From contig JAGGDU010000205.1 of assembly GCA_018457135.1 (NCBI GenBank), positions 8,085 through 72,084 of the forward strand: a stretch of DNA of 64,000 bases, in the 5' to 3' direction. This document shows, in pieces, positions 1 to 64,000 of this stretch. Position numbers and translations under genes: made by a program. Every line of letters starts with the position of its first letter. The stretch's first letter is position 1. The DNA comes from Trichodesmium erythraeum GBRTRLIN201 (lineage in GTDB: Bacteria > Cyanobacteriota > Cyanobacteriia > Cyanobacteriales > Microcoleaceae). The notes under the pieces are model-generated. The model did not search any database. It saw nothing but the letters and a program-made list of their open reading frames with translations, and was not told where the DNA came from.

Positions 1-72
1 TTGGTGGTGTAAAAAAATTTGGTGGTGTAAAAAAATTTGGTGGTGTAAAAAAATTTGGTGGTGTAAAAAAAT
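1..72. repeat. 18-bp tandem repeat, four exact copies
   Basis: Four identical head-to-tail copies of an 18-bp unit (TTGGTGGTGTAAAAAAAT) start at 1, 19, 37 and 55. The array may extend beyond the left edge. It lies downstream of the minus-strand protease-GUN4 gene. No coding function is visible. The lack of spacers rules out CRISPR, and the exactness suggests recent slippage-type expansion. Confidence 0.95.
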
Positions 73-150
73 TGTGTGAAAAATTTATGTGAAAAAACTG
101 TGTGAAAAATTTATGTGAAAAAACTGTGTAAAAAATTTGTGTGAAAAATC
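73..150. repeat. 26-bp degenerate tandem repeat
   Basis: Directly after the 18-bp array there are two exact copies of a 26-bp unit (73-98 and 99-124) and a diverged third copy (125-150). Each unit is itself two related halves of the form TGTGTGAAAAAT / TTATGTGAAAAAAC. The TG-rich plus A-tract pattern matches the 18-bp unit, so the two arrays probably share an ancestor. Confidence 0.85.
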
Positions 151-251
151 TCAACTTCCCAGCCACTTTTCTAGTAGTAAAAGAGGAGCATATCCTAAAC
201 ATCAGATAAACTCAAAGAGTAAAAAATCATCAAAAAACAAAAGTGAAACAA

Positions 252-1910
252 CTAAAGATCACAGTCTATAAACTTGCACATTCCTGCAAACAGAAGAGAA
301 GCAACCCTCTCAAGATAAAAACTTACTGGTAAACACCCCATTTCATACTTCTCACTAAAAGTCAAATAATGATACCTCAACCATTTTCCATCTTGACGCC
401 ACCCAACTCTATTTCCAAAATCTTCTATTACCTTATAGTCATAGTCTTTCGTACCACCCATGCTCTCATAAATTTGCTTCTGAACAGACAAGCCAAACTT
501 ACCATCACTATATTTTATCCACAGTTCGTCAATAGTCACTAAATCTTTGCAAGGAAAATTATACACATCCTTAACCCTCAAAGATCCCTTCAAGTTTCTG
601 CCCGCCACCTCTAACATTCTTTTATATGTTTCTAAGTCTGCTTCGCGCCACTGTTTAGCCGCCAATAGATCACGCAACTTAGTATAGTCACCGACCACCT
701 CAGAAACCAGAAATAAATCAACACCAGACTTATCTTCAGTATTTTGAGACTCAAACTCCAACTGCCTTTCCAACTCCCTTTCCTTTTGTGCAGCAACTTG
801 TAGAGTTTGAATTTGCTCCTCAACCTGATATCTTGTTGACATCTCAATTTCTAGTTGCACTTCCAACACTTTTTGTTTTTCCACAACAACTTGTAGAGTT
901 TGAATTTGCTCCTCAGCCTCAGATCTCTCCGATATTTCCGCTTCCAGTTTTCTTTCCAACCCCTTATAACTATTTTTTAGTGACTTTAACTCTTTCTGAA
1001 CCTCTTCCCCTTTGTCTTCCTCATCCTGGAGTTGTGTTTTCAAATTATTAACTTCAGCAATAAATGGTGAAACATTTAAATACCTGAAACCAACATAAAT
1101 AAAACTAACAGCAACTATTCCTGCACCAGACAAAAATATCCACCAGCTTAACCCATAGATATCCCCAGAGTCATAGTAAAACGGAGACTCCCTAAAGAAA
1201 CTAATAGGTATACCCCAAGAAAAAGTCAAATGTTTAATAGCAGTATTCACAACTTCTTCAGCTTGCCAGGTAGTCTGTAACTCTAACTCAGGCCAACTTG
1301 TTTTCAAAGAACTAAAACCTTTAACTGTTTCCACATCACTCATCCCATGAACTGCCACCACCTTACCCCTCTCATCTATAACAGGAGCTCCACTCATTCC
1401 AGCGACAGTCAAAGCTTGATAAGAAACCCTATAACCCTGTGGAAAAACATTCAAAGCCGTAACATTTCCTTTAACAAATTGAGATAGCATCTTCCCATCC
1501 CGACTAGAAAGGCCAGAAACATATATAGAACTACCTTGTTTGATATCCTCTGAATTACCTATTTTGAGAGTAGGATAATCACATTTTTCTTTCTCTGGCT
1601 CAAAAGTTACTAAAGCCAAGTCTATATCATCTGAAAACATTTCAACAGATGCAGCATCCCAGACATTACCATCTTTAGTTTGTAATAATTTTTCCCCTTC
1701 TTTGTTCACAACATGAGCTGCCGTCAGTACCTTACAAACTCCTGTTTCTCCAGGTACAAAAAAACCAGTTCCATGTCCGGGTTGATTTTTATAAAATACT
1801 TTAACAAGACTAGGTTCTAGTCGAGAGGCAATTTGATCTGGTGGTAATGAACAACTTGTTAAAGTTAATGCCAGGAAGGCTAGAATAATAGCCCGAAATA
1901 TAGGTTTCAT
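252..1910 (-). CDS. Lipoprotein: trypsin-like serine protease fused to GUN4 domain
   Basis: The 552-residue protein begins with a lipoprotein signal peptide (lipobox LTSC, Cys20). A trypsin-like protease domain follows, with His66 (TAAHVV), Asp97 (DIDLAL) and Ser173 (GMSGAP) as a plausible catalytic triad. A membrane segment lies near residues 258-281, then a coiled coil of about 110 residues containing two near-identical 30-residue repeats (EEQIQTLQ). The last 140 residues match the GUN4 fold (NFPCKDL, TIDELWIKYS, GFSVQKQIY, RVGWR). GUN4 proteins bind Mg-porphyrin or bilin and stimulate Mg-chelatase; GUN4 modules fused to other domains are known in cyanobacteria. With both a lipid anchor and an internal membrane segment, the protease would face the periplasm or lumen and the GUN4 part probably the cytoplasm. 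That topology is inference. The gene is monocistronic in this window. Confidence 0.85.
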   Translation of the reverse strand: MKPIFRAIILAFLALTLTSCSLPPDQIASRLEPSLVKVFYKNQPGHGTGFFVPGETGVCKVLTAAHVVNKEGEKLLQTKDGNVWDAASVEMFSDDIDLALVTFEPEKEKCDYPTLKIGNSEDIKQGSSIYVSGLSSRDGKMLSQFVKGNVTALNVFPQGYRVSYQALTVAGMSGAPVIDERGKVVAVHGMSDVETVKGFSSLKTSWPELELQTTWQAEEVVNTAIKHLTFSWGIPISFFRESPFYYDSGDIYGLSWWIFLSGAGIVAVSFIYVGFRYLNVSPFIAEVNNLKTQLQDEEDKGEEVQKELKSLKNSYKGLERKLEAEISERSEAEEQIQTLQVVVEKQKVLEVQLEIEMSTRYQVEEQIQTLQVAAQKERELERQLEFESQNTEDKSGVDLFLVSEVVGDYTKLRDLLAAKQWREADLETYKRMLEVAGRNLKGSLRVKDVYNFPCKDLVTIDELWIKYSDGKFGLSVQKQIYESMGGTKDYDYKVIEDFGNRVGWRQDGKWLRYHYLTFSEKYEMGCLPVSFYLERVASLLFAGMCKFIDCDL

Positions 1911-2362
1911 CTTTATAAAAAAGAAAGGGGCAAAAGTTAAAGGTTAATTGTTTTTTGATTTTACCTACAACCATTTGTATTTTTGATTGTTAGGCAGAGG
2001 CTTAAGAGTTATCTAAACCACAAATAATTCAGTAAATTCTAAAATATATCCTTTTATTTGTCAAGTAAGGATTGTTCAACAAGTCTATAGGTTTTTATTT
2101 CTACCTCTAACCATTATGAGGAACAATAGTTAGCTAAAAATTCAAATACAAACCTTGTTAAATTTACTTATATAGGTTAACCGATAACCTTATCTCTGGG
2201 ACATATTGAAACTTCAAATTAGGTTAACCGATAACCTTGTCTCTGGGACATATTGAAACTTCAAAATCAAGATTTAGCTTCACCCGTCCTAATTTCCTGC
2301 CTTTAAAGAAGAAAGTTCAAGCAAAACTTAATTATTTCCACTTTTAAACAAATTAAAAACTA
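1911..2362. other. Intergenic region with duplicated dyad element
   Basis: This stretch lies between the starts of the protease-GUN4 gene and the end of cofG, both on the minus strand. It holds only the 47-bp direct repeat listed separately. No reading frame is supported. Confidence 0.6.
2174..2266. repeat. 47-bp direct repeat with internal dyad (two copies)
   Basis: Two adjacent copies with a 47-bp period start at 2174 and 2221 and differ at very few positions. Each contains GGTTAACCGATAACC, which can form a 5-bp hairpin (GGTTA/TAACC) and holds the palindrome GGTTAACC. Each is followed by the shared tail CTCTGGGACATATTG. Duplicated dyads upstream of a gene (the minus-strand protease-GUN4 gene) resemble paired operator sites, but no regulator can be named. 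Confidence 0.7.
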
Positions 2363-3322
2363 TCAATATATAGATAATTTTATACGCCATTCACTTACAA
2401 TATTTTTTAAATTTATTGGTAACCAATCATCATATTTAGAATAGACTGGTAATCTTTTAGTTAACTGCCATCCTCTAGACTCCAAAACTTTTATTAAAGC
2501 TTGATAGTGAGGATGAGGATAATCAGGATTAATTTCATCAAAAGGTCCTATCCCTCCTAAATCTCGGGCACCATTTTCCAAACAAGCCAATAATATTTCT
2601 GGCTTTTTCACTAAATTAGGAGGAATTTGTAGAGTAATATTTGAGGGTAAAACTTCATTAGCGATCGCTATAACTTCTGGCAATAAATTGACATTAAAAC
2701 CATCAGAAACCCATTTATTTTCCGAACCAGGACTATATGGCTGTATAATAACTTCTTGAATATGACCCCATTTTTGATGAATATTAGAAATTGCTTCTAA
2801 AGTATCTTTCCAGTCAGTTACAGTCTCTCCAATTCCTAACAATAAACCAGTAGTAAAAGGAATTCTTAATTCCCCAGCCCATTCTAATTGTTGTAAACGT
2901 AAGTGTGGTATTTTACTAGGAGAATTTTTATGGACTATTTTTAGTAATTTAGGTGTTATCTGTTCCAACATTAATCCCATTGAAACATTTACCTGTTTCA
3001 ACTCCTCCATTTCTGACCTAGTAAGTATCCCTACATTAGTATGGGGTAAAAATCCTAAAGATAGAGCTAGTTGACATAATTTATATATTAGTTGAAACCA
3101 AGCTTTTCTGTATTTGCTATTCGGGTGAACTTCACCACTTAGAGTTAATATTTCAATTGTACCTTTATTTTTGAGAGATAATAATTGTTTTTCTGCTTCT
3201 GATAGACTCAACCAAGAACTTTTACCGGGGTCTGAGCGAAAATTACAATAGCTGCAATTATTAAAACACTCATAAGTAGGAACTATTGTATAAGCTGGAC
3301 TATAAGTAACAATTCTAGACAT
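2363..3322 (-). CDS. cofG: FO synthase subunit 1 (radical SAM, CofG)
   Basis: CofG catalyses half of the radical-SAM reaction that builds 7,8-didemethyl-8-hydroxy-5-deazariboflavin (FO), the chromophore of F420 and of some cyanobacterial photolyases. The 319-residue length is normal for a stand-alone CofG. The [4Fe-4S] motif C-x3-C-x2-C is intact at Cys19, Cys23 and Cys26 (CFNNCSYC). Family segments such as LTLSGEVHP, LPHTNVGIL, SMGLMLEQ and IQPYSPG are present. The partner subunit CofH is not in this window, so it must lie elsewhere. In cyanobacteria FO is thought to serve as a photolyase antenna, which is established for the family but inferred here. The ATG start directly precedes MSRIVTYSP. 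Confidence 0.9.
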   Translation of the reverse strand: MSRIVTYSPAYTIVPTYECFNNCSYCNFRSDPGKSSWLSLSEAEKQLLSLKNKGTIEILTLSGEVHPNSKYRKAWFQLIYKLCQLALSLGFLPHTNVGILTRSEMEELKQVNVSMGLMLEQITPKLLKIVHKNSPSKIPHLRLQQLEWAGELRIPFTTGLLLGIGETVTDWKDTLEAISNIHQKWGHIQEVIIQPYSPGSENKWVSDGFNVNLLPEVIAIANEVLPSNITLQIPPNLVKKPEILLACLENGARDLGGIGPFDEINPDYPHPHYQALIKVLESRGWQLTKRLPVYSKYDDWLPINLKNIVSEWRIKLSIY

Positions 3323-3963
3323 GGGTAAAGGATTAAATTTTAGTTATATAACTTTTAAAAAATGAGTCAGTTAGAAGAGCAATAATGAAAGAATATATTC
3401 TGATTTTTTTTCAATAAACTTGAATAAGTACCTACACAAATTTATTCTAGAGTTTAGCAGCACTAGAAGCTTTAATTAATTACTAGTTTTGGAGAATGAA
3501 AAAGTCTTACTTAAAAGGGCAAGCTTGAGACCAGATTTTTTGCTTATTACCTTGAGGACTTGAAAAATTTCTCATTAAATAAGTTGTATATTTAACCAAT
3601 ATTAGATTATGTTATTAAAAGTAAAATTTAAGATTATTTTAGTTGATAAAATTTTTTTGCTTAATAATTCCTATAACTTAAGTTTATAGATAAATCAAAT
3701 GTCCCTCATTTAAAAATTCCCATACTGGAGATAGAAATTAATAGAAAATTTTTACCTCCTACTAGTTTTGACTTCCCACTGCATAAATATACTTAACTCA
3801 AACAAAAACTTTCTCTACACAATCAACTGAAACTATATATTAAATTAGTAGTCAAAGATCTTAGTAAAATAACTGAAAATATCAACTTTAGCAAAATTTG
3901 GCAGAGGTTAACTCCCTCCATTAGCCCATTAGCTAAAATTGAATATCTAGAATCAAAAATATA
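3323..3963. other. Intergenic, nothing recognised
   Basis: This A+T-rich region lies between the divergent starts of cofG (minus) and the HetZ-related gene (plus), so it must carry both promoters. I see no RNA gene, repeat or supported frame. Confidence 0.5.
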
Positions 3964-5097
3964 ATGACTTTCGCCGAAGCACTGGCACAAGAGTGGAGAA
4001 CTAGACTTCAAGAAGACTACCCAAACCATAGCTCAGATGTCCACAATAGTATTATTTGTTGGCTATTGGGAAATGATTCTAATAAGTTAGATAGCTTTAC
4101 TCCTGTCCAAAAAGAAATAACATCTCAAGGAAGAGAATTTCTTTATAGAATTCTAGGACAAAGATATTTGGAAGCTTCACCAGAACAAGCTTATCAAAAC
4201 TTGATGCAGCGCTTGAGTGGTTTAGTGATGCTGCGAGAAAAAATACGAGCATGGGTAAGTACTAGTCGCGATCGCCAGCGAAGTGCAATTGATGTTCTCC
4301 AAGAAGTAGTCCAAGATATGTTAAATAGCGATCGCTACCTACAACAGCAAATGGCCAATATTGCCGAATGTACAAAAAATCCCCATCTCCGAAACTCTTT
4401 ATTGTTGGCCAGTGTAGAAGAGTATTGTGTCAGACCAATTCGTAATCAACCTTTACTGGTTTATAGATTTGTTAATTATCTACGTCGGACTCAAAAAGGT
4501 GGTTTAACTCAAGTACCTGTCAAAGAATGGGTAAAATTCATCTCAGACGATATTAGTTATGGTGATACCGAAGATAAAGTAAGCTTCTTGGACACTGTGG
4601 TCACATCAGAGTATAACGATGGGGAAACAATAGAAAAATATCAACTTCGGTCTAAAGTCCTAGAAGAATTTGAGAAATATTTAGCAGAAAAAGTTGATCA
4701 AAAGGCCGTAGAATGGCTAAGACTTTATATTAGAGGCAATACTCAGTATGAAATTGCTAAAGCTTTAAATATCCCCGTTCAAAAGATATATAGGCTACGA
4801 GAAAAAGTTAGTTATCATGCAATTCGCGTTTTTGCACTCAAGCAACAACCAGAATTAATAGCTAGTTGGCTAGAAATTTCTCTCAATGATAATAGCCTAG
4901 GTTTGACTCCTAGTAAATGGCGAGAATATTGGCAAAATCTCAATCATCAACAACGTCATTTAGTTGAAGCTTTAAAGTCAGGTGCAACTCTAGAGGAAAT
5001 AGCTAAAGAGTTAAACCTAAAAACTAATCAAGTTATTAGTGAATGGACTCAATTATATTTGGATGCTCAATCTTTACGGAACAGTTCTAAAAGCTGA
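3964..5097 (+). CDS. HetZ-related protein (type 2)
   Basis: The 377-residue protein resembles the cyanobacterial HetZ-related family rather than HetZ itself. Shared landmarks are RNQPLLVYRFVNYLRRTQ near residue 158, VEWLRLYIRG, and a C-terminal layout (GLTPSKWREYW, then a helix-turn-helix-like EIAKELNLKTNQV) that parallels the end of the true HetZ encoded at 20452-21618. A second HTH-like segment (YEIAKALNIPVQKIYRLREK) lies near residue 258. It is probably a DNA-binding regulator. Its function is not known; a link to filament patterning is inferred only from kinship with HetZ. Two HIP1 octamers lie inside the gene. Confidence 0.8.
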   Translation: MTFAEALAQEWRTRLQEDYPNHSSDVHNSIICWLLGNDSNKLDSFTPVQKEITSQGREFLYRILGQRYLEASPEQAYQNLMQRLSGLVMLREKIRAWVSTSRDRQRSAIDVLQEVVQDMLNSDRYLQQQMANIAECTKNPHLRNSLLLASVEEYCVRPIRNQPLLVYRFVNYLRRTQKGGLTQVPVKEWVKFISDDISYGDTEDKVSFLDTVVTSEYNDGETIEKYQLRSKVLEEFEKYLAEKVDQKAVEWLRLYIRGNTQYEIAKALNIPVQKIYRLREKVSYHAIRVFALKQQPELIASWLEISLNDNSLGLTPSKWREYWQNLNHQQRHLVEALKSGATLEEIAKELNLKTNQVISEWTQLYLDAQSLRNSSKS

Positions 5098-6549
5098 TTT
5101 CTCAAAAAACTAAATAAAGTTTATTCCTAGTAAATAATGGTGTACTTTAGCAGTATTTATTATGATAAATAAACTATGTCATCAGTTAGGATTAGAGTCG
5201 TATATCTGTGATAATATTCACGTATGCTGATACAAATTGCTTATAATTATTTATATTATTGATGTAAATTAATTACCTAATTCATGAGCCATAAACTACA
5301 TTTATAAGTTGCAAAAAAATCATAATAGCAATAGAAAACATAATAATTATTTAGAAGAAAACTATAATGAATTGCAACTAATTACTTATAGCTATTTGTT
5401 CAATATTATCCCAGATATTATGAACAATTATTCATACAAAAAGCATCCTAAAAGGGAATTAAAAACTATTTATTTAATCTAAATAATAGGATGATTTGAT
5501 ATAAAAAAAATGTTTGTTTTTAAAGTTGTTTTTATGGCAATTACCTAGTTAATTTTCATGTTTTGGAAATCTATTACTCCAGTTATTTTAAAACTATTTA
5601 TCTTCAAACTATAACAGCTTTAAATACTCAAAAATTGTCAAATAACTACCGGAGTTCGTTTGATAATCATGACAGGAATTGGCAGAATTTATTTTTAACA
5701 AAAATCATCCCAATATATAATTATTTGAAATTAAAATGGAGTTATAAAATCTCTAGTTAAAAATTTAGAGCAAAAGAAAATTGAAGCTATTATCAATAAG
5801 CTGAAAATCATCAGTCAACTGTATCTAATTTATCTTAAAAAAAATCAGCAAGTAGATATTTAAAATAATCTCTAAAAATCATCATCTACTATTATTAGAC
5901 TTTGAGGTTAACGCCTATAAATTATGGGTAAAAAGCAAAGTTACAGTTATTGAGGAGAGAATCTTTACTCTTAGAAAAAGTAGAAAATTTATTTTGATGT
6001 AGTAAAGATACCTTTAAAATAGGTAAAAACTCAAATTTAAATAGTTTATGTTTAAGTTTCAATGTTAAATGAACCTGTTTTCCCTTTAGTCTTGAGTTAT
6101 TAACATTCATAGATAGTAACAGTAGTCAACTATCATAATTTCATATATAACTGATAGCTAACTACTAAATAATTACGAAATATCCTCTTTCACGCCATTC
6201 ATTAACAAGCTTGAAATTTATAGTAGGTTTCAAGTATATAAAGTACAAAATTTTTATTAAAGATAAAATATTTGTAACACAGGCATCTTACCTATGACAA
6301 ACGTACCCCAAGCTTGAGAAATTAGCTGTAATTCTACGGCTTCCATACTATCAGTTTATTCCAAATACTTAGTAATGCAAAGTAGAGGGTTATCTACTGA
6401 TGGGATATCTCTCAATGTCTACAAGAAAGAAAATCTTGTAAGCACCTTTACTCTGATATCGCCTCGGTTATTAACTGACTAATAATTGTCAATCAAGATT
6501 TAATTTTTTGGCTGTATTGCAGATAAAATCAATCAATTTTTAATCAAAG
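5098..6549. other. 1.45-kb intergenic region, nothing supported
   Basis: This A+T-rich spacer lies between the ends of the HetZ-related gene and aroF, which converge. Short open frames at 5563-5760 and 5922-6110 have low-complexity A+T-driven composition, no recognisable domain and no convincing ribosome binding site. No transposase fragment was recognised. Confidence 0.5.
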
Positions 6550-7611
6550 CTATACAATGGCTGGTTCCGGTTGTGGCCAACGTTTAACACTTTTACCAAT
6601 AACTGCCATTTCCTCCATTAAGGTATCAAACTTATCTGGTGTTAGAGATTGTGGGCCATCTGACAGAGCTTTTGCTGGATTTGGATGGACTTCAATCATT
6701 AGAGAATCTGTTCCTGCAGCAATAGCTCCCATTGCCATTGCAGGTACATATTCAGCTCGACCAGTACCATGACTAGGGTCAATCATAATTGGTAAATGAG
6801 TCAGCGATCGCAAAACTGGTATTGCAGACAAGTCCAAAGTATTACGAGCATACTGACGATCAAAAGTCCTAACACCGCGCTCACAAAGAATTACATTTGA
6901 ATTTCCGGCTGCTAAAATATATTCTGCAGCCATTAGCCACTCTTCAATAGTAGCTGACATTCCCCGCTTCAAAAGCACTGGTTTATCTTGAGCACCGACC
7001 TTTTTTAATAGAGAAAAGTTTTGCATATTACGGGCACCTACTTGCACCACATCCGCAACTTCAGTCAACCTTGGTAAGTCAGCAGCATCCATTACTTCTG
7101 TAATAATTCCCAGACCAGTTTTTTCTTTAGCCGCAGCCAACAAATTTAAAGCACTCTCACCATGTCCCTGAAAAGAATAAGGAGAAGTACGAGGTTTATA
7201 AGCACCTCCACGCAAAAACTTAGCACCAGCAGCTTTCACCCGTTGAGCTGTTTCTATAATCATTTGCTCATTTTCTACCGAACAGGGTCCAGCAACTACA
7301 ACTAGATCTTGATGAAGGCCAAAAGGTATAGGTCCATCTGGAGTAGATACTACTACTGTACTAGCTTCTCCGTTATGAAACTCTAGACTTGCTCGTTTGT
7401 AAGGACGTTCAACCCGCATTACCTGTTCGATCCAAGGACTCATTTCCTGTAATTGTAATGGATCCAGGTCTGCAGTATCTCCTACTAAACCAATAACAAC
7501 TTTATAGCGCCCAACAATTTTTTCTGGAGTTAGACCCCAATTAGTTTTGAGTTCCTGACAAAGACGATCTATCTCTACTTCTGGAGAACCGATTTTTGTT
7601 ACTATTATCAT
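6550..7611 (-). CDS. aroF: 3-deoxy-7-phosphoheptulonate (DAHP) synthase
   Basis: DAHP synthase condenses phosphoenolpyruvate and erythrose 4-phosphate, the entry step to chorismate and aromatic amino acids. At 353 residues it has the AroA-I-beta layout. An N-terminal ferredoxin-like regulatory domain spans about residues 1-75 (MIIVTKIGSPEVEIDRLCQ, then RYKVVIGLVGDT). A TIM barrel follows, with the family motifs VVAGPCSVE, RGGAYKPRTSPYSFQG, ITEVMD, VQVGARNMQNF, LLKRGM, ILCERGVRTF and DPSHGTGR. The metal-binding Cys in GPCSVE and His in DPSHG are present. It is a single gene with no operon partner here. The ATG start immediately precedes the regulatory domain, which supports the chosen start. 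Confidence 0.97.
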   Translation of the reverse strand: MIIVTKIGSPEVEIDRLCQELKTNWGLTPEKIVGRYKVVIGLVGDTADLDPLQLQEMSPWIEQVMRVERPYKRASLEFHNGEASTVVVSTPDGPIPFGLHQDLVVVAGPCSVENEQMIIETAQRVKAAGAKFLRGGAYKPRTSPYSFQGHGESALNLLAAAKEKTGLGIITEVMDAADLPRLTEVADVVQVGARNMQNFSLLKKVGAQDKPVLLKRGMSATIEEWLMAAEYILAAGNSNVILCERGVRTFDRQYARNTLDLSAIPVLRSLTHLPIMIDPSHGTGRAEYVPAMAMGAIAAGTDSLMIEVHPNPAKALSDGPQSLTPDKFDTLMEEMAVIGKSVKRWPQPEPAIV

Positions 7612-9254
7612 TTATACTTTTGCACTCAAATAGGTATAAGTTCAATATAAGGTTACCTTAACTATCAGTTGAAATAGTAAAGTCCTAGTAATTTCTTATT
7701 AAAATTTTCTTAATACTGGTTTTAGGAACCGCAAATGATTCCTTAACATTACTGATAGGCAGTTTTCTACTTCAATGAACCCATATTCCTAGATTTACTT
7801 TCAGAAGTTTTTAAGGCTACTCCAAAAAATTGTCACTGGGAGTCCCGCAATCAAAATATTTATACTTCGGTTTATATCTCTATAATATTAATATCCTTTC
7901 GGGCCTAAAGTCATAGAGTAACAACCAAACCTTCTCTCGCACCTGAAAGTTTAACTTTTCACCTTAGACACCATAACATGAGAAAATTTGAGATATTGAA
8001 TCTCAACAACTAATTACTATAAAATTAATACCGTATTCTTCTGCTTTACCTTCTAGCTAGAAGTATTTATATAAATCTGCAAATGTATATCAATAATTTC
8101 TCTGAATAATTTACGATTTTTAATCACTCCAGAAACATATCATATCTCTAAAACTATTACTTAGTTTTCGTATTTTATTTTAGTAGATAATTTATGTTAT
8201 GCCAAAAATATTTTCTAATATCTTTTAGTTTTGTCTTCAATTTAGCAAGCCTTTATCTCTCTTTTTCTATCCTTTAAAGTCTCTAGTTTTTCTATCAGAA
8301 TAACTTACTTAATTTTCGCCATTCAAAGCTCCTTTGAAAGAGGCTAACTTTTAATCAATTTTTTTACCACATATAAAGACGCCCTAATACAATATCCCTA
8401 CCCTCGCAAAAGTTTTAACGCCAAAACTTATACCTACTAAATCATTAGTTTTAGGTAAAGTTTTTGGATTAATTTCTACTTATACAACTTAATAAATATC
8501 TATTAGGAGAGTCTTTAATAATAGTTAATTATAATGCTTCACCCTTGTAAATCTCTAGACCCAAATATTTTGAAATTGCCAAATTTAGCTATACTAGAAA
8601 CTTTATATTGACTAACTTTAACCCCCCTTTTTATAAATCTAGCAGCTAGCTCATGACTTCAAGGTTTTAAGTTTAGTAAGTATTGATGAAGTTTGATAGA
8701 TTTATCTTTCCTCTTACCTTTGGTTGATGTAAAAAAGTTTTGGTAATCTTGGTTGAAATTATTTAAAGATTACTGGAATGGTATAACATAAACTCATGAT
8801 AATCATTCTCTATCCTAATTTTTTTAGCTTGAGTAATAAACTGTTTTTGTAGCTTAGAATTAATAAACTTCTTCTCTCCTGGTTTAGACTTTTCATAGGC
8901 AGAAAGATAGACTATCATTTGGAGTAATCCTGGGAAATTAATTCTCGAGAGCTTAATATGTTGTGTCTCAGATATCAATATTGGCTTTTCCTTCCAAAAC
9001 TAACAAAGAGTGAGGACAAGTCTACAACCAAATTTGAATCATCAACAGACTTCTCCACCAAAAAGTTCTTAAGCCCTCACTGAATGACCTTCCAAAAAAA
9101 ATTAGTATTTTTGGAGATATCTAATATAAAGCCCTGTTTTCTCTGTAGATATGATAGTCTAGCTTTTCTCAAAAAACCATAAAATAAAGTTTGGGACTAG
9201 AATTATAAGATGAGTTTATTTTCATCTCTATAACTACTAAATTATAGAAAGAAA
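7612..9254. other. 1.6-kb intergenic region, no supported gene
   Basis: This region lies between aroF (start) and pam68 (end), both minus strand. An open frame at 8763-8978 on the minus strand contains a charged stretch (SAYEKSKPGEKKF) but matches no family I recognise; it could be a short transposase relic. Nothing else is visible. Confidence 0.4.
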
Positions 9255-9728
9255 TTAGCTTTTTGATTTAGCTTCTTTCCAGGCTTCTTTCATCCTTTGA
9301 AAATTAGTTTTTAGCTCTTGCAAACCTAATAAGCTACCTTTTTTATCTTCGTCCCAAGACGCTGAAAAAATACCATAACTCAAACCAATAACACTTAAAC
9401 CAAAAAAACTAATACTAACTAGCAAAATTACTTGGTTTGGTAGTGTAAACAGATCATTTATAATAATAAAATAGCCAAAAACAAAAGTTAACAAAGCTAG
9501 TAGTAGAGGTGTTCCAGATAATAATACCATACGGCTAATCATCCTCCGACTAACTATTTCAGGAATAGAACTTTCTGCTCTAACTCTTTTACTCTTTTGA
9601 CTTAGATTAGGAGTACTTTGTTTTTCTGTAACCTTTGTTTTTGGTGAAGAAGATAATTTCTTACCTTGCTTTTTCCGACTTTTAGCAGGCTCAAAAGGTA
9701 AGGGTTTGCGTGATGATTCTGAAGACAT
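9255..9728 (-). CDS. PAM68-like photosystem II assembly protein
   Basis: The 157-residue protein matches the cyanobacterial/chloroplast PAM68 family (Sll0933-type). It has a basic, disordered N-terminus (PLPFEPAKSRKKQGKK), the signature PEIVSRRMISRM near residue 56, and two hydrophobic segments (about 70-90 and 100-123). The conserved GIFSASWD and a basic C-terminal tail follow. PAM68 is a thylakoid protein that helps insertion and early assembly of photosystem II core subunits. It lies only 10 bp downstream of rpsO on the same strand, an arrangement common in cyanobacteria, so it is probably cotranscribed with rpsO and perhaps with ruvA. Confidence 0.9.
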   Translation of the reverse strand: MSSESSRKPLPFEPAKSRKKQGKKLSSSPKTKVTEKQSTPNLSQKSKRVRAESSIPEIVSRRMISRMVLLSGTPLLLALLTFVFGYFIIINDLFTLPNQVILLVSISFFGLSVIGLSYGIFSASWDEDKKGSLLGLQELKTNFQRMKEAWKEAKSKS

Positions 9729-9738
9729 AAATTAATTT

Positions 9739-10008
9739 TTAACCTCTAATGCCAAGGCGAGTAATTAATGCTTTATAACGTTCCTGGTTTTGCTTCTGAA
9801 TGTATGTTAATAAACGCTTACGTTTACCAATCATCTTTAACAAGCCTCTTTGGGATGAATAATCTTGTTTATTATTTCTTAAATGAGCGCTTAATTTAGT
9901 TATTTTTTCTGTCAGCATTGCTACTTGGACATCTGCCGAACCTGTATCTGTTTCATGAGTTTGATACTCACCAATAATCTCTTGTTTACGCTGTTGTTTG
10001 AGAGCCAT
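9739..10008 (-). CDS. rpsO: 30S ribosomal protein S15
   Basis: At 89 residues this has the canonical S15 length and motifs: [36 protein letters not shown] and KRKRLLTYI, followed by [12 protein letters not shown] at the C-terminus. S15 binds 16S rRNA early in assembly of the small-subunit platform. It sits between ruvA (87 bp upstream) and pam68 (10 bp downstream) on the minus strand, consistent with a ruvA-rpsO-pam68 transcription unit. Confidence 0.98.
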
Positions 10009-10095
10009 ATACTTTATTTATTAACCTTTAAAAAAATACTACAAACTGTTACTATATCACATAAATTAATTCTTATAAATACCTATATGAAATTT

Positions 10096-12825
10096 TTACA
10101 GTTGAGTAGAACGACTCAACCAACTAATAGCTTCTCGAATCCAGTCTTCTGCATTTGTATTTTTGGACATATTAGCATCTTTACTAACTGCTTGCAATGA
10201 TTGTATTACTTCTTGACCTGTGTATCCTAAAGCCAACAAAGTCATTTCTACTTCTTCTTGAATAGCAGGCATAACTCCCACTGGTACTGATGTAGTTAAA
10301 CCTGCATCTTGTCGCCACTCGGCCAATTTATTTTTCAATTCTAAAGTAATACGTTCTGCTGTTTTTGCTCCTACTCCTGGGGTTTTGGCTAATACACGAG
10401 TATTTCCACCAACAATAGCTTGAACTAAGTCGGGTAATTCTGTTAAACTAAGCAAACCAATTTCCGGTTATCCTTTATAAGGTCTGCTCGTCTTCAGAAC
10501 CGGACGTGAGACTTTCACCTCATCACGGCTCCTCTCTTAAACGTCCCATTCAAGGGTACACCCAATGAAATTCCACCTAAAATCTAATTAGTCTAATAGG
10601 CTCACTGCTTTCAAGTCTTCAGCAGTTTTTTTTTAATAGTGACAATGTAAACATAACACTTGTTTATTCTTATGTGTTTTGTTACCACCTTCAGACCAGG
10701 GAACGATGTAGTCAACTTCGATTTATACAGTTGGCCTGAAGTTTAATCCACAAAATACGTATTTGTTTTTCTGACTTTTTATTAGTGTTACTACTTCTGT
10801 CTTTACACCTGGGTGTTTAGCAATTCTACTATTCCAATAAGTCCAGTCACAATCAGATGATTTGTGAACTTTCACCTTGATATGCCTTACAGTAGATATC
10901 TCTAAGTGTTGATTTGGTAAATATCTACGCCTTTCCAGAATCAAATTGCCATTATCAATATTAAGCAAATACTTTTTATTGACCTAGTTGCTTGACTCGT
11001 TTGGATACCTTCTATTTGTCCATCAACCTATTCTTTTCAACAAGAGATTATTCAGTGAGTCTAAATATCTTTTTACTGACTTGGGTAGAAAAGTAATTAC
11101 CCCATCCTCCAATTACTGGATTAAGTTTCTTTATTAGCGCTCTAATGGAAGCAGATTTGTGAGAATTATATATATCCGCTAATTTCCTATAGTCAAATAC
11201 CCCAGAATTTAAGCATTTTTTGATTAGTTATCTGTAGACTTTGCTACCATCTTTTCTAGCAGTGCATCATGATTAATTAGGCTTATACATTTGGATATAT
11301 CAACATCTAACACATCATCTAACACATCTTTAGTTTTCTGCTTGACACTGTCAAAGATAGCACTAATAGCATGATGTGTTGATCGTCGTGGTTGAAAACC
11401 ATGACTGTTAGGCTCGAAACCTGCTTTCCATTCTGGTGAGTTACCTAATTTTACCAGGGCTTGTAATGTATTCTCCTACATCTTTGGGGATCCTAGCTGT
11501 CCCTTTTCATCTCTTCCTAGTATTGGTATTGAGGATCTAAGGGTCGGACTTCCCTTGAAGTAATTTGATTTCAATAAGTTTACAAAGTTAAATCTTTGCT
11601 TATGAGGTAGATTTTTGATGCTATCCACAGCCACATTTTTTTCCCCAAGTCTACCTATGTTACTCACCTAAGAGCTAGTAACCCAGCATAATAACTAGAA
11701 GTCAGAAGTTTTTAGTATTTACGCATCTTGCTAATTTTGTTTGCCACGGCTGGATGCTCTGTAAATTAACTTTTGCAACTTCAATACATTCTTCTCAACC
11801 TTTTTCCAGTCTGTATCTCGCCACTTTAGGGCTAGTTTGATAGAGACTTGGGAGAGTATATCGTCTGTATCCCATGCCACACTTAAAAATAGTTTAGGAT
11901 TTTCTAAATTTATTTTTAGTGTTTTAGCCTTATTCATCGCTAATTGTCACCTTACATTACGTTTAACAGTGAGTACGTCTGCTTCAATGAGCTTCTTACT
12001 CAATCCTACTCTCTCTAAGACCTACGACCATTTTGCGTAGATTGACCTTGAATGGCTTCCTAAGTTTTCGACCTATACTCTTAGGTGTCTTAGAGAAGTT
12101 TCCTTGTTCCCTTATGCCTTTATTGCGACTGATTTAGCGGGGCAAAATCTCCCGGAGGGTTCGTATTGGTTGTTGATAATTACTACTCTATATAATTATC
12201 CATAGACCCTCTGACTTTCGTCCTACATAAACTAGCTACCTTTAAAATGGTCTATTATCACGAGAGTTTAATTACCTTCCTGTTCGTCCACCTGTCAGTC
12301 TCTGCTAGAAGTCTCACTTATCTGGTAGTTAAAGCTTTGACCCCATTTAGACCAGCTTCAAGGATTGATGTTCAGTCTCTACCTTGTGGCCTACGCTGTC
12401 AACCCAACAACAAGGCGGTAGGAATCTCACCTACAAGGTCATAAGAGTTATTCACAAGTCGAGGTTGTCCTCATGTGTTGACTTGGAACGGCCATTTATA
12501 TCCTAATTAAAGGTTTAGTGGCCAACAAGTCGCACAGAGTATCTAATAGAGCGATCGCTAATTGTGCCCCAATACCACTTACGCTTACTAACTGACGAAA
12601 TAAGTCTCTTTCAGCTGAAGTACCAAAACCGTACAAGACCATTTGGTCTTCTCGCATTTGTTGGTGAGTAAAAACTTGCACCTGCTTCCCTTCCTGTAAA
12701 CTCTGAGTTAAACGAGGTAGAACTTGTAGCTCATAACCTACTTGATTAACCTCTAAAATTACAGTCATACGAAAACCACTGCCTTTGTACACATTTGCCA
12801 CTTTGCCTTTTAGATAGTTAATCAT
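10096..12825 (-). CDS. ruvA: Holliday junction helicase subunit RuvA, split by a group II intron
   Basis: RuvA binds Holliday junctions and loads the RuvB motor. The gene is in two exons: 12825-12536 (290 nt) and 10441-10096 (346 nt). Joined they give 636 nt, exactly 212 codons (211 residues plus stop), the usual cyanobacterial RuvA length. The junction falls in Leu97 (CT|A) and restores the sequence IALLDTL-ELPDLVQAIVGG without a gap. Exon 1 encodes the OB-fold domain and the first helix-hairpin-helix (SVSGIGAQLA). Exon 2 encodes the second (TPGVGAKTAERI) and the RuvB-binding C-terminal domain. Unspliced, translation would run past residue 97 into the intron and stop about 11 codons later. 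Functional RuvA therefore requires splicing, which must use maturase supplied in trans because the intron's own protein is broken. Confidence 0.92.
10442..12535 (-). mobile_element. Group II intron inserted in ruvA
   Basis: The 5' end at 12535 reads GTGCGAC, the group II consensus start. Domain V is a 35-nt hairpin at 10531-10497: GAGCCGTGAT, a GTGAAAG turn, and CGTCCGGTTC, with the AGC triad. Domain VI follows, and the intron ends in TTAGTTTAAC at 10442. Removing 10442-12535 restores the ruvA frame exactly, which fixes both ends. At 2,094 bp the element is shorter than a typical ORF-containing copy, consistent with an internal deletion in the encoded maturase gene. The RNA core may still be spliceable. 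Confidence 0.93.
10620..11937 (-). pseudogene. Degenerate group II intron reverse transcriptase/maturase with HNH domain
   Basis: Fragments in shifting frames match an intron-encoded protein: an N-terminal WRDTDWKKVEKNVLKLQK segment (11937-11731), IPILGRDEKGQLG (near 11520), and EPNSHGFQPRRS followed by AISAIFDSVK (near 11400). Then LINHDALLEKM gives way almost at once to maturase-domain sequence (SIRALIKKLNPVIGGWGNYF, near 11100). The C-terminal part (DWTYWNSRIAKHP, then VDYIVPWSEGGNKTHKNKQ) is an HNH endonuclease. The reverse-transcriptase core with the YADD motif is missing between 11300 and 11160. In-frame stops and shifts are numerous, so no active protein is expected. Boundaries are approximate. 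Confidence 0.85.
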
Positions 12826-13291
12826 TCAAATTAATTCAAAATTATCATCAAATTATATATTAATGACAACTCTTGAAACAACAAAGTTAATATTCACAAA
12901 GTTTCAGATTATACTAGATTTACTTCAACAAATAACATTTATATAAAATTCAAATCTGTGGGGATAATTGGTATGACTATGATAATTTTTTCCTATCTTG
13001 ACTAAAATTAGCGTACTTTAGTTTTTTTGATAATAAAAGGGTGATAAATCTATGGTATGGAACAAACAATAAACTTGGAAAATATATATTTTATTGCTGT
13101 ACAAAAATTAATTCTATTACTAAAAGTGTTGGATTTAACTAAAACTTTAAAGATTGTTAAAATTAATTAATCTGAACAAATAGTTAAATTAATCAAGATT
13201 TAATGAGAGAATAAATTTACTGGAGTAATAGGAGTTGAATTTAACTTTAACTCAACTCCACTGCAGCTATGTAGAGTCTAGATTAAAAAAA
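12826..13291. other. Divergent promoter region of ruvA and the CyanoP gene
   Basis: This spacer separates the ruvA start (minus) and the CyanoP start (plus). It is A+T-rich and carries both promoters by position. I cannot identify individual boxes with confidence, and no gene is visible. Confidence 0.5.
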
Positions 13292-13834
13292 ATGTTCAAA
13301 AAAATTGTGGCCTTATGTTTAGTAGCGATCGCTCTTACACTAACAGGTTGTGTTTCTGTAGGCGGTGGACTCCAAAGCTTTGTAGATACAACAGATGGTT
13401 ACGAGTTCCTCTATCCCAATGGTTGGATCGAAGTCAAAGTTTCTGATGGCCCAGATGTAGTCTTCCATGACCTAGTTGAGGCTACTGAGAATGTTAGCGT
13501 AGTTATTAGTCCCATGGTTGAAGAAAAGACTTTGAGTGATTTGGGTACTCCTACCGATGTAGGCTATAGACTTAGCAAAAATGCCATTGCACCAAAAGAC
13601 TCAGGTCGGGAAGCAGAATTAGTTAACGCGGAAGCACGAGAGTATAAGACTAAAACATATTATAAATTGGAGTATGCAGTTAAACTTGCTGATGGAAGAG
13701 AACGTCATAACTTAGCAAGTGTAGCAGTTAGTCGAGGCAAGCTTTTCACCATCAATATTTCCACTACCGAAAAGCGGTGGGAAAAAGTGAATGATAAGTT
13801 TCAGCAAGTTATTAATTCTTTCTCTGTATATTAG
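13292..13834 (+). CDS. CyanoP (PsbP-family lipoprotein of photosystem II)
   Basis: The 180-residue product starts MFKKIVALCLVAIALTLTGC, a lipoprotein signal with lipobox LTGC, so it is anchored on the lumenal face of the thylakoid. The body is the PsbP fold: FVDTTDGYEFLYPNGW, DVVFHDLVEATENVSV, KTYYKLEYAV, then SVAVSRGKLFTINIS. CyanoP is an assembly factor for photosystem II in cyanobacteria rather than a stoichiometric extrinsic subunit. An upstream in-frame TTG at 13235 would add 19 residues before the signal peptide; the ATG at 13292 is preferred because the signal peptide then sits at the N-terminus. The maf gene follows 690 bp downstream on the same strand. Confidence 0.93.
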   Translation: MFKKIVALCLVAIALTLTGCVSVGGGLQSFVDTTDGYEFLYPNGWIEVKVSDGPDVVFHDLVEATENVSVVISPMVEEKTLSDLGTPTDVGYRLSKNAIAPKDSGREAELVNAEAREYKTKTYYKLEYAVKLADGRERHNLASVAVSRGKLFTINISTTEKRWEKVNDKFQQVINSFSVY

Positions 13835-14524
13835 AGACTGAATATATTAGAAAATATCAAAAAAAATATCGGGAATAGGGAGTAAGGAATAGGCAAAAAT
13901 ACAATTATTTGCCATTGAGTTTATTACCATAACCTTAAAAGTATAAAGGCTGGATACTCCCTAAAGGTAAATTGATTTCTATCTATAACCTTATTCCAAT
14001 TTTAAGATTGAATTTATCCACAAGTATATTAATACTTAACCTATTTTACAAGCAGTCTCTTATACTATTAAAAAAAAATAATGCCACATTCTATTGAGAC
14101 AGTTGGAGTAGAGAGTAGGATTTAGGAATAAGATATCTTCGCACTTTGGCAAATTGGCAAATTAATTGTTAAAAACATTGGTCTTACTCTTTTATCACTT
14201 AATAGCTTAAGCCTGAACCTTCTTCTTGCATTATTTTTGGGAATTAGCATTAAGTGGCTAGGTTAGAAAATATATTCATGTAACAAAATATAAATTACCT
14301 CTCAAATCAACTGTCTAGATGAACTTGGAGTTACTTTTAAAATTTAATTAAGAGTTAAGCAATTTTTATGCCTACCTACATCAATAGGAAGATTTAATCC
14401 AAGGAATGGATAGTAATTTTCCCAATTGAAAATAATAATAAATACCATTAAAACTATAGACTATAGTCCTAAAAAATTATTCAATTCTAATTTTGAATAC
14501 TTTATGAACCCCATGCTTTAAAAT
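13835..14524. other. Intergenic, nothing supported
   Basis: This spacer lies between cyanoP and maf. It contains a short G+A-rich tract (GGGAATAGGGAGTAAGGAA, near 13870), a motif type that recurs loosely at 54630 and 59585. No gene or structured RNA was recognised. Confidence 0.45.
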
Positions 14525-15139
14525 ATGAAAATTCCCAGCGTAATATTAGCTTCATCTTCATCAGCAAGACTTCGCTTGTTAAAAACTGTTGGTATTAACC
14601 CTATAGTTATGCCTAGTAACTTCGATGAGTCAACAATTAAATTAAAAGAACCTAGACAATTAGTAGAAACTTTAGCTCAGGCTAAAGCAGAAACAATAGC
14701 TAACTCTATAATGAAGGAAAAATTACCTGAAAAGCAATCAAATTTAATTTTAGGATGTGATTCAGTATTAGTTATTGAAGACCAGATTTATGGTAAACCT
14801 AATGATAAGCAAGAAGCGATCACTCGTTGGCAAAAAATGCGTGGTCAAGTAGGTCAGTTGTACACTGGTCATGCATTAATTGATTTATCCCAAAATAAAA
14901 CTATCGTACTTTGTCGAATGACTAAAGTTCATTTCTCCCATGTTAATGACCAAGAAATAGAAGCTTATGTTGCAACTGAAGAACCTTTAAAATGTGCTGG
15001 TTGTTTTGCTATAGATGGCATTGGTGGTTTATTTATAGAAAAGATAGATGGTTGTCACACAAATGTAATAGGTTTAAGTCTACCATTGTTCAGAGTTATG
15101 CTTAATAATCTAGGATATCAAGTTAGTAATTTTTGGTAA
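14525..15139 (+). CDS. maf: Maf family nucleoside triphosphate pyrophosphatase
   Basis: Maf proteins hydrolyse non-canonical or methylated nucleoside triphosphates (dTTP/UTP or m7GTP classes) to monophosphates and have been linked to septum formation. At 204 residues the length is normal. The N-terminal signature [17 protein letters not shown] forms the phosphate-binding loop. LGCDSVLVI supplies the catalytic Asp, and [21 protein letters not shown] and the C-terminal [15 protein letters not shown] are conserved. The substrate class cannot be assigned from sequence alone. The ATG at 14525 places the signature at residue 7, as usual. Confidence 0.93.
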
Positions 15140-16796
15140 AATCAATAAAAATAGTTAAAATTTAAAAAAAATGTTTTTTTGTCTGAGATTGAAAATAATC
15201 CAGTATATAGAAATAGAAAAATAACTTAGGATAGCGTTAAGAGAAGTAGGAATAAAATTAGGAAGATAAATGTATTTAAAAAGAGTAAAAATTACTCAAG
15301 CTCAGGTTTTTATAGCTGTGAATTTTGTGAGTAAGTAGAAAATAAATATTGAGGTAATATGTCAGAATAGGTCGGGTTAATTATGACCAAACTTTTGTGC
15401 TGAACAAAACCAAAATAAATACCTATAAAAAATGAATAGGTATTGAATAAATGTTCAGATATTTCAATAAATCAGGCCATAAATTAGAAGTAACTCAGGT
15501 AAAAATAGAACTATTAATTGCGGTCACATTATTAATAAATTTGACTTACTCTTAATACTTAAAAAAAGGAAAAGTGATTTATCAAAAAAGAGTAGCCAAT
15601 TATGCAAGTTGTCTCAATAAAATCTTGAAAATATAGCTATTTTTAGACAGGTAATAGAGGTCAATATTGGTTAATTTCTGTGAAATATTTGATAAATTTG
15701 CAGAATAATTAATGACTGTTTGCCCTCAAAAACATCTAAATTATCACGACTAGGTAGAAGACCTGCACACTTTGTCATATCAGCTTTTTATTTCTGTCTG
15801 TTACCCCTACAGTTTCCCACCAAATCATCTTGAGCCCAAAACTCTTATTATTTTTTTTACCTCTGTTATTAACTTGGCTTCTTTTATCTAAAGTAAAAAA
15901 TAATCTAGTTCATTTATAATATTAAATTTTTTCCAGTGAAGTAAAGATATTATTTTTACTATAAAATCTGCTATAAATGCTTTTTGAAGATATTATTTTT
16001 ACTATGATATCTGCCATAACTTATTCTGAATTGGTATATTATTGTTTTTGTTGATAAAACCTTTGTACTTCAATTCTATTAACTGGCATAGTTTTACCTA
16101 ACCATTGATGAAATCTCCTATATATTCAGACTAAATATACTTATTTGTGTTATTTATTTTCTTTCAAAACAATAAATTTTGCTTTCCTTTCTCCTAACTT
16201 CTAAAGTGTAAAATAACCAATTATTCAGAGAGTGATATTAGTAAGTGATGAGTGGAAAATTGTAAGTCGAGAGTCAATTGTGTTAAAATATAATATTTTT
16301 AATTTCCTTCTTAAATATACCAAATTATCTATAGTAAAGATAATAAAACCTTATTTGAAAGCACTTTCTACTGAAAAACTCGAAAATAAAATTTTTCTTT
16401 AATATCATTGACATATTCTTATTTAATAATTATTCTGATCTAGAAGGTGAAATCAATCAAAAGGTCAAAAATTAGGAAAGAAAGTATTCTAATATGGCCG
16501 ATAGATTCTCACTAAATCCACAAGAGTACGAAACTATTTTATTATAGTAATCAAACTGTACCGTGAGGCACATGGGAACAGTGTAGTCAATACTTGTGTG
16601 ACACTGTATCACTTGAGTCTTAATACTCAAAAGAGGTTGGGGAAGCCTTAAATTTTTCCCTTTCTTTGAGATTTTAATTACGGTGGCAAAACCAAGAATT
16701 CCCCATATCTTCAGTGTAAGGGGAGTGTCAAATCAGTAAAAGCTAATATAGATTGAATTGCTAATCTACTAAATTATCCAGAGGTAAGTTTAAGTT
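15140..16796. other. 1.66-kb intergenic region upstream of peroxiredoxin
   Basis: No supported gene. The last 250 bp before the peroxiredoxin start are richer in G+C than the rest. They include a small hairpin at about 16611-16633 (TTGAGT-CTTAAT-ACTCAA), so a long 5' leader or small RNA is possible. A weak transposase-like fragment near 15700-15880 was considered and rejected. Confidence 0.4.
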
Positions 16797-17366
16797 ATGG
16801 TTATTGACAAAGTTCCTGACGTAGTATTCAAGACCCGTGTCCGTGATGAGTCAGTTGATGGGCCAAATCCTTTCCGGTGGCAAGACAAAACTACTCAAGA
16901 AATTTTTGGTGGCAAGCGTGTTGTCTTATTTGCATTACCCGGTGCTTTTACACCAACCTGCTCATCTACTCACCTACCCCGCTATGAAGAACTATACAAT
17001 GAATTTAAAGGACAAGGAATAGATGAAATTATCTGTCTATCAGTAAATGATGCTTTTGTGATGTTTCAATGGGGTAAACAGCAAGGTTCTAAAAACGTAT
17101 TCCTACTACCAGATGGTAATGGAGAATTCTCTCGCAAAATGGGAATGTTAGTAGAAAAGTCCAATCTAGGTTTTGGTATGCGTTCTTGGCGCTATGCAAT
17201 GGTTGTGAATGACTGCACAATTGAAAAGATGTTTGTTGAGGAAGGTTTTGCTGACAACTATGGTGATGACCCATTTGAGGTATCTGATGCAGATACAGTA
17301 TTAGCTTTTCTCAAAGGTCAAGAAGCACCAAAAGACAAACCAGCTAGATTAGATTTTGTGGGATAG
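16797..17366 (+). CDS. Type II (Prx5-like) peroxiredoxin
   Basis: The 189-residue thioredoxin-fold peroxidase reduces hydrogen peroxide and alkyl hydroperoxides, using glutathione/glutaredoxin or thioredoxin as reductant. The peroxidatic cysteine lies in [13 protein letters not shown] near residue 57. Further family motifs are [39 protein letters not shown], and [10 protein letters not shown] ahead of FVEEG. It has no fused glutaredoxin domain. A GAGGT element about 14 nt before the ATG could serve as a ribosome binding site. It stands alone between long spacers. Confidence 0.93.
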
Positions 17367-18264
17367 TTGTAGTCTCTTATTTTTAGGCTGAGATAAACAA
17401 TAATGTAGGTAATGAAAAATTTTCTTTCTGTTCATATAGCAATTATATTTGATTTGTTAACTGTAGTGTCAAACTCTTAAATACAAGGCTAAAGGCTTTG
17501 CAGTAAAACAATATTTTCAAATTACTCTGCTATATATTTTTAATTTTTCACATAATCCTAACAGGACTTACCTATCCTGATCATAAATTGGCTTTATTAC
17601 TCTGATTATTTTTTTGCCCACAAATATGCAATTTTGTTGATAAACCTGGTTTATGTTTAAGTTATAGCTACTTGGGAATACTTTAATAAAATTCTTAAAA
17701 GCTTATTTAAGGATTGGCATTCTTGTAGTAGTCTTGGACAGGAACTAGATAAGAAAAATAAGTCTATTACCCCGATAGCTCCGCTCCCAGGAGCGGAGAG
17801 GGGATGAAAAGAGTATATGTTTTAATTATGCCCTTGGGTGTGGAAGGGGCGAAAGAGAAGGATATCAGAGAAATTTTATACTTTTTTTTGTATAAAAAAG
17901 TACGGTTTTATTTTATTGAAATTTTATTCCGGATAAAAGTCATTACTTGTCCCTTTATTAAAAACATACCTCTGTGAGGCTAATAGGGGTGTGTATAATT
18001 ACTGTGAATATAGCAGAGAGGGAGAATATTAACTCACCACTAAAATTATGGTCAAAGCTTTAAAGTTCCCGAGTGTACTCTAAGTAAAATGTCTGGAGTA
18101 TGTCAAACTGAGGAATTGAATTATATAGAAACAGCCAAAGTGGTTAGGAGATATGTAGCTCAAGTCAGAGGTTAAATTCGCAACACAGACTAAATTTGAG
18201 AGGCGTGAGAAGCTCTTAACTGCCCCGAGGACTGCTATAGTTGATTTATGTAAATACTCAAATA
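17367..18264. other. Intergenic with two hairpins
   Basis: This spacer lies between the peroxiredoxin gene and murI. It contains a perfect 9-bp stem (CTCCGCTCC/GGAGCGGAG, 17779-17798) with almost no loop, and an A/T hairpin near 17881-17903 (ACTTTTTT...AAAAAAGT). No U-tract follows the first, so it is not a clear terminator. The segment 18130-18240 is less A+T-rich and may be leader sequence of murI. Confidence 0.45.
17779..17798. repeat. Perfect 9-bp inverted repeat
   Basis: CTCCGCTCC and GGAGCGGAG are separated by two bases. This is the most G+C-rich spot in the neighbourhood. It can form a tight hairpin in DNA or RNA downstream of the peroxiredoxin gene, but lacks the T-tract of an intrinsic terminator on either strand. 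Confidence 0.75.
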
Positions 18265-19077
18265 ATGACTACTGAAACCAGACAAAAAAGAATAGGAATT
18301 TTTGACAGTGGGATAGGTGGCTTAACTGTTTTAAGAGAATTATATAGACAGTTACCCAAAGAATCTATTCTTTACTTTGCCGATACAGCAAGATTACCTT
18401 ATGGAACAAGAACTACCGAAGAGATTTTACAATTTGTAGATGAAATTATTACATGGCTAGTCAAAAGTGGAGTAAAAATGGTGTTGATGGCTTGCAATAC
18501 CAGTTCAGCTTTGGCTCTAGAAAAAGTTAAATCAAAATTTGATGTTCCTATTCTAGGATTAATTGTACCTGGAGCTAATACTGCAGTGAAACAAGGAAAG
18601 AGAATAGGTGTTATTGCGACTCCTGCAACTGCTGCTAGTAATGCATATCGTTATGCTATTTTAGAAGCAAATGCTTCTGTTCAAGTTTGGCAAGTTGGTT
18701 GTCCCTATTTCGTACCATTAATAGAGCAAAATCAGCTACATGATCCCTACACATATCAGATAGCAGAAGAATATTTAATGCCTCTAATACAGCAACAAAT
18801 TGATACATTAGTTTATGGTTGCACTCACTATCCTTATTTAGAACCAATATTGCGTTCATTATTACCTAAGTCGGTGATTTTTGTAGATCCTGCAGTTTCT
18901 CTGGTTAAGGTAGTAGCTAGAGAGTTAAAAATTATGAATTTGGAAAACGATAAAACACCAAAACCAACAAAATTTGTAGTTAGTTCTTCTCCACAAAAAT
19001 TTGCTGATTTATCATTACAATTGCTTGGTTACAAACCAGATGTACAAGTAATTTCTTTACCAGCTATGCTAAAGTAA
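18265..19077 (+). CDS. murI: Glutamate racemase
   Basis: MurI interconverts L- and D-glutamate for peptidoglycan precursor synthesis. From the ATG at 18265 the protein has 270 residues, typical length. Both catalytic cysteines are present: MACNTSSALAL in the N-terminal half and VYGCTHYPYLEP in the C-terminal half. The N-terminal IGIFDSGIGGLTVLRE, ADTARLPYG and the closing VDPAVSLV are also family signatures. An in-frame TTG at 18241 would add eight residues; the ATG is preferred because it places IGIFDSG near the usual position. Confidence 0.96.
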   Translation: MTTETRQKRIGIFDSGIGGLTVLRELYRQLPKESILYFADTARLPYGTRTTEEILQFVDEIITWLVKSGVKMVLMACNTSSALALEKVKSKFDVPILGLIVPGANTAVKQGKRIGVIATPATAASNAYRYAILEANASVQVWQVGCPYFVPLIEQNQLHDPYTYQIAEEYLMPLIQQQIDTLVYGCTHYPYLEPILRSLLPKSVIFVDPAVSLVKVVARELKIMNLENDKTPKPTKFVVSSSPQKFADLSLQLLGYKPDVQVISLPAMLK

Positions 19078-19439
19078 TTTAATGCTAGTTTCTATATAGA
19101 CTTCACAGAGGCAGATTTATTCTAATTAATTCTGTTTATATAAAAGATATGCTATTAAGCCTTATAAGTTATGATTAAACGAGGTCTGGCATATCTATAA
19201 GATGGGGTATAGTATGCAAATATTAATTTAATGAATACGTTTAGCTGAACCGTTAACACCTGTGAAAATCCTGCTGCCGAGTATTACCGTCAAAGCAGGA
19301 ATAAACATTAAAATCTCATAGCCAGTGACATTTTAATTAATTTTTAGAAGCATCTATTTAAGATTTTACCAGCATAGGCACAGTATATTATTATTCTTAG
19401 CCATTTGTCACTAGAATTTTGTAGCTACAAATTTAGTCA
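19078..19439. other. Intergenic between converging murI and patU
   Basis: This 362-bp spacer lies between the 3' ends of murI (plus) and patU (minus). No convincing terminator hairpin with a T-tract was found, and no gene is visible. Confidence 0.45.
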
Positions 19440-20459
19440 TTAAAGGTCTTGAAGACAAACAGCAAATTTTAAAGGTTCTTCCCAATTTGAAAACTTAACA
19501 GTTAGCTCATATTTTTGCTCAGGTTCTGGATCAAACAATTCTACCAATAGAGTACCAGCCTCAGAACATTGAGCAGTTGTTTGAGCTTCTCCACCTTGCA
19601 GTTTTAGACTTGCTGCTTCTGGTAATTCCCCTTTACATCTCAAAGATGCAGAAGACTTATCTTCAGCAATATAATATTCAGCCTCAATATTAATCAAACC
19701 TACAGCAGTTTCCCACTGTCTTCTTACCACTGACCCGTTTAAATAACAGATCAAAGTTAAAGATGATAGAATCTCTTTAGCAGCAAGTAAAGACAACAAC
19801 ATTTGTTGTCTTGGAGTTGCACTATTGTAAGTTATAACTTCCAGGGAAGGCAACTCTCCATCACGGGTTTGACCCACTAAGACTAAGCTGGCTAAATGAT
19901 TTAGGGACTGAGATTGGCCAGGGAACAAATTATCTACAACTTTAACCAATCTACTACCAGGTAGTAAATTGGATTGCACAATCTCTTGGCAAGACTGCAA
20001 AAGTCGAGTAAATACACTATATGTTAAAGGTATAGATAAGTTTCTCCACTTGATATTTTTCATTTGTGATGCCCAAGGAGGAATTGGGAAAACTAAATCT
20101 TTAGCTTCAACGTCTGGATAGTCAGTATCGTATCCCACTTCTTCCCAAGGAAACAGTGGTGGTTTAGATTCAATCTCAGTTTTCATCCGTTTTTGTAACA
20201 ATGACTCGAAACGATTATACACAGTTAGTACTTCTCCCAGTGGCATTGGTGGACGTCCGTTGCAGTTGAGACAGCCAATTTCTTCGGAATCATCTGGATA
20301 GAGTTCGTCCAACTCTTCCTTGACTTCTGCTTCCATATTATTTATGGACTTTGGACTATCTATTACTGTTGATATTTCTGTAGAATTTGGCTTCGATAGA
20401 AGCCAATCAAAGAAATTTTTTTCAAAAATTTCCACCTGTTTGTTCGTTTCGTTATTCAT
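19440..20459 (-). CDS. patU: PatU, heterocyst-pattern-associated protein
   Basis: The 339-residue protein begins at ATG 20459 (MNNETNKQVEIFEKNFFDWLL). This start overlaps the hetZ stop in the string ATGAATAA, indicating translational coupling. An upstream in-frame start would overlap hetZ by 59 bp and is less likely. Landmarks are EIGCLNCNGRPPMPLGEV near residue 80, PPLFPWEEVGYDTDYPD, and a C-terminal beta-rich domain. In Anabaena the equivalent is split into patU5 and patU3 next to hetZ and affects heterocyst spacing. Here it is a single uninterrupted gene. The molecular function is unknown; the assignment rests on linkage to hetZ and overall similarity. Confidence 0.85.
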   Translation of the reverse strand: MNNETNKQVEIFEKNFFDWLLSKPNSTEISTVIDSPKSINNMEAEVKEELDELYPDDSEEIGCLNCNGRPPMPLGEVLTVYNRFESLLQKRMKTEIESKPPLFPWEEVGYDTDYPDVEAKDLVFPIPPWASQMKNIKWRNLSIPLTYSVFTRLLQSCQEIVQSNLLPGSRLVKVVDNLFPGQSQSLNHLASLVLVGQTRDGELPSLEVITYNSATPRQQMLLSLLAAKEILSSLTLICYLNGSVVRRQWETAVGLINIEAEYYIAEDKSSASLRCKGELPEAASLKLQGGEAQTTAQCSEAGTLLVELFDPEPEQKYELTVKFSNWEEPLKFAVCLQDL

Positions 20460-21618
20460 CACTTGATGCCCCTGCTCCGGAACCTGAACGATTTCGTAAT
20501 TCCCAGGCAAGTTCGAGTAATTTATACCACTTTTTCTTAACCTGGTTGATTTTACGACCTAAAGTTTTCGCGATCACATCATCGGAAATACCTTGTTGTT
20601 TTAATTTTAGCAAATTTTTTTGCTCTGAATCAATTTTGTGATGCAAGGCTTCCCACTCCGTAGGAGTTAAGCCTAAATTTTGTTCTAAATCTGCTTCTAA
20701 CCATTGATGAACCAGTTCCCAACGATGTCCCATAGCAAATTTGAGCAAATGGTATTTAAAGCGTTGCTGTAAATAATCCCTTTCTCGGGGAGTTAGACCT
20801 AAGATAGATTCTATTTCTCCAGTTGATAAATCTTGTAAACGCAATGCAAAGTAATCTGCACAGTCTTTCTGTTCACGTTCCTCTAGATAGGCCATTAGTT
20901 CTTCAATCACAACCTGACGCAAAGAAGCAATATTATTACCTGGGTCTTGTGCAACCATTGCTTCTCGAACTTCTTGGATAGATCTATCGTTCCAAGTCTT
21001 ATCTGAGTCAGTAGTTGTTCCTTCTGCTGCTTGGTCAATATCTACAAATGTTTCCTTTGGTTGTTGTTGGGAAAATGTTTGTGCCCGTAAAATAATCAAT
21101 TGTTGACTACGACCACCAGATAAAGGTATACGTCTCTTTCCATAACGTTCGGTAAAGGCCATATACTCTGCAAGTTCTAACAAAGTACGGGGACGATAAG
21201 TTGCTGGTAGTTCACTTTCTCGCCGAAAAGCATTCAAAGTTTCCAGGTAAAATTGTTGTAAAAAATCTTCTATCAGATTTAATTTGGCCTGATAACTTGA
21301 TTGTATTTGGGCAGGAGTGATATATCTATAAATAATAGCGCTGAAGGTGCTATGTAATTCTATTCTTCCTTCTTGAGAACGAAGCTGGTAGTAATGTATA
21401 CATCGTTTCAAGCGATGTAGAGCTAAATTTTTAGCCCATTTACCCACTTCTCCCGAAGCTTGAATTCTTTTACTTTCTGTGCAAATCCTATCTACTTCGT
21501 GTGTAATACGTTCTGCCACCTCTCGGCAATTTTGCCTTGACCCACGAGTAGACTGCTGAAATTCATCTAGGAGTAGCTTTAAGATTTCTTCGCCAACTTG
21601 GCAGATTTCCCCCATCAT
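20452..21618 (-). CDS. hetZ: HetZ, early regulator of cell differentiation
   Basis: The 388-residue protein matches HetZ along its length: EVDRICTESKRIQASGEV, LHRLKRCIHYYQLRS, ELHSTFSAIIYRYI, LNLIEDFLQQFYLETLNAF, FTERYGKRRIPLSGGRSQ and ILRAQTFSQQQP. Its C-terminus carries an HTH-like segment (ISDDVIAKTLGRKINQVKKKW). In Anabaena HetZ acts with HetR at the start of heterocyst differentiation. It is also present in filamentous strains that do not form heterocysts, where its role is unclear. The gene is the first of a coupled hetZ-patU unit. A divergent gene starts 94 bp upstream, and that short gap must contain the promoters of both. Confidence 0.95.
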   Translation of the reverse strand: MMGEICQVGEEILKLLLDEFQQSTRGSRQNCREVAERITHEVDRICTESKRIQASGEVGKWAKNLALHRLKRCIHYYQLRSQEGRIELHSTFSAIIYRYITPAQIQSSYQAKLNLIEDFLQQFYLETLNAFRRESELPATYRPRTLLELAEYMAFTERYGKRRIPLSGGRSQQLIILRAQTFSQQQPKETFVDIDQAAEGTTTDSDKTWNDRSIQEVREAMVAQDPGNNIASLRQVVIEELMAYLEEREQKDCADYFALRLQDLSTGEIESILGLTPRERDYLQQRFKYHLLKFAMGHRWELVHQWLEADLEQNLGLTPTEWEALHHKIDSEQKNLLKLKQQGISDDVIAKTLGRKINQVKKKWYKLLELAWELRNRSGSGAGASSDE

Positions 21619-21712
21619 TGTATTAATAATTAACTACTAATAAACTTTATAAGTCATCACAAATACACCTAACTTTTTAGATAATTTATGAGAATATGAA
21701 AAACACTAAATT
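21619..21712. promoter_or_regulatory. Divergent promoter region of hetZ
   Basis: Ninety-four bases separate the hetZ start (minus) from the conserved small gene (plus), so control of both is packed here. In Anabaena a HetR-binding palindrome lies upstream of hetZ. I see no clear G+C-rich palindrome of that kind in this A+T-rich gap. Confidence 0.5.
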
Positions 21713-22192
21713 ATGTACTTAGAGCAACAAATACAAACACTTATTAAAAATGCACCCCAAGATGGTAATACACCACAAATTGTTGAGGCTATTACACCTG
21801 CTTTAAAACTGTTAGCTCAACAACTCCAGCACTTGCAATACTATATTTTGCAAACTTTGTCGCAAAATTGGGTTTTAACTACTTTAGGTCATCGCAGTAA
21901 ATTGGATTTAGAAAAACGCGTTATTTATGCTTTTCCTACACTGAAAGATGCCTCATCATCTATTTCGGAAGATAATGTTGTAGCGACACCTATGCCAGTT
22001 ATTCATATACTTTTTCAAATGATAGCAATTCAACCTTTAGACAGCCTTATTTTCTTTGAAAAACCTGGTGATTTAACAGTAGCTACGGAAGTTAAAAGAG
22101 AGGATGTCCAGAAAATGATAAGTATATATCTCAGACAGTATCAGGCATCCTCTAGTTCCAATCCTAGTAAAATTCCTCCAGACATTGCTTAA
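21713..22192 (+). CDS. Conserved cyanobacterial protein next to hetZ
   Basis: The 159-residue protein is soluble-looking. It has an N-terminal helical part (LEQQIQTLIKNAP, LLAQQLQHLQYYILQT) and a beta-rich middle (NWVLTTLGHRSK, RVIYAFPTLKDA). A polar, serine-rich tail ends it. I recognise it only as the kind of short conserved gene found divergent to hetZ in filamentous cyanobacteria. No function can be assigned. Linkage suggests, but does not show, a part in the same regulatory circuit. Confidence 0.7.
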   Translation: MYLEQQIQTLIKNAPQDGNTPQIVEAITPALKLLAQQLQHLQYYILQTLSQNWVLTTLGHRSKLDLEKRVIYAFPTLKDASSSISEDNVVATPMPVIHILFQMIAIQPLDSLIFFEKPGDLTVATEVKREDVQKMISIYLRQYQASSSSNPSKIPPDIA

Positions 22193-22402
22193 GATATTGA
22201 AATATTTTCCCACTCTGGATTTTGTATTATTAAAAATTCAATTACCTCAAGCAAATATATAAAAATTATAATTGGAAACGATAATTTAAAATCGGCTCAA
22301 AAAAACCCTAGTTAGTATCAATATAAATATTGTTTGTTAGCCATACACTAATTAATAGTATTCGTTCATTATTACTAACTAATTATTGGACAATAGTAAA
22401 AG

Positions 22403-23374
22403 CTAAGACAGGCGACTTAAAACATAGTCAGTAAGATTAATTAGAGCTTGACGAGAATCACAATCTGGTAAAGATTGTAAATGTTCAACAGCCATTTTGG
22501 CATATTTAGTAGCCAACTCTTGAGACCTTTTAATACCTCGGCTATTTTTAATCAATTGAATAGCTTCTTCTAAATCGCTATCTTGGGCTAATTCTCTTTC
22601 CAGTAGTTTTTCTAATGCAGGCTTTTCTTCCAAAGCATATAATGTGGGTGCTGTCAAGTTGCCACTTTTGAGGTCTGAACAAGCAGGTTTTCCCAGAGAT
22701 TCTGTAGCACTGGTAAAGTCTAGTATATCGTCCACTATCTGGAATGCTAAACCTATATATCTTCCATAGTAGTACATATCTTGGACTATTTCTGGTGGGA
22801 CATCACTAATAATAGCTGCAGCTTTAGAACTATTAGCAATTAGAGAAGATGTCTTGTAATAGCTCTTTTCTAGATAAGCTTCTATGGATAAATCAGTATT
22901 AAATCTATGTAGTCCTTGCTGAATTTCTCCTTCGGCAAGATCCATAATTACTTTTGAAAGAAGTTTCACAACTTCTAGATTATCCAGGTTGGCCAAGTAC
23001 CAAGATGATTGAGCAAATAGAAAATCTCCAGCTAGTACCGCAATACGATTAGTAAATAAACTGTGAACGGTAGGGACGCCTCGACGGATTTCTGATTCGT
23101 CTACTATGTCATCGTGAACTAAGCTAGCAGTGTGGATCATTTCTGTAATTTCTGCTAAACGACGATGTTTAGGAGTAATTTCTTGCGTTAGCATGGTAGT
23201 CCGTGAAATTAATAGGACAATAGCTGGTCTTATCCGCTTTCCCTTGACGCGGAATAGGTGTTCTGCCGCCGCGTACAATATAGGGTGACGGGCACCTACC
23301 AATTGTTTTAAGTTATTCGTTAGCAGTTGAAGGTCTGCTTCTACTGGAGAGAATAGGAGAGTGGAAGTGGTCAT
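22403..23374 (-). CDS. sds: Solanesyl/polyprenyl diphosphate synthase
   Basis: This trans-prenyltransferase elongates allylic diphosphates with isopentenyl diphosphate. In cyanobacteria this clade makes the nonaprenyl side chain of plastoquinone. At 323 residues it carries the first aspartate-rich motif HDDIVDESEIRRG, the second motif VDDILDFT, and the flanking segments GKRIRPAIVLL, VLAGDFLFAQSSWYLA and SLGKPACSDLKSGNLTAPTLYAL. Distinction from geranylgeranyl diphosphate synthase rests on overall similarity to the cyanobacterial solanesyl type, so exact chain length is inference. It stands alone on the minus strand, with a long gene-poor region upstream. Confidence 0.9.
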   Translation of the reverse strand: MTTSTLLFSPVEADLQLLTNNLKQLVGARHPILYAAAEHLFRVKGKRIRPAIVLLISRTTMLTQEITPKHRRLAEITEMIHTASLVHDDIVDESEIRRGVPTVHSLFTNRIAVLAGDFLFAQSSWYLANLDNLEVVKLLSKVIMDLAEGEIQQGLHRFNTDLSIEAYLEKSYYKTSSLIANSSKAAAIISDVPPEIVQDMYYYGRYIGLAFQIVDDILDFTSATESLGKPACSDLKSGNLTAPTLYALEEKPALEKLLERELAQDSDLEEAIQLIKNSRGIKRSQELATKYAKMAVEHLQSLPDCDSRQALINLTDYVLSRLS

Positions 23375-23445
23375 GGATTAACCAATCAAGCTACAAGTTA
23401 ACAAAATTTTACAAATTATATTCCTATTCTAAGCTAAGCATCCTT

Positions 23446-23610
23446 GATATAGGAAAGTTAAAAATCTTGATTCTAAAATAAAATATTTTCAAAAAAATAA
23501 GCCATATTATAAGTCAATGCCATTAGAAGTAGTAGATTGTATCTAATTATTAAGAAGTTATCAAAATACTCTGTACAAATAGCACTAATTGTGTTGGGTT
23601 AATATTAGTC
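23446..23610. repeat. Diverged duplicated segment, copy 1
   Basis: The string GATATAGGAAAGTT followed by AAATCTTGAT (23446-23471), and later ATTGTATCTAA...TACAAATAGCA (23536-23590), recur at 25521-25545 and 25726-25775 with roughly three-quarters identity. The two copies flank the IS630 relic. They may be remains of a second copy of another element; exact limits are uncertain. Confidence 0.5.
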
Positions 23611-24129
23611 CTCTTTCCGGGAATGGCGTTAAAAATTAACCAGTTTTTAGTTGCAAAGGTTAGTAATATTATTTTTTTCTGACCTCCCTTTGGATCAAAG
23701 CTTTTTGAGTGGCTCAATAAGTATATTAATTTATACAATTAAACATTAATGCAGGATGGTAGAAATAACTAATCAGTAACAAAATCTTTAAAGGTTGACC
23801 CATCAAGACTTTTAACTTTTTACTAACCGTTTCTCTAGTTCTCAAATCTAAAATTTAATAAATTATCTCAAATTTAGTATAAGAAAAAAGTTCAGATATG
23901 TAAGCAAAAATTTATCAATACAAAACAACTGATTTTAAATATAAACAACGAGTTTATTAGGATTTGAGTGAGTAAATTGGGAATTTTTAGCTAACTTCAT
24001 TAGACATTTCCAAAAATTGGCAAAGTCTTTCTGTCGATTTATTTGAGTTTCGTGATAATTTTCCAACTTTTTTAAATCATTGTACCCTATTATACAGCGG
24101 TTTTTATCTGAATAAACTATTTTTCTAAA

Positions 24130-24990
24130 AATTTATGCTACGATTTTAGTAATTTGAGCGATCGCTTCTTATATAATTCAATATAATTGTTCCTGAAGAA
24201 AGAGCTTGATGAAGGCAGAGAAACTCTTTGAATTTTGACTAACATAGTTTAGTTCGATGGATCAAAAATCAGGTGAGTACCCAGGGTGTGAACATTAACT
24301 TGGCTCCTGTTAAAGAAATTAACCCTTGAATTATAGAACCTTTGTATAAACTTAAATTATCTATTAGTACCATTACCCTGGGCCTAAGTAGAGTTACTAA
24401 AATCTACTTTATATATGCTTCAAATACATTTTTATTTGTACTACCAATTACTGTCATTTATTTATAGGGGTATTGCTAACTAGTCTCTCTTCTATCTTCC
24501 CTCGATCATAAAGACCAGTGATTCGTTCTTAACTCCTAATTCGTCAACAAAAACCAAATTATTTATATCTACATAAATCTAGCCAGCTATTTTCGATACA
24601 CAAGTGCATTGCATGTTTAATATCTTCTTTGTGTTGGTCAACAAGCATAAAGACTTTTTTTCTACTTATATTGACTTTTTTTGATTCGATACATCGTTGA
24701 TACACTCACTTTCACTCTAGTTCTAATTTATAAAGATTCACATAATTTACAAAGTAAAATATAAGGTTTTTGTTCGATTTGCTGCTGAATTAAAGAATTA
24801 ACATGGCCATCCATTTGAATCTTTGGTATTTCTCTATGTTGCTTTGGATTCACAGTTCAATTGGGTTATATAATGCCGTAATAAATCAAAGACAAAAGCC
24901 AAACTAACTTGAAATCTTTGCACTATGTGACGTTGAGAACCTTCTTAATTTTGAATTTGCTCATATCACACGAATATAGATGGGAGAATG
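24130..24990 (-). pseudogene. IS630-family transposase relic
   Basis: Read on the minus strand in shifting frames, this region gives an IS630 transposase in correct order. The N-terminal HTH part is EGSQRHIVQRFQVSLAFVFD (near 24940), followed by IQQQIEQKPYILLCKLCES (near 24780) and VKVSVSTMYR (near 24695). Then come LVFVDELGVKNESLV (near 24530, first catalytic Asp), MTVIGSTNKNVFEAYIK (near 24445), VMVLIDNLSLYKG (near 24370, second Asp) and a C-terminal remnant near 24180. Many stops and frameshifts make it inactive. Confidence 0.8.
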
Positions 24991-25118
24991 AGTATGTTTT
25001 GGCCATTTTTTTTGTTCGGTGATCGCTCTAGATAGCTATTTTTTCTTTAATTACCAGAACTTACACAAAGACACTATGTATATTGCATGATCAAAAAGGC
25101 ACAATATTTAAACTCTGT

Positions 25119-25153
25119 TTTGGGCGATCGCTCTTCCATTCCGATCGCCCAAA
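25119..25153. repeat. 12-bp inverted repeat built on HIP1
   Basis: TTTGGGCGATCG and CGATCGCCCAAA face each other across an 11-bp spacer. Both arms contain the GCGATCG core of HIP1. Other HIP1 sites in the window are single. It is not followed by a T-tract and no gene ends nearby, so termination is unlikely. Confidence 0.8.
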
Positions 25154-26970
25154 TATTAATAAAAAACTCCAGTTAAGTCCATAAGCAAAGTTAATTAAAT
25201 ATTCTGTTTTGTGTTTGATCAAGAGCCAGTATTTTTATGATCTTTTAAAGTCAGCTTTTTCAGTATTCAGTTCTATCCTAATTTAATCCATTTTATCTTT
25301 TTCCAAAAAGTTAATTATCATTTAAGAAATAATTAAATTAGAATTTTTTAAGAATTAATTTTACACTTTCTTCTGGTTGTGTTGCACAGCGGATCCCCAT
25401 GGTGAAAAATGACAGTTGAGTACTCTACATATAGCCTAATTGCTTAAGTCCTGATGATTTTTTTGTTGAGTATGATGTATAGCCATACTTGAGAAAATTG
25501 GTATCAACTAACTATCTTTAGATATAGGAAAGTTGGAAATCTTGATGGTCACATGAAATTGTTTTTTAAAAAACAAACAAATAAGACTTGCTCATTCTAT
25601 AAGGAAACACGGTTTATTGTCTTGATTATTTTATTGTTTTATTCGTTCTCATCTGAATTTAGATCAACTCAGTTTTTACTTAAGCGGTAACAAAAATATA
25701 GGTTGATGTTAGTATTATTAGTAGTAAATTGTATCTAACTGTTAAGCTAATCTCAAAATAATCTATACAAATAGCATTAACTGTGCTATAATTTTAATTA
25801 ATCCAAAATAGCAATTTCATTTGATTCACGTCAAAAACTTAGTTGCTTTTAGGTAAAAGATATGTGTGGAAGAGGCAACAGGAAAGAAGGTTTGCCTCAT
25901 GTTCTTACAGTTAATAAATAACTTACTCTTATTTGATATATCATTTGAAAATGTTATAGCTTTAATAAATCAAGATAGAAAAAAGATACTGATTGAACCT
26001 TGAATTAAAAAAAAGTAAATAGGTTTTTCAGTCTCTAATAGTGAGAACTTAGTCATTATTGTGAAAAGTATTTAAGAACCTCTGAAATGAATACATAGAA
26101 TTTAGGAATGATAATGATTTTGTTAAAATTTGATGTTTAATCGTATGAATCAGCTATTAAGTTGTATGATTATAAGTAAATCAGTTAAATACTGCATGAT
26201 ATGAACGAGATATATATGCAGACAACTTAAATTATTAACCATTTGAATTGGCTATTTTAACAACAACTAGTTCAAGTTAAAGTTTTGTACAGTAATAATT
26301 TTGCAGTTTTGGTAAAATTTACAATACGATACGTCGTTTAAATTATTAACAACTTAATAGCAGAAGTAGATTTAAATTACCTTCCCAAGCACTGAGAATA
26401 TTCAGTATGAAAACTTTTGATCAGGCTAGTATATTTAGATTAATATCTAATCAAAACCAGGAAGATATTTGCTATTAACAACTATTAAATTAATATTGAT
26501 TAATAGCTTTGAATCATAAATCTATCTAAAAAAAAATACTTAATTTTGCAGGTATTTTTTATCAAATCAAGTAATATTTATTAGGGCAAAATCTAGTAAT
26601 CCAGGGCGACATTTATTTAAATGCCTCCATCTTTAATAATATTTTTTTTAGTAGTAATAGGTAATTGCTGATAGCTTAATATATCAATTACAGAGACTAC
26701 TCAAGTAGAGTATAACTCAACAAAACTTCAAAAAATACATAACATTGTAGAAATAAATAAAAAAAAATCTACAAGCTTTAACTGATATTTAGCAACAAAA
26801 CATGTAAGTAAAACATAAGAGTTAAAAAAATTATCAACAAATTTATTTGACTCTAAAAATTAAGTAAAAATAACTTCTGTATTTAGAATTAATTTAATTA
26901 ATATCTAACATAAGTTATATTAGTTACTTCTTTATTTAAAGCAAAACGCTCCTCACAATTTGGTAAAACT

Positions 26971-27093
26971 ATGAACTACAATCATACTCCTGTAATAATT
27001 CCTATTCTGGCAACTGGTTATATATTTACCGTGTATTTACTTTTAGTATTAGCTCAACGAGCTGAAAAAATTACAAGAAATAAAACTTGGTAA
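26971..27093 (+). CDS. Possible 40-residue single-span membrane protein
   Basis: The short frame reads MNYNHTPVIIPILATG, then a hydrophobic segment (YIFTVYLLLVLAQ), then a basic tail (RAEKITRNKTW) and TAA. One membrane span with a positively charged, Trp-terminated tail is the layout of small thylakoid subunits. I do not recognise it as any named photosystem, cytochrome b6f or NDH-1 subunit. A G-poor upstream region gives no strong ribosome binding site. Its clean transmembrane pattern in an otherwise decayed region argues for a real gene. Confidence 0.45.
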   Translation: MNYNHTPVIIPILATGYIFTVYLLLVLAQRAEKITRNKTW

Positions 27094-28339
27094 GAAGATA
27101 TTGTCAATTCCCATACTAATTTGCATTATATAACACAGCAGATATTGATAGATATGTATTAATAAATTATCAACTTATCTGCTTTAAAATTGTATGGCTA
27201 AATATAGCTAACCTTAAAAATGAATATCAATAATTAATCATATCGACTTTTTTTGATGATATCTTTTTTTTTGATGATATCTTTGTAGTTGAATTAATCG
27301 TTCAATAACTAATCTTTTTTGTATTTATACTGTGATCATAGCACGACCTTTATTTTTTAGATATCTATTCCATAGAATAATTCATTACCCTTAATTTAAA
27401 AATTAATAAAACAAAATGTTTAATTATATAGTTATACATTTATATAATTGATTTAAACATTCCATTAGCAATATTCTCTTTCACTGAATAGCAGACCAAT
27501 TCAATATATAATGAAAAAAAGACATTCCTTAGATATTGTAAATAAGGAATAATTAATAATAATAATAATAAATAAGTGCTTTATCATACCATAAAAAATA
27601 TATAGAAAGTCAATGAAAATTCAATTAACTAATAATGTTAACTACCTAAACAAAATTAACTGTATATTCAGTTTCAAAATTGGTAATAATTTTTTTCACA
27701 GCTTCCAGGAGATTAGAGTAGATATAATAAGCCTTAGTTTCTAACCATTAATATTTATAAAATTCTAAAAAAATTTCTATTATATTTAAGTGGTGCAAGG
27801 AAGTCTGTACAAAAAGAGGCTTTAAGCAAGGCAATAAGTATACTTCCTGACTACAAAAAAGAAGGTAGTGCAGAGCACGAGGTCTGGGATGAGTTAGTTA
27901 GTTGTCCCACTCCAGGGTGTGCCGCTCATCCTATCCTTTTTACCGCTGTATTGTCTTTACGAGTATAGATCTAAATCCAATTGAAGTAAGCGTGAGCCAA
28001 CCTAAACGTTAGCTGCATGACAATTTGTCAGTTCGCTCTTTATGCTGGGTTTGGTATTGACCAATGATGTACTTTAATTCTGGGGGGTATGAACGAGTCT
28101 TACCCTATCCAATTACCTGTATCCCATTGTTTACAGCTAGTTTTTCCTTATGTATTGAAATGAAAATTAATTTTAATAAACTAGTCAATATATTTATTTA
28201 TTCACTTCACTTAAAATTAATCCGCTGGATGAAGCTTGAAGCATGACTATCAAACAGTTATCTTCTGCCAATTTATTCATGTGACAATGTTTTTGTTTTT
28301 TTGAACAAATGACTACAATTCATTACTGGTAACCTGTGA

Positions 28340-28660
28340 GGTTTTAAGATTTTTTACATGGCCAGTCTTGACATTTGTCTTTTTTTAGAGCGCGCCTTGA
28401 CTAAACTGACTGCTGTATTATAAACCAGATTCACTTTTCGACGAATTCCTCTTAAACTACTACCTTCAACATGAGCCTCTAAAACCATGGGATTTTCTCA
28501 TGACCAATTTTTCGCCGATAATAGAGAGTGTTAAAGTATCGGTGAAAGTTTGTAGACATTCAGGACAATAATATCGTTGAGAAAATTACTAGTCTTTCCA
28601 TGTTTATAAGTTTTCTGATGGCAACACAGAAGGCAATTCTAGAATAATTAAGAGTATTTA
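28340..28660 (-). pseudogene. IS1-type transposase relic (N-terminal part)
   Basis: On the minus strand the fragments YYCPECLQTFTDTLTLSIIGEK and VEGSSLRGIRRKVNLVYNTAVS appear in different frames. They resemble the zinc-ribbon and helix-turn-helix part of IS1-like transposases. The downstream catalytic domain is absent. Boundaries are approximate. Confidence 0.65.
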
Positions 28661-28983
28661 GGGATAATAATAATCTTATCATTCTCACAATTTCTTGATG
28701 CATTACCAAAAATAATTTTAGGCGATTATAAACTTTGTATTATCAAGCTAAGGCTAGTTGAAAATTATACTATTTTCTTCTATATTCTAGCTATAGGTTA
28801 AATGGATAAAATCACTATCTACTAATTGATTTAGCTAGTTTATTATTGGCTAAAATTCGGGTTTCATAGAGATTTACTAGAGTTAAATTATCAGTTTTCT
28901 AGTATATTAGACTCTTATTTTTTAGTAATAGTGAATGATCTTAATCAAAAACTAATATTCCCTCAGTTTCTACCAATAAAATT

Positions 28984-31383
28984 ATGTCTAATTATTTTTC
29001 TGGATGGAAAGTGCGAAATCTACCTATATTAGGACTTCTGTGGAAACAAGTACAAGCAGCACCTAAACCTATTGCTGAAGATTCTATTCTATTACGAGTA
29101 ATGGTACAGGCATTGGTAATAGTAGGTATTATAGCAATTGACGTGGCTGCTGGGGTAGCAACAGATGAACTACCTTTAACTGTTTGGGCAGGACCACTAA
29201 GTATTATAGGAGCAATTTGGAGTTGGTATAATCGCTACAAAAGAAATGTGCTAGCTAAATTCTGCTTGGCGATCGGAATGTTATTAATTTTTGCTGCTTT
29301 TTTGAGTAGATTATTTGGTGAGCTAAATGATACACGACTGGTATTGGCTGAATTATTAATTCAACTTCAAGTCTTACATAGCTTCGATCTACCTAGGCGA
29401 AAAGACTTAGGTTATTCAATGGTTATAGGGCTAATTTTGTTGGGGGTTGCAGGCACTATTAGCCAAACTTTAACTTATGGACCTGTATTAATAGTGTTTA
29501 CTATATTTGCTATTCCTTGTCTTGTTTTAGATTACCGTTCTAGGTTAGGTTTGTACTCAAGATTGTCCAGTAATAAATTAGAGCTTCGAAGGCAAAAACA
29601 GCAAAAAAAAATATCTCTGTTAAATGCTACTTTGTCTCCCAAGCGATTAACAATATTATTGTTAGTAATTCTTGGTTTGGGCATGACAATTTTTGCTTTT
29701 TTACCAAGGTTACCTGGATATCAAATACGAACTTTTCCTGTGAGCAGTACGATTAATTTTGATTTAGAAAATTTCGATGGGCGAACAATTACAAATCCTG
29801 GTTATATTAGTCAAGGTAGGGGAAATAGAGATGGTTCTGGAAATAGTAATGGAACTAACCAAGAATCAGGTCCTGGAAGTTTAAATGATACTTATTATTA
29901 CGGGTTTAATACTAAAATTAACCAAAATTTGCGTGGGCAATTAGTGCCTCAAGTTGTGATGCGAGTTAGGTCGCAAGCTGAAGGTTTTTGGAGAGTTTTA
30001 GCATTTGATAAATATACTGGTGAAGGTTGGGAAATTTCTCGAAATGATAAGACTATTACTTTAGATCGTAGCAGTTTTTCTTATCAATTTTCTGTGGGTT
30101 TACAGAGAAAGAATTATAAAAATGAAACTAAAGAAGTCATTCAAAATTATACAGTAGTTTCTCCGCTACCAAATTTAATTCCAGCTTTATATCAGGCCAA
30201 AGAAGTATATTTTCCTACTAAAAAAGTAGCCATTGACCTTGATGGAAATTTACGTTCTCCTCTTGAACTTAGAGAAGGTTTAACCTATACAGTAATTTCT
30301 AATGTTCCTTATCGAAATCGTAGTATTTTGAGTCAAGCGGGAACAAATTATCCAGAAAGTATTAGTGAATATTATTTACAGATTCCTTCTGAAATACTAG
30401 AAAAAGTCAGACAAAAAACAGAAGATATTTTAGCAAATAAAAATAAAGTTGCTCAAGAAATTAAACCTATTATTTCTCCTTACGAAAAAGCTCTTTATTT
30501 AGCTCAATACCTTAAGCAAAACCCAAATTATAAACTTCAAAAAGCACCACCATTTTTAGCAGAAGATGAAGATTTAGTCTCAGCTTTTTTATTTGGTTAC
30601 CAAAATAGCCGGGAAGGGGAAAAAATTACGGGTGGTTATGGCGATCATTTTTCTACTGTTTTGACAATAATGTTACGTTCTATTGGAATTCCTGCGAGAT
30701 TAGTTGCCGGTTATGCTCCTGGTGAATTTAATCCTTTTACTGGTTTATATGTGGTCAAAAATACAGATGCCTATATGATGACGGAGGTATATTTTCCGGG
30801 GTATGGGTGGTTTGCTTTTAATCCTATTCCGGGAATGCCATTAATTCCTCCTTCCATTGAAAAAAATCAAAGTTTTACTGGGTTAATGGTTTTTTGGAAG
30901 TGGGTAGCTGGTTGGTTACCTTCTCCTGTAACTGGTTTTTTGGAGAGGTTTATTGGTGGAATATTCCTTTGGATATTGGGAGTTATTGCTTGGTTTTTTG
31001 CTTTATTTTCTCAAGGTTGGCAAGGCATATTTACTGGTTTAATATTATTTACTGCTTTAGGTTTTTTGGGTTGGTTATTATATATTTTTTGGCAAAAATG
31101 GCATTATGGTCGTTGGTTAGGAAGGTTATATCCTATGGAGAGTATCTATCAACAAATGTTGAATTTGATGGCGAGTAAGGGATTAGTTAAACATGGTTTT
31201 CAGACCCCTTTTGAATATACTAAGGCTATTAAGGGATATAACTCTAGGAATGAAGCAGAAATAATAGAAGAAATTTCGCAAGCTTATGTAGAATGGCGTT
31301 ATGGTGGTAAGGAGGTTAATTTGAATAGATTAAAAGGTTTACTGCGGAATTTAAAGAGTAGTATCAGGCGGAAATTAAATTAA
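28984..31383 (+). CDS. Transglutaminase-fold membrane protein (TgpA-like), triad absent
   Basis: The 799-residue protein has a cluster of hydrophobic segments at its N-terminus (about residues 38-175), another at 222-240, a large periplasmic-type region with the transglutaminase-like fold (about 475-620), and two C-terminal spans (about 640-705) before a cytoplasmic tail. This is the layout of cyanobacterial TgpA-like proteins. At the catalytic Cys position the sequence is GGYGDHFS, with Gly553 instead of Cys. The His position is Tyr597 (TDAYMMTEVYF), and the usual Asp is Asn (WFAFNPIPG). All three triad residues are replaced, so protease or transglutaminase activity is unlikely. I believe the replacements are shared by cyanobacterial relatives, but this needs an alignment. 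Function is unknown; envelope-related work is a guess. Confidence 0.85.
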   Translation: MSNYFSGWKVRNLPILGLLWKQVQAAPKPIAEDSILLRVMVQALVIVGIIAIDVAAGVATDELPLTVWAGPLSIIGAIWSWYNRYKRNVLAKFCLAIGMLLIFAAFLSRLFGELNDTRLVLAELLIQLQVLHSFDLPRRKDLGYSMVIGLILLGVAGTISQTLTYGPVLIVFTIFAIPCLVLDYRSRLGLYSRLSSNKLELRRQKQQKKISLLNATLSPKRLTILLLVILGLGMTIFAFLPRLPGYQIRTFPVSSTINFDLENFDGRTITNPGYISQGRGNRDGSGNSNGTNQESGPGSLNDTYYYGFNTKINQNLRGQLVPQVVMRVRSQAEGFWRVLAFDKYTGEGWEISRNDKTITLDRSSFSYQFSVGLQRKNYKNETKEVIQNYTVVSPLPNLIPALYQAKEVYFPTKKVAIDLDGNLRSPLELREGLTYTVISNVPYRNRSILSQAGTNYPESISEYYLQIPSEILEKVRQKTEDILANKNKVAQEIKPIISPYEKALYLAQYLKQNPNYKLQKAPPFLAEDEDLVSAFLFGYQNSREGEKITGGYGDHFSTVLTIMLRSIGIPARLVAGYAPGEFNPFTGLYVVKNTDAYMMTEVYFPGYGWFAFNPIPGMPLIPPSIEKNQSFTGLMVFWKWVAGWLPSPVTGFLERFIGGIFLWILGVIAWFFALFSQGWQGIFTGLILFTALGFLGWLLYIFWQKWHYGRWLGRLYPMESIYQQMLNLMASKGLVKHGFQTPFEYTKAIKGYNSRNEAEIIEEISQAYVEWRYGGKEVNLNRLKGLLRNLKSSIRRKLN

Positions 31384-31902
31384 CAGTTAGGAATAAAGAA
31401 GTCAATAAGGTGAATTACAAAGTGATTCTTTTTTGATTTGTTAATAAATAAGTTTATGGGCTGCACAGCAGAAGTTATATCAAGATGACTAGCTGAACCA
31501 ATATAGCAATTCCTACACTGTTGAGGTAGAAAATTTATTTGTTTTAGTAGGGGAGCTGAATGCAAAGTTACTTAAAACTAGTAAACAAGGAAAACAGGAT
31601 ATAGAAAAGAAGAAAAAAACGCTACCTTAGTAACTTGAGCAACGCCATATAGAATCTTTATATATTATCAGTTTAAGTTGTAGCTTACCTTGAAAAACAT
31701 ACAAAAAAGTTACGAAATTAATATTCTCCCACTTAGGTTAGGATTTTCCCTTACCTGAGTGGAAAAATACAAAAAAATTAATATTATGCAATTGCTGCGT
31801 ACTCATTTCCCTTATTAATAGACTTTTTTAGCAAATCCTAATTAATGAATTAAAACTAATATAAACTGTGGAACTTTTGAGGTAAAAAATTGTCAAAGTT
31901 GT
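31384..31902. other. Intergenic, nothing supported
   Basis: This lies between the transglutaminase-fold gene and the fold-back element. A+T-rich, with no gene or RNA recognised. Confidence 0.5.
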
Positions 31903-32123
31903 TATAGCATTACGCATTCAAGTTAGGACATATAATTAGAATGGCGATCGCTAAATGGGAAGGGGGATAATTATTAAAATAGCCCAAATCCTTCAATGCT
32001 CCAACTATCTACTATGCCTGAATTTCCCCCTAATAAAAATAACACAATGCCCAAGCCAAAGTAGTTGAGCGCGATTTTTCAACTACCGGTTACTGGGTAG
32101 AATAGATGGGCTTTTAAGGCCGA

Positions 32124-33110
32124 TATAGCACTACGCATTCGGGTTAGGACAAGTTAAAATGGTATTAGCTAATTTATTTTAAGATTGTTTCATGCCTGCA
32201 CCATATAGTTATGAATTACGACAGAAGGCAATCGCTTCTGTAGAAAGAAGAGAGAAAAAAAAGTATTATTTGTCGGCTTTTTCACATTAGCAGAAATACC
32301 CTTTATTTATGGTTAAAAAGGAAAAAGGAAACTGGAGATTTGGAGGCTATTAATAATGAATCAGAGGGCAAACAACTAAAAATTAAGGATTAGGATAAAT
32401 TTGAACAATTTGTTTTGAGGCATAATCACAAAACTCAAATTCAAATAGCAGAGTTATGGGGAGATAATTTGACACAACAAAATGTATCAAAAGCTTGTCA
32501 AAAATTAATTGGGTATAACTAGAAAAAAAACTTACGGTTATGAAGAAAGAAATGAAGTGGAAAGACAAAAATTTATGGAAAAACTATTAACAGTAGATCA
32601 AAAAAAACTGGTTTATGTAGATGAAGCAGGTTTTGATAATTGTACTGGTTTATGGTTATGGTTATAGTCCAAAAGGGGAAAGATGCTATGAATTAAAATC
32701 AGGAAAAAGAGCAGAGAGATTCAGTTGGACGCTTCCCTTTACGAGAGAAAAAAATCTTGTCTCCATTAACTTTTGAAGGTGGATATAATCGATACTTATT
32801 TGAAAAATAATTATAATAATGCTTAATACCACAGTTAGAAAAAGGAGATGTAATAATAATAGATAATGCTAGTTTTCATAAAGGTGAAAATATTAGACAG
32901 ATAGTGGAAAGTGACGGATGTGAAATATGGTACTTGCCAACCTATTCATCCGATTTAAACAACATAGAAAATTGGTGGGCAGTATTGAAGACATGGATCA
33001 AACAAAGAAAAAACGAATTTGAAAATATTAGAGATTGCGTTGATGGAGCATTTAAGAATTGTCCTAACGTTTTTCCATAGCTGAACTTCCTTCCATACAA
33101 ATGTACTATA
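32124..33110 (+). mobile_element. Inner IS630/Tc1-mariner-type insertion sequence
   Basis: The left end TATAGCACTACGCATTC...GTTAGGACA (32124-32150) is the family terminal repeat. The right end keeps TGTCCTAACG (33059-33068) and the final TATA (33107-33110), but the middle of that repeat is altered. The TA dinucleotides at both borders fit the IS630 target preference. The element carries the transposase pseudogene listed next. Confidence 0.75.
32192..33080 (+). pseudogene. IS630-family transposase pseudogene
   Basis: It starts MPAPYSYELRQKAIASVERR (32192), a typical IS630 N-terminus, then loses frame. Further pieces are LRHNHKTQIQIAELWGDNL (near 32420), KKLVYVDEAGFDN (near 32610, first Asp), IIDNASFHKGENIRQIVE (near 32860, second Asp) and LNNIENWWAVLKTWIKQ (near 32970, the Glu). 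It ends NCPNVFP at 33080. All three DDE residues are still readable but spread over several frames, so the gene is dead, probably rather recently. Confidence 0.88.
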
Positions 33111-33349
33111 TCGGCCTTAAAAGCCCATTTATTCTACCCAGTAACTGGTAGTTGAAAAAATCGCGCTCAACTACTTTGGCTTGGGCATTGTGTTATTTTT
33201 CTTAGGGGGAAGTTCAGGTATAGTAGATAGTTGGAGCATTGAAGGATTTGGACTATTTTAATAATTATCCCCCTTCCCATTTAGCGATCGCCATTTTAAT
33301 TATATGTCCTAACTTGTTATATTTCCTAACTTGAATGCGTAGTGCTATA

Positions 33350-34195
33350 CTACTTCATTTTCTCCAGGTAAACTTATCAAAAAACATGGGTATCAAAACT
33401 ATATTTGTAGATTAACAGAGAGAGGTGAAGAGAAAAGATAAAAGACGACGATCGCTCAAATTTTTTAATTGATTTACATAAATGTTCTAAGATTCATATA
33501 CTTGAATAATAAATCAATGCAGATTGTTGGTGTGGGTGAGCGAAGCACACTACCAACAAGAATGATTATCCCGTATCACAAAATCAGTCAATTCTTCACC
33601 CTCACTTATATTCTTTAAACCCTTATCCAACAATGCTTTTGAGTGGCTTTTAACTCGGTGAGGTACGGACGCTCTTATACAATGTCCCTACCTACTTCTC
33701 TTCCTAGAAGGGGTCAGGGGTAAGTGCCCTGCTCCCCTACCCAAGTAAAGTGTAACAAACATTTATTAAATTAGTAGATCGTGACGTCATCACATTCTCA
33801 CCCCCCAAAATACCAAATATTGGCTTTGTTAGTTTGAGTGCGACTCATGGAGGTTTAATTCCTTCCCTCTCAGCTAGGGAGTGACTTAATAGCTCAGGTT
33901 TAATGAATTAACAAATATTACTCTTGGTGCATGGGGTAAAAGCTGATAAGCCTTAAGGACTGAGGACGATGCTGCAACAGAAGTAAGTATTAGTGAAGAA
34001 GATGAATTTTGTTAAAGGTTTCCTAGGTCATGCTAAGCAAACATCAACCACTATCAGGTTAATTAATGGGACTTATACAACTTAACTGGCCAAATTAGAC
34101 TATAATGTTTAGTCTACAATAATTTTACGTTGAAGCGATAGACTTCCAGTCCGCTTCGCGATCGCTCTTCTATGAAATAAACGACCCCTACTGCA
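33350..34195. other. Intergenic with small hairpin, no gene
   Basis: This spacer is less A+T-rich than the surroundings. It includes an inverted repeat at 33525-33559 (GTTGGTGTG...CACACTACCAAC) of the kind often seen between cyanobacterial genes. The sequence 33640-33740 resembles degraded repeat material. No coding frame is supported. Confidence 0.4.
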
Positions 34196-35442
34196 ATGCC
34201 CCCTTGCTTTGAAAGGTAGTGTAAACAGTTTGATGATTGTTGGAAAAACCCACCCCAAAAAACAGGATTCCGTCACTATCTGGTTGGATTACTAGGGGAA
34301 AGCAAAAGGAAAAACATACCCCAAATGGCCAATAACTCTATTAGAGTAGTATATAATCGGCTACATCATTTCATCGCAGATTCTCATAATCGAGCCAACT
34401 CAAATCAATCAACGTCGCCTAGAAATAATCAACAAACGTTCTCAAACTAAATTCAAGAAAGGATGTAGTTTAATTTTAGATGATTCGGAACACCGAAAAA
34501 GGGGAATTTTACATCGGTCGTAGGCCGACAATATAATATATTGGAGAAATCGGTAAAACAGATAAGGTCATAGTAACTGTAACAACTCATTATTATGATG
34601 GAAAAAAAAGTTTCCCTTTAGATATTAAATTATATCAACATTCAAGTTCTTTAGCAAAAGGAAAAGATGACGAATTCTTTGATAAAAAACTAGATATAGG
34701 AATAGAGCTAATAGACCGCAGTATTAGCCGAGTTATGAGTCCCGGAATAGTTTTAATTAATGGTGGTTATGGCAAGAATACAACACTCCTGAACAAACTC
34801 AAAGAAAGAGAATTAAAATACTTAGGAAAAACGCAAAAAACCGAAAAATAATAGTTAAACTAAAATTCCTTGATGAAATATAAATTATAATATAAGAATT
34901 AGCTAAAATTTTGCCATCATAGAAATTTGAGCCAGTTATCTTAAGTTTAGAAAAACCAAAAAAAGTTTGGGTAACGACATTTACAACATCAAATTCAAGC
35001 CTTTTTAAAGAAAGAAAATTTGCTATCGTTATGAATGCTATTTCTATAGAATATGCCACATAAATTGATTATTTTATTACCAATGTTGAGCCATTAAAAG
35101 TGACATCTGAATGGATAGTCAATAGTTACTCCCTCCAGAAATTGGATAGAGGTTTTTTATTGAGAAGTGCTCATGATGCTTATGGTTAAGAGAATATCAA
35201 GTAAGAGATAAATGGAGTCTAGAACGCCATTTTATCCTGGTATTTTGTGCTTATACTTTTATCATTTGCCATCAACTAACTGGAGGATTACAAAGGCGAT
35301 GGGCAAATAAACCTTTAAAGACGTTTACTGATGCTTTGGAAGCTTTTCGTACAGCTATATCTTTCCGTTTTTTTAATTGGTTGACTAATAACCGTGACGT
35401 ATTTGCCTCTCACAGAGAGAGTTTGGGTTATATTTGGGCTTA
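34196..35442 (+). pseudogene. IS701-like transposase pseudogene
   Basis: Fragments in order on the plus strand are FRHYLVGLLGESKRKNIPQM (near 34270), RRLEIINKRSQTKFKKGCSL and ILDDSEHRKRG (34410-34505, catalytic Asp). Then comes YIGEIGKTDKVIVTVTTHYY (near 34535), followed by FPLDIKLY and IELIDRSI. The C-terminal stretch YQVRDKWSLERHFILVFCAY then TFIICHQL closes at YIWA (35442). Several stops and shifts separate these pieces. The order matches an IS701-class DDE transposase. No clean terminal repeats could be defined. Confidence 0.8.
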
Positions 35443-36223
35443 AAAGTTGTGTAAGTTCCATTAATTGTTCTTGTATCTCCTGTGACCAAAATGGTGTAGA
35501 TGACGCCCCTTTAGGTCTTCAACCACTTAAAGGGCTAGCGGGCAAATCAAAGGATGACTTAGGACCTCTAAAGCTCACAAGAAATGAGTTATGGGAACGA
35601 AGTCACCCCCTGTGGGACTATCATATGACCACCGATGAGCAAAGTCGAGAGCTGAAAGTATTAAAGGGGCTGCTTCGACTCCCATGTATGTATCGTTTAT
35701 TATTGCAATACGTCTCTTAGTATCACCTAGCCCCTAGGTAGATGCGATAACATTGAATGACATTATCACTCATCTGAGTCATCCCGTTGTGGGTTTGTTT
35801 TATCAGGCTTAATTTCACCAATTTTGTGTAACAAGCGGTAATACATGATTGACTGTCCATTGACCTTATCTAACTTCCAAGGCCTGCAATAAACAGATCA
35901 AGCCTGCTAGTTTGACGACTAATAGCTCATGTAACTTCAGAGCAAGTTGTTACTAAGGGTACTTGAGCAACGGAAGTTACTCTAAATCTGGTCAGGGGAG
36001 GAATTTAGCCTGCATAACTACCCTTAGTGATACTCAATTTGGGAGTGGCCTAACTTATATGAGCTTGTCAGGCCAAACGAATCATACTCGTTCGGTGGTA
36101 ACCTAATAATTATCAAAATTATTGAATCTAAAACTACCAGGCAAAATGTTTTTTGAGGGTTAATCAAAATCTCCATTACAAAAACAACTTCTGAATTTGT
36201 AAGTTCTGACTTTGTTAACACCT
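35443..36223. other. Intergenic, no supported gene
   Basis: This lies between the IS701-like relic and the end of the RecB-like gene. The segment 35490-35700 is clearly richer in G+C than its surroundings. It holds an open frame (35394-35720) that overlaps the transposase end and has no recognisable domain. A structured RNA or the end of a mobile element is possible but unproven. Confidence 0.35.
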
Positions 36224-37129
36224 TTACCCACCCCCATCAAAAAAACTCTGACACCTTTCCTTTTGAGGGCAAATATCACATAAATACTCTTTCTCCGTAG
36301 GTGGAGGTGAGCCAGGTTGAAACTCCTCCCATTTCAACCACTCCCGCATCTCTTCCAACTTATTGGGAACTAAACTCTCCACTACGTTCTCCAACTTTTC
36401 CCAGGAATAATAATACTCTCCCAACTCAGGCAAAACCCAATAAACAAGAGCATCAACAGGCACTTTTTTCTTTTGTTTAAGCAAAAAACTATGGAGAGCA
36501 ACTCCTATTAAATGAGACAATACTTCCACAGTTTCATAAGTTTGAAAATGAACCACACACAAGCGACGAGACTCAAAATCAAAAATTAAATTATTAACTT
36601 TTCCCGTTAACTTTTGAGTCTTACCATCTGGTATTTTAAAAGTATAATCTACTAGTGTTTCTCCCATAATTAATGTGCGATGAAGCACAACACTTTCATG
36701 ACAGTAACGCCGATTTTTAACAATGATTTTAGATATATTAAAAATCATTTTAGTTAAAACCCGCCAAATTTGATACAATGCTGTTGTTAAAGTAGCATCT
36801 TTTGTAATTATTGTTTGTAAATAAGGAAAGAAAATCAAACCATAAAATAATTGCTGTATTTGATTAGCGATCGCCCCTACCACCAACCCCTCAAATTGTC
36901 CTGCAAACAAAACTTTAATTCTAGATTCTTGCCAAATCATATTCATTAACTGATTAGCTAAGTCAAGAAAAGCATTATCAATTTCCTGGATATAATTCTT
37001 GGGAAAAAACGGATGATTACCTCCAAAACTATGTTTCAAATAAAACAAACGCGGGCAATCAAAAGCAACTTTAACATTATTAATACTAAATGGTGGAGAT
37101 TGTAATTGCGGTTTATTACTTATTGGCAT
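36224..37129 (-). CDS. RecB/Cas4-like PD-(D/E)XK-fold protein with Fe-S cysteines
   Basis: The 301-residue protein has Cys25 in an N-terminal FDCPRLFYLK motif and Cys284, Cys287 and Cys293 near the C-terminus (CDICPQKERC). One early plus three late cysteines around a nuclease domain is the [4Fe-4S] arrangement of Cas4, AddB and Dna2-type nucleases. The core segment expected to read as (G)xxD...(D/E)xK appears here as TGKVNNLIFDFESRRLCVVH with FQTYE following, so the catalytic Asp and Glu/Lys are not clearly kept. It may bind DNA without cutting it. It is the last gene of a three-gene minus-strand cluster (with 37416-39410 and 39662-40480), so a joint role is likely. No cas genes or CRISPR array are nearby. 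The specific function is unknown. Confidence 0.7.
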   Translation of the reverse strand: MPISNKPQLQSPPFSINNVKVAFDCPRLFYLKHSFGGNHPFFPKNYIQEIDNAFLDLANQLMNMIWQESRIKVLFAGQFEGLVVGAIANQIQQLFYGLIFFPYLQTIITKDATLTTALYQIWRVLTKMIFNISKIIVKNRRYCHESVVLHRTLIMGETLVDYTFKIPDGKTQKLTGKVNNLIFDFESRRLCVVHFQTYETVEVLSHLIGVALHSFLLKQKKKVPVDALVYWVLPELGEYYYSWEKLENVVESLVPNKLEEMREWLKWEEFQPGSPPPTEKEYLCDICPQKERCQSFFDGGG

Positions 37130-37415
37130 TGACGGACTATTTTAATTTTCCTGTTTTTTTCAAGCAATTAACGTAACTAACAATTTTTAATAATTATCAG
37201 TTTTATCTATAACATTTCTCAATCTACTGAGGTACAGTTGTTTTTTCTTTTTTATTCCCTGTTTCACTAATTGCTATGACCTACAGACATTGCATGCAAC
37301 GTCCCTACCTACTTGCGCGTAACGAAAGAATTTTGCACTTCACTCAGAGATGAGAATTACTATAGTTTATATTAAAAATAGTTAATCATTCTAATAATCA
37401 GTTATAAATTCCTTA
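37130..37415. other. Spacer with TTGCATGCAA palindrome
   Basis: This gap between the ATPase and RecB-like genes contains GACATTGCATGCAACGTC (about 37287-37304), an imperfect dyad of a type dispersed in cyanobacterial genomes. No gene is visible. Confidence 0.55.
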
Positions 37416-39410
37416 TTAACCAGGAACAAAACAAACTAATTGTTCATCTAATCCTAATGTAGGAGTAATAATTTTTATTTTATTTTCTCCCTCAAGCTCT
37501 GTTATTATTATATCAATTTTTGAACCTTCTATTTTGACAAATTGATTTAGTGTATTTTCGATTATGCTGTTGCGTTCCATCAAACTTTGTTTTCTAATTA
37601 AATTTAATACAAAATCCTTGACCTCATCTAAATCTAGATCATTTTCCTGTTCTTGAGTACCTACAGAAACAACTACAGAAAAATATTTTAATAAGCTACA
37701 GTTATTGAAAATTTGTGATTCACCAATTATTTCTTCAAACTTTTTCAAATTAATAATCTTACCTTCAATAACTAATTCATTAGCGAGGACAGCATTCACC
37801 AAACTATGATGTGTAGCTAAAAAATGCACCGATTCTAAATTAGGTTTAATATGAATATTTTTTGACTTACCTTGGAAAATTTTTCTATATATTTTATTGC
37901 TAAGATTTTTAGAATTTCCTACCTCAGAAGTTCTCAGTAAATATAAAGTTTGACACAATTTTTTATTCACTACTTTCTGACAAGCCTTCATTGTATTGTA
38001 AAAACTATTCATATTTGGATCTTCTGTCCAAACTATACCGATAATTTGCTCTTGGTTTTGTTTTTGATAACTCAAAGAATGGCTGGCATATTTCCCACTT
38101 AATAATTTAGTTTTTACCTTCTGACATTGTAAAGAATTTAATACTTCTTGTAGCATCCGAATCAATTCAGGTGCTGCTAAATCAGTAATTTTGCTAATTT
38201 TTTTCTGAGTCTTATTGTAGTGGTCTTGCCAAATCAACTTAAAAGTCGCCAATTGTGTTTCTGGTGTTAAATCTTGACTATTCTGTGTCTGATTCAATAA
38301 TTTTAATTTGTACTGCTCATATTCTTTACGTCCCAATTCTAGTATATTCCGAGGTAGAGTTATTCCTCTGGGAAACTGCTGTTCTAATATTTCTTTTGAC
38401 AGAGGAAATGTAGCTGATTTAGGCCTAGTTGTTGCCTGGGAATGTAAAGTATTTAAACGAGTTGCTAATATAGCTTCACCCTGTTCTAAAGTAATTGGTT
38501 TTAAATGGAAATATCCTGCATTAACTCTGGCTTTATCTGCTGGTTGAATGAATTTAGAATTTTGTTTCCAGGTACTCGTAATAATACTAATAATTATCAG
38601 AAAATTTTGTGGATAGTGAGTATGAATACTAGAATTAACATTAAATAATGCTTGTAAATCTAAGGTTCCATTTAACAAGCGAGGAATATTATCAAGATTA
38701 TCAAAACATAAAACAATAGGTTGAGATGCAGCGGAAATAATTCCCAAGTTAGTAATAATTTTTTGCGCAGAATATTCAGAATCTATACTATTTTTAATGC
38801 CCAAAGATTTTAAATCGTCTTCATCCAAATCATCCCCTCGTAACCATTCACAGGCAACAGCGTTATACTGGGGATCTAGTAGATGATAGAGGACACTGAA
38901 AAAATCATTAGGATTGTAAATCCCAGAAGGGTAAATTGCTTTAAGGTTTCTAATGAATACTCTTCTTTCACCAAGAATTTTTTGGACCAAATTACTATTT
39001 GGGAAAGCTAATAGACTTTTGAGGCATAGTAATAGCTGAGAATCTGTTTTACCATCTGGAGTTTTCATCAGGCAGTCAACAGTTTGACGTAAAATATGTC
39101 TCCAAATATAATCACTATGAGGCCAAGGATCGACATAGACAAAAAAAGCTTTAGTATTGAATAATTTTTTAATTCTCCCCAAAAGGTAACTTTTGCCAGA
39201 ACCAGAGTCACCTGTAAGTATCAAAGTACGGGGGTGATGTTCCTGAGCCACTTGCTCTAGTACAGTTTCTATATCAGTGATAATATTTTGATGGATAGAA
39301 TCAACATTCAGGTTAGAATTTTGTTGCTCTTGCCAAAAATTAATAGTATAAAGAGTTACAGGATCGAAAGGATTAAGTTCTCTTTGAATAATTTGATCTA
39401 TAGATGCCAT
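37416..39410 (-). CDS. Large P-loop ATPase (Orc/Cdc6- or BrxD-like), defence-type candidate
   Basis: The 664-residue protein has Walker A GDSGSGKS at 67-74 and Walker B PIVLCFDNLD at 231-240. Between them is the segment CEWLRGDDLDEDDLKSLGI, followed by NSIDSEYSAQKIITNL. WLRG-type inserts before Walker B are, from memory, a trait of the Orc/Cdc6-like ATPases of BREX-type loci (BrxD). A sensor-like region follows (FLIIISIITSTW, then VNAGYFHLKPITLEQGEAIL). The C-terminal half (about 380-664) is unassigned; HFLATHHSLVNAVLANEL and a winged-helix-like end are visible. It is the central gene of the three-gene cluster. ATP-dependent DNA loading or remodelling is inferred from family resemblance. The defence link is inference. 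Confidence 0.7.
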   Translation of the reverse strand: MASIDQIIQRELNPFDPVTLYTINFWQEQQNSNLNVDSIHQNIITDIETVLEQVAQEHHPRTLILTGDSGSGKSYLLGRIKKLFNTKAFFVYVDPWPHSDYIWRHILRQTVDCLMKTPDGKTDSQLLLCLKSLLAFPNSNLVQKILGERRVFIRNLKAIYPSGIYNPNDFFSVLYHLLDPQYNAVACEWLRGDDLDEDDLKSLGIKNSIDSEYSAQKIITNLGIISAASQPIVLCFDNLDNIPRLLNGTLDLQALFNVNSSIHTHYPQNFLIIISIITSTWKQNSKFIQPADKARVNAGYFHLKPITLEQGEAILATRLNTLHSQATTRPKSATFPLSKEILEQQFPRGITLPRNILELGRKEYEQYKLKLLNQTQNSQDLTPETQLATFKLIWQDHYNKTQKKISKITDLAAPELIRMLQEVLNSLQCQKVKTKLLSGKYASHSLSYQKQNQEQIIGIVWTEDPNMNSFYNTMKACQKVVNKKLCQTLYLLRTSEVGNSKNLSNKIYRKIFQGKSKNIHIKPNLESVHFLATHHSLVNAVLANELVIEGKIINLKKFEEIIGESQIFNNCSLLKYFSVVVSVGTQEQENDLDLDEVKDFVLNLIRKQSLMERNSIIENTLNQFVKIEGSKIDIIITELEGENKIKIITPTLGLDEQLVCFVPG

Positions 39411-39593
39411 AATATAAATTGTTAGTATTTTTAAGGATGCTTAGAGAATTACGATAGCAGATATAAGAAGATTTATACCAGTTTCTAAAAATACTGCTAG
39501 ATTAACTTTTTTTTATTTCTAGGGAAGACCTGGATTTTGCCATACAGAAAAATTAAATAGATAGCAAGGATTTTCCCTATTCCCTAAGACTTA

Positions 39594-39614
39594 GGGACGT
39601 TCGATGGAACGTCC
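39594..39614. repeat. Inverted repeat between cluster genes
   Basis: GGACGTTC and GAACGTCC (39595-39602 and 39607-39614) form an 8-bp stem with a 4-base loop in the gap between the winged-helix gene and the ATPase gene. GGGACGTT-type palindromes are common dispersed elements in cyanobacteria; a related dyad lies at about 37287. No T-tract follows on the minus strand at usable distance. Confidence 0.7.
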
Positions 39615-39661
39615 TTATCTGCTCTTTTTTTTAACTGTAAAGATTTTTTGGTAATTTTGTA

Positions 39662-40480
39662 TTAGTCGAGAATGATAAAAAATAAACATCCGCCAATGTT
39701 TTGAGGGATACCTGCTTCAATTTGCTCTGGTGTATAGGATCTTACCTCCTGTAGGGAACTTAATTCTATTTGATGATTTCTTTCTAAACGGTAGAGTGCC
39801 TGATCTAGTTCTTCTCGGGATAAACGGGGTTGTAGCTTTTCTCGTAGATGAAAAATCGGTAAGTACTTATCTGTACCATGACGATTGTCTAAAGACCAAA
39901 TCTCTGCTAAAATTTGATCGTCATTGGGTTTTTGTTTTTTTTTTGAATCTCCAGAAAACAACGGTTTTTTTTCCTGATTGTAGTTTGTACGCATTAACTG
40001 GAGATAATCACTTAACATTTTCAATGAGATTTCTTTTGCCGTACTGTGAGATGAATATTCTTGGCACAAAAATTGCTTTCCTTTTTCTGTTAGCCAAACT
40101 TCTTTGATTTTTTGAGCAACAACTTTGATTAAATCCTGGTCTAGTAAATCTGTAATGACAGCTTCTCTATAGCTAGGCATGATACCAGTTGCTCCCGGAG
40201 AAATAGCACCCCGAGCAGTTGCTTTGAGTACTTTTAACTCTTCTGAGGTTAGTGAATTGCTATCTTTTTTACTATCTAGAAATGATTTTCCCTGGGCTGA
40301 TATATTAATTTTTGTAACCTCCCTTGTAAACTCTACTAAACCTTGATCGCAAAGGCGGTAACAGATTTCATCCCTCTCAGAAACCTTCATTCCATGCTCT
40401 GGCTGAATTTTATTAATAGATACTCGATAGTTTTTGTAGCCTAGTAATTTTAAAATAAATTTTAGATGTTTAAGATCCAT
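39662..40480 (-). CDS. Winged-helix protein heading the three-gene cluster
   Basis: From ATG 40480 (preceded by GGGGAGAAG about 10 nt upstream, a good ribosome binding site) the protein has 272 residues. An upstream in-frame TTG at 40516 is less likely. Two similar helix-rich units near the N-terminus each end in a wing-like strand pattern (EICYRLCDQGLVEFTREVTK with INISAQGKSFL, and AVITDLLDQDLIKVV with EVWLTEKGKQFL), which reads as tandem winged-helix domains. A linker rich in Lys follows. The C-terminal part (EIWSLDNRHGTDKYLPIFHL, then ELDQALYRLERNHQIEL) is a third such unit, ending in TPEQIEAGIPQNIGGCLFF. It probably recognises DNA and may recruit the ATPase encoded next to it. I do not know the family name. 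Confidence 0.7.
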   Translation of the reverse strand: MDLKHLKFILKLLGYKNYRVSINKIQPEHGMKVSERDEICYRLCDQGLVEFTREVTKINISAQGKSFLDSKKDSNSLTSEELKVLKATARGAISPGATGIMPSYREAVITDLLDQDLIKVVAQKIKEVWLTEKGKQFLCQEYSSHSTAKEISLKMLSDYLQLMRTNYNQEKKPLFSGDSKKKQKPNDDQILAEIWSLDNRHGTDKYLPIFHLREKLQPRLSREELDQALYRLERNHQIELSSLQEVRSYTPEQIEAGIPQNIGGCLFFIILD

Positions 40481-41163
40481 GCGATCATCTTCTCCCCACT
40501 TGCAAAAATTAGCCAATTAATACTATTATTAATCAAATAGGTAAACCTTGACTATTTTGTGCAAAAAAGTTACAAAATAACTTCAGCCACTTTAATAGAA
40601 TTATGCGATCGCGACCTAATATGGCCATAAAATTTATGCCGTAAGCTCCATCTTTTTCAGAGTAATTTATGATTGCGACCTCTCTTGGCTTGTTCCCTAG
40701 CTATACCTAATCAAGTTTTAGGACTAGAGCAATAACTTAACACATGTTGACAAGTGTTTACTGAATTCATAGCATACAGTCAACTGCTACTAAGATCATA
40801 ATTTATTTGTCAACTGTAGTTAAAAAGAGTATGCTAAAGTAGCCTGATAAAAGTTAAATCTGGGTAAGAGAAAAAATCACAAAAGACATGGCAAAAATCA
40901 ATAACTAAAAACACTGTTGGGCTTGGTGATATATGAGCTTTTAGCCTGAGAATTAAAATTCCCACACATTTGACCATAAACCTGTTAGGATCGCTTAGGC
41001 AGCACTAGACAGTTCACTCCCTCTGACCACCTAATCCTATTTTTGTCTTACCTGGGATTGAATTAGGATATTTCTAATAGCTGGAAAAGTAAAAAATCCT
41101 AAATTTATCAAAAGTTACAAAAAGGACTAACAAGGTTAATGTAATTTATCTCCTTCTATCTAG
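40481..41163. other. Divergent spacer, nothing supported
   Basis: This lies between the starts of the winged-helix gene (minus) and the broken ParB-like gene (plus). A HIP1 site (GCGATCGC) lies near 40605. No gene or RNA is visible; both promoters must be here. Confidence 0.45.
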
Positions 41164-41938
41164 ATGTTACCAGCATCATACCTTATATTTGATTTGATTT
41201 TAGGAATTAAGGAAAGTTATAAGGGAATGGTTTCAGGAGAGCGCAAAAATCGACAAGAAGAGTTATCGGTACAACCATTAAATTTGGAATTGGAATTGAT
41301 TTCTATATCCCAAATTACTTTACCAGAGTCTCAGGAGAAATATCTTCCTCCAGAAAGAGATGAAGCTCTATTTAATAGTCTTATAGATCAAGATAGTAGC
41401 TTGATACCACTACTTGTCAGATTAATAGAGATTTGGGTGTGGGAAAATTTAAAATGCTCAAAAGCTTACTATATAAGACTTTCATTATTTTAGGTCGAAT
41501 CCAGGCTTAAGGATCAACTGATAAGGGTTTTAGGCATTTTTATCCTTAATTCCCAACAACTCTAATAGATAACTACGACTATGAACAGCAATACGAAATC
41601 ATTCGTGGTGCTGATATCTGTTAAGTTGTAAAAGAAGTTGAAACCAATAAAATATGGGCCTGAATTGATAAGAGGAAAGATGAACAAGTGGAGATAGCTA
41701 GACTACAGATGGAGAAATTAACTCAAGCAAAAAAGCTAGTAGAAACACTCAACTTTGATCATCTATTACAACAACTTGAGGTATCATTTGATCAAAAGGT
41801 AGATTGTCTCACCAGAAAAAAATCGATCAATCAATTAATAAAAATGAGGAGGTTATTAGAAATCAATTAACATCTTTGCTGGAGCAAAGCATTGATATTG
41901 CTCAAATTGAGCATTTTAAAAATGATTACATGTCCTAG
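41164..41938 (+). pseudogene. ParB-like gene broken by a miniature element and stops
   Basis: The first part (LELISISQITLPESQEKYLP, then LIDQDSSLIPLLVRLI) is the N-terminal ParB/Srx-like segment. At 41428 a 135-bp element interrupts it. Removing the element and one 5-bp target copy rejoins LLVRLI to DNYDYEQQYEIIRGADIC in the same frame. After that come two in-frame stops (a TAA following DIC and a TGA following KIWA), then VEIARLQMEKLTQAKKLVET up to LLEIN. A frameshift then leads to LTSLLEQSIDIAQIEHFKNDY. The gene would have encoded a ParB-family DNA-binding protein; it is inactivated by at least four lesions. Confidence 0.85.
41423..41567. mobile_element. Miniature inverted-repeat element, copy A, in parB-like gene
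   Basis: A 135-bp core (41428-41562) starts GAGATTTGGGTGTGGGAAAA and ends TTCCCAACAACTC. It is flanked by the 5-bp direct repeat TAATA (41423-41427 and 41563-41567). A second copy occurs at 43943-44092. It has no coding capacity, so it must have moved using a transposase from elsewhere. Confidence 0.88.
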
Positions 41939-41967
41939 AAAATTAAGTTTATAATAAGGTAGAAACA

Positions 41968-42498
41968 TTGGTAAGAAAAACCACAAATTCAACAACTAAA
42001 AAGACAATATCTAGCTCTACAGGAGTGAAAATGGAATTATTATCAAAACAGCTTGATGATCTTGACAAACAAATAGAAAAAAAACTTGAAGGGATGGTAA
42101 AAACAGTTAATCAGTTTTCCCAGTCTATTAAAGATCTTGAAGATGACTTAAAAACTCAAGTCTCAGCAGTTCGACGTCAATTGCAGGCAATACCAGAACT
42201 AGATTCTACCGTAGAAGTAGAAGCTAAAACTGAGACAGCACCTAAGACAACGACCAAGAGCAAGCCAACCTCGACAACCTCTAGGTCTAAGGCGACTACC
42301 ACCAAAACAAGTACTAGAAAGACTAAAGCTAACTCAGCATCTCAGGTAGAACCAGAAGTTCCTGTTGATGACTACGATACCAAATCACTCAGACAACTTA
42401 AGAAAATTGCCCAAGAGCGGAAATTACGTGGTTATGCGCGAATGAAACGCCCGGAAATTCTCAAGGCTCTTCGGGAAGCTGATGCTGCTGCTAGTTAA
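41968..42498 (+). CDS. Coiled-coil protein with Rho_N/SAP-like C-terminal domain
   Basis: The 176-residue protein has a coiled coil (about residues 22-72, MELLSKQLDDLDKQIEKKLE), a long low-complexity Thr/Lys/Ser linker (about 80-130), and a C-terminal helix-extended-helix motif TKSLRQLKKIAQERKLRGYA followed by RMKRPEILKAL. The last is a Rho N-terminal or SAP-type nucleic-acid-binding motif. The start is TTG with AAGGTAG 9 nt upstream; an internal ATG at 42031 is the alternative. It lies 29 bp after the broken ParB-like gene on the same strand and may be the surviving half of a segregation-type pair. The function is inferred only. Confidence 0.75.
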   Translation: MVRKTTNSTTKKTISSSTGVKMELLSKQLDDLDKQIEKKLEGMVKTVNQFSQSIKDLEDDLKTQVSAVRRQLQAIPELDSTVEVEAKTETAPKTTTKSKPTSTTSRSKATTTKTSTRKTKANSASQVEPEVPVDDYDTKSLRQLKKIAQERKLRGYARMKRPEILKALREADAAAS

Positions 42499-42850
42499 GA
42501 TCAGCTTAATCCTGAATATCAAAAGTTAAGTAATTAGGGGTTGTACGATCATGGGATGACTTTGATATATGCCAAAAGTCTGTCCCAAAATCAATAGTTT
42601 CAGCTTATATAAATTTAATAGACCTTTCTGAAAATTAATCTCAAACTTTTGTAATTACTAGGCTAAAACTTAGTTTTTAGAGATGTCTAATTATCATCCC
42701 GTAAGTATGCAACCCCAAGTATTAGACCTCTCCAAAAATACTGATTTAGGAACGGGAGAATGAGGGTTGAAAAACTTTTTGGAGGAAAAGTCTATTTATT
42801 ATAGTGCAGGCAACTTAGCCTGCCTAATCAGTCTAATCAGTAGTCGACTG
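42499..42850. other. Intergenic, nothing supported
   Basis: This 352-bp gap lies between converging genes (Rho_N-like protein, plus; GT2, minus). No clear terminator or gene was recognised. Confidence 0.45.
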
Positions 42851-43798
42851 TTAACTGCGTAGCCTACGTATAAATTTGAAAGCAAGCTCACGAGTTTCTA
42901 TAGGTAATATAGATAATGCTAGCCCAGTCCACGCTCTTAGTGGAGAAAAAGATTTTTGCTCCCAAACCATATGCCTTCCTTTTTGAGTTTTACCTGTTTC
43001 AATTAGTAGTAGTCCCAACATTAGCTGAGTTTCTGCTAGTCTTGACTTTCTAAGTGACTCTAATTTACTCAACTTAAAATTAAATTGTTGTAAATAATTT
43101 AGCTTATCAGTTAGATAAGGAATTGCCCGGTTAATTCCATGCTGTTCTAGATGAAAACGATATTCCATTAATTTTTCTGGCAAATAATAACCTGTTTTTC
43201 CTGCTAGAGCTAGACGGACAAATAGATCGTTATCTTCACAATTTTGTATATTAGGACGCATAAATCCTACTTCTTGTAGGGTTCTATTACGGAATAATGT
43301 TGCACCAATTTGAAAACTTTGATTAATAAATACTATTTCTAGTAAATTGTTTACTCTTCCTTCTAAAAGTTGAGTTCTACCCCATTTTTGAGAATTTTTA
43401 TCGGTTACTTTTTGATCTCGTTGATTGTTAATATCAATAACCCAATGGTCAGTTCCTACAAAATCAATACTTGGATTTCGATCTAGAATGAAAATTGTTT
43501 TTTCCAAAAAATCTGGGGTCAGACCATCATCATCATCAAATTTGATAAAGTATTCACCTGTGGCAGCATTAAAACCAGAGCGCATATTATTGCTTTTACC
43601 AATATTTTGTGGATGCCTAATATAACGAATTCTAGAATCATTCCACTGACTAACTACTTCAGCAGTATTATCTGTTGAACCATCATCAGTTATAATTAAT
43701 TCAAAATCATTGTAAGTTTGATTCAAAACACTATTTACTGCATAGGGGAGCAAATTTGCTCGGTTATAGGTGGGGATGCAAACACTAACTTTTATCAT
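42851..43798 (-). CDS. Family 2 glycosyltransferase
   Basis: From ATG 43798 the product has 315 residues and opens IKVSVCIPTYNRANLLPYAV, the nucleotide-sugar-binding start of GT-A family 2 enzymes. Key motifs are ITDDGSTDNT, FDDDDGLTPDF (the DXD-type metal site) and NCEDNDLFVRL (catalytic-base ED motif). An upstream start at 43903 would add 35 residues of unrelated sequence before the fold and is disfavoured. It probably transfers a sugar to a cell-surface glycan or lipid-linked intermediate on the cytoplasmic side. It belongs to a local polysaccharide block with the pyruvyl transferase and GT4 genes. Donor and acceptor are unknown. Confidence 0.92.
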   Translation of the reverse strand: MIKVSVCIPTYNRANLLPYAVNSVLNQTYNDFELIITDDGSTDNTAEVVSQWNDSRIRYIRHPQNIGKSNNMRSGFNAATGEYFIKFDDDDGLTPDFLEKTIFILDRNPSIDFVGTDHWVIDINNQRDQKVTDKNSQKWGRTQLLEGRVNNLLEIVFINQSFQIGATLFRNRTLQEVGFMRPNIQNCEDNDLFVRLALAGKTGYYLPEKLMEYRFHLEQHGINRAIPYLTDKLNYLQQFNFKLSKLESLRKSRLAETQLMLGLLLIETGKTQKGRHMVWEQKSFSPLRAWTGLALSILPIETRELAFKFIRRLRS

Positions 43799-43942
43799 TT
43801 GCCATAAAAAATTACAGAATTTATGAGGGAACTTTAATATACAGCAGATTCCGGACACATGAGGTACAAGGCTTAAATAGTAAAACTCTTGTAGCCCTTG
43901 CATCTTACTTGCTATGTATACTTAATAACAGCGGAAAGTACT

Positions 43943-44092
43943 TATTAGAGTTATTTGGTGTGGGAAAATTGAAAATACTCAAAAGCTTACTCTGAAAAAT
44001 TTTCAAAATTGTAGGACTCAAAAGCACACTTCAACCTGGACTTGTTTTGGGTTTTAGCCATTTTTTTCCCTTAATTCACAACAACTCTATTA
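43943..44092. mobile_element. Miniature inverted-repeat element, copy B
   Basis: A 140-bp core (43948-44087) begins GAGTTATTTGGTGTGGGAAA and ends TTCACAACAACTC, flanked by the direct repeat TATTA. It matches copy A at both ends and in the stretch CTCAAAAGCTTACT, but the centre is diverged. Target sites of both copies are 5-bp A/T strings. Confidence 0.85.
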
Positions 44093-44595
44093 TTAACCTA
44101 ATTTTGAATGATACAGCAGGTTTCGGACAAATGAGGTACAAATCTGAGTAACAAAAGTTTTGTAGTGCAGGCATATGCTTGGCAAAACTTGACCTCACCG
44201 GCAATGGAAAGTACTGTAACTAAAATACACAAGCAGATTTATACTGAATCAATACTACCAATAACCCTTGCTCAAATAGCGCGCATTTATTGCCGATAAG
44301 GGAAGATTTTTAGTGATGGTGAAATAGATGTTAAAGCTCTCTAGCTTTTACTGAGGCGATTGAAAATATTTTCTAAAATTGGCTTATCTATCAATTTATT
44401 GAACACAATTAAGCCAGATTCTATAACTCGTAGAAGGGTAATCTTGATTTTTATAATTATAGGGCATTATTTCATGTTGGGTCTATCCTTTTTGAGAATC
44501 TGCAATCCTTTTTCACGAGCACATCCCACGGACTATATTTTTCAACAACCCACGTTTTAATCTTTTTGTCAAACTTTATAGATGCTGATCAAGTA

Positions 44596-44720
44596 TATAC
44601 TAATCCTAAATGATTTTGAATATAAATCAGGTATCATGGAAAAGCTCAATTGTTAATTTTACAAATTTTAACTAAATTTTTTTATAGAGACTTTCTCTAA
44701 TATTATTTAGGATTGCTATA
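44596..44720. mobile_element. Second miniature element family, copy 1
   Basis: This 125-bp element has terminal inverted repeats TATACTAATCCTAAAT (left) and ATTTAGGATTGCTATA (right). Its interior shares GGTATCATGGAAAAG and CAATTGTT with copy 2 at 49567-49687. TATA ends suggest mobilisation by an IS630-type transposase. It has no coding capacity. Confidence 0.8.
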
Positions 44721-44812
44721 GGTAGGTTTTATTGGTAAAACTTTTGTAAATAAGGACTTTGCTTGAACTGAGAAATTAGCTCTAAAATCATCCTTAAATG
44801 ATAAAGAAATAA

Positions 44813-45880
44813 TTAAGAAAAGAAAATTTTTTCCAGGCAATACCTGGCGGTAGAAAATTCTTTTAATATAAACTTTTCTGGTTTTTTGTATTGACGAAAA
44901 ATTGTCATTATCCTTTCCATAGATATTGGTTTCATAAAATCTACTAATCTTTCTTTAACTAGAGTATCTGTCTTATGAATGTAATTGAAAATTTTTGATC
45001 TATAACTACCAATCCCAATATTTGGAATGCCTAGTATATCAGCAAGTATAATTGAGTGGAGACGATTTCCTATATGGAAATTCATCAAGCTCAGAATTTC
45101 TAGAAAATCTTCTGGTTCTTTCCAGGAATGAATTTTATAATTAGTAGAAGGGAGATATTTTTTCAGCAATTCATGGAAACGATTATCATTTCTTTCCCTA
45201 TATTCTCCTACATGTCCAGGCAGCAAATGAATAACACAATTATAATTTTTAATTAGAGGCATTAACTGTTTTGAATAAAATTTAGCTCTGCTCTCACCCC
45301 ACCAGTTTTTGCCAGAAAATGATATATTAGCAATATTAATTTCTTGGTTTAATGGCTTTAAAAATTTTTCATAAATAGTCAAATCTAAGAAAGCTAAATC
45401 ACCTCCTAGACTTGGTAATTGCTTAAATTTAAGCTGCTTTAATACCATTTCATAGGAATAGTCATCTCTAAGATATAGATAGTCTGATTTTTCAAAAATA
45501 TTGACGATCTTGCTTTTGCTATTATTTTCCTTAAGTACAGACTCCAATCCAACTCCAAGAAAGCCAAAACGCTTACCCATTAATTTTGATAATGTTTGCA
45601 ACTTCAATAAGTTACCTGGTTTACTTTCTAAGTCTAAACTTCCTCCACCCCAAGCAATATAATCACTTTTCAATAGTATTAAAGCCCTCTTAATTTTTGA
45701 TAATTGATTATTAGCAAAATAAAAAACCTTTGTACTCTCAAATTTATAATAGTTTTCTGCACCTAAAATAAAAATATTTTTAACTTTTTGTTTGCTAGCT
45801 AAGTAATTAGTAAGTTGCTTAACGAACAAATCATCTCCAATGTTATGATAGCCATAATACCCAATTAACATAATGTTCAT
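44813..45880 (-). CDS. Polysaccharide pyruvyl transferase family protein
   Basis: The 355-residue protein starts MNIMLIGYYGYHNIGDDLF, the N-terminal signature of the CsaB/WcaK-type pyruvyl transferase family. Further family segments are SDYIAWGGGSLD, FLGVGLES, SDYLYLRDDYSYEMV, and in the C-terminal half NFHIGNRLHSIILADILGIPNIG. Such enzymes attach ketal-linked pyruvate from phosphoenolpyruvate to surface glycans, adding negative charge. The HIGNRLHS segment matches the conserved His/Arg region of the family. It faces away from the GT4 gene; the 55-bp gap between them is a short divergent promoter region. Confidence 0.88.
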   Translation of the reverse strand: MNIMLIGYYGYHNIGDDLFVKQLTNYLASKQKVKNIFILGAENYYKFESTKVFYFANNQLSKIKRALILLKSDYIAWGGGSLDLESKPGNLLKLQTLSKLMGKRFGFLGVGLESVLKENNSKSKIVNIFEKSDYLYLRDDYSYEMVLKQLKFKQLPSLGGDLAFLDLTIYEKFLKPLNQEINIANISFSGKNWWGESRAKFYSKQLMPLIKNYNCVIHLLPGHVGEYRERNDNRFHELLKKYLPSTNYKIHSWKEPEDFLEILSLMNFHIGNRLHSIILADILGIPNIGIGSYRSKIFNYIHKTDTLVKERLVDFMKPISMERIMTIFRQYKKPEKFILKEFSTARYCLEKIFFS

Positions 45881-45935
45881 AATACAAGCTTTTGATCGTC
45901 CTCATTATATGTGAGTTAAACAATTTTGAATCCTT

Positions 45936-47144
45936 ATGAAAATCTTAATGCTTTCCTCTACTTTTCCTTATCCTCCTAGCAAAGGCGGTACACAAGTTAG
46001 AACATTTAATCTACTGAAATTTTTGAGCAAGAAACACTCTGTTACTTTGCTAACACAAAGCTCTCCAGATGTCAATAATTTAGAAGTAGATTCATTGAGA
46101 TCTTATGTAGAAGAATTGGCCATATTTCCCCGCCCTCAAGAGCCTAAAAAAGGAAATTTTGCAAAACTAAGACGTTTTAGTAATTTTATAATAGAAGGTA
46201 CTCCACCCAGCGTTATCTCTATATATTCGCCAGAAATGCAAAAGTGGGTAGATGAGTTTGTGGGAGCAGGTAGATGTGAGGCCATTACTTGCGAACATTC
46301 CGTTAATGAAATTTATATTCGTCATCAATGGCAGGAGAAAGTCAAAACCCTAGTTAATGTCCACAGTTCAGTTTATGGCACTTGTCGGCAACAGTTGGAA
46401 ACTGGCATAGCAGAGAAGCCTTTGCGAGATAGACTGAATCTTCCCCTACTCCTGCGTTATGAAAAACGTTATTGCTCAAAATTTTCCTTTATAATTGCCA
46501 CAACTGAAGAAGATGGGAAACAACTAAAGGAATTTAGCCCCAATAGTCAAATTTCAGTTATTCCGAATGGGGTAGATCTTAGTCATTTTCCTTGTCGTAG
46601 TAGCGACCCAGGAGGAAAGCAATTAATTTTTGTGGGAGCTATAGATAATTTTCCTAATATTGATGCAGTTCGGTTTCTGACTCTAGAGATATTGCCTAGG
46701 GTACAAGAACGTTATCCTGATACAACCTTAGCATTGGTAGGGGCAAGACCAGTACGAGAAGTACAGGAATATTCGACTCGCCCAGGGGTAAAAGTTACGG
46801 GCCGCGTACCTTCAATAGCAGAATATTTACATCAGGCTACAATTTGTGTAATTCCTATGCGCACTGGTTTTGGAATTAAAAATAAAACCTTAGAGGCAAT
46901 GGCAGCAGGTACACCTGTTGTGGCCAGCAATCGTGGTTTGGAAGGATTAGCAGTTGATGGTGCAGGTAAACCACTAAGAGCATTAAGGGCAAATTATGTA
47001 GAAGAATATGTAGAAGCCATTGGTCGGTTATTTGAGGATAGGCAGTTAAGACAAACGTTGTCAGAAAACGGGCGATCACTGGTAGAAACCGAGTATACTT
47101 GGAAAATTCAAGGTCAGCGGTATGAAAGGGTATTACTAGGATAA
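45936..47144 (+). CDS. Family 4 glycosyltransferase
   Basis: The 402-residue GT-B enzyme opens KILMLSSTFPYPPSKGGTQV, with the acceptor-side Gly-rich loop. It has SVIPNGVDLSHFP near the domain boundary, LIFVGAIDNFPNIDA, VTGRVPSIAEYL, and the nucleotide-sugar-binding E-x7-E region (KNKTLEAMAAGTPVVASNRG). It probably adds a sugar during exopolysaccharide or glycolipid assembly. Its stop overlaps the start of the next gene (TAATG), so the two are translationally coupled. The acceptor cannot be read from sequence. Confidence 0.92.
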   Translation: MKILMLSSTFPYPPSKGGTQVRTFNLLKFLSKKHSVTLLTQSSPDVNNLEVDSLRSYVEELAIFPRPQEPKKGNFAKLRRFSNFIIEGTPPSVISIYSPEMQKWVDEFVGAGRCEAITCEHSVNEIYIRHQWQEKVKTLVNVHSSVYGTCRQQLETGIAEKPLRDRLNLPLLLRYEKRYCSKFSFIIATTEEDGKQLKEFSPNSQISVIPNGVDLSHFPCRSSDPGGKQLIFVGAIDNFPNIDAVRFLTLEILPRVQERYPDTTLALVGARPVREVQEYSTRPGVKVTGRVPSIAEYLHQATICVIPMRTGFGIKNKTLEAMAAGTPVVASNRGLEGLAVDGAGKPLRALRANYVEEYVEAIGRLFEDRQLRQTLSENGRSLVETEYTWKIQGQRYERVLLG

Positions 47145-48754
47145 TGAAAAAAAAGATTTACAACTCCAAAGTTAGTTACATACAAGAGAAATCTCCTAAG
47201 GCTTTTCAAACAGTTGAGAAAAACTATTATCCTAGAACTAGAAAAGCTACACAAATTAGTCAAATTACCTCTACTACAAAATCTAGGAGACGTCGCAGAC
47301 GACCATCTCAGTCTCAAAAACTTTCGTTGAAATTGCTATCTTTACCTTGGCGGAAATGGATAATTGAATGGATAGGAATTACTTTGTTATTTGGTGGTTC
47401 TAGTTTAATGGCAGTGGGAGCATGGCTTAGTGTCAAGTTAATTTCTGATCCAAACGCTATGGTCTTATTCAATCAAATATTACCACAATGGACTCAATTC
47501 TACATATCTGGGAATAAATCTTTAAAAACTCTTGAGCAAATTAAATCTAATATTAAAGAAGAAGGGTTTAGCTCTGGAAAAACTTTTTCTCTTCCTAATA
47601 AAACAACAGATTCTAGTTCAGATCTATTAGTGCCAGTAATGAAGCAAATTGAATCTAGAGCATCTTTGCCCTGTGAAACTCCCTGTCGGGAAGTAGTAGA
47701 ATTGCGGGTCTATCAATCAGTTTTATCTGTTAATCAACGAGAAGGCAGTAAACCATATTTTCGATTAGTTAATAAATTACCACTAGAAGGTCCGGCTGAA
47801 TCTTTTGTAATTGAATCTACTATTGAATCTGCTTCTGCTCTTCTAGGTTCAAATCAACCTTTACCTATAACAACAGTACGTCAGTTTCAAGGCAAAGTTC
47901 CTGCCTCAGGAGTTTGGTTTACTGTCAGTGGTCAGAGATTACAAAATAATAAAGCTATTCCTTATGGGCAAATTATTAATTATAATCCCACTAGAAATTA
48001 CTTAAGTTCCATGTTGGAGTGGAAAAGTGCTGCTGGTCAAGCTCCGATCTGGCAGGAAATGACTGGTGGGGAAGATCCAGAACTAGTGATCGAGCAAACT
48101 GTGGGGTTAGATCCTAATTTTGATATTTATTGGATTCAACCGCGAAAGTTTATACTTAATCCCATTGAGTTGGAGAAAATTTCCCTTGATGAAACTCCTA
48201 TTGGGGATGCATATTATAGAGATGCTCTGGGGTTAGCTCGTAATGGTTTATGGTCTCCTGCTTTTCCTTTAATTGAACCTTTGCGAAAGAATTTAATAAA
48301 TAAATCTAAATGGTCGAAAAAGGCACAAGCTCAGTTTGATTTGATTAAGTTTCATGCCAATATTACAGAAGCTCAGGCGATCGCCTCCTGGGCAAGCCCA
48401 AGTCAAAAAGTTTTAGCTGGTTTAATAGATGGTCGTTGGCAACAAAGTCTAGATGTGTTTGAAAATAATTTGAGCAGCAATTATGATATTGCTAAATTAC
48501 TGCAAAATGATACTGGTCGTCTCCGCAAAAGAGTTGACGCAACTATTAAAGTAAATAGAGAGGAAATGAATGCGATAGCTTGGGGTACTCTAATTGTCGC
48601 AAGTCAAAAAGGCCGAAAAAGGGCAATGTCATGGTTAAATAAACAACCATCTACTAGCAAACAGGCAAAGGAAAAGATTGAAAAATTATTGGATCAACTA
48701 GATGCTGCTTTTGTAAAAGAGGAGAATATATACAAAAATCAAATTCAGCGATGA
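47144..48754 (+). CDS. Conserved cyanobacterial single-span membrane protein
   Basis: The 536-residue protein has a basic N-terminal region (SRRRRRRPSQSQK near residue 48), a hydrophobic span near residues 72-98 (GITLLFGGSSLMAVGAWLSV), and a large extracytoplasmic part. That part contains LPCETPCREVVELRVYQS near residue 183, with two close cysteines, and a segment RDALGLARNGLWSPAFPLIEP near 354. I recognise no enzyme motif. Coupling to the GT4 gene (overlapping stop and start) ties it to surface polysaccharide work, perhaps as an envelope or secretion factor, but that is inference. A HIP1 site lies in the 3' part. Confidence 0.75.
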   Translation: MKKKIYNSKVSYIQEKSPKAFQTVEKNYYPRTRKATQISQITSTTKSRRRRRRPSQSQKLSLKLLSLPWRKWIIEWIGITLLFGGSSLMAVGAWLSVKLISDPNAMVLFNQILPQWTQFYISGNKSLKTLEQIKSNIKEEGFSSGKTFSLPNKTTDSSSDLLVPVMKQIESRASLPCETPCREVVELRVYQSVLSVNQREGSKPYFRLVNKLPLEGPAESFVIESTIESASALLGSNQPLPITTVRQFQGKVPASGVWFTVSGQRLQNNKAIPYGQIINYNPTRNYLSSMLEWKSAAGQAPIWQEMTGGEDPELVIEQTVGLDPNFDIYWIQPRKFILNPIELEKISLDETPIGDAYYRDALGLARNGLWSPAFPLIEPLRKNLINKSKWSKKAQAQFDLIKFHANITEAQAIASWASPSQKVLAGLIDGRWQQSLDVFENNLSSNYDIAKLLQNDTGRLRKRVDATIKVNREEMNAIAWGTLIVASQKGRKRAMSWLNKQPSTSKQAKEKIEKLLDQLDAAFVKEENIYKNQIQR

Positions 48755-48894
48755 GAGTTGTTACGGCAGAATTCAAAAGTCAGAATTTATAACGCAGAAG
48801 GTGGGAAGTTAAAGTTGTCCAATGAAATTGGAATAATTCCGAGAAAATAGTGGGTAAAATAATTAAGATAAAAGAAATTCCTTTCGGAACAAAA

Positions 48895-49235
48895 AGTTAA
48901 GCTCCATACAGGCAACTGTATCTACCAACAACAGCCGAGTATATTGTAACTAATGACTTAAGTCAATCATCACTAAAAGCTATGAATTTGAATATCAAAC
49001 CAGATGGAAAATTGAAGAATTTTACCCTAGCATTAAACAATTAACATGTCTAAGACGCATGTAGGGTGATGTTTGGAGATAATTCAAAAAATCTTTAGGC
49101 TTGTGAGATGGAACGTATAAAATTTTTGAAAAACATTTGCACATAAATTCCGGCAAAAATATTTACCAAGAATTGCAACGAATTATTATCAGATGAGTTT
49201 GGCCTCAGAATTGAAATATCCTTCAATTAAGAATA
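48895..49235 (+). pseudogene. DDE transposase C-terminal relic (IS4/IS701-like)
   Basis: Pieces on the plus strand are IVTNDLSQSSLKAM (near 48945), YEFEYQTRWKIEEFYPSIKQ (near 48990, the Glu-containing YxxRWxxE-type motif), LTCLRRM, and a diverged end. The order fits the last third of an IS4-group transposase. The upstream two thirds are absent. Confidence 0.65.
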
Positions 49236-49292
49236 ACTAAAGTGTTTTTGAATAAAAATAGTTAAGGTTTTGCTCCGTGTGGCAAAGTACCG

Positions 49293-49331
49293 AGCGCGGA
49301 TAAAGCAGAGCATGAAGATCGCGCTTTTTTT
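49293..49331 (+). terminator. Terminator-like hairpin
   Basis: AGCGCG pairs with CGCGCT (49293-49298 and 49320-49325) across a 21-base loop, followed directly by a run of T. The shape fits an intrinsic terminator on the plus strand, but the stem is short and the only upstream gene is a transposase relic. Confidence 0.4.
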
Positions 49332-49566
49332 GTCATGAACTATATATATTGTCTTTGCGTAAGTCCTGTCTTTTTTGTTATTGGAGATGTCTAATGATTT
49401 ACAAGTCATGAATAGTATAGCGATCTAACAAAAACTTAGGATGCTCTCTCTATTCTGGATTTGCTATAGAAACCCATTTCTAAGTACAAGACAAGGTTTC
49501 TTGACTTCTAGAATAGGAAAAGATTTCATATCACCCTGTGAGAAAAAAAACACTCTTTTGATCTGC

Positions 49567-49687
49567 TATACTAATCCTAAATGATTTTGAAGATAAATAA
49601 TGAGGTATCATGGAAAAGTACAATTGTTTAGGGTACCTGATTTGACTACATATAATAATTTCTCTAAAATAATTGAGAATTGCTATA
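49567..49687. mobile_element. Second miniature element family, copy 2
   Basis: This 121-bp element begins TATACTAATCCTAAATG and ends AGAATTGCTATA. It shares AGGTATCATGGAAAAG and CAATTGTT with copy 1 (44596-44720). The right terminal repeat is more diverged than in copy 1. It lies just downstream of the ParB-like gene at 49824. Confidence 0.75.
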
Positions 49688-49823
49688 GTTATCAAAAAAG
49701 CTATTAAGCATATTTTAATTACTTAATAATTGAAGTTTCACCCAAGTTAAGCATTCTTTTTTTACCAAAAGTAAAAAAAAAGAAAAGCTGATTATTTATT
49801 AATTAGTAATTATTTTTTCACAA

Positions 49824-50798
49824 TTAATCAGGTATATAGCCAATCTTTTTTAAATTGTTGTAAGTACCTTTTGCAAATCCTTGTATTTTATCTTGATGAC
49901 CTTTTCTTGCTGTCTTTGCTGATTTTTCTAAATTTTCCCATGTCAGCTTTTTACCTGGTTTTCGCCAATATTCAATTGCTTTCCATGCCTCATTTCCTCC
50001 TCTTATATTGTTACGCTGGAAAGCTTGTTGGATTTCCTCTTCTGTTTCTACTGTTAACAAATTAACTCTTTGTAGTTGATTAGATTCACGATCAATAGCT
50101 TCTAAATATCGATTTAAAGCTGTTTTATTTTTTGCTAATATATCTAAAGCTTCCTGCTTAGATAGATTACTAATTTTTTGACGTATAATTTCTAGTTTAT
50201 TATTCAGAATTTCCTCAATTTCTGTGATATTTGTTTTTGGTAATAACTGGTTAACTTTACTTTCAATATTCTCCAGTTTTTGCTCTATGATCTTATTTTC
50301 TTGAGATTGATAATCAATAGGAGATGATGCATTTAATCGATCTAACTTTGTTGTTATTAATTGCAATTTTTGATCTAGCAGCTTATCTAAATTACTTAAA
50401 TTGATTCTACCTTCTTCTTGAATTGTAGGAGCTTCAGATACAGGAGAAATATTTCTAGGAATTTTCATAAAGTCCTCAGATATAGGATAAATATTCCTGA
50501 GCATTTTCACCTGTTCTTCTAACACATCTGCTTTATGACCTTCAATAATAAATGCTCCTATTCTTTCCCCATCACGAGGATTTATTTCTTTTGCTCTAAG
50601 TGCAGCATAATACTCAAAATGTCCGTTAACTACTTCGTAAGATTCCCAACCAATAGTACGTACAACTAGAGGTTTAATTGTACCTTCAGCTTTTAAAATT
50701 AACCGAGCAACTTGTTCTAAATCTGACTCTGAAAACTCGGAACGAGATACATTAGAAGTAATTTCTTTTACAAGTAAAAATTCTGGAGATAATAACAT
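49824..50798 (-). CDS. ParB-like protein, partner of nuclease-ParA fusion
   Basis: The 324-residue protein has an N-terminal ParB/Srx-like domain: VKEITSNVSRSEFSESDLEQ, then IKPLVVRTIGWESYEVVNGH and FEYYAALRAKEI, about residues 8-85. A long helical middle follows (about 130-235; LDKLLDQKLQLITTKLDRL and similar heptads). The C-terminal region (about 235-324) is rich in Lys/Arg and contains GNEAWKAIEYWRKPGKKLTW and TARKGHQDKIQGFAKGTYNN, possibly DNA-binding. Its start codon overlaps the stop of the upstream gene in TAATG, so the two are translationally coupled. It lacks a clear central HTH of chromosomal ParB. Role: centromere-like binding for the adjacent ParA, or target recognition for its nuclease domain (inference). 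Confidence 0.78.
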   Translation of the reverse strand: MLLSPEFLLVKEITSNVSRSEFSESDLEQVARLILKAEGTIKPLVVRTIGWESYEVVNGHFEYYAALRAKEINPRDGERIGAFIIEGHKADVLEEQVKMLRNIYPISEDFMKIPRNISPVSEAPTIQEEGRINLSNLDKLLDQKLQLITTKLDRLNASSPIDYQSQENKIIEQKLENIESKVNQLLPKTNITEIEEILNNKLEIIRQKISNLSKQEALDILAKNKTALNRYLEAIDRESNQLQRVNLLTVETEEEIQQAFQRNNIRGGNEAWKAIEYWRKPGKKLTWENLEKSAKTARKGHQDKIQGFAKGTYNNLKKIGYIPD

Positions 50799-52240
50799 TA
50801 TTGTAGTCCAATTTTGTTTAATACTTCTTTTGCTAATGACTCAAACTCTTGGGAAGAAGAAGAATCTAGTGCATAGTCAAATATAGAGCTAGGTTCAGGT
50901 ATCAACAAATTTCCAACTTCACGAGTTTTATCAACACACCTAGCAAGTTCTTCTCTTTGAAATATAACCGTTTCCATAATATTAAGATCGTAACGCTTAG
51001 AAACTGCTTGAATCTGTTTTGGTAATGTATGTTGTACAAATCTATGATTAGGGTTAATTTTACAAGGCAGTACACCTAATATTTCTATATCTGGTTTATT
51101 CATCATTTGCCGAAAGGGGTTAACATCCCGCTGAAGATAATTTTTAACATTAAATAAACCTTGATTAGCAAATGGTTTTAAGTCTGAAGGAATAATTAAA
51201 TAGTTAGCACTGACTAAAGGAACAAAGGCATATAAATTCAAAGAAGGTGGGGTATCTATTAGAACAACATCATATTTTTCTTCTACGAGTTTTAATTTTT
51301 TTATTAGTGCAGTTTGAGTACTTCTTAGACCGTTCAACTCACCTTCAACATCCATTAAATTTATATGAGAAGGAACTACATCAATTTCTGGATCATTAAA
51401 CCTAGAAACTCTAGATACTTCCGAAATACTAGAATATTCATCATACCTCAAAACATGATAAATATAGGAGTCTTTTATATCATCAAATTGCTCATCACTA
51501 AATTTAATTAGACCGGTTGCAAAAGTTGTATTCGCCTGACTATCTAAGTCTATAACCAAAACTCGATAACCTTTTTTACTCAATGCAGCAGCTAAATTAA
51601 CTACTGTTGTCGTTTTTCCAACTCCACCTTTATTATGATAAACAGCGATTACTTTCATCGAATTAATACTATTTTTATTCATTTCATTTACCTTATTTTC
51701 AGGGGTGTTGATAAGATTTTTTTCTGTCTTATATTGAGTAGTGTTTGCGTGACTTAACCCTGCTTCTTCTAGACGAATTTCCGGTTGCTCAGAACTCACA
51801 TTTTTACCCAAATAATCTCGACCTACTAATGCTTTAATTTCTTCTATTTTGTAATCGACTTCACTTCCCCAACACTTAAATACTAACTTAATGTCATTTT
51901 TTTCTCTCTTATAAATCCTAATTTCTTTAGCATTAGTTAACAAGCCATATTTTACATTCAAACTTGTTAAATATCGCCTAATTTGTCGTTGATGGCGGTC
52001 TAAATTTTTTTTTGGGTGTTTTGCCTCCATTACTAAAGCTAAAGGATAGTCTCCATTCAAAGAGAAAGGTAATTCCTGAGCAGCAAATGATAAAAAGTCT
52101 AAACGGATATTACCTAAGGTCACTTCTTGATGCCAATGTTCGAGACTGTATCCTAATTTCGGCAGTAGATAACTAACAATTAGTTTGCTTTCTACTTCGC
52201 TTTCATTGCGACATAAATCTGGATTAAAACTGAAGCTCAT
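50798..52240 (-). CDS. Fusion of restriction-type PD-(D/E)XK nuclease domain and ParA ATPase
   Basis: This 480-residue protein joins two domains. Residues 1-145 match the N-terminal nuclease domain of type I restriction R subunits: an early helix with Glu17 (ESEVESKLIVSYLLPKLGY), Asp48 (IRLDFLSF), Glu72-x-Lys74 (VMEAKHPKK), and YGLLTNAKEIRIY. The PD-(D/E)XK residues are all in place. A polar linker (about 145-194) leads to a complete ParA: Walker A KGGVGKTTTV at 204-213, A' motif DLDSQANTTF, and Walker B DVVLIDTPPSLN, followed by NYLIIPSDLKPFANQGL. The ParA part would normally begin at Met195 (MKVIAVYHNKGG); no good ribosome binding site precedes that Met, so the long form is preferred. It is coupled to the ParB-like gene. 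A partitioning system with its own nuclease could be plasmid- or phage-directed. Confidence 0.85.
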   Translation of the reverse strand: MSFSFNPDLCRNESEVESKLIVSYLLPKLGYSLEHWHQEVTLGNIRLDFLSFAAQELPFSLNGDYPLALVMEAKHPKKNLDRHQRQIRRYLTSLNVKYGLLTNAKEIRIYKREKNDIKLVFKCWGSEVDYKIEEIKALVGRDYLGKNVSSEQPEIRLEEAGLSHANTTQYKTEKNLINTPENKVNEMNKNSINSMKVIAVYHNKGGVGKTTTVVNLAAALSKKGYRVLVIDLDSQANTTFATGLIKFSDEQFDDIKDSYIYHVLRYDEYSSISEVSRVSRFNDPEIDVVPSHINLMDVEGELNGLRSTQTALIKKLKLVEEKYDVVLIDTPPSLNLYAFVPLVSANYLIIPSDLKPFANQGLFNVKNYLQRDVNPFRQMMNKPDIEILGVLPCKINPNHRFVQHTLPKQIQAVSKRYDLNIMETVIFQREELARCVDKTREVGNLLIPEPSSIFDYALDSSSSQEFESLAKEVLNKIGLQ

Positions 52241-52818
52241 TATTTCTTAACTTGTCATTTTTTCATTGATTCAATCATCTAATTTGATAGAATGGGTTAA
52301 TTGATGTCAATAATATACGAAATTTGTTTGATTGTATTTTTGGGTATTATTCCACAAAAAAAAATCAGGTCAAAATGCCAGATTATATAAAAGTTTAGGT
52401 GTGGCTGAAAGAACGGGATGAATCTTTATCAATAGGCACATCCCAAAACTTCAGATAGTGAATTAATAGTTGTACAGAACGTTTGAGTCTCTCTATTTTC
52501 GAGGGAATAGGACAGTTTCTTGTGATATAACCGAGCTCAATAATCTCTCAGGCCTGCAAACTTGTATTTTCTGCTGTACAATACCTATACAATTCCGTCA
52601 CTCACTAGGCAAAAGTAGGTAATGCGTGGTCAAAGATATTTGCTTCTTGCTTCAACCACTGGAGGCCGACCTCGTCCAGTTCACAAGCGTAAGTTAAGGT
52701 ATAGACTACCCTATAATTGTTTGATTAATTTCTCCATAATGAGATAATACCACTGCTACATTTAAGATTCAAACCCGGTTATACAATTTTAGAAGCTGAT
52801 AGCTGAGTGTAGTTCAAA
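52241..52818. other. Intergenic, nothing supported
   Basis: This spacer lies between desA (end) and the nuclease-ParA gene (start). On the minus strand near 52615-52700 a short frame reads ACELDEVGLQWLKQEANIFD, which may be a relic of another gene, but no family is recognised. Confidence 0.4.
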
Positions 52819-53874
52819 TTACTGGGAAACTTTCTGAGCATCATATTCTTTAAAACTGAGATAGAACTTAGTCTGATTATACAAATGACACTGATCTGTT
52901 ATTTTTTTCATTAAAGACCAAGAAAAATGAGTTTCATAAAGTTTATCTCCCCATTTATCCTTCAAAAATTGATGTGCTTGCCTAAGATTATATGAAGGAA
53001 TTCCTGTTGAGATATGATGGGGAATATGTACATTAATATCATGACATAGAAATTCTACCCAACGGGGATAATCACAATGTACTGTACCAAATAATTGAGC
53101 CTCTGCTTCATTCCACTCTGGGACAGGAGTAAAGGGAATTTCTGGTACTGTATGGTGAACAATAGTAAATGTACTCATCCAGAAATGGTAAACTAACCAA
53201 GGCATGAACCAAAACTTGAGTAAACCCCACATACCAACTGTAGCTATTAACAAAGGAAATGCGATCGCACTAAACCCAAAAACTACCAATGCAGAAAACT
53301 TTACATCTTCCTTATTATTTTTCTCAAATTTTCTCCAATCAAAATGCACAACTGCCCAGTGAGCAATAGAAGCTAACCACCAGAGTCTACCACGCATAAC
53401 CCTATACACTAACTGCATCGAACTACCAGCAACCTCATAATCTTCTGGATACCAAGGTTGCCAAGCATTGTCCTCACCCATCTTATTAGTATGTTTGTGG
53501 TGATGATTATGGCCTATTCGCCAACCATGAAAGGGATAAATTAAGGGTAAAAACACCAAATGACCAACTAAATCATTTACCCACCTACGGTTAGCAAAAG
53601 AGCGATGACCGCAGTCATGGCCAATAACAAAAAACCCTGTTAATGCAGTGCCAGTGAAAACCCAGAGTAGGGGCAATAAAAACCAAGGTGCAATTATTAG
53701 TCCCCAATAACCTAAAATTACCATGAATATATTGGTTGTCACCATTGCCCATGTTTTCCATCGATCTTTGATGAAAACTTCTCGCGGCAAAGTTTTTACA
53801 ATATCTTTTAGCTGTAGTTGGTGCTTTTGACCATTAGAATTGACCTGAGCAGATTCTTTAATTGATACAGTCAT
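52819..53874 (-). CDS. desA: Acyl-lipid delta-12 desaturase
   Basis: DesA introduces the delta-12 double bond into oleoyl chains of membrane lipids, using ferredoxin; it is central to cold acclimation. At 351 residues it has the DesA length and all three His boxes: [16 protein letters not shown] and [10 protein letters not shown]. DesA-type context includes [59 protein letters not shown] and [12 protein letters not shown]. These favour DesA over the omega-3 enzyme DesB. Several hydrophobic segments place it in the thylakoid or plasma membrane. It is preceded on the same strand by a small gene with its own terminator, so it has a separate promoter. Confidence 0.95.
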
Positions 53875-53930
53875 AAATTGTTTAAATTCCCCGTTTTTTT
53901 TTGATAGTTATGTAGTAAATTTATTACTCC

Positions 53931-53965
53931 AAAAAAACACGCCAGCTCAAAAACTTTGCTGGCGG
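53931..53965 (-). terminator. Intrinsic terminator of the small coiled-coil gene
   Basis: On the minus strand CGCCAGC pairs with GCTGGCG (7 bp) across an 11-base loop, followed after TG by seven T. It lies between the gene at 54178-54441 and desA. It therefore ends that small gene's transcript and separates it from desA. Confidence 0.8.
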
Positions 53966-54177
53966 TTTTGAGCTCAGAAATATTTTTACAGCTAATGCTT
54001 AGAACTAATAGTATTTAGTGATTTTTAGTAAATTGTGTTCAAAACAATGGTGGCTGTATGTAGCAAGATACTTCTTAATTATATCATAATCTTTTTACTA
54101 ACCAGATTAATTAATTTTGTTGCTTTTGCTACTTCTTTTTTTTTGCTCAAGTTTAGCTATAATAGCCTTCAGAATTT

Positions 54178-54441
54178 TTATAGGCTGACTTCTTTTTCAA
54201 TCAGTGAGACTAAATTGCGTTCTCTAATGGTTCGTAATTCTAATAAGAGAGTTTCTATTTCTGCCTCAAGGTGAAGCAACTTAACTTGTTGATCTGTTTG
54301 ATATAAGGACTTCATCTGTTTTAAGGTACGGGTTTGATTAGTTGATTTTCCTTCTTCATGTACTTTTCTAGCAGCATCTAAAGAAGAATCAGCTTTAGAA
54401 AAACTAGATGAGCTCTCAGAAATCAGTAAGTTATTAGCCAT
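54178..54441 (-). CDS. Small conserved helical protein
   Basis: The 87-residue protein has a Ser-rich N-terminus and a helical C-terminal half with coiled-coil character (TLKQMKSLYQTDQQVKLLHL, then EAEIETLLLELRTIRE). I recognise it as a short protein type conserved in filamentous cyanobacteria, but know no function. It has a well-formed terminator downstream (53931-53965), which supports it as a real transcription unit. Confidence 0.65.
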   Translation of the reverse strand: MANNLLISESSSSFSKADSSLDAARKVHEEGKSTNQTRTLKQMKSLYQTDQQVKLLHLEAEIETLLLELRTIRERNLVSLIEKEVSL

Positions 54442-55753
54442 TTATACCCACTTAAAATTGTTTTTATCTAAGAATAGATTACAGCAAGTTAAGCTATTTA
54501 ACCTTGATTAAATCAAAATTTAACCTCCAAAATTAGATCTTGGGTTCAATTAAGCTAATACTAAACAATTAATAAAATATAGCAATCCTATTTTGATATT
54601 GTCCAAAATCTTGCTGATTCTTGAGAAATAGGGAATAGGATTTGGGACTGCCGGGGCAAGAGTTTCGGAGTTTATTTCTAGTGTTTGAATTTTTACAACC
54701 ATTTGCTCCAATTGCTGTATTGGGGTAAGTAAGTGAGATTTTAGTAGACTTTATAGAAATTTGATTAAGTTTTTATCCCTTAAGTTATCGACCAAAAAGT
54801 TATTGAGAAAGTCTTGATTAACACTAAAGTTAAATTCTTATTTAGGGTAGATTTGCCAGTTGCCAACAATAAATTGCCAACAATAGTTGCTCATCCTAGT
54901 GTCTAATTGTAAAAATTAGTAATAGTATTCTTGAGTCGAGAATCTTTGAGTTCACGTTTTTTTCTAAATAAAAAGCTTGAGATTCTCAAGTTACGAATCT
55001 GTGAACTCCTCAATTGCTTACTTAATGGCCAAAAAAATATAACTACTCGCAGTATTCTATAAATAAATTAACTTTTGCAACTAGATACTAGGTAGAATTT
55101 GTGCGTTGTAACCCACTGATATAGCTAAAGTCAGAAATTAGAAGGAGTAAAGTTAAATTCCAATTCCCAGAATAGATATAAACTTTTTGTGGTATAATTA
55201 AATGAGACTAAAAAATGAAATTACTACGATTAAAACTATTAACTATACGATACGTTCAACCAAGCTAGTAAGCCTGAAACTCTCGTCAAGTAAGTTAGCT
55301 GTTTTGATTATTGCCTAATCAATACAAATGATAGTAGCTTCGAGAGTATGCCCAACTGGTGAAATATGTTGAAAATCCTGAAAAAGTAATACAGCCGATT
55401 TCATCAAGGGTGAAGTATAGCTGTCGTAGTTAAGGTGCCTGTAATACAAAGGTTTTATTTAAACCCCACCCACTCCGGCGAGGCATTTTTTAATATGAGT
55501 ACTTCATATACTTGGAATCTGCCGTAAATCTTCATCTAATATCTAACCAATTTATACAAAACATAATGCCTATAAGGATTTTTAATAGGTTTTATTGTGT
55601 AAGGTTACTTTGACTAGTCCCCAAAGAATATAAATCTGGTCAGCGAAGAAGAAAAGTTCTAAGGCTCATTTATCTTGTTGCGAAGTGTCAGCTTATAATT
55701 CCTCTAATTTCAGTATTAAGAGTAGTCAAATTAAACAATTCAAAACTTTAAAG
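54442..55753. other. 1.3-kb divergent region with long thrC leader
   Basis: No gene is supported between the small helical gene (minus) and thrC (plus). The last 450 bp are less A+T-rich. They include an isolated G+C-rich stretch at about 55466-55485 (CCCACCCACTCCGGCGAGGC) ending in a T-tract. A structured leader or terminator-like RNA is possible, but I cannot fold it into a known riboswitch. Confidence 0.4.
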
Positions 55754-56869
55754 ATGACTTTAGAATTATCATATCAGTCAAAATTATTGTCCCCCTATCA
55801 GTCAAAATTACAAGGTTGGCCTGGCTTGATCGAGGCCTATAGATCCTATCTACCTGTCACAGAAGAAACTCCTGTGGTGTCACTGAAAGAAGGTAATACT
55901 CCTCTGATTCCTGTGCCAGCCATCGCCGATAAAATAGGCAGACAGGTGGAAGTATTTGTTAAATATGATGGCCTCAATCCCACGGGTAGTTTCAAAGATA
56001 GAGGCATGACTTTAGCCATATCTAAGGCTAAAGAGGCAGGAGCTAAAGCAGTAATATGTGCCAGTACAGGCAATACTTCTGCTGCTGCCGCAGCTTATGC
56101 TTTACGGGGTGGGATGCGAGCTTTTGTTTTAATACCTGATGGTTATGTAGCTCTAGGAAAGTTAGCTCAAGCTTTGTTATATGGGGCTGAAGTTTTAGCA
56201 ATAAAGGGAAACTTTGACCAAGCCCTACAAATTGTCAAGGATGTGGCTAAGAAATATCCCGTGACTTTGGTCAATTCAGTTAATCCCTATCGTCTGGAAG
56301 GTCAAAAAACAGGTGCTTTTGAGCTGGTGGATACTTTAGGCGATGCCCCAGATTGGTTATGTATTCCTGTGGGAAATGCCGGAAATATTACTGCATATTG
56401 GATGGGATTTTGTCAATACCATAAAAGTAAAAAATGCGATCGCCTACCAAAAATGATGGGCTTTCAGGCTGCAGGAGCAGCACCTATTGTTAAAGGCTAT
56501 CCTATAGCTCATCCAGAAACAGTGGCCAGTGCTATTAGGATTGGCAACCCTGCTAGTTGGAAAAAAGCAATAGAAGCTCAAAAAGCTAGTCAGGGAAGTT
56601 TTACTGCTGTTACTGATGAGGAAATATTAGAAGCTTATCGTTTATTGGCTTCTAATGAAGGGATTTTTTGTGAGCCTGCTAGTGCCGCTTCTGTTGCTGG
56701 TTTACTCAAGATTAAAGACCAAGTTCCCAGAGGAGCAAAGATAGTTTGTGTGCTTACTGGTCATGGTCTTAAAGACCCAGATGTAGCAATTAAACATAGC
56801 CATAATGATCACTTTTCCCAGGGAATAGAGCCAACTACGGAGGCAGTTGCTAAAATTATGGGATTATGA
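55754..56869 (+). CDS. thrC: Threonine synthase
   Basis: This PLP enzyme converts O-phosphohomoserine to threonine. From ATG 55754 it has 371 residues. The PLP-lysine lies in [12 protein letters not shown], and the phosphate-binding loop follows in the C-terminal part. Other signatures are [38 protein letters not shown] and [14 protein letters not shown]. An in-frame GTG at 55685 would add 23 residues lacking family similarity, so the internal ATG is preferred. It is a single gene; a hairpin downstream (56937-56958) may end the transcript. Confidence 0.96.
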
Positions 56870-56936
56870 CAAAGTTCCCAGAAGAAAAATATTTTGGGTT
56901 TGACAATTAAGTTTTTTCTCTAATCTTTACCAATTG

Positions 56937-56958
56937 TTGAGGTCTTCCCCGACCTCAA
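56937..56958 (+). terminator. Hairpin downstream of thrC
   Basis: TTGAGGTC pairs with GACCTCAA (8 bp) across a 6-base loop (TTCCCC), 67 bp after the thrC stop. No T-tract follows directly, so this is a possible rather than a clear terminator. Confidence 0.45.
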
Positions 56959-58084
56959 GGCAATAGGTTTCAGTTAAGTCTTTTTTTGGCACTTCAGTAG
57001 TCTGAAGAGCTACTCTAATAGTTCCATAATATAATAGTTTTGGTCTTATCTGAACTGTATTAGCCCTAAAGGTATGGGGATTCTTTCCTTTACTAGACTT
57101 ATAGACTTAGCTATTAGGTTGTTTGAGTTTTCATACCAAATATGATTGAATTAGGAGGTATTCACAAATTAAAAACCCAAATCTGATCAGGATTTTTTAC
57201 TTAATTAACTAAGCTACTAATAACTGGATTTGGTATCACGGGGTAATCAACCAACACCAACCAAAAACTTAGAAGATAGTTACGGTTTTTAAGTACTCGA
57301 GAAACATTAAAGTTCTTTAAAACTATTACTTAGTTTTCATTAATAATTTTAGTAAAAAATTTATAGAAGCTTCCGCGGATTTGATAGTAAACTTAGAAAC
57401 AATAATTAAGATGATTTGTTATGAAATTATATTCAACAAATATCTGATACAAAATAGTTGCATCACGTCTGAATTAGAAAATATTAATTCGGCAAGTAGC
57501 AATAATTTTTATTGTCACTAAAGGTTGGAAAAAAAATGGTAAAACAATATAAATAATATAACAATTTATAACTATTAAAAGATGGGAAAACAAAATTTGG
57601 TAATCTTAAAAAAATCAGAGGAAAAGCATCATAAAATCTAGATGCAACTAAGGTAGAATTATGTTAGTTATTTACATTTAAAGCGGAAAATTTGCTAAGT
57701 CTGACTGTTATTTTTCGAGCTTTACAAAAACTGGAATTAAGCCGTAAAATAAACAAAATATTGAACAGTAGACAAGCAGCAACAAAAAAAATTGCCGAAA
57801 TTAAGAGTATAGTAGCGGTAAAAGGTAAAAGATATAAAGCAATAAATCAAACTTGATATTTTTATATAAAATAGAAGTAATACTAGGTTTATACTAGGTT
57901 TGAAAAGAACTCATACAAGTTCAGATAATGGTTGCAAATAATATGAAAGTCAAGCATTTTTATAGGTAAAAAAGTTGCAGTAATTTAAGCTATAACTAAT
58001 AAAAAAATAGTAGCTATTAACGAGGATAAATAATTTAATTTTACTATTAACATTTGAAGCATTTATTGAGTATTTTTTACTACT

Positions 58085-58290
58085 TAAATTATGGTTAGAG
58101 GAGTTGTAGTTATGGATAATTTACCTGCACACAAACTAGATTTAATTGAAGATATAGTTGAATTTATAAGGGCTAAAGTCCTAAGTTTATCTCCATACTC
58201 TCGTGACTTATTCCATTGAATTATGGTGGTTGCAATTGAAATATTTTTGACGAAGTTTTTTTTCAACTTTAAGCATTTAAGTCTTATTTA
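58085..58290 (+). pseudogene. IS630-family transposase fragment
   Basis: The plus strand reads VVVMDNLPAHKLDLIEDIVE, then FIRAKVLSLSPYSRDLFH and stop. This is the second catalytic Asp region plus the (L)PPYSPD(F)NPIE motif of IS630 transposases, here altered at the Glu. Only this part is readable. It is a different copy from the relic at 24130-24990. Confidence 0.8.
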
Positions 58291-58826
58291 AAAGTTGATA
58301 GTATCATGTCCGGATAATCAGTGATCAAAAAAACTAACGACTGTAAGTACCAATTCTATCATTCTGCTGAAAGTCACAGAGCGTCCTGCCTTATTGCCTC
58401 CAAAGTTTAAGTATTCAACGGTACATGGTATAAGTTTTTACTTATAAGCATTTCTAGTCATTACTTTCCTAATTATATTCTCAATTATAAATGGCTACAA
58501 GCTTTTATTTTCGTCATTATTGAGAATGATACTATTAAATTGCTGAGTCAGTGATTTTCATAAGTCACTCTATTACTGGATTTTAGATACTTTAATTATT
58601 ACCTCCAACTATAACACAAATGGTTTATATAACCATTTATGTGAACTTGGTGTTAATAAATCATTAATTTTGAAAAAAATGGTTTACTAAGTATTTCTAC
58701 TATACCCTGTAATAATGGAAAATACTGTATGTAGAAAGTCGGTTCTGGTATTTAATTTTGCGTGGAACTTATTTATTTTTATTTTACCATGCTGATAATC
58801 AAATAAGGAAGGGCAAGGCTAATCAC

Positions 58827-59447
58827 TTAATATTCAGGTAAGCGGGGGGATGGTTCTTCGTTGTTTAATAACTGGGAAATATCAGGATAAAAGCGTTCCT
58901 GCAATTGGACAGATGTTTGATTTTGATGATTAATTTCTGTTTTTAGCTGAATATTAGGAGTAGTTTCTGATTTTTGCTGTTTAGCTGCTTTAGCTTTGGC
59001 CAAAAGATCTACTGCATCTGCTAAGGCATTTGTTAAACTTCTACGAGTATTTCCATGACTGGTTTGCTCTTGCTGAAGACATTTGGTTAATTCCTGGAGT
59101 TTTTCAAGATAGCGATCGCGTTCTTGACTCACCTCAATAATTTTGGCCTTAAATTGATCCAAGGTTTGTAAATCTTCAATTTGCTCTTCAATAGTTGTCA
59201 TAACTTCATCTCTATTGTCTTTAGCAAAAGAAAAACCTTTTTGTAGTTTCTGAAGTTTGGTTTTTAAGTTATCAATAGTTTCTTGACTCTGTTGAGCTTC
59301 ATTTCTTCGTTGTTTAGCCTCAATATTATATAGCTTAAGCCACTTAGAAACAGTATCTTGAGTTACATTTACTTTTGTTTGTAGCTCAACTATTTTTTCT
59401 TGAAGAGCTTTAATTTCATTTAACCATGGGGTTATATCCTGAGTCAT
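58827..59447 (-). CDS. Cyanobacterial coiled-coil protein
   Basis: The 206-residue protein is almost entirely helical with heptad character from about residue 8 to 160 (WLNEIKALQEKIVELQTKVN, LKTKLQKLQKGFSFAKDN, FKAKIIEVSQERDRYLEKLQ). A flexible Gln-rich tail follows, ending in FYPDISQLLNNEEPSPRLPEY. No enzymatic motif is visible. Coiled-coil proteins of this size in filamentous cyanobacteria can be cytoskeleton-like, but there is no specific evidence here. A HIP1 site lies inside the gene. It stands alone. Confidence 0.75.
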   Translation of the reverse strand: MTQDITPWLNEIKALQEKIVELQTKVNVTQDTVSKWLKLYNIEAKQRRNEAQQSQETIDNLKTKLQKLQKGFSFAKDNRDEVMTTIEEQIEDLQTLDQFKAKIIEVSQERDRYLEKLQELTKCLQQEQTSHGNTRRSLTNALADAVDLLAKAKAAKQQKSETTPNIQLKTEINHQNQTSVQLQERFYPDISQLLNNEEPSPRLPEY

Positions 59448-60626
59448 ATCAGATTTGAGATTCTAAGGTGTCCATTTAATTGAGTGATACTTTCAAGTCA
59501 GGTTACCACTACAATTTTAAACTAATTTTGAATTAATTTGTTAGTGGCAAAGAGGTTGTGATTAGGTAGTAGACAAGAAGGAATAGGGAATAGATAGTAG
59601 GTAATATTTTTGATACCCTTTATTATGGCTAATTTTGGATTACAATTAATTTAATATTTTATAATAATTCTAGTTTATAAAAAAGACTTATAATTCATCC
59701 TTACTCCCTATTTTATATTTTCGTTACTTAAATATATTTAGCACTATATAAATAGAACTCACCTACGCTTATATTCTATTTCTACAAAAAAATCATTGTT
59801 TTTAACATTCATAACCCAAAATAAAAAAACTAGATTTCTGGGCTTGCTTTGCATAAGTCAAGCTCCAAGTTAATATCATTACTTATAGCAGTTTTCATGA
59901 TTCAAGAAATACACACATTTTTTGTTTTCAAGGCAGAAGCTATAAAGCAGAGGGGAGAAGTTTTGTAGTCATAAAGTGAAAACCACTATAGGTAGAAAAC
60001 AAAATTTATTACACCTAGAGGAATAACCCAGGATAAATATTTCATCTCAAGTAGTTATGAAAATAAAATCAAGGATAAAGGGCTAGATATATTCCAATTT
60101 ATTCCCTACTACTGCTAGTACCCTACTATATTAATAATAAGTATTCAACTGAAAAAAATCAATAATTTACTTTGGTCAATATTTCGAGATTGATCAATTT
60201 ATAATTTGTAAGCATTCAGCTATCAGCTATCAGTTAAACAGGTAAGCATAGATAAAGATAAAAAAAAATCTCAAAAATAATTGGTAAACAATTTATCAAA
60301 TATTTATCACCATTTTGAATCTACTTTACTATTTTACAGATAACTAAACTCAAATAGTTATCAGTTATTACTCATTATCTAGGCAGAAGTAATTAGTCTT
60401 CAAGGAGAATTAAAAGTTATGTTTCTACAGTATCAACTAGGAAATGAAATTGGTGATAAGCTAACTTTTGATAATTCCTTGAATATGTTCAAAAGCTGAA
60501 TTGCAAACTATTCTGCACCGAATATATAAATGCTTACTATAATTAATTTTTACTTTTAAGTTGTAGTTACTCACTCATTTATTCTCAAATACCCATAATT
60601 TTTATGATATTTTTTATGTAAAAGCA
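59448..60626. other. 1.2-kb divergent spacer, nothing supported
   Basis: This lies between the coiled-coil gene (minus) and the BrkB-like gene (plus). A short G+A-rich tract (GGAATAGGGAATAGATAG) lies near 59580. I recognise no gene, RNA or mobile element. Confidence 0.45.
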
Positions 60627-61742
60627 ATGAGATTTATAAATTTTCTACGTAACTTTAATTGTGTAACATTGCGGGAATTTTTAAAGCGCACAAATAGGCG
60701 ACATTTTTTATATTTATTAACTCTAATTGCTCAAAATAAATATAGGTTTTTATTGGCAATATTGAATGCTATCATTAAATATATACTAAGAGGAATAACC
60801 CACTTTTTTGATTTTATTCTCCATCTGAATTTCACGACTATTAAGGAAGTCTTTAATTGTGTTGCTAAAAAGAGATTATCAGGTTTATCTGCTGAGATGG
60901 CCTATAGTGCTATGCTAGCTTTATTTCCTGCATTATTAACAATAATTGCGGCAATTGGAGTCTTTGAATCTTTGAGTTCAATCCTTTTTCAAATGGGAAG
61001 TTTACTAATAGATATAGTGCCAAATCAAGTGCAAGATTTAATTAGCAGTGCTGTCTATGAAATTCAGAGGTCTCCCAACAAAAAAATATTTTCTTTCAGT
61101 TTTATTTTATCGATCTGGCTATTTTCTAGTGTACTTAGTTCTGCAATGGCAGCACTTGATGAAATTCATCAAGTTCCTCTTGATAAAAAAAGACCTTTTT
61201 GGAAAGCAAAGTTAGTTTCTTTAGGACTGACTATTGGTACTCTAATACTATTAATTATTGCCTCTGGATTAGTATTAGTTAGTGACTTAATTGTATACAT
61301 GATTTCCCGACAAAGTTGCTTACTAGAAATTTTACCTAACTGCCCTTCTGATCAGGTTGCTAGTTGTTTATTTCAAAAACCTATTAATAATTGTGTTTTA
61401 AAGTTGCGATTATTAGAGACTTGGAATCAATTAAGATGGCCGATTACTTTAGGAATAGTATCAATAGCTTTTGCTTTTGTTTATCGTTTTGGCCCGAGTT
61501 ATAGAAGGAAAGGTACACCTATAATTCCTGGTGCAATTATTGCAGCATTAATGTGGGCAGCAGCTTCTAATTTGTTTCGTTTATATGTTTTTTATTTTGG
61601 TAATTATAACCGAATTTATGGAGCTATTGGTACTTTTATTATTTTGTTGTTATGGTTATATATTAGTTCATTTGTAGTGTTAATTGGATCACAATTAAAT
61701 GTAACAGTAGGAGAAGTAATGGCAAGAGACCGAGAATTATAA
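60627..61742 (+). CDS. YihY/BrkB family inner-membrane protein
   Basis: The 371-residue protein shows the family layout: a leader of about 80 residues, then LSGLSAEMAYSAMLALFPAL followed by LTIIAAIGVF (first span). Further spans follow near 145, 190 and 270, with YRFGPSYRRKGTPIIPGAII and a last span LLLWLYISSFVVLIGSQLN. The family was once called ribonuclease BN, but that activity belongs to another protein; the true role is unresolved, possibly transport or envelope related. The first 80 residues are longer than in many relatives and contain extra hydrophobic stretches. Confidence 0.9.
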   Translation: MRFINFLRNFNCVTLREFLKRTNRRHFLYLLTLIAQNKYRFLLAILNAIIKYILRGITHFFDFILHLNFTTIKEVFNCVAKKRLSGLSAEMAYSAMLALFPALLTIIAAIGVFESLSSILFQMGSLLIDIVPNQVQDLISSAVYEIQRSPNKKIFSFSFILSIWLFSSVLSSAMAALDEIHQVPLDKKRPFWKAKLVSLGLTIGTLILLIIASGLVLVSDLIVYMISRQSCLLEILPNCPSDQVASCLFQKPINNCVLKLRLLETWNQLRWPITLGIVSIAFAFVYRFGPSYRRKGTPIIPGAIIAALMWAAASNLFRLYVFYFGNYNRIYGAIGTFIILLLWLYISSFVVLIGSQLNVTVGEVMARDREL

Positions 61743-61785
61743 AGAGTAAAAAATAGTATAAGTAAATATTTGAAAAAAGTTGTAG

Positions 61786-61977
61786 TTACCGTGGTCTTTG
61801 TAATAGACTAATGACGCCAGTTACTATGGATATAAAAATTAGAAATAAAAGCACTCCTCCTGGTAAAAATGAGAGGACTTTCCACCCTCTTAGGATCCAT
61901 ACTAATAAAGTTAAAATGCTGAGAATACCAAAAACATAGGAAAATTGGGTAATGAGAAAGTTGTAATTTTTGCTCAT
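61786..61977 (-). CDS. Small two-span membrane protein
   Basis: The 63-residue protein has two hydrophobic segments (about 9-28 and 34-57: VFGILSILTLLVWILRGW and VLLFLIFISIVTGVISLL) and a short basic tail (LQRPR). It resembles small conserved cyanobacterial membrane proteins of unknown role. It converges with the BrkB-like gene, whose stop is 44 bp away. Confidence 0.65.
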   Translation of the reverse strand: MSKNYNFLITQFSYVFGILSILTLLVWILRGWKVLSFLPGGVLLFLIFISIVTGVISLLQRPR

Positions 61978-62235
61978 TAATTTTAGTTAATATGAATATA
62001 TAGTGTTTTTATTCGGGATGTGAAAAACTCGCGCTATTAAAAAGGGAATAGCTTTAAGGGCACTCTTAAAATAGTAAAGAAGGAGAAAAGCATTAAATAG
62101 TAGCAAAAGTAGGATATAAAGTATTCGCGCTCAGGGCTTTTTTCTTAGAATCATAAAAAACCTGAATATAGATTTATATCTGATTTAAAAAAAACAATAT
62201 GCACTTTATTCTCAAAAATATTGTCACTATTTTAG

Positions 62236-63174
62236 CTAAAGTAACTTAGTACCTATATAGCCAATGATTATTTTTCCTGGTCCTAACTCTTCAGAAAAAT
62301 AAAGTCGCCAAGCACCAGGAGTCATCCGTAGATGCCAACTAAAAAGACTTTCTTTAGTATCCGGACATTTAATAGTTAGTTCTTGTCTAAACTTTTGAAT
62401 TCTTGAGTCACTTTCTGGAGTTGTTTTGCTTGGTAAAATATTGGGATTAAAAGCTCCATTTTTCCAAAGTTTACAGTATTTTTCTAAGTCTAATAACCGT
62501 TTCTTTATTTGTTGCAAAATTAAGTCGCCACTCTTTAGTTGTTGTAACTGTTGTTCTACTTGTTCACAGAAGATTAAATTCGGAAAAAATTCTTGTCTTC
62601 TTTCCCATAAGACTTCTCCATCAACTTGCCCGGCAAATAATTTATTTTCGATGTGGTTTTTAATCCATTCGGTATGTTGTTTTACATGGCGACTGCGACT
62701 AGCATGAACAATTTTTTCGGACTGGTCAATTAACTCTATATTTTCGTCTAATTCTGTTACCTGAATATCCAAAAAATCTGTATCCCATTTGGGTTCAGAT
62801 AATAAACTAACCGCAAGATAATCACTAATTAAAGCAAAATGAAGACCCTCTACTAATGTTCCTTGATGCCGAACTTCAGACACATCAAATTTATTTTTAA
62901 TTTCTGGGACAACATCCTCACAAAAAGGAGCTTTTAGAGTTAGACTACGGAAAAATCTACGCTCCTCTAAATCTACTATTTTGTCGTTACGCAAACTTGC
63001 TATAGGATAATCACAAACAAGTTCTATATTGTTAATATTACTGTGAGTCCGAAGTATCAGTCTTATACCTAGGCTTTTTACTTGGCGTAAAGTTTGAATT
63101 AACTCTGACATTAATTTTTGCGCTGTGGAAATATCAGCAATAGGAGTCTGTAGAGAAAGTTCATTAAGCGCCAT
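62236..63174 (-). CDS. Partner protein of the adjacent DUF3696-type ATPase
   Basis: The 312-residue protein has no recognised catalytic motif. The N-terminal third is beta-rich (LGIRLILRTHSNINNIELVC). The middle (about 150-240) is helical with QTEWIKNHIENKLFAGQVDG-like content. The C-terminal end reads WHLRMTPGAWRLYFSEELGP and IIGYIGTKLL; the YIGxKL close is reminiscent of small domains in toxin-like proteins, a weak resemblance. It starts 17 bp after the ATPase gene, so the two form an operon. By analogy with two-gene ATPase/effector cassettes it could be the effector of a defence or toxin system; this is inference. Confidence 0.6.
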   Translation of the reverse strand: MALNELSLQTPIADISTAQKLMSELIQTLRQVKSLGIRLILRTHSNINNIELVCDYPIASLRNDKIVDLEERRFFRSLTLKAPFCEDVVPEIKNKFDVSEVRHQGTLVEGLHFALISDYLAVSLLSEPKWDTDFLDIQVTELDENIELIDQSEKIVHASRSRHVKQHTEWIKNHIENKLFAGQVDGEVLWERRQEFFPNLIFCEQVEQQLQQLKSGDLILQQIKKRLLDLEKYCKLWKNGAFNPNILPSKTTPESDSRIQKFRQELTIKCPDTKESLFSWHLRMTPGAWRLYFSEELGPGKIIIGYIGTKLL

Positions 63175-63191
63175 TTCTAAATCTATATTTA

Positions 63192-64000
63192 TTATTCCCT
63201 GGGTTCCAAAAGAGCTTCTAAACTATTATCCCACTCATCAAAAAAACCTTCTGGCCATTTATCGATCCGTCCGTTTCGATCTATCTGTGGGGATATAACT
63301 TCAGTGATAAATTCTCTTCCTCGTTTTTGGCTGTCAAAATAGTGTAATTGAACTTTTTTAGGGTCAACTTTTTCTCTATAAACTATTAATCTAATTCCAT
63401 TTAAAACATGGTCGCTGTGAGTTTCAACTACAATTTGCATTCCACAACTAGCAGCAAGAGCTAATAATTCTCCCATTTTTGCTTGACCTTTCGGATGAAG
63501 ATGTGCCTCAGGATTTTCTATTATAATTAAAGTTTCTGGTGGGGATGAAAGAATAGCTACAATAATTGGTAAAGTGTAACTAATTCCAAATCCAACATTA
63601 GTAGAACGATAAGGGTTACTATCTCCATAATAATATTGAAGACTGATTAAATCTATATCTTGTTTAACATTTATTTGTAAGTGTGTACCAGGGCTAATTT
63701 CTCCCATCCAAGCTTCAACTTGATCTCTTAAAACTAGGGATTTTGCTTGTGAATGTCCTAAGCTACGATTTGGTATAGTTTTACTTTCATTTACAGATAA
63801 AAAATGGGCTGTGTATTCTCCTTTAGTGGCTAAATTTTCTAGTTGTTGAAATTGGAAATATGACATTTATAAAAATAAGTGAGGACCTAAACATTCAGCT
63901 TGCAGATAGTGAATTTTTTTATTAAAAAGACTGGATTTATAAATATTAAAAGCAACAGATGGCGAGTTAAGATTTAGAACATCTTTTTCTCGGTCATAAG
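63192..64000 (-). pseudogene. DUF3696-type AAA/ABC-like ATPase, C-terminal part, with in-frame stop
   Basis: The readable C-terminal 224 residues contain the signature loops of OLD/DUF3696-type ATPases: FGISYTLPIIVAIL, ETLIIIENPEAHLHPKGQAK (Walker B and D-loop) and IVVETHSDHVLNGIRLIVY (His switch). Immediately upstream, in the same frame, a TAA (63867-63869) follows IHYLQAECLGPHLFL. That stretch is also family sequence (HYLxAERLGPR in relatives) and continues to the window edge. The gene is therefore interrupted by one stop codon, and the N-terminal Walker A part lies outside the window. It may be a recent pseudogene, or the downstream part may be made from ATG 63866. The partner gene follows 17 bp downstream. 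Confidence 0.75.

Follow-up and report, generated by a model that had tools for sequence, protein, structure and literature searches.

A ParA ATPase with a putative HsdR-type nuclease domain and an exchanged ParA-ParB core in filamentous cyanobacteria

Many filamentous cyanobacteria carry a predicted ParA ATPase armed with a restriction-type nuclease domain and coupled to a ParB-like partner. We analyzed one such operon in a window of 64,000 nucleotides, by which we mean the whole stretch of DNA studied, from Trichodesmium erythraeum GBRTRLIN201. For these predicted proteins, comparison with homologues shows the architecture, the invariance of the putative catalytic residues, the coupling of the two genes, the stable location of the loci, the absence of the nuclease from some relatives, and the exchange of the ParA domain and the ParB-like partner, as a core, around a resident putative nuclease domain. 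This mosaic pattern tells the matched parts of the operon (ParA domain and ParB) from the resident part (nuclease), and therefore specificity should be testable through natural core swaps. A spatial-organization ATPase and a restriction-type nuclease are here united, a combination whose joint description was not found in the literature searched and which matters for how cyanobacteria organize and protect their many chromosome copies, a poorly understood matter.

All features of the operon lie on the reverse strand. The reading frame of the nuclease-ParA fusion (50798..52240, 480 aa, ATG start) is followed by that of the partner (49824..50798, 324 aa, ATG start), and base 50798 is common to the TAA stop of the former and the ATG of the latter, in agreement with the stop-start overlap described in a first-pass annotation of this DNA. 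That annotation had also proposed a survey of co-occurrence, and the pairing is indeed conserved: of the 68 named loci without interruption, 67 have the partner gene downstream of the fusion, the 80 named loci being the best 80 of 176 by nuclease similarity. The surroundings of the window locus are housekeeping and glycan genes.

The N-terminal domain of the fusion (residues 1-150, 51791..52240), the resident part of the operon, is a predicted HsdR-type PD-(D/E)XK nuclease. Pfam family HSDR_N_2 matches residues 19-116 (E 4.3e-6, 27.2 bits against a cut-off of 25), with the sister model HSDR_N below its own cut-off (18.2 against 25.1). The residues D48 and E72-x-K74 sit where they had been assigned from the sequence and, together with Y90, are invariant in 46/46 clade-I proteins (54 fused proteins less 8 duplicate loci) and in 10/10 clade-II proteins, the two clades being only 33-37% identical. 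The AF2 model of the domain (mean pLDDT 75.6, residues 50-65 badly modeled) scored highest in VIA-align against HsdR 3h1t, at Z 7.2, and the type IIG enzyme BpuSI, at Z 6.9, values below 8 that alone are only suggestive; EcoR124I HsdR reached Z 5.8, with unrelated folds close behind (a flavoprotein at Z 5.8, PolG2 at Z 5.3). Foldseek returned no match to this model at E<=0.001, its first row being a CoaBC domain and 3h1t standing at rank 9. The structural check suggested earlier for this domain leans towards a nuclease, with 3h1t and BpuSI as best matches, without being decisive.

The first-pass annotation had considered a translation start at Met195, where the ParA domain begins, which would leave the upstream frame unexpressed. 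A methionine is present there, but such an artefact can hardly be the explanation. In 63 homologues, identity to the window protein over residues 1-160 is 57-79%, an alignment of 64 rows holds 46 invariant columns over the N-terminal domain, and residues 1-150 are, judged by dN/dS values of 0.19-0.35 against four relatives, under purifying selection; this conservation and selection contradict both a Met195 start and chance. Furthermore, the same fusion layout recurs in the divergent clade II. Residues 151-194 (51659..51790) form a fast-evolving linker, with 32-45% identity to four close relatives.

The ParA ATPase domain (residues 195-480 and stop, 50798..51658), part of the exchanged core, has a Walker A motif with the signature lysine. 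AAA_31/ParA covers residues 195-370 (E 1.2e-52), Soj/ParA entries are among the PDB matches of the fusion, and the signature lysines K204 and K209, located as in the first-pass annotation, are invariant in 46/46 fused homologues. D329 is also invariant, and the full ParA domain claimed earlier is borne out. No significant helicase family was found by Pfam in the 480 residues, ResIII matching the Walker A region at no better than E 0.077. The other part of the core, the partner's predicted ParB-CTPase-fold domain (residues 1-107, 50478..50798), matches ParB_N at residues 18-69 (E 2.5e-6, 27.9 bits against a cut-off of 26.3), and the N-terminal model aligns with ParB 7bnr at Z 12.5 over 93 residues (rmsd 2.9). 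The label ParB-like thus holds for the N-terminal fold but not for a helix-turn-helix domain: searches for HTH families gave nothing for the window partner (E<=1) and nothing for 8 relatives (E<=0.1). An unstructured stretch follows ParB_N in the AF2 model, and then a long helical middle (residues 135-242, 50073..50396), modeled at low to moderate confidence (pTM 0.39 for the whole model). A GmrSD match (E 0.012) falls in this helical middle and was dismissed. The C-terminal module (49827..50072) may be of the ComEA helix-hairpin-helix DNA-binding type, given a weak match to ComEA 8dss (Z 4.3, 64 residues, 28% identity). Partners in other relatives carry Rho_N/SAP or HhH_6-like C-terminal modules; a rough text pattern divides 73 partners approximately into 56 HhH_6-like, 6 LTWENL, 6 Rho_N/SAP and 5 outside these classes. 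Two clade-II partners have no Pfam ParB_N match at E<=0.001, so that the kinship of these two to the partner of the window rests on position, layout and by-eye similarity. Together, these observations support a full ParA domain that is fused to a nuclease, apparently intact, and coupled to a ParB-fold partner.

Exchange of the core is seen in pairwise distances among the named loci, which supplied 78 nuclease, 69 ParA and 73 ParB sequences. ParA-domain and ParB_N distances are strongly correlated (Mantel rho 0.89, n=69), and those of the nuclease and the ParA domain, in this sample chosen by nuclease similarity, give rho 0.27, a linkage that is loosened and not absent, since the value lies above its 199 shuffles. 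Nuclease distances correlate with those of the flanking desaturase (rho 0.85, n=30), ileS (0.87, n=12) and neighboring ParA (0.86, n=21) genes, and ParA-domain distances give rho -0.09 with ileS (n=12) and 0.00 with the neighboring ParA (n=19). A second sample, chosen by ParB similarity and sharing some organisms with the first, showed a like pattern (ParA versus ParB_N rho 0.87, n=26; nuclease versus ParA 0.21). At loci with a desaturase neighbor, mainly from Oscillatoriales, the core tracks the flanks (ParA versus desaturase rho 0.77, n=28).

Among 19 Nostoc loci, ParA is less than 70% identical in 104 of 150 pairs whose nuclease domains are at least 85% identical. When the DNA of Nostoc JL34 is compared with that of CHAB 5824, identity is about 88-93% in flanking blocks and 86-96% in nuclease-domain windows, drops to 44-74% over the ParA domain and ParB, and returns to 90-96% just beyond parB. 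Between JL34 and XA010, core windows are 96-100% identical, upstream and nuclease-domain windows 90-98% and downstream ones 91-96%, a pattern suggesting that the core was recently transferred. In two Nostoc pairs, L106-L128 and L106-L118, the flanks align on both sides, and paralogy was therefore rejected as the cause of their mosaic. The nuclease dS in Nostoc (0.52) is below that of flanking genes (0.82 and 0.85, from just 2 and 4 gene pairs). One ParA allele class (single linkage, 80%) is common to Nostoc, Calothrix, Scytonema, Mojavia, Goleter and Kastovskya; loci of conflict or recognition typically show such sharing of diverged alleles, at a single locus, across genera. That the nuclease stays constant in several groups while ParA-ParB is swapped between species hints at a role in recognizing self and non-self DNA. 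The exchanged unit is not always ParA plus ParB, as the window and loci L072 and L009 have ParA domains 97-99% identical (dS 0-0.10), with nuclease domains at 79% (dS 0.36) and a ParB dS of 0.23-0.26.

Of 386 cyanobacterial genomes sampled, 60 contain the nuclease domain, 59 of them with a single match; this set is not identical with the genomes of all named loci. Five of the 61 matches lie in frames shorter than 300 aa, all of which run into or precede ParA sequence, and free-standing nuclease domains are rare, L142 being the one locus among the 80 named that shows the nuclease domain by itself. By its distribution the fusion is old and chromosomal, the loci studied occupying stable places in the chromosome; one clade-II pair has on its two sides the genes that flank clade-I pairs in Nostocales. 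The first-pass annotation had held that homologues with the two domains separate and unlinked would tell against its reading. Nuclease-free homologues do exist, but unfused ParA-ParB pairs nest within the fused clade and are for that reason read as repeated losses of the nuclease. Such pairs persist in about four lineages, so the core has some role without cutting. Homologues are broken near the Walker A motif in L085, L098, L194 and L124/L197, and further on in L193, L196 and L071. Most of the junctions are indels that differ in place and are unrelated to one another, so these copies were read as decay or assembly errors and a programmed frameshift was rejected. The breaks in L085 and L098 are at about one spot.

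The reading that we favor, although we hold it to be somewhat short of probable, is that of a chromosomal ParA-ParB DNA-tracking module with its own nuclease, whose matched core aims cleavage in conflicts between self and non-self replicons. ParA would act as an ATP-dependent dimer on DNA, and the ParB-fold partner as an NTP-switched DNA binder with an HhH-like or Rho_N/SAP tail in place of a helix-turn-helix; binding to each other and to DNA, the two would make up a matched core for recognition. Once this core assembles on a target, the HsdR-type domain carried by ParA would cut DNA, its activity being controlled by ParA and ParB, and the core would have diversified because it recognizes, or has to avoid, other replicons, whether plasmids, phages or foreign chromosomal DNA. 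A more pointed form, which we advance tentatively, is polymorphic replicon surveillance, in which an interchangeable ParA-ParB core aims the resident HsdR-type nuclease and the diverse alleles define self DNA; partition machinery would then do the recognizing for a system of immunity or incompatibility. Elimination of foreign replicons, one of the functions first suggested for this locus, is the favored possibility because the core is exchanged around the resident nuclease domain. Against it stand the persistence of nuclease-free pairs, the core that tracks the flanks at desaturase loci, the cases in which the exchanged unit differs from ParA plus ParB, and the housekeeping and glycan genes around the window locus; core exchange could also arise by recombination without selection for novelty. 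PADLOC-DB also gives little for it: the fusion had no full-length match (the best, PDC-M28B, spans residues 186-234 only; mad2, at E 2e-6, matches residues 35-120), the partner had nothing better than E 0.014, and 8 of 10 tested window neighbors had no match at E<=1e-5, the other two (NsnB/NsnC) lying about 10 kb off.

The main rival is partition or positioning of the chromosome (nucleoid) in polyploid filamentous cyanobacteria, with ParA gradients moving ParB-bound DNA, an explanation that we find conceivable but rather doubtful; its corollaries, equally doubtful, are that the nuclease is an ancestral accessory trimming entangled or broken DNA and that the core diverges to avoid cross-talk with plasmid partition. 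Stable chromosomal loci with a single match in 59 of the 60 positive genomes, coevolution of ParA and ParB_N, and the persistence of nuclease-free pairs agree with partition, as does the window genome, where this pair is the only ParA-ParB_N operon detected and a frame of 123 residues gives the sole further ParB_N match. The restricted occurrence of the nuclease domain, the broken copies, partners with no detected HTH and the strong divergence of the core at a single locus within a genus, unusual for housekeeping partition, argue against it. So does the search for parS: the window genome has no canonical site at up to 1 mismatch and one place with 2 mismatches, and neither the repeats flanking the operon, looked for in the window and at three loci, nor the 9-mers compared across 23 upstream and 73 downstream regions gave anything convincing as a parS-like site. 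A parS of non-canonical sequence is possible at the locus. One downstream 9-mer is common to 19 of 73 loci.

A DNA repair or recombination device, in which the HhH-like or SAP tails would locate DNA ends or junctions for processing by an HsdR-like nuclease that ParA loads, seems unlikely to us. The tail types (Rho_N/SAP, HhH_6-like, ComEA-like) are known from binding of DNA structures and the nuclease is related to HsdR, but the distribution is patchy, none of the five nearest window neighbors is a repair gene, and core exchange around a resident nuclease is unexpected for repair enzymes. Less likely still is the remnant of a mobile element, in which a locus for partition or addiction, of plasmid or phage, would have become fixed in the chromosome. 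ParA with ParB is typical of plasmids and core segments move between species; nevertheless, the flanks are stable and nuclease-domain distances track them. The partner had no match at E<=1e-3 in 72,556 plasmid records, and none of the best 5000 plasmid records matched by the whole fusion covers 80% of it, the ParA part dominating the matches, so that the plasmid enrichment and the addiction hybrid once envisaged found no backing. The fused form was not seen in 50,697 phage records, searched with the nuclease domain only, and relatives of this domain were not confirmed in IMG/VR viral contigs; matches in these collections were ordinary ParA or HsdR/methylase relatives only. A plasmid or phage origin was rejected on these grounds.

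In line with the earlier statement that no named system is known to have this architecture, none was recognized in our literature and PADLOC searches, and known systems resemble parts of it. Like ParABS (Soj/Spo0J, plasmid ParA/ParB), the operon encodes a ParA with a deviant Walker A and signature lysine and an overlapping downstream gene with a predicted ParB-CTPase fold; unlike ParABS, its ParA bears a putative nuclease, its partners have HhH-like or Rho_N/SAP tails with no HTH found, and canonical parS was not found. Carboxysome positioning likewise employs a cyanobacterial ParA-family ATPase, McdA, with a partner, McdB; McdA PDB entries, however, match the fusion far worse than Soj (E 7e-7 against 9e-20), and here the partner has a ParB fold and a nuclease is present. 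Reuse of the ParB-CTPase fold beyond segregation has been described, including fusions to nuclease-type (HNH) domains, and among the ParB fusions detected there, ParB-DUF3850 alone was consistently beside parA (PMC12704722). In our operon, by contrast, it is ParA that bears the nuclease, and ParB ends in an HhH-like or Rho_N/SAP tail. Type I HsdR and type IIG BpuSI, the best VIA-align matches, share the N-terminal PD-(D/E)XK domain of the HSDR_N_2 family, but the fusion lacks the SF2 helicase motor of HsdR, the attached motor being a ParA ATPase, and neither hsdM nor hsdS is among the five nearest window neighbors. Finally, type I hsdS is a domain-shuffling locus, in which a resident effector and an exchanged recognition part occupy one locus; in the operon described here, the exchanged part is instead the ParA domain together with its ParB partner.

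The pair of genes proposed in the first-pass annotation is present in the window as two reverse-strand ORFs, one coding for a 480-residue nuclease-ParA fusion (50798..52240) and the other for its 324-residue partner (49824..50798), which overlap in TAATG with base 50798 in common. Pfam places an HSDR_N_2 domain at residues 19-116 of the fusion (E 4.3e-6, above cut-off), a ParA/AAA_31 domain at residues 195-370 (E 1.2e-52), and a ParB_N domain at residues 18-69 of the partner (E 2.5e-6, above cut-off). The contig is 92 kb long and the genome 7.22 Mb. To one side of the pair are a fatty acid desaturase and a PLP-dependent enzyme, which we read as threonine synthase; to the other are an ORF with no Pfam match, a glycosyltransferase and a pyruvyl transferase. 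A 536-residue ORF directly after the glycosyltransferase (47144-48754, forward strand) gave no Pfam hit at E≤0.001. Two reverse-strand ORFs about 10 kb away from the operon (62236-63866) form a candidate defence pair in PADLOC, one matching NsnC (E 2e-106) and the other NsnB in its C-terminal part (E 2e-84); the latter frame is missing the initial part of the profile.

The nuclease domain had been described as apparently intact, and D48, E72 and K74 are indeed invariant in 46/46 fused homologues, as are Y90 and the ParA signature lysines K204 and K209; the alignment of the N-terminal domain (64 rows) contains 46 invariant columns. In comparisons of the window with four relatives, the nuclease domain has a dN/dS of 0.19-0.35, the ParA domain 0.18-0.25 and the linker 0.25-0.94. 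The AF2 model of the nuclease domain (mean pLDDT 75.6, weak at residues 50-65) gave no Foldseek match at E≤0.001, and its best VIA-align matches were HsdR 3h1t (Z 7.2, rmsd 4.9, 121 residues) and BpuSI (Z 6.9), with EcoR124I HsdR at rank 5 (Z 5.8), where unrelated folds reach 5.8 and lower. Confidence in a nuclease assignment is moderate from the predicted fold alone and good when fold, profile and residues are taken together, and the domain appears to be real and under constraint.

The partner begins with a domain of ParB/Noc/KorB fold (7bnr, Z 12.5, 93 residues, rmsd 2.9), in agreement with its earlier reading as ParB-like, and the helical middle then claimed for it appears in the predicted model as a long helical region after ParB_N. 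The C-terminal module differs between relatives: some have Rho_N/SAP tails (Rho_N E 2.3e-12 and 1.5e-11), some an HhH_6-like tail (E 1.8e-4, below its cut-off), and that of the window weakly matches ComEA (Z 4.3, 28% over 64 residues). Two homologous loci, L092 and L109, have nearly identical ParB_N domains (distance 0.07) and different tails. Pfam revealed no helix-turn-helix domain in the window partner (E≤1) or in 8 relatives (E≤0.1).

Of 386 genomes sampled from the phylum, 60 matched the nuclease-domain profile, 47 of them strongly (E<1e-48) and the other 13 weakly; 59 of the 60 had a single match. The partner matched 55 of the 386. Cross-comparison of the two lists gave 50 genomes with both, 10 with the nuclease only, 5 with the partner only and 321 with neither. 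Of 61 genomes from the taxonomic family of the window, 51 gave a match at E≤1e-25, a count that takes in unfused and clade-II rows. Relatives of the nuclease domain are encoded by 176 stretches of the genome collection; among the best 80 of these, our named loci, all are cyanobacterial by title, and Okeania and Trichodesmium are the nearest to the window pair. The fusion is uninterrupted in 68 of the 80, with the partner downstream in 67 and the remaining locus stopping at the contig end; of the other 12, four run off the contig, two have a longer linker, five are interrupted and one (L142) shows the nuclease domain alone. Several copies are on multi-megabase contigs, such as the complete Microcoleus vaginatus chromosome and Planktothrix rubescens chromosome I. 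No relative of the nuclease domain was confirmed in viral contigs, and 72,556 plasmid records contained no match to the partner (E≤1e-3). Judged from these sequences, the nuclease-ParA and ParB combination is real and conserved. Frame-broken copies of the fusion (L085, L098, L194, L124, L196, L071 and L077; L085 and L098 at about the same position, immediately past Walker A) may represent either decay or assembly error.

A divergent second group, clade II (ten proteins, L181-L190, about 33-37% identity), has the same fusion with the catalytic residues kept in all ten, and forms one group (SH-aLRT 98) in a quick-method tree of 129 ParA domains rooted on other ParAs. Nine of its ten loci have a downstream partner, with tails of the same sorts as in clade I, the window-type fusions; none was found for L185 within the limits used. 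By eye, the distinct N-terminal domain of this partner resembles ParB; in Pfam, two such partners had no ParB_N match. Six nuclease-free ParA-ParB pairs, one of which (L193) has a long branch and a ParA frame joined to other sequence, are scattered in several places within clade I, and well-supported branches force at least three changes between fused and unfused states. Because the nuclease-free pairs nest at several places inside clade I, the fused state is probably the older.

For the clade-II pair L186 (genome G133), the flanking ileS/ParA and glycosyltransferase genes are those that also flank Nostocales clade-I pairs. A second, ordinary ParA-family ATPase (about 300 residues) is found near the fusion gene in 21 of the 80 named loci, mostly Nostocales, and adjoins two clade-II pairs (L147:6778-7662, L120:6789-7673, L186:7581-8507 and L184:5827-6813 are examples); it was on the opposite strand in all six loci inspected. 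An extra ParB-like gene, of the type that partners clade-II fusions, clusters in 21 named loci, most of them Microcoleus-type; L126:10768-11883 is an example, downstream of a clade-I pair and with no nuclease-ParA of its own beside it. Just downstream of one Nostoc pair is an AAA_21 and DUF4435 protein (L120:10194-11942, reverse strand), which we take to be OLD-like, a kind common in defence loci.

The operon is a mosaic. When distances among homologues were compared part against part (199 shuffles), the nuclease domain followed the desaturase (rho 0.85, n=30), ileS (0.87, n=12) and the neighbouring ParA gene (0.86, n=21), though not the downstream glycosyltransferase (0.22, n=12). The ParA domain followed ParB_N (0.89, n=69) and correlated poorly with the nuclease domain (0.27, n=69); in mostly Nostocales loci it did not follow ileS (-0.09, n=12) or the neighbouring ParA (0.00, n=19), and in mainly Oscillatoriales loci it correlated with the desaturase (0.77, n=28). 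In a sample picked by ParB similarity, overlapping in part with the organisms of the first, rho was 0.87 between ParA and ParB and 0.21 between nuclease and ParA (n=26).

Single loci show the same mosaic. Between Nostoc JL34 (L106) and CHAB 5824 (L128), DNA identity is about 88-93% in flanking blocks, 86-96% in nuclease-domain windows and 44-74% in the ParA domain and ParB, returning to 90-96% immediately past parB; Desmonostoc (L118) gives the same pattern against L106. Between L106 and XA010 (L135) the core is 96-100% identical, the upstream and nuclease-domain windows 90-98% and the downstream 91-96%, with one unaligned stretch directly after parB. In the two window-length comparisons with Nostoc punctiforme NIES-2108 (L112), downstream similarity is not regained at that position, and aligned blocks restart about 1 kb past its parB. 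Across 19 Nostoc loci, the nuclease domain has a median identity of 89%, against 59% in ParA and 51% in ParB_N, and ParA is below 70% in 104 of 150 pairs with nuclease identity of at least 85%. Within the Okeania/Trichodesmium group, L069, L071, L073 and L074 differ from the window with dS of 0.28-0.38 in the nuclease and 0.8-2.4 in the ParA domain; for L069 and L071, dS is 1.1-1.2 in ParB_N and falls back to about 0.2 in the ParB tail. L072/L009 are a counter-example to a fixed ParA and ParB exchange unit, with a ParA domain 97-99% identical to the window's (dS 0-0.10), a nuclease domain at 79% (dS 0.36) and ParB dS of 0.23-0.26. The distances and the DNA and dS comparisons therefore show that what is exchanged is in most cases the ParA domain along with its ParB or ParB_N, and at times the ParA domain, around a nuclease domain that stays resident in the operon.

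With ATP, ParA dimers bind DNA, and their ParB releases them; proteins of the ParB fold act as switches on DNA with CTP or other NTPs, and HsdR-type domains cut DNA. Going by the anatomy of the pair, a matched ParA-ParB core would assemble on DNA and bring the fused nuclease to it. Core alleles are diverse, common to several genera and mostly exchanged as matched pairs, and for this reason we favour a proposed role in the recognition or exclusion of other replicons. Chromosomal or nucleoid positioning stays a strong rival, since nuclease-free ParA-ParB pairs persist and the loci are stable.

As far as literature searches go, the combination is undescribed, in line with the earlier remark that no named system was known to have this architecture: titles and abstract openings on ParA with HSDR_N, nuclease fusions, anti-phage systems and cyanobacterial ParA/ParB, most subscription journals being outside their scope, held no recognisable description of the pair. 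In the parts covered, a survey of the ParB fold reports HNH fusions, with adjacency to parA consistent only for a DUF3850 fusion (PMC12704722); polyvalent proteins contain ParB-like DNases without ParA (PMC5512222); and the passages covered of a PD-(D/E)XK family survey contain no ParA fusion (PMC1913061). In Thermus thermophilus plasmid pHB5018c (L201), a ParA-ParB operon continues directly into an N-6 DNA methylase, a stretch of which resembles the window-type nuclease domain at 32.7% identity across residues 12-111 of the query; this is a separate case of partition genes adjoining a restriction-type enzyme. The pair resembles ParABS in its ParA-ParB kind but is not a member, with no helix-turn-helix found in the partner, and the fusion does not belong to type I restriction, having no helicase motor and no hsdM or hsdS among its five nearest neighbours. 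It is best described, on sequence grounds, as a variant of the ParA-ParB kind that is neither ParABS nor type I restriction.
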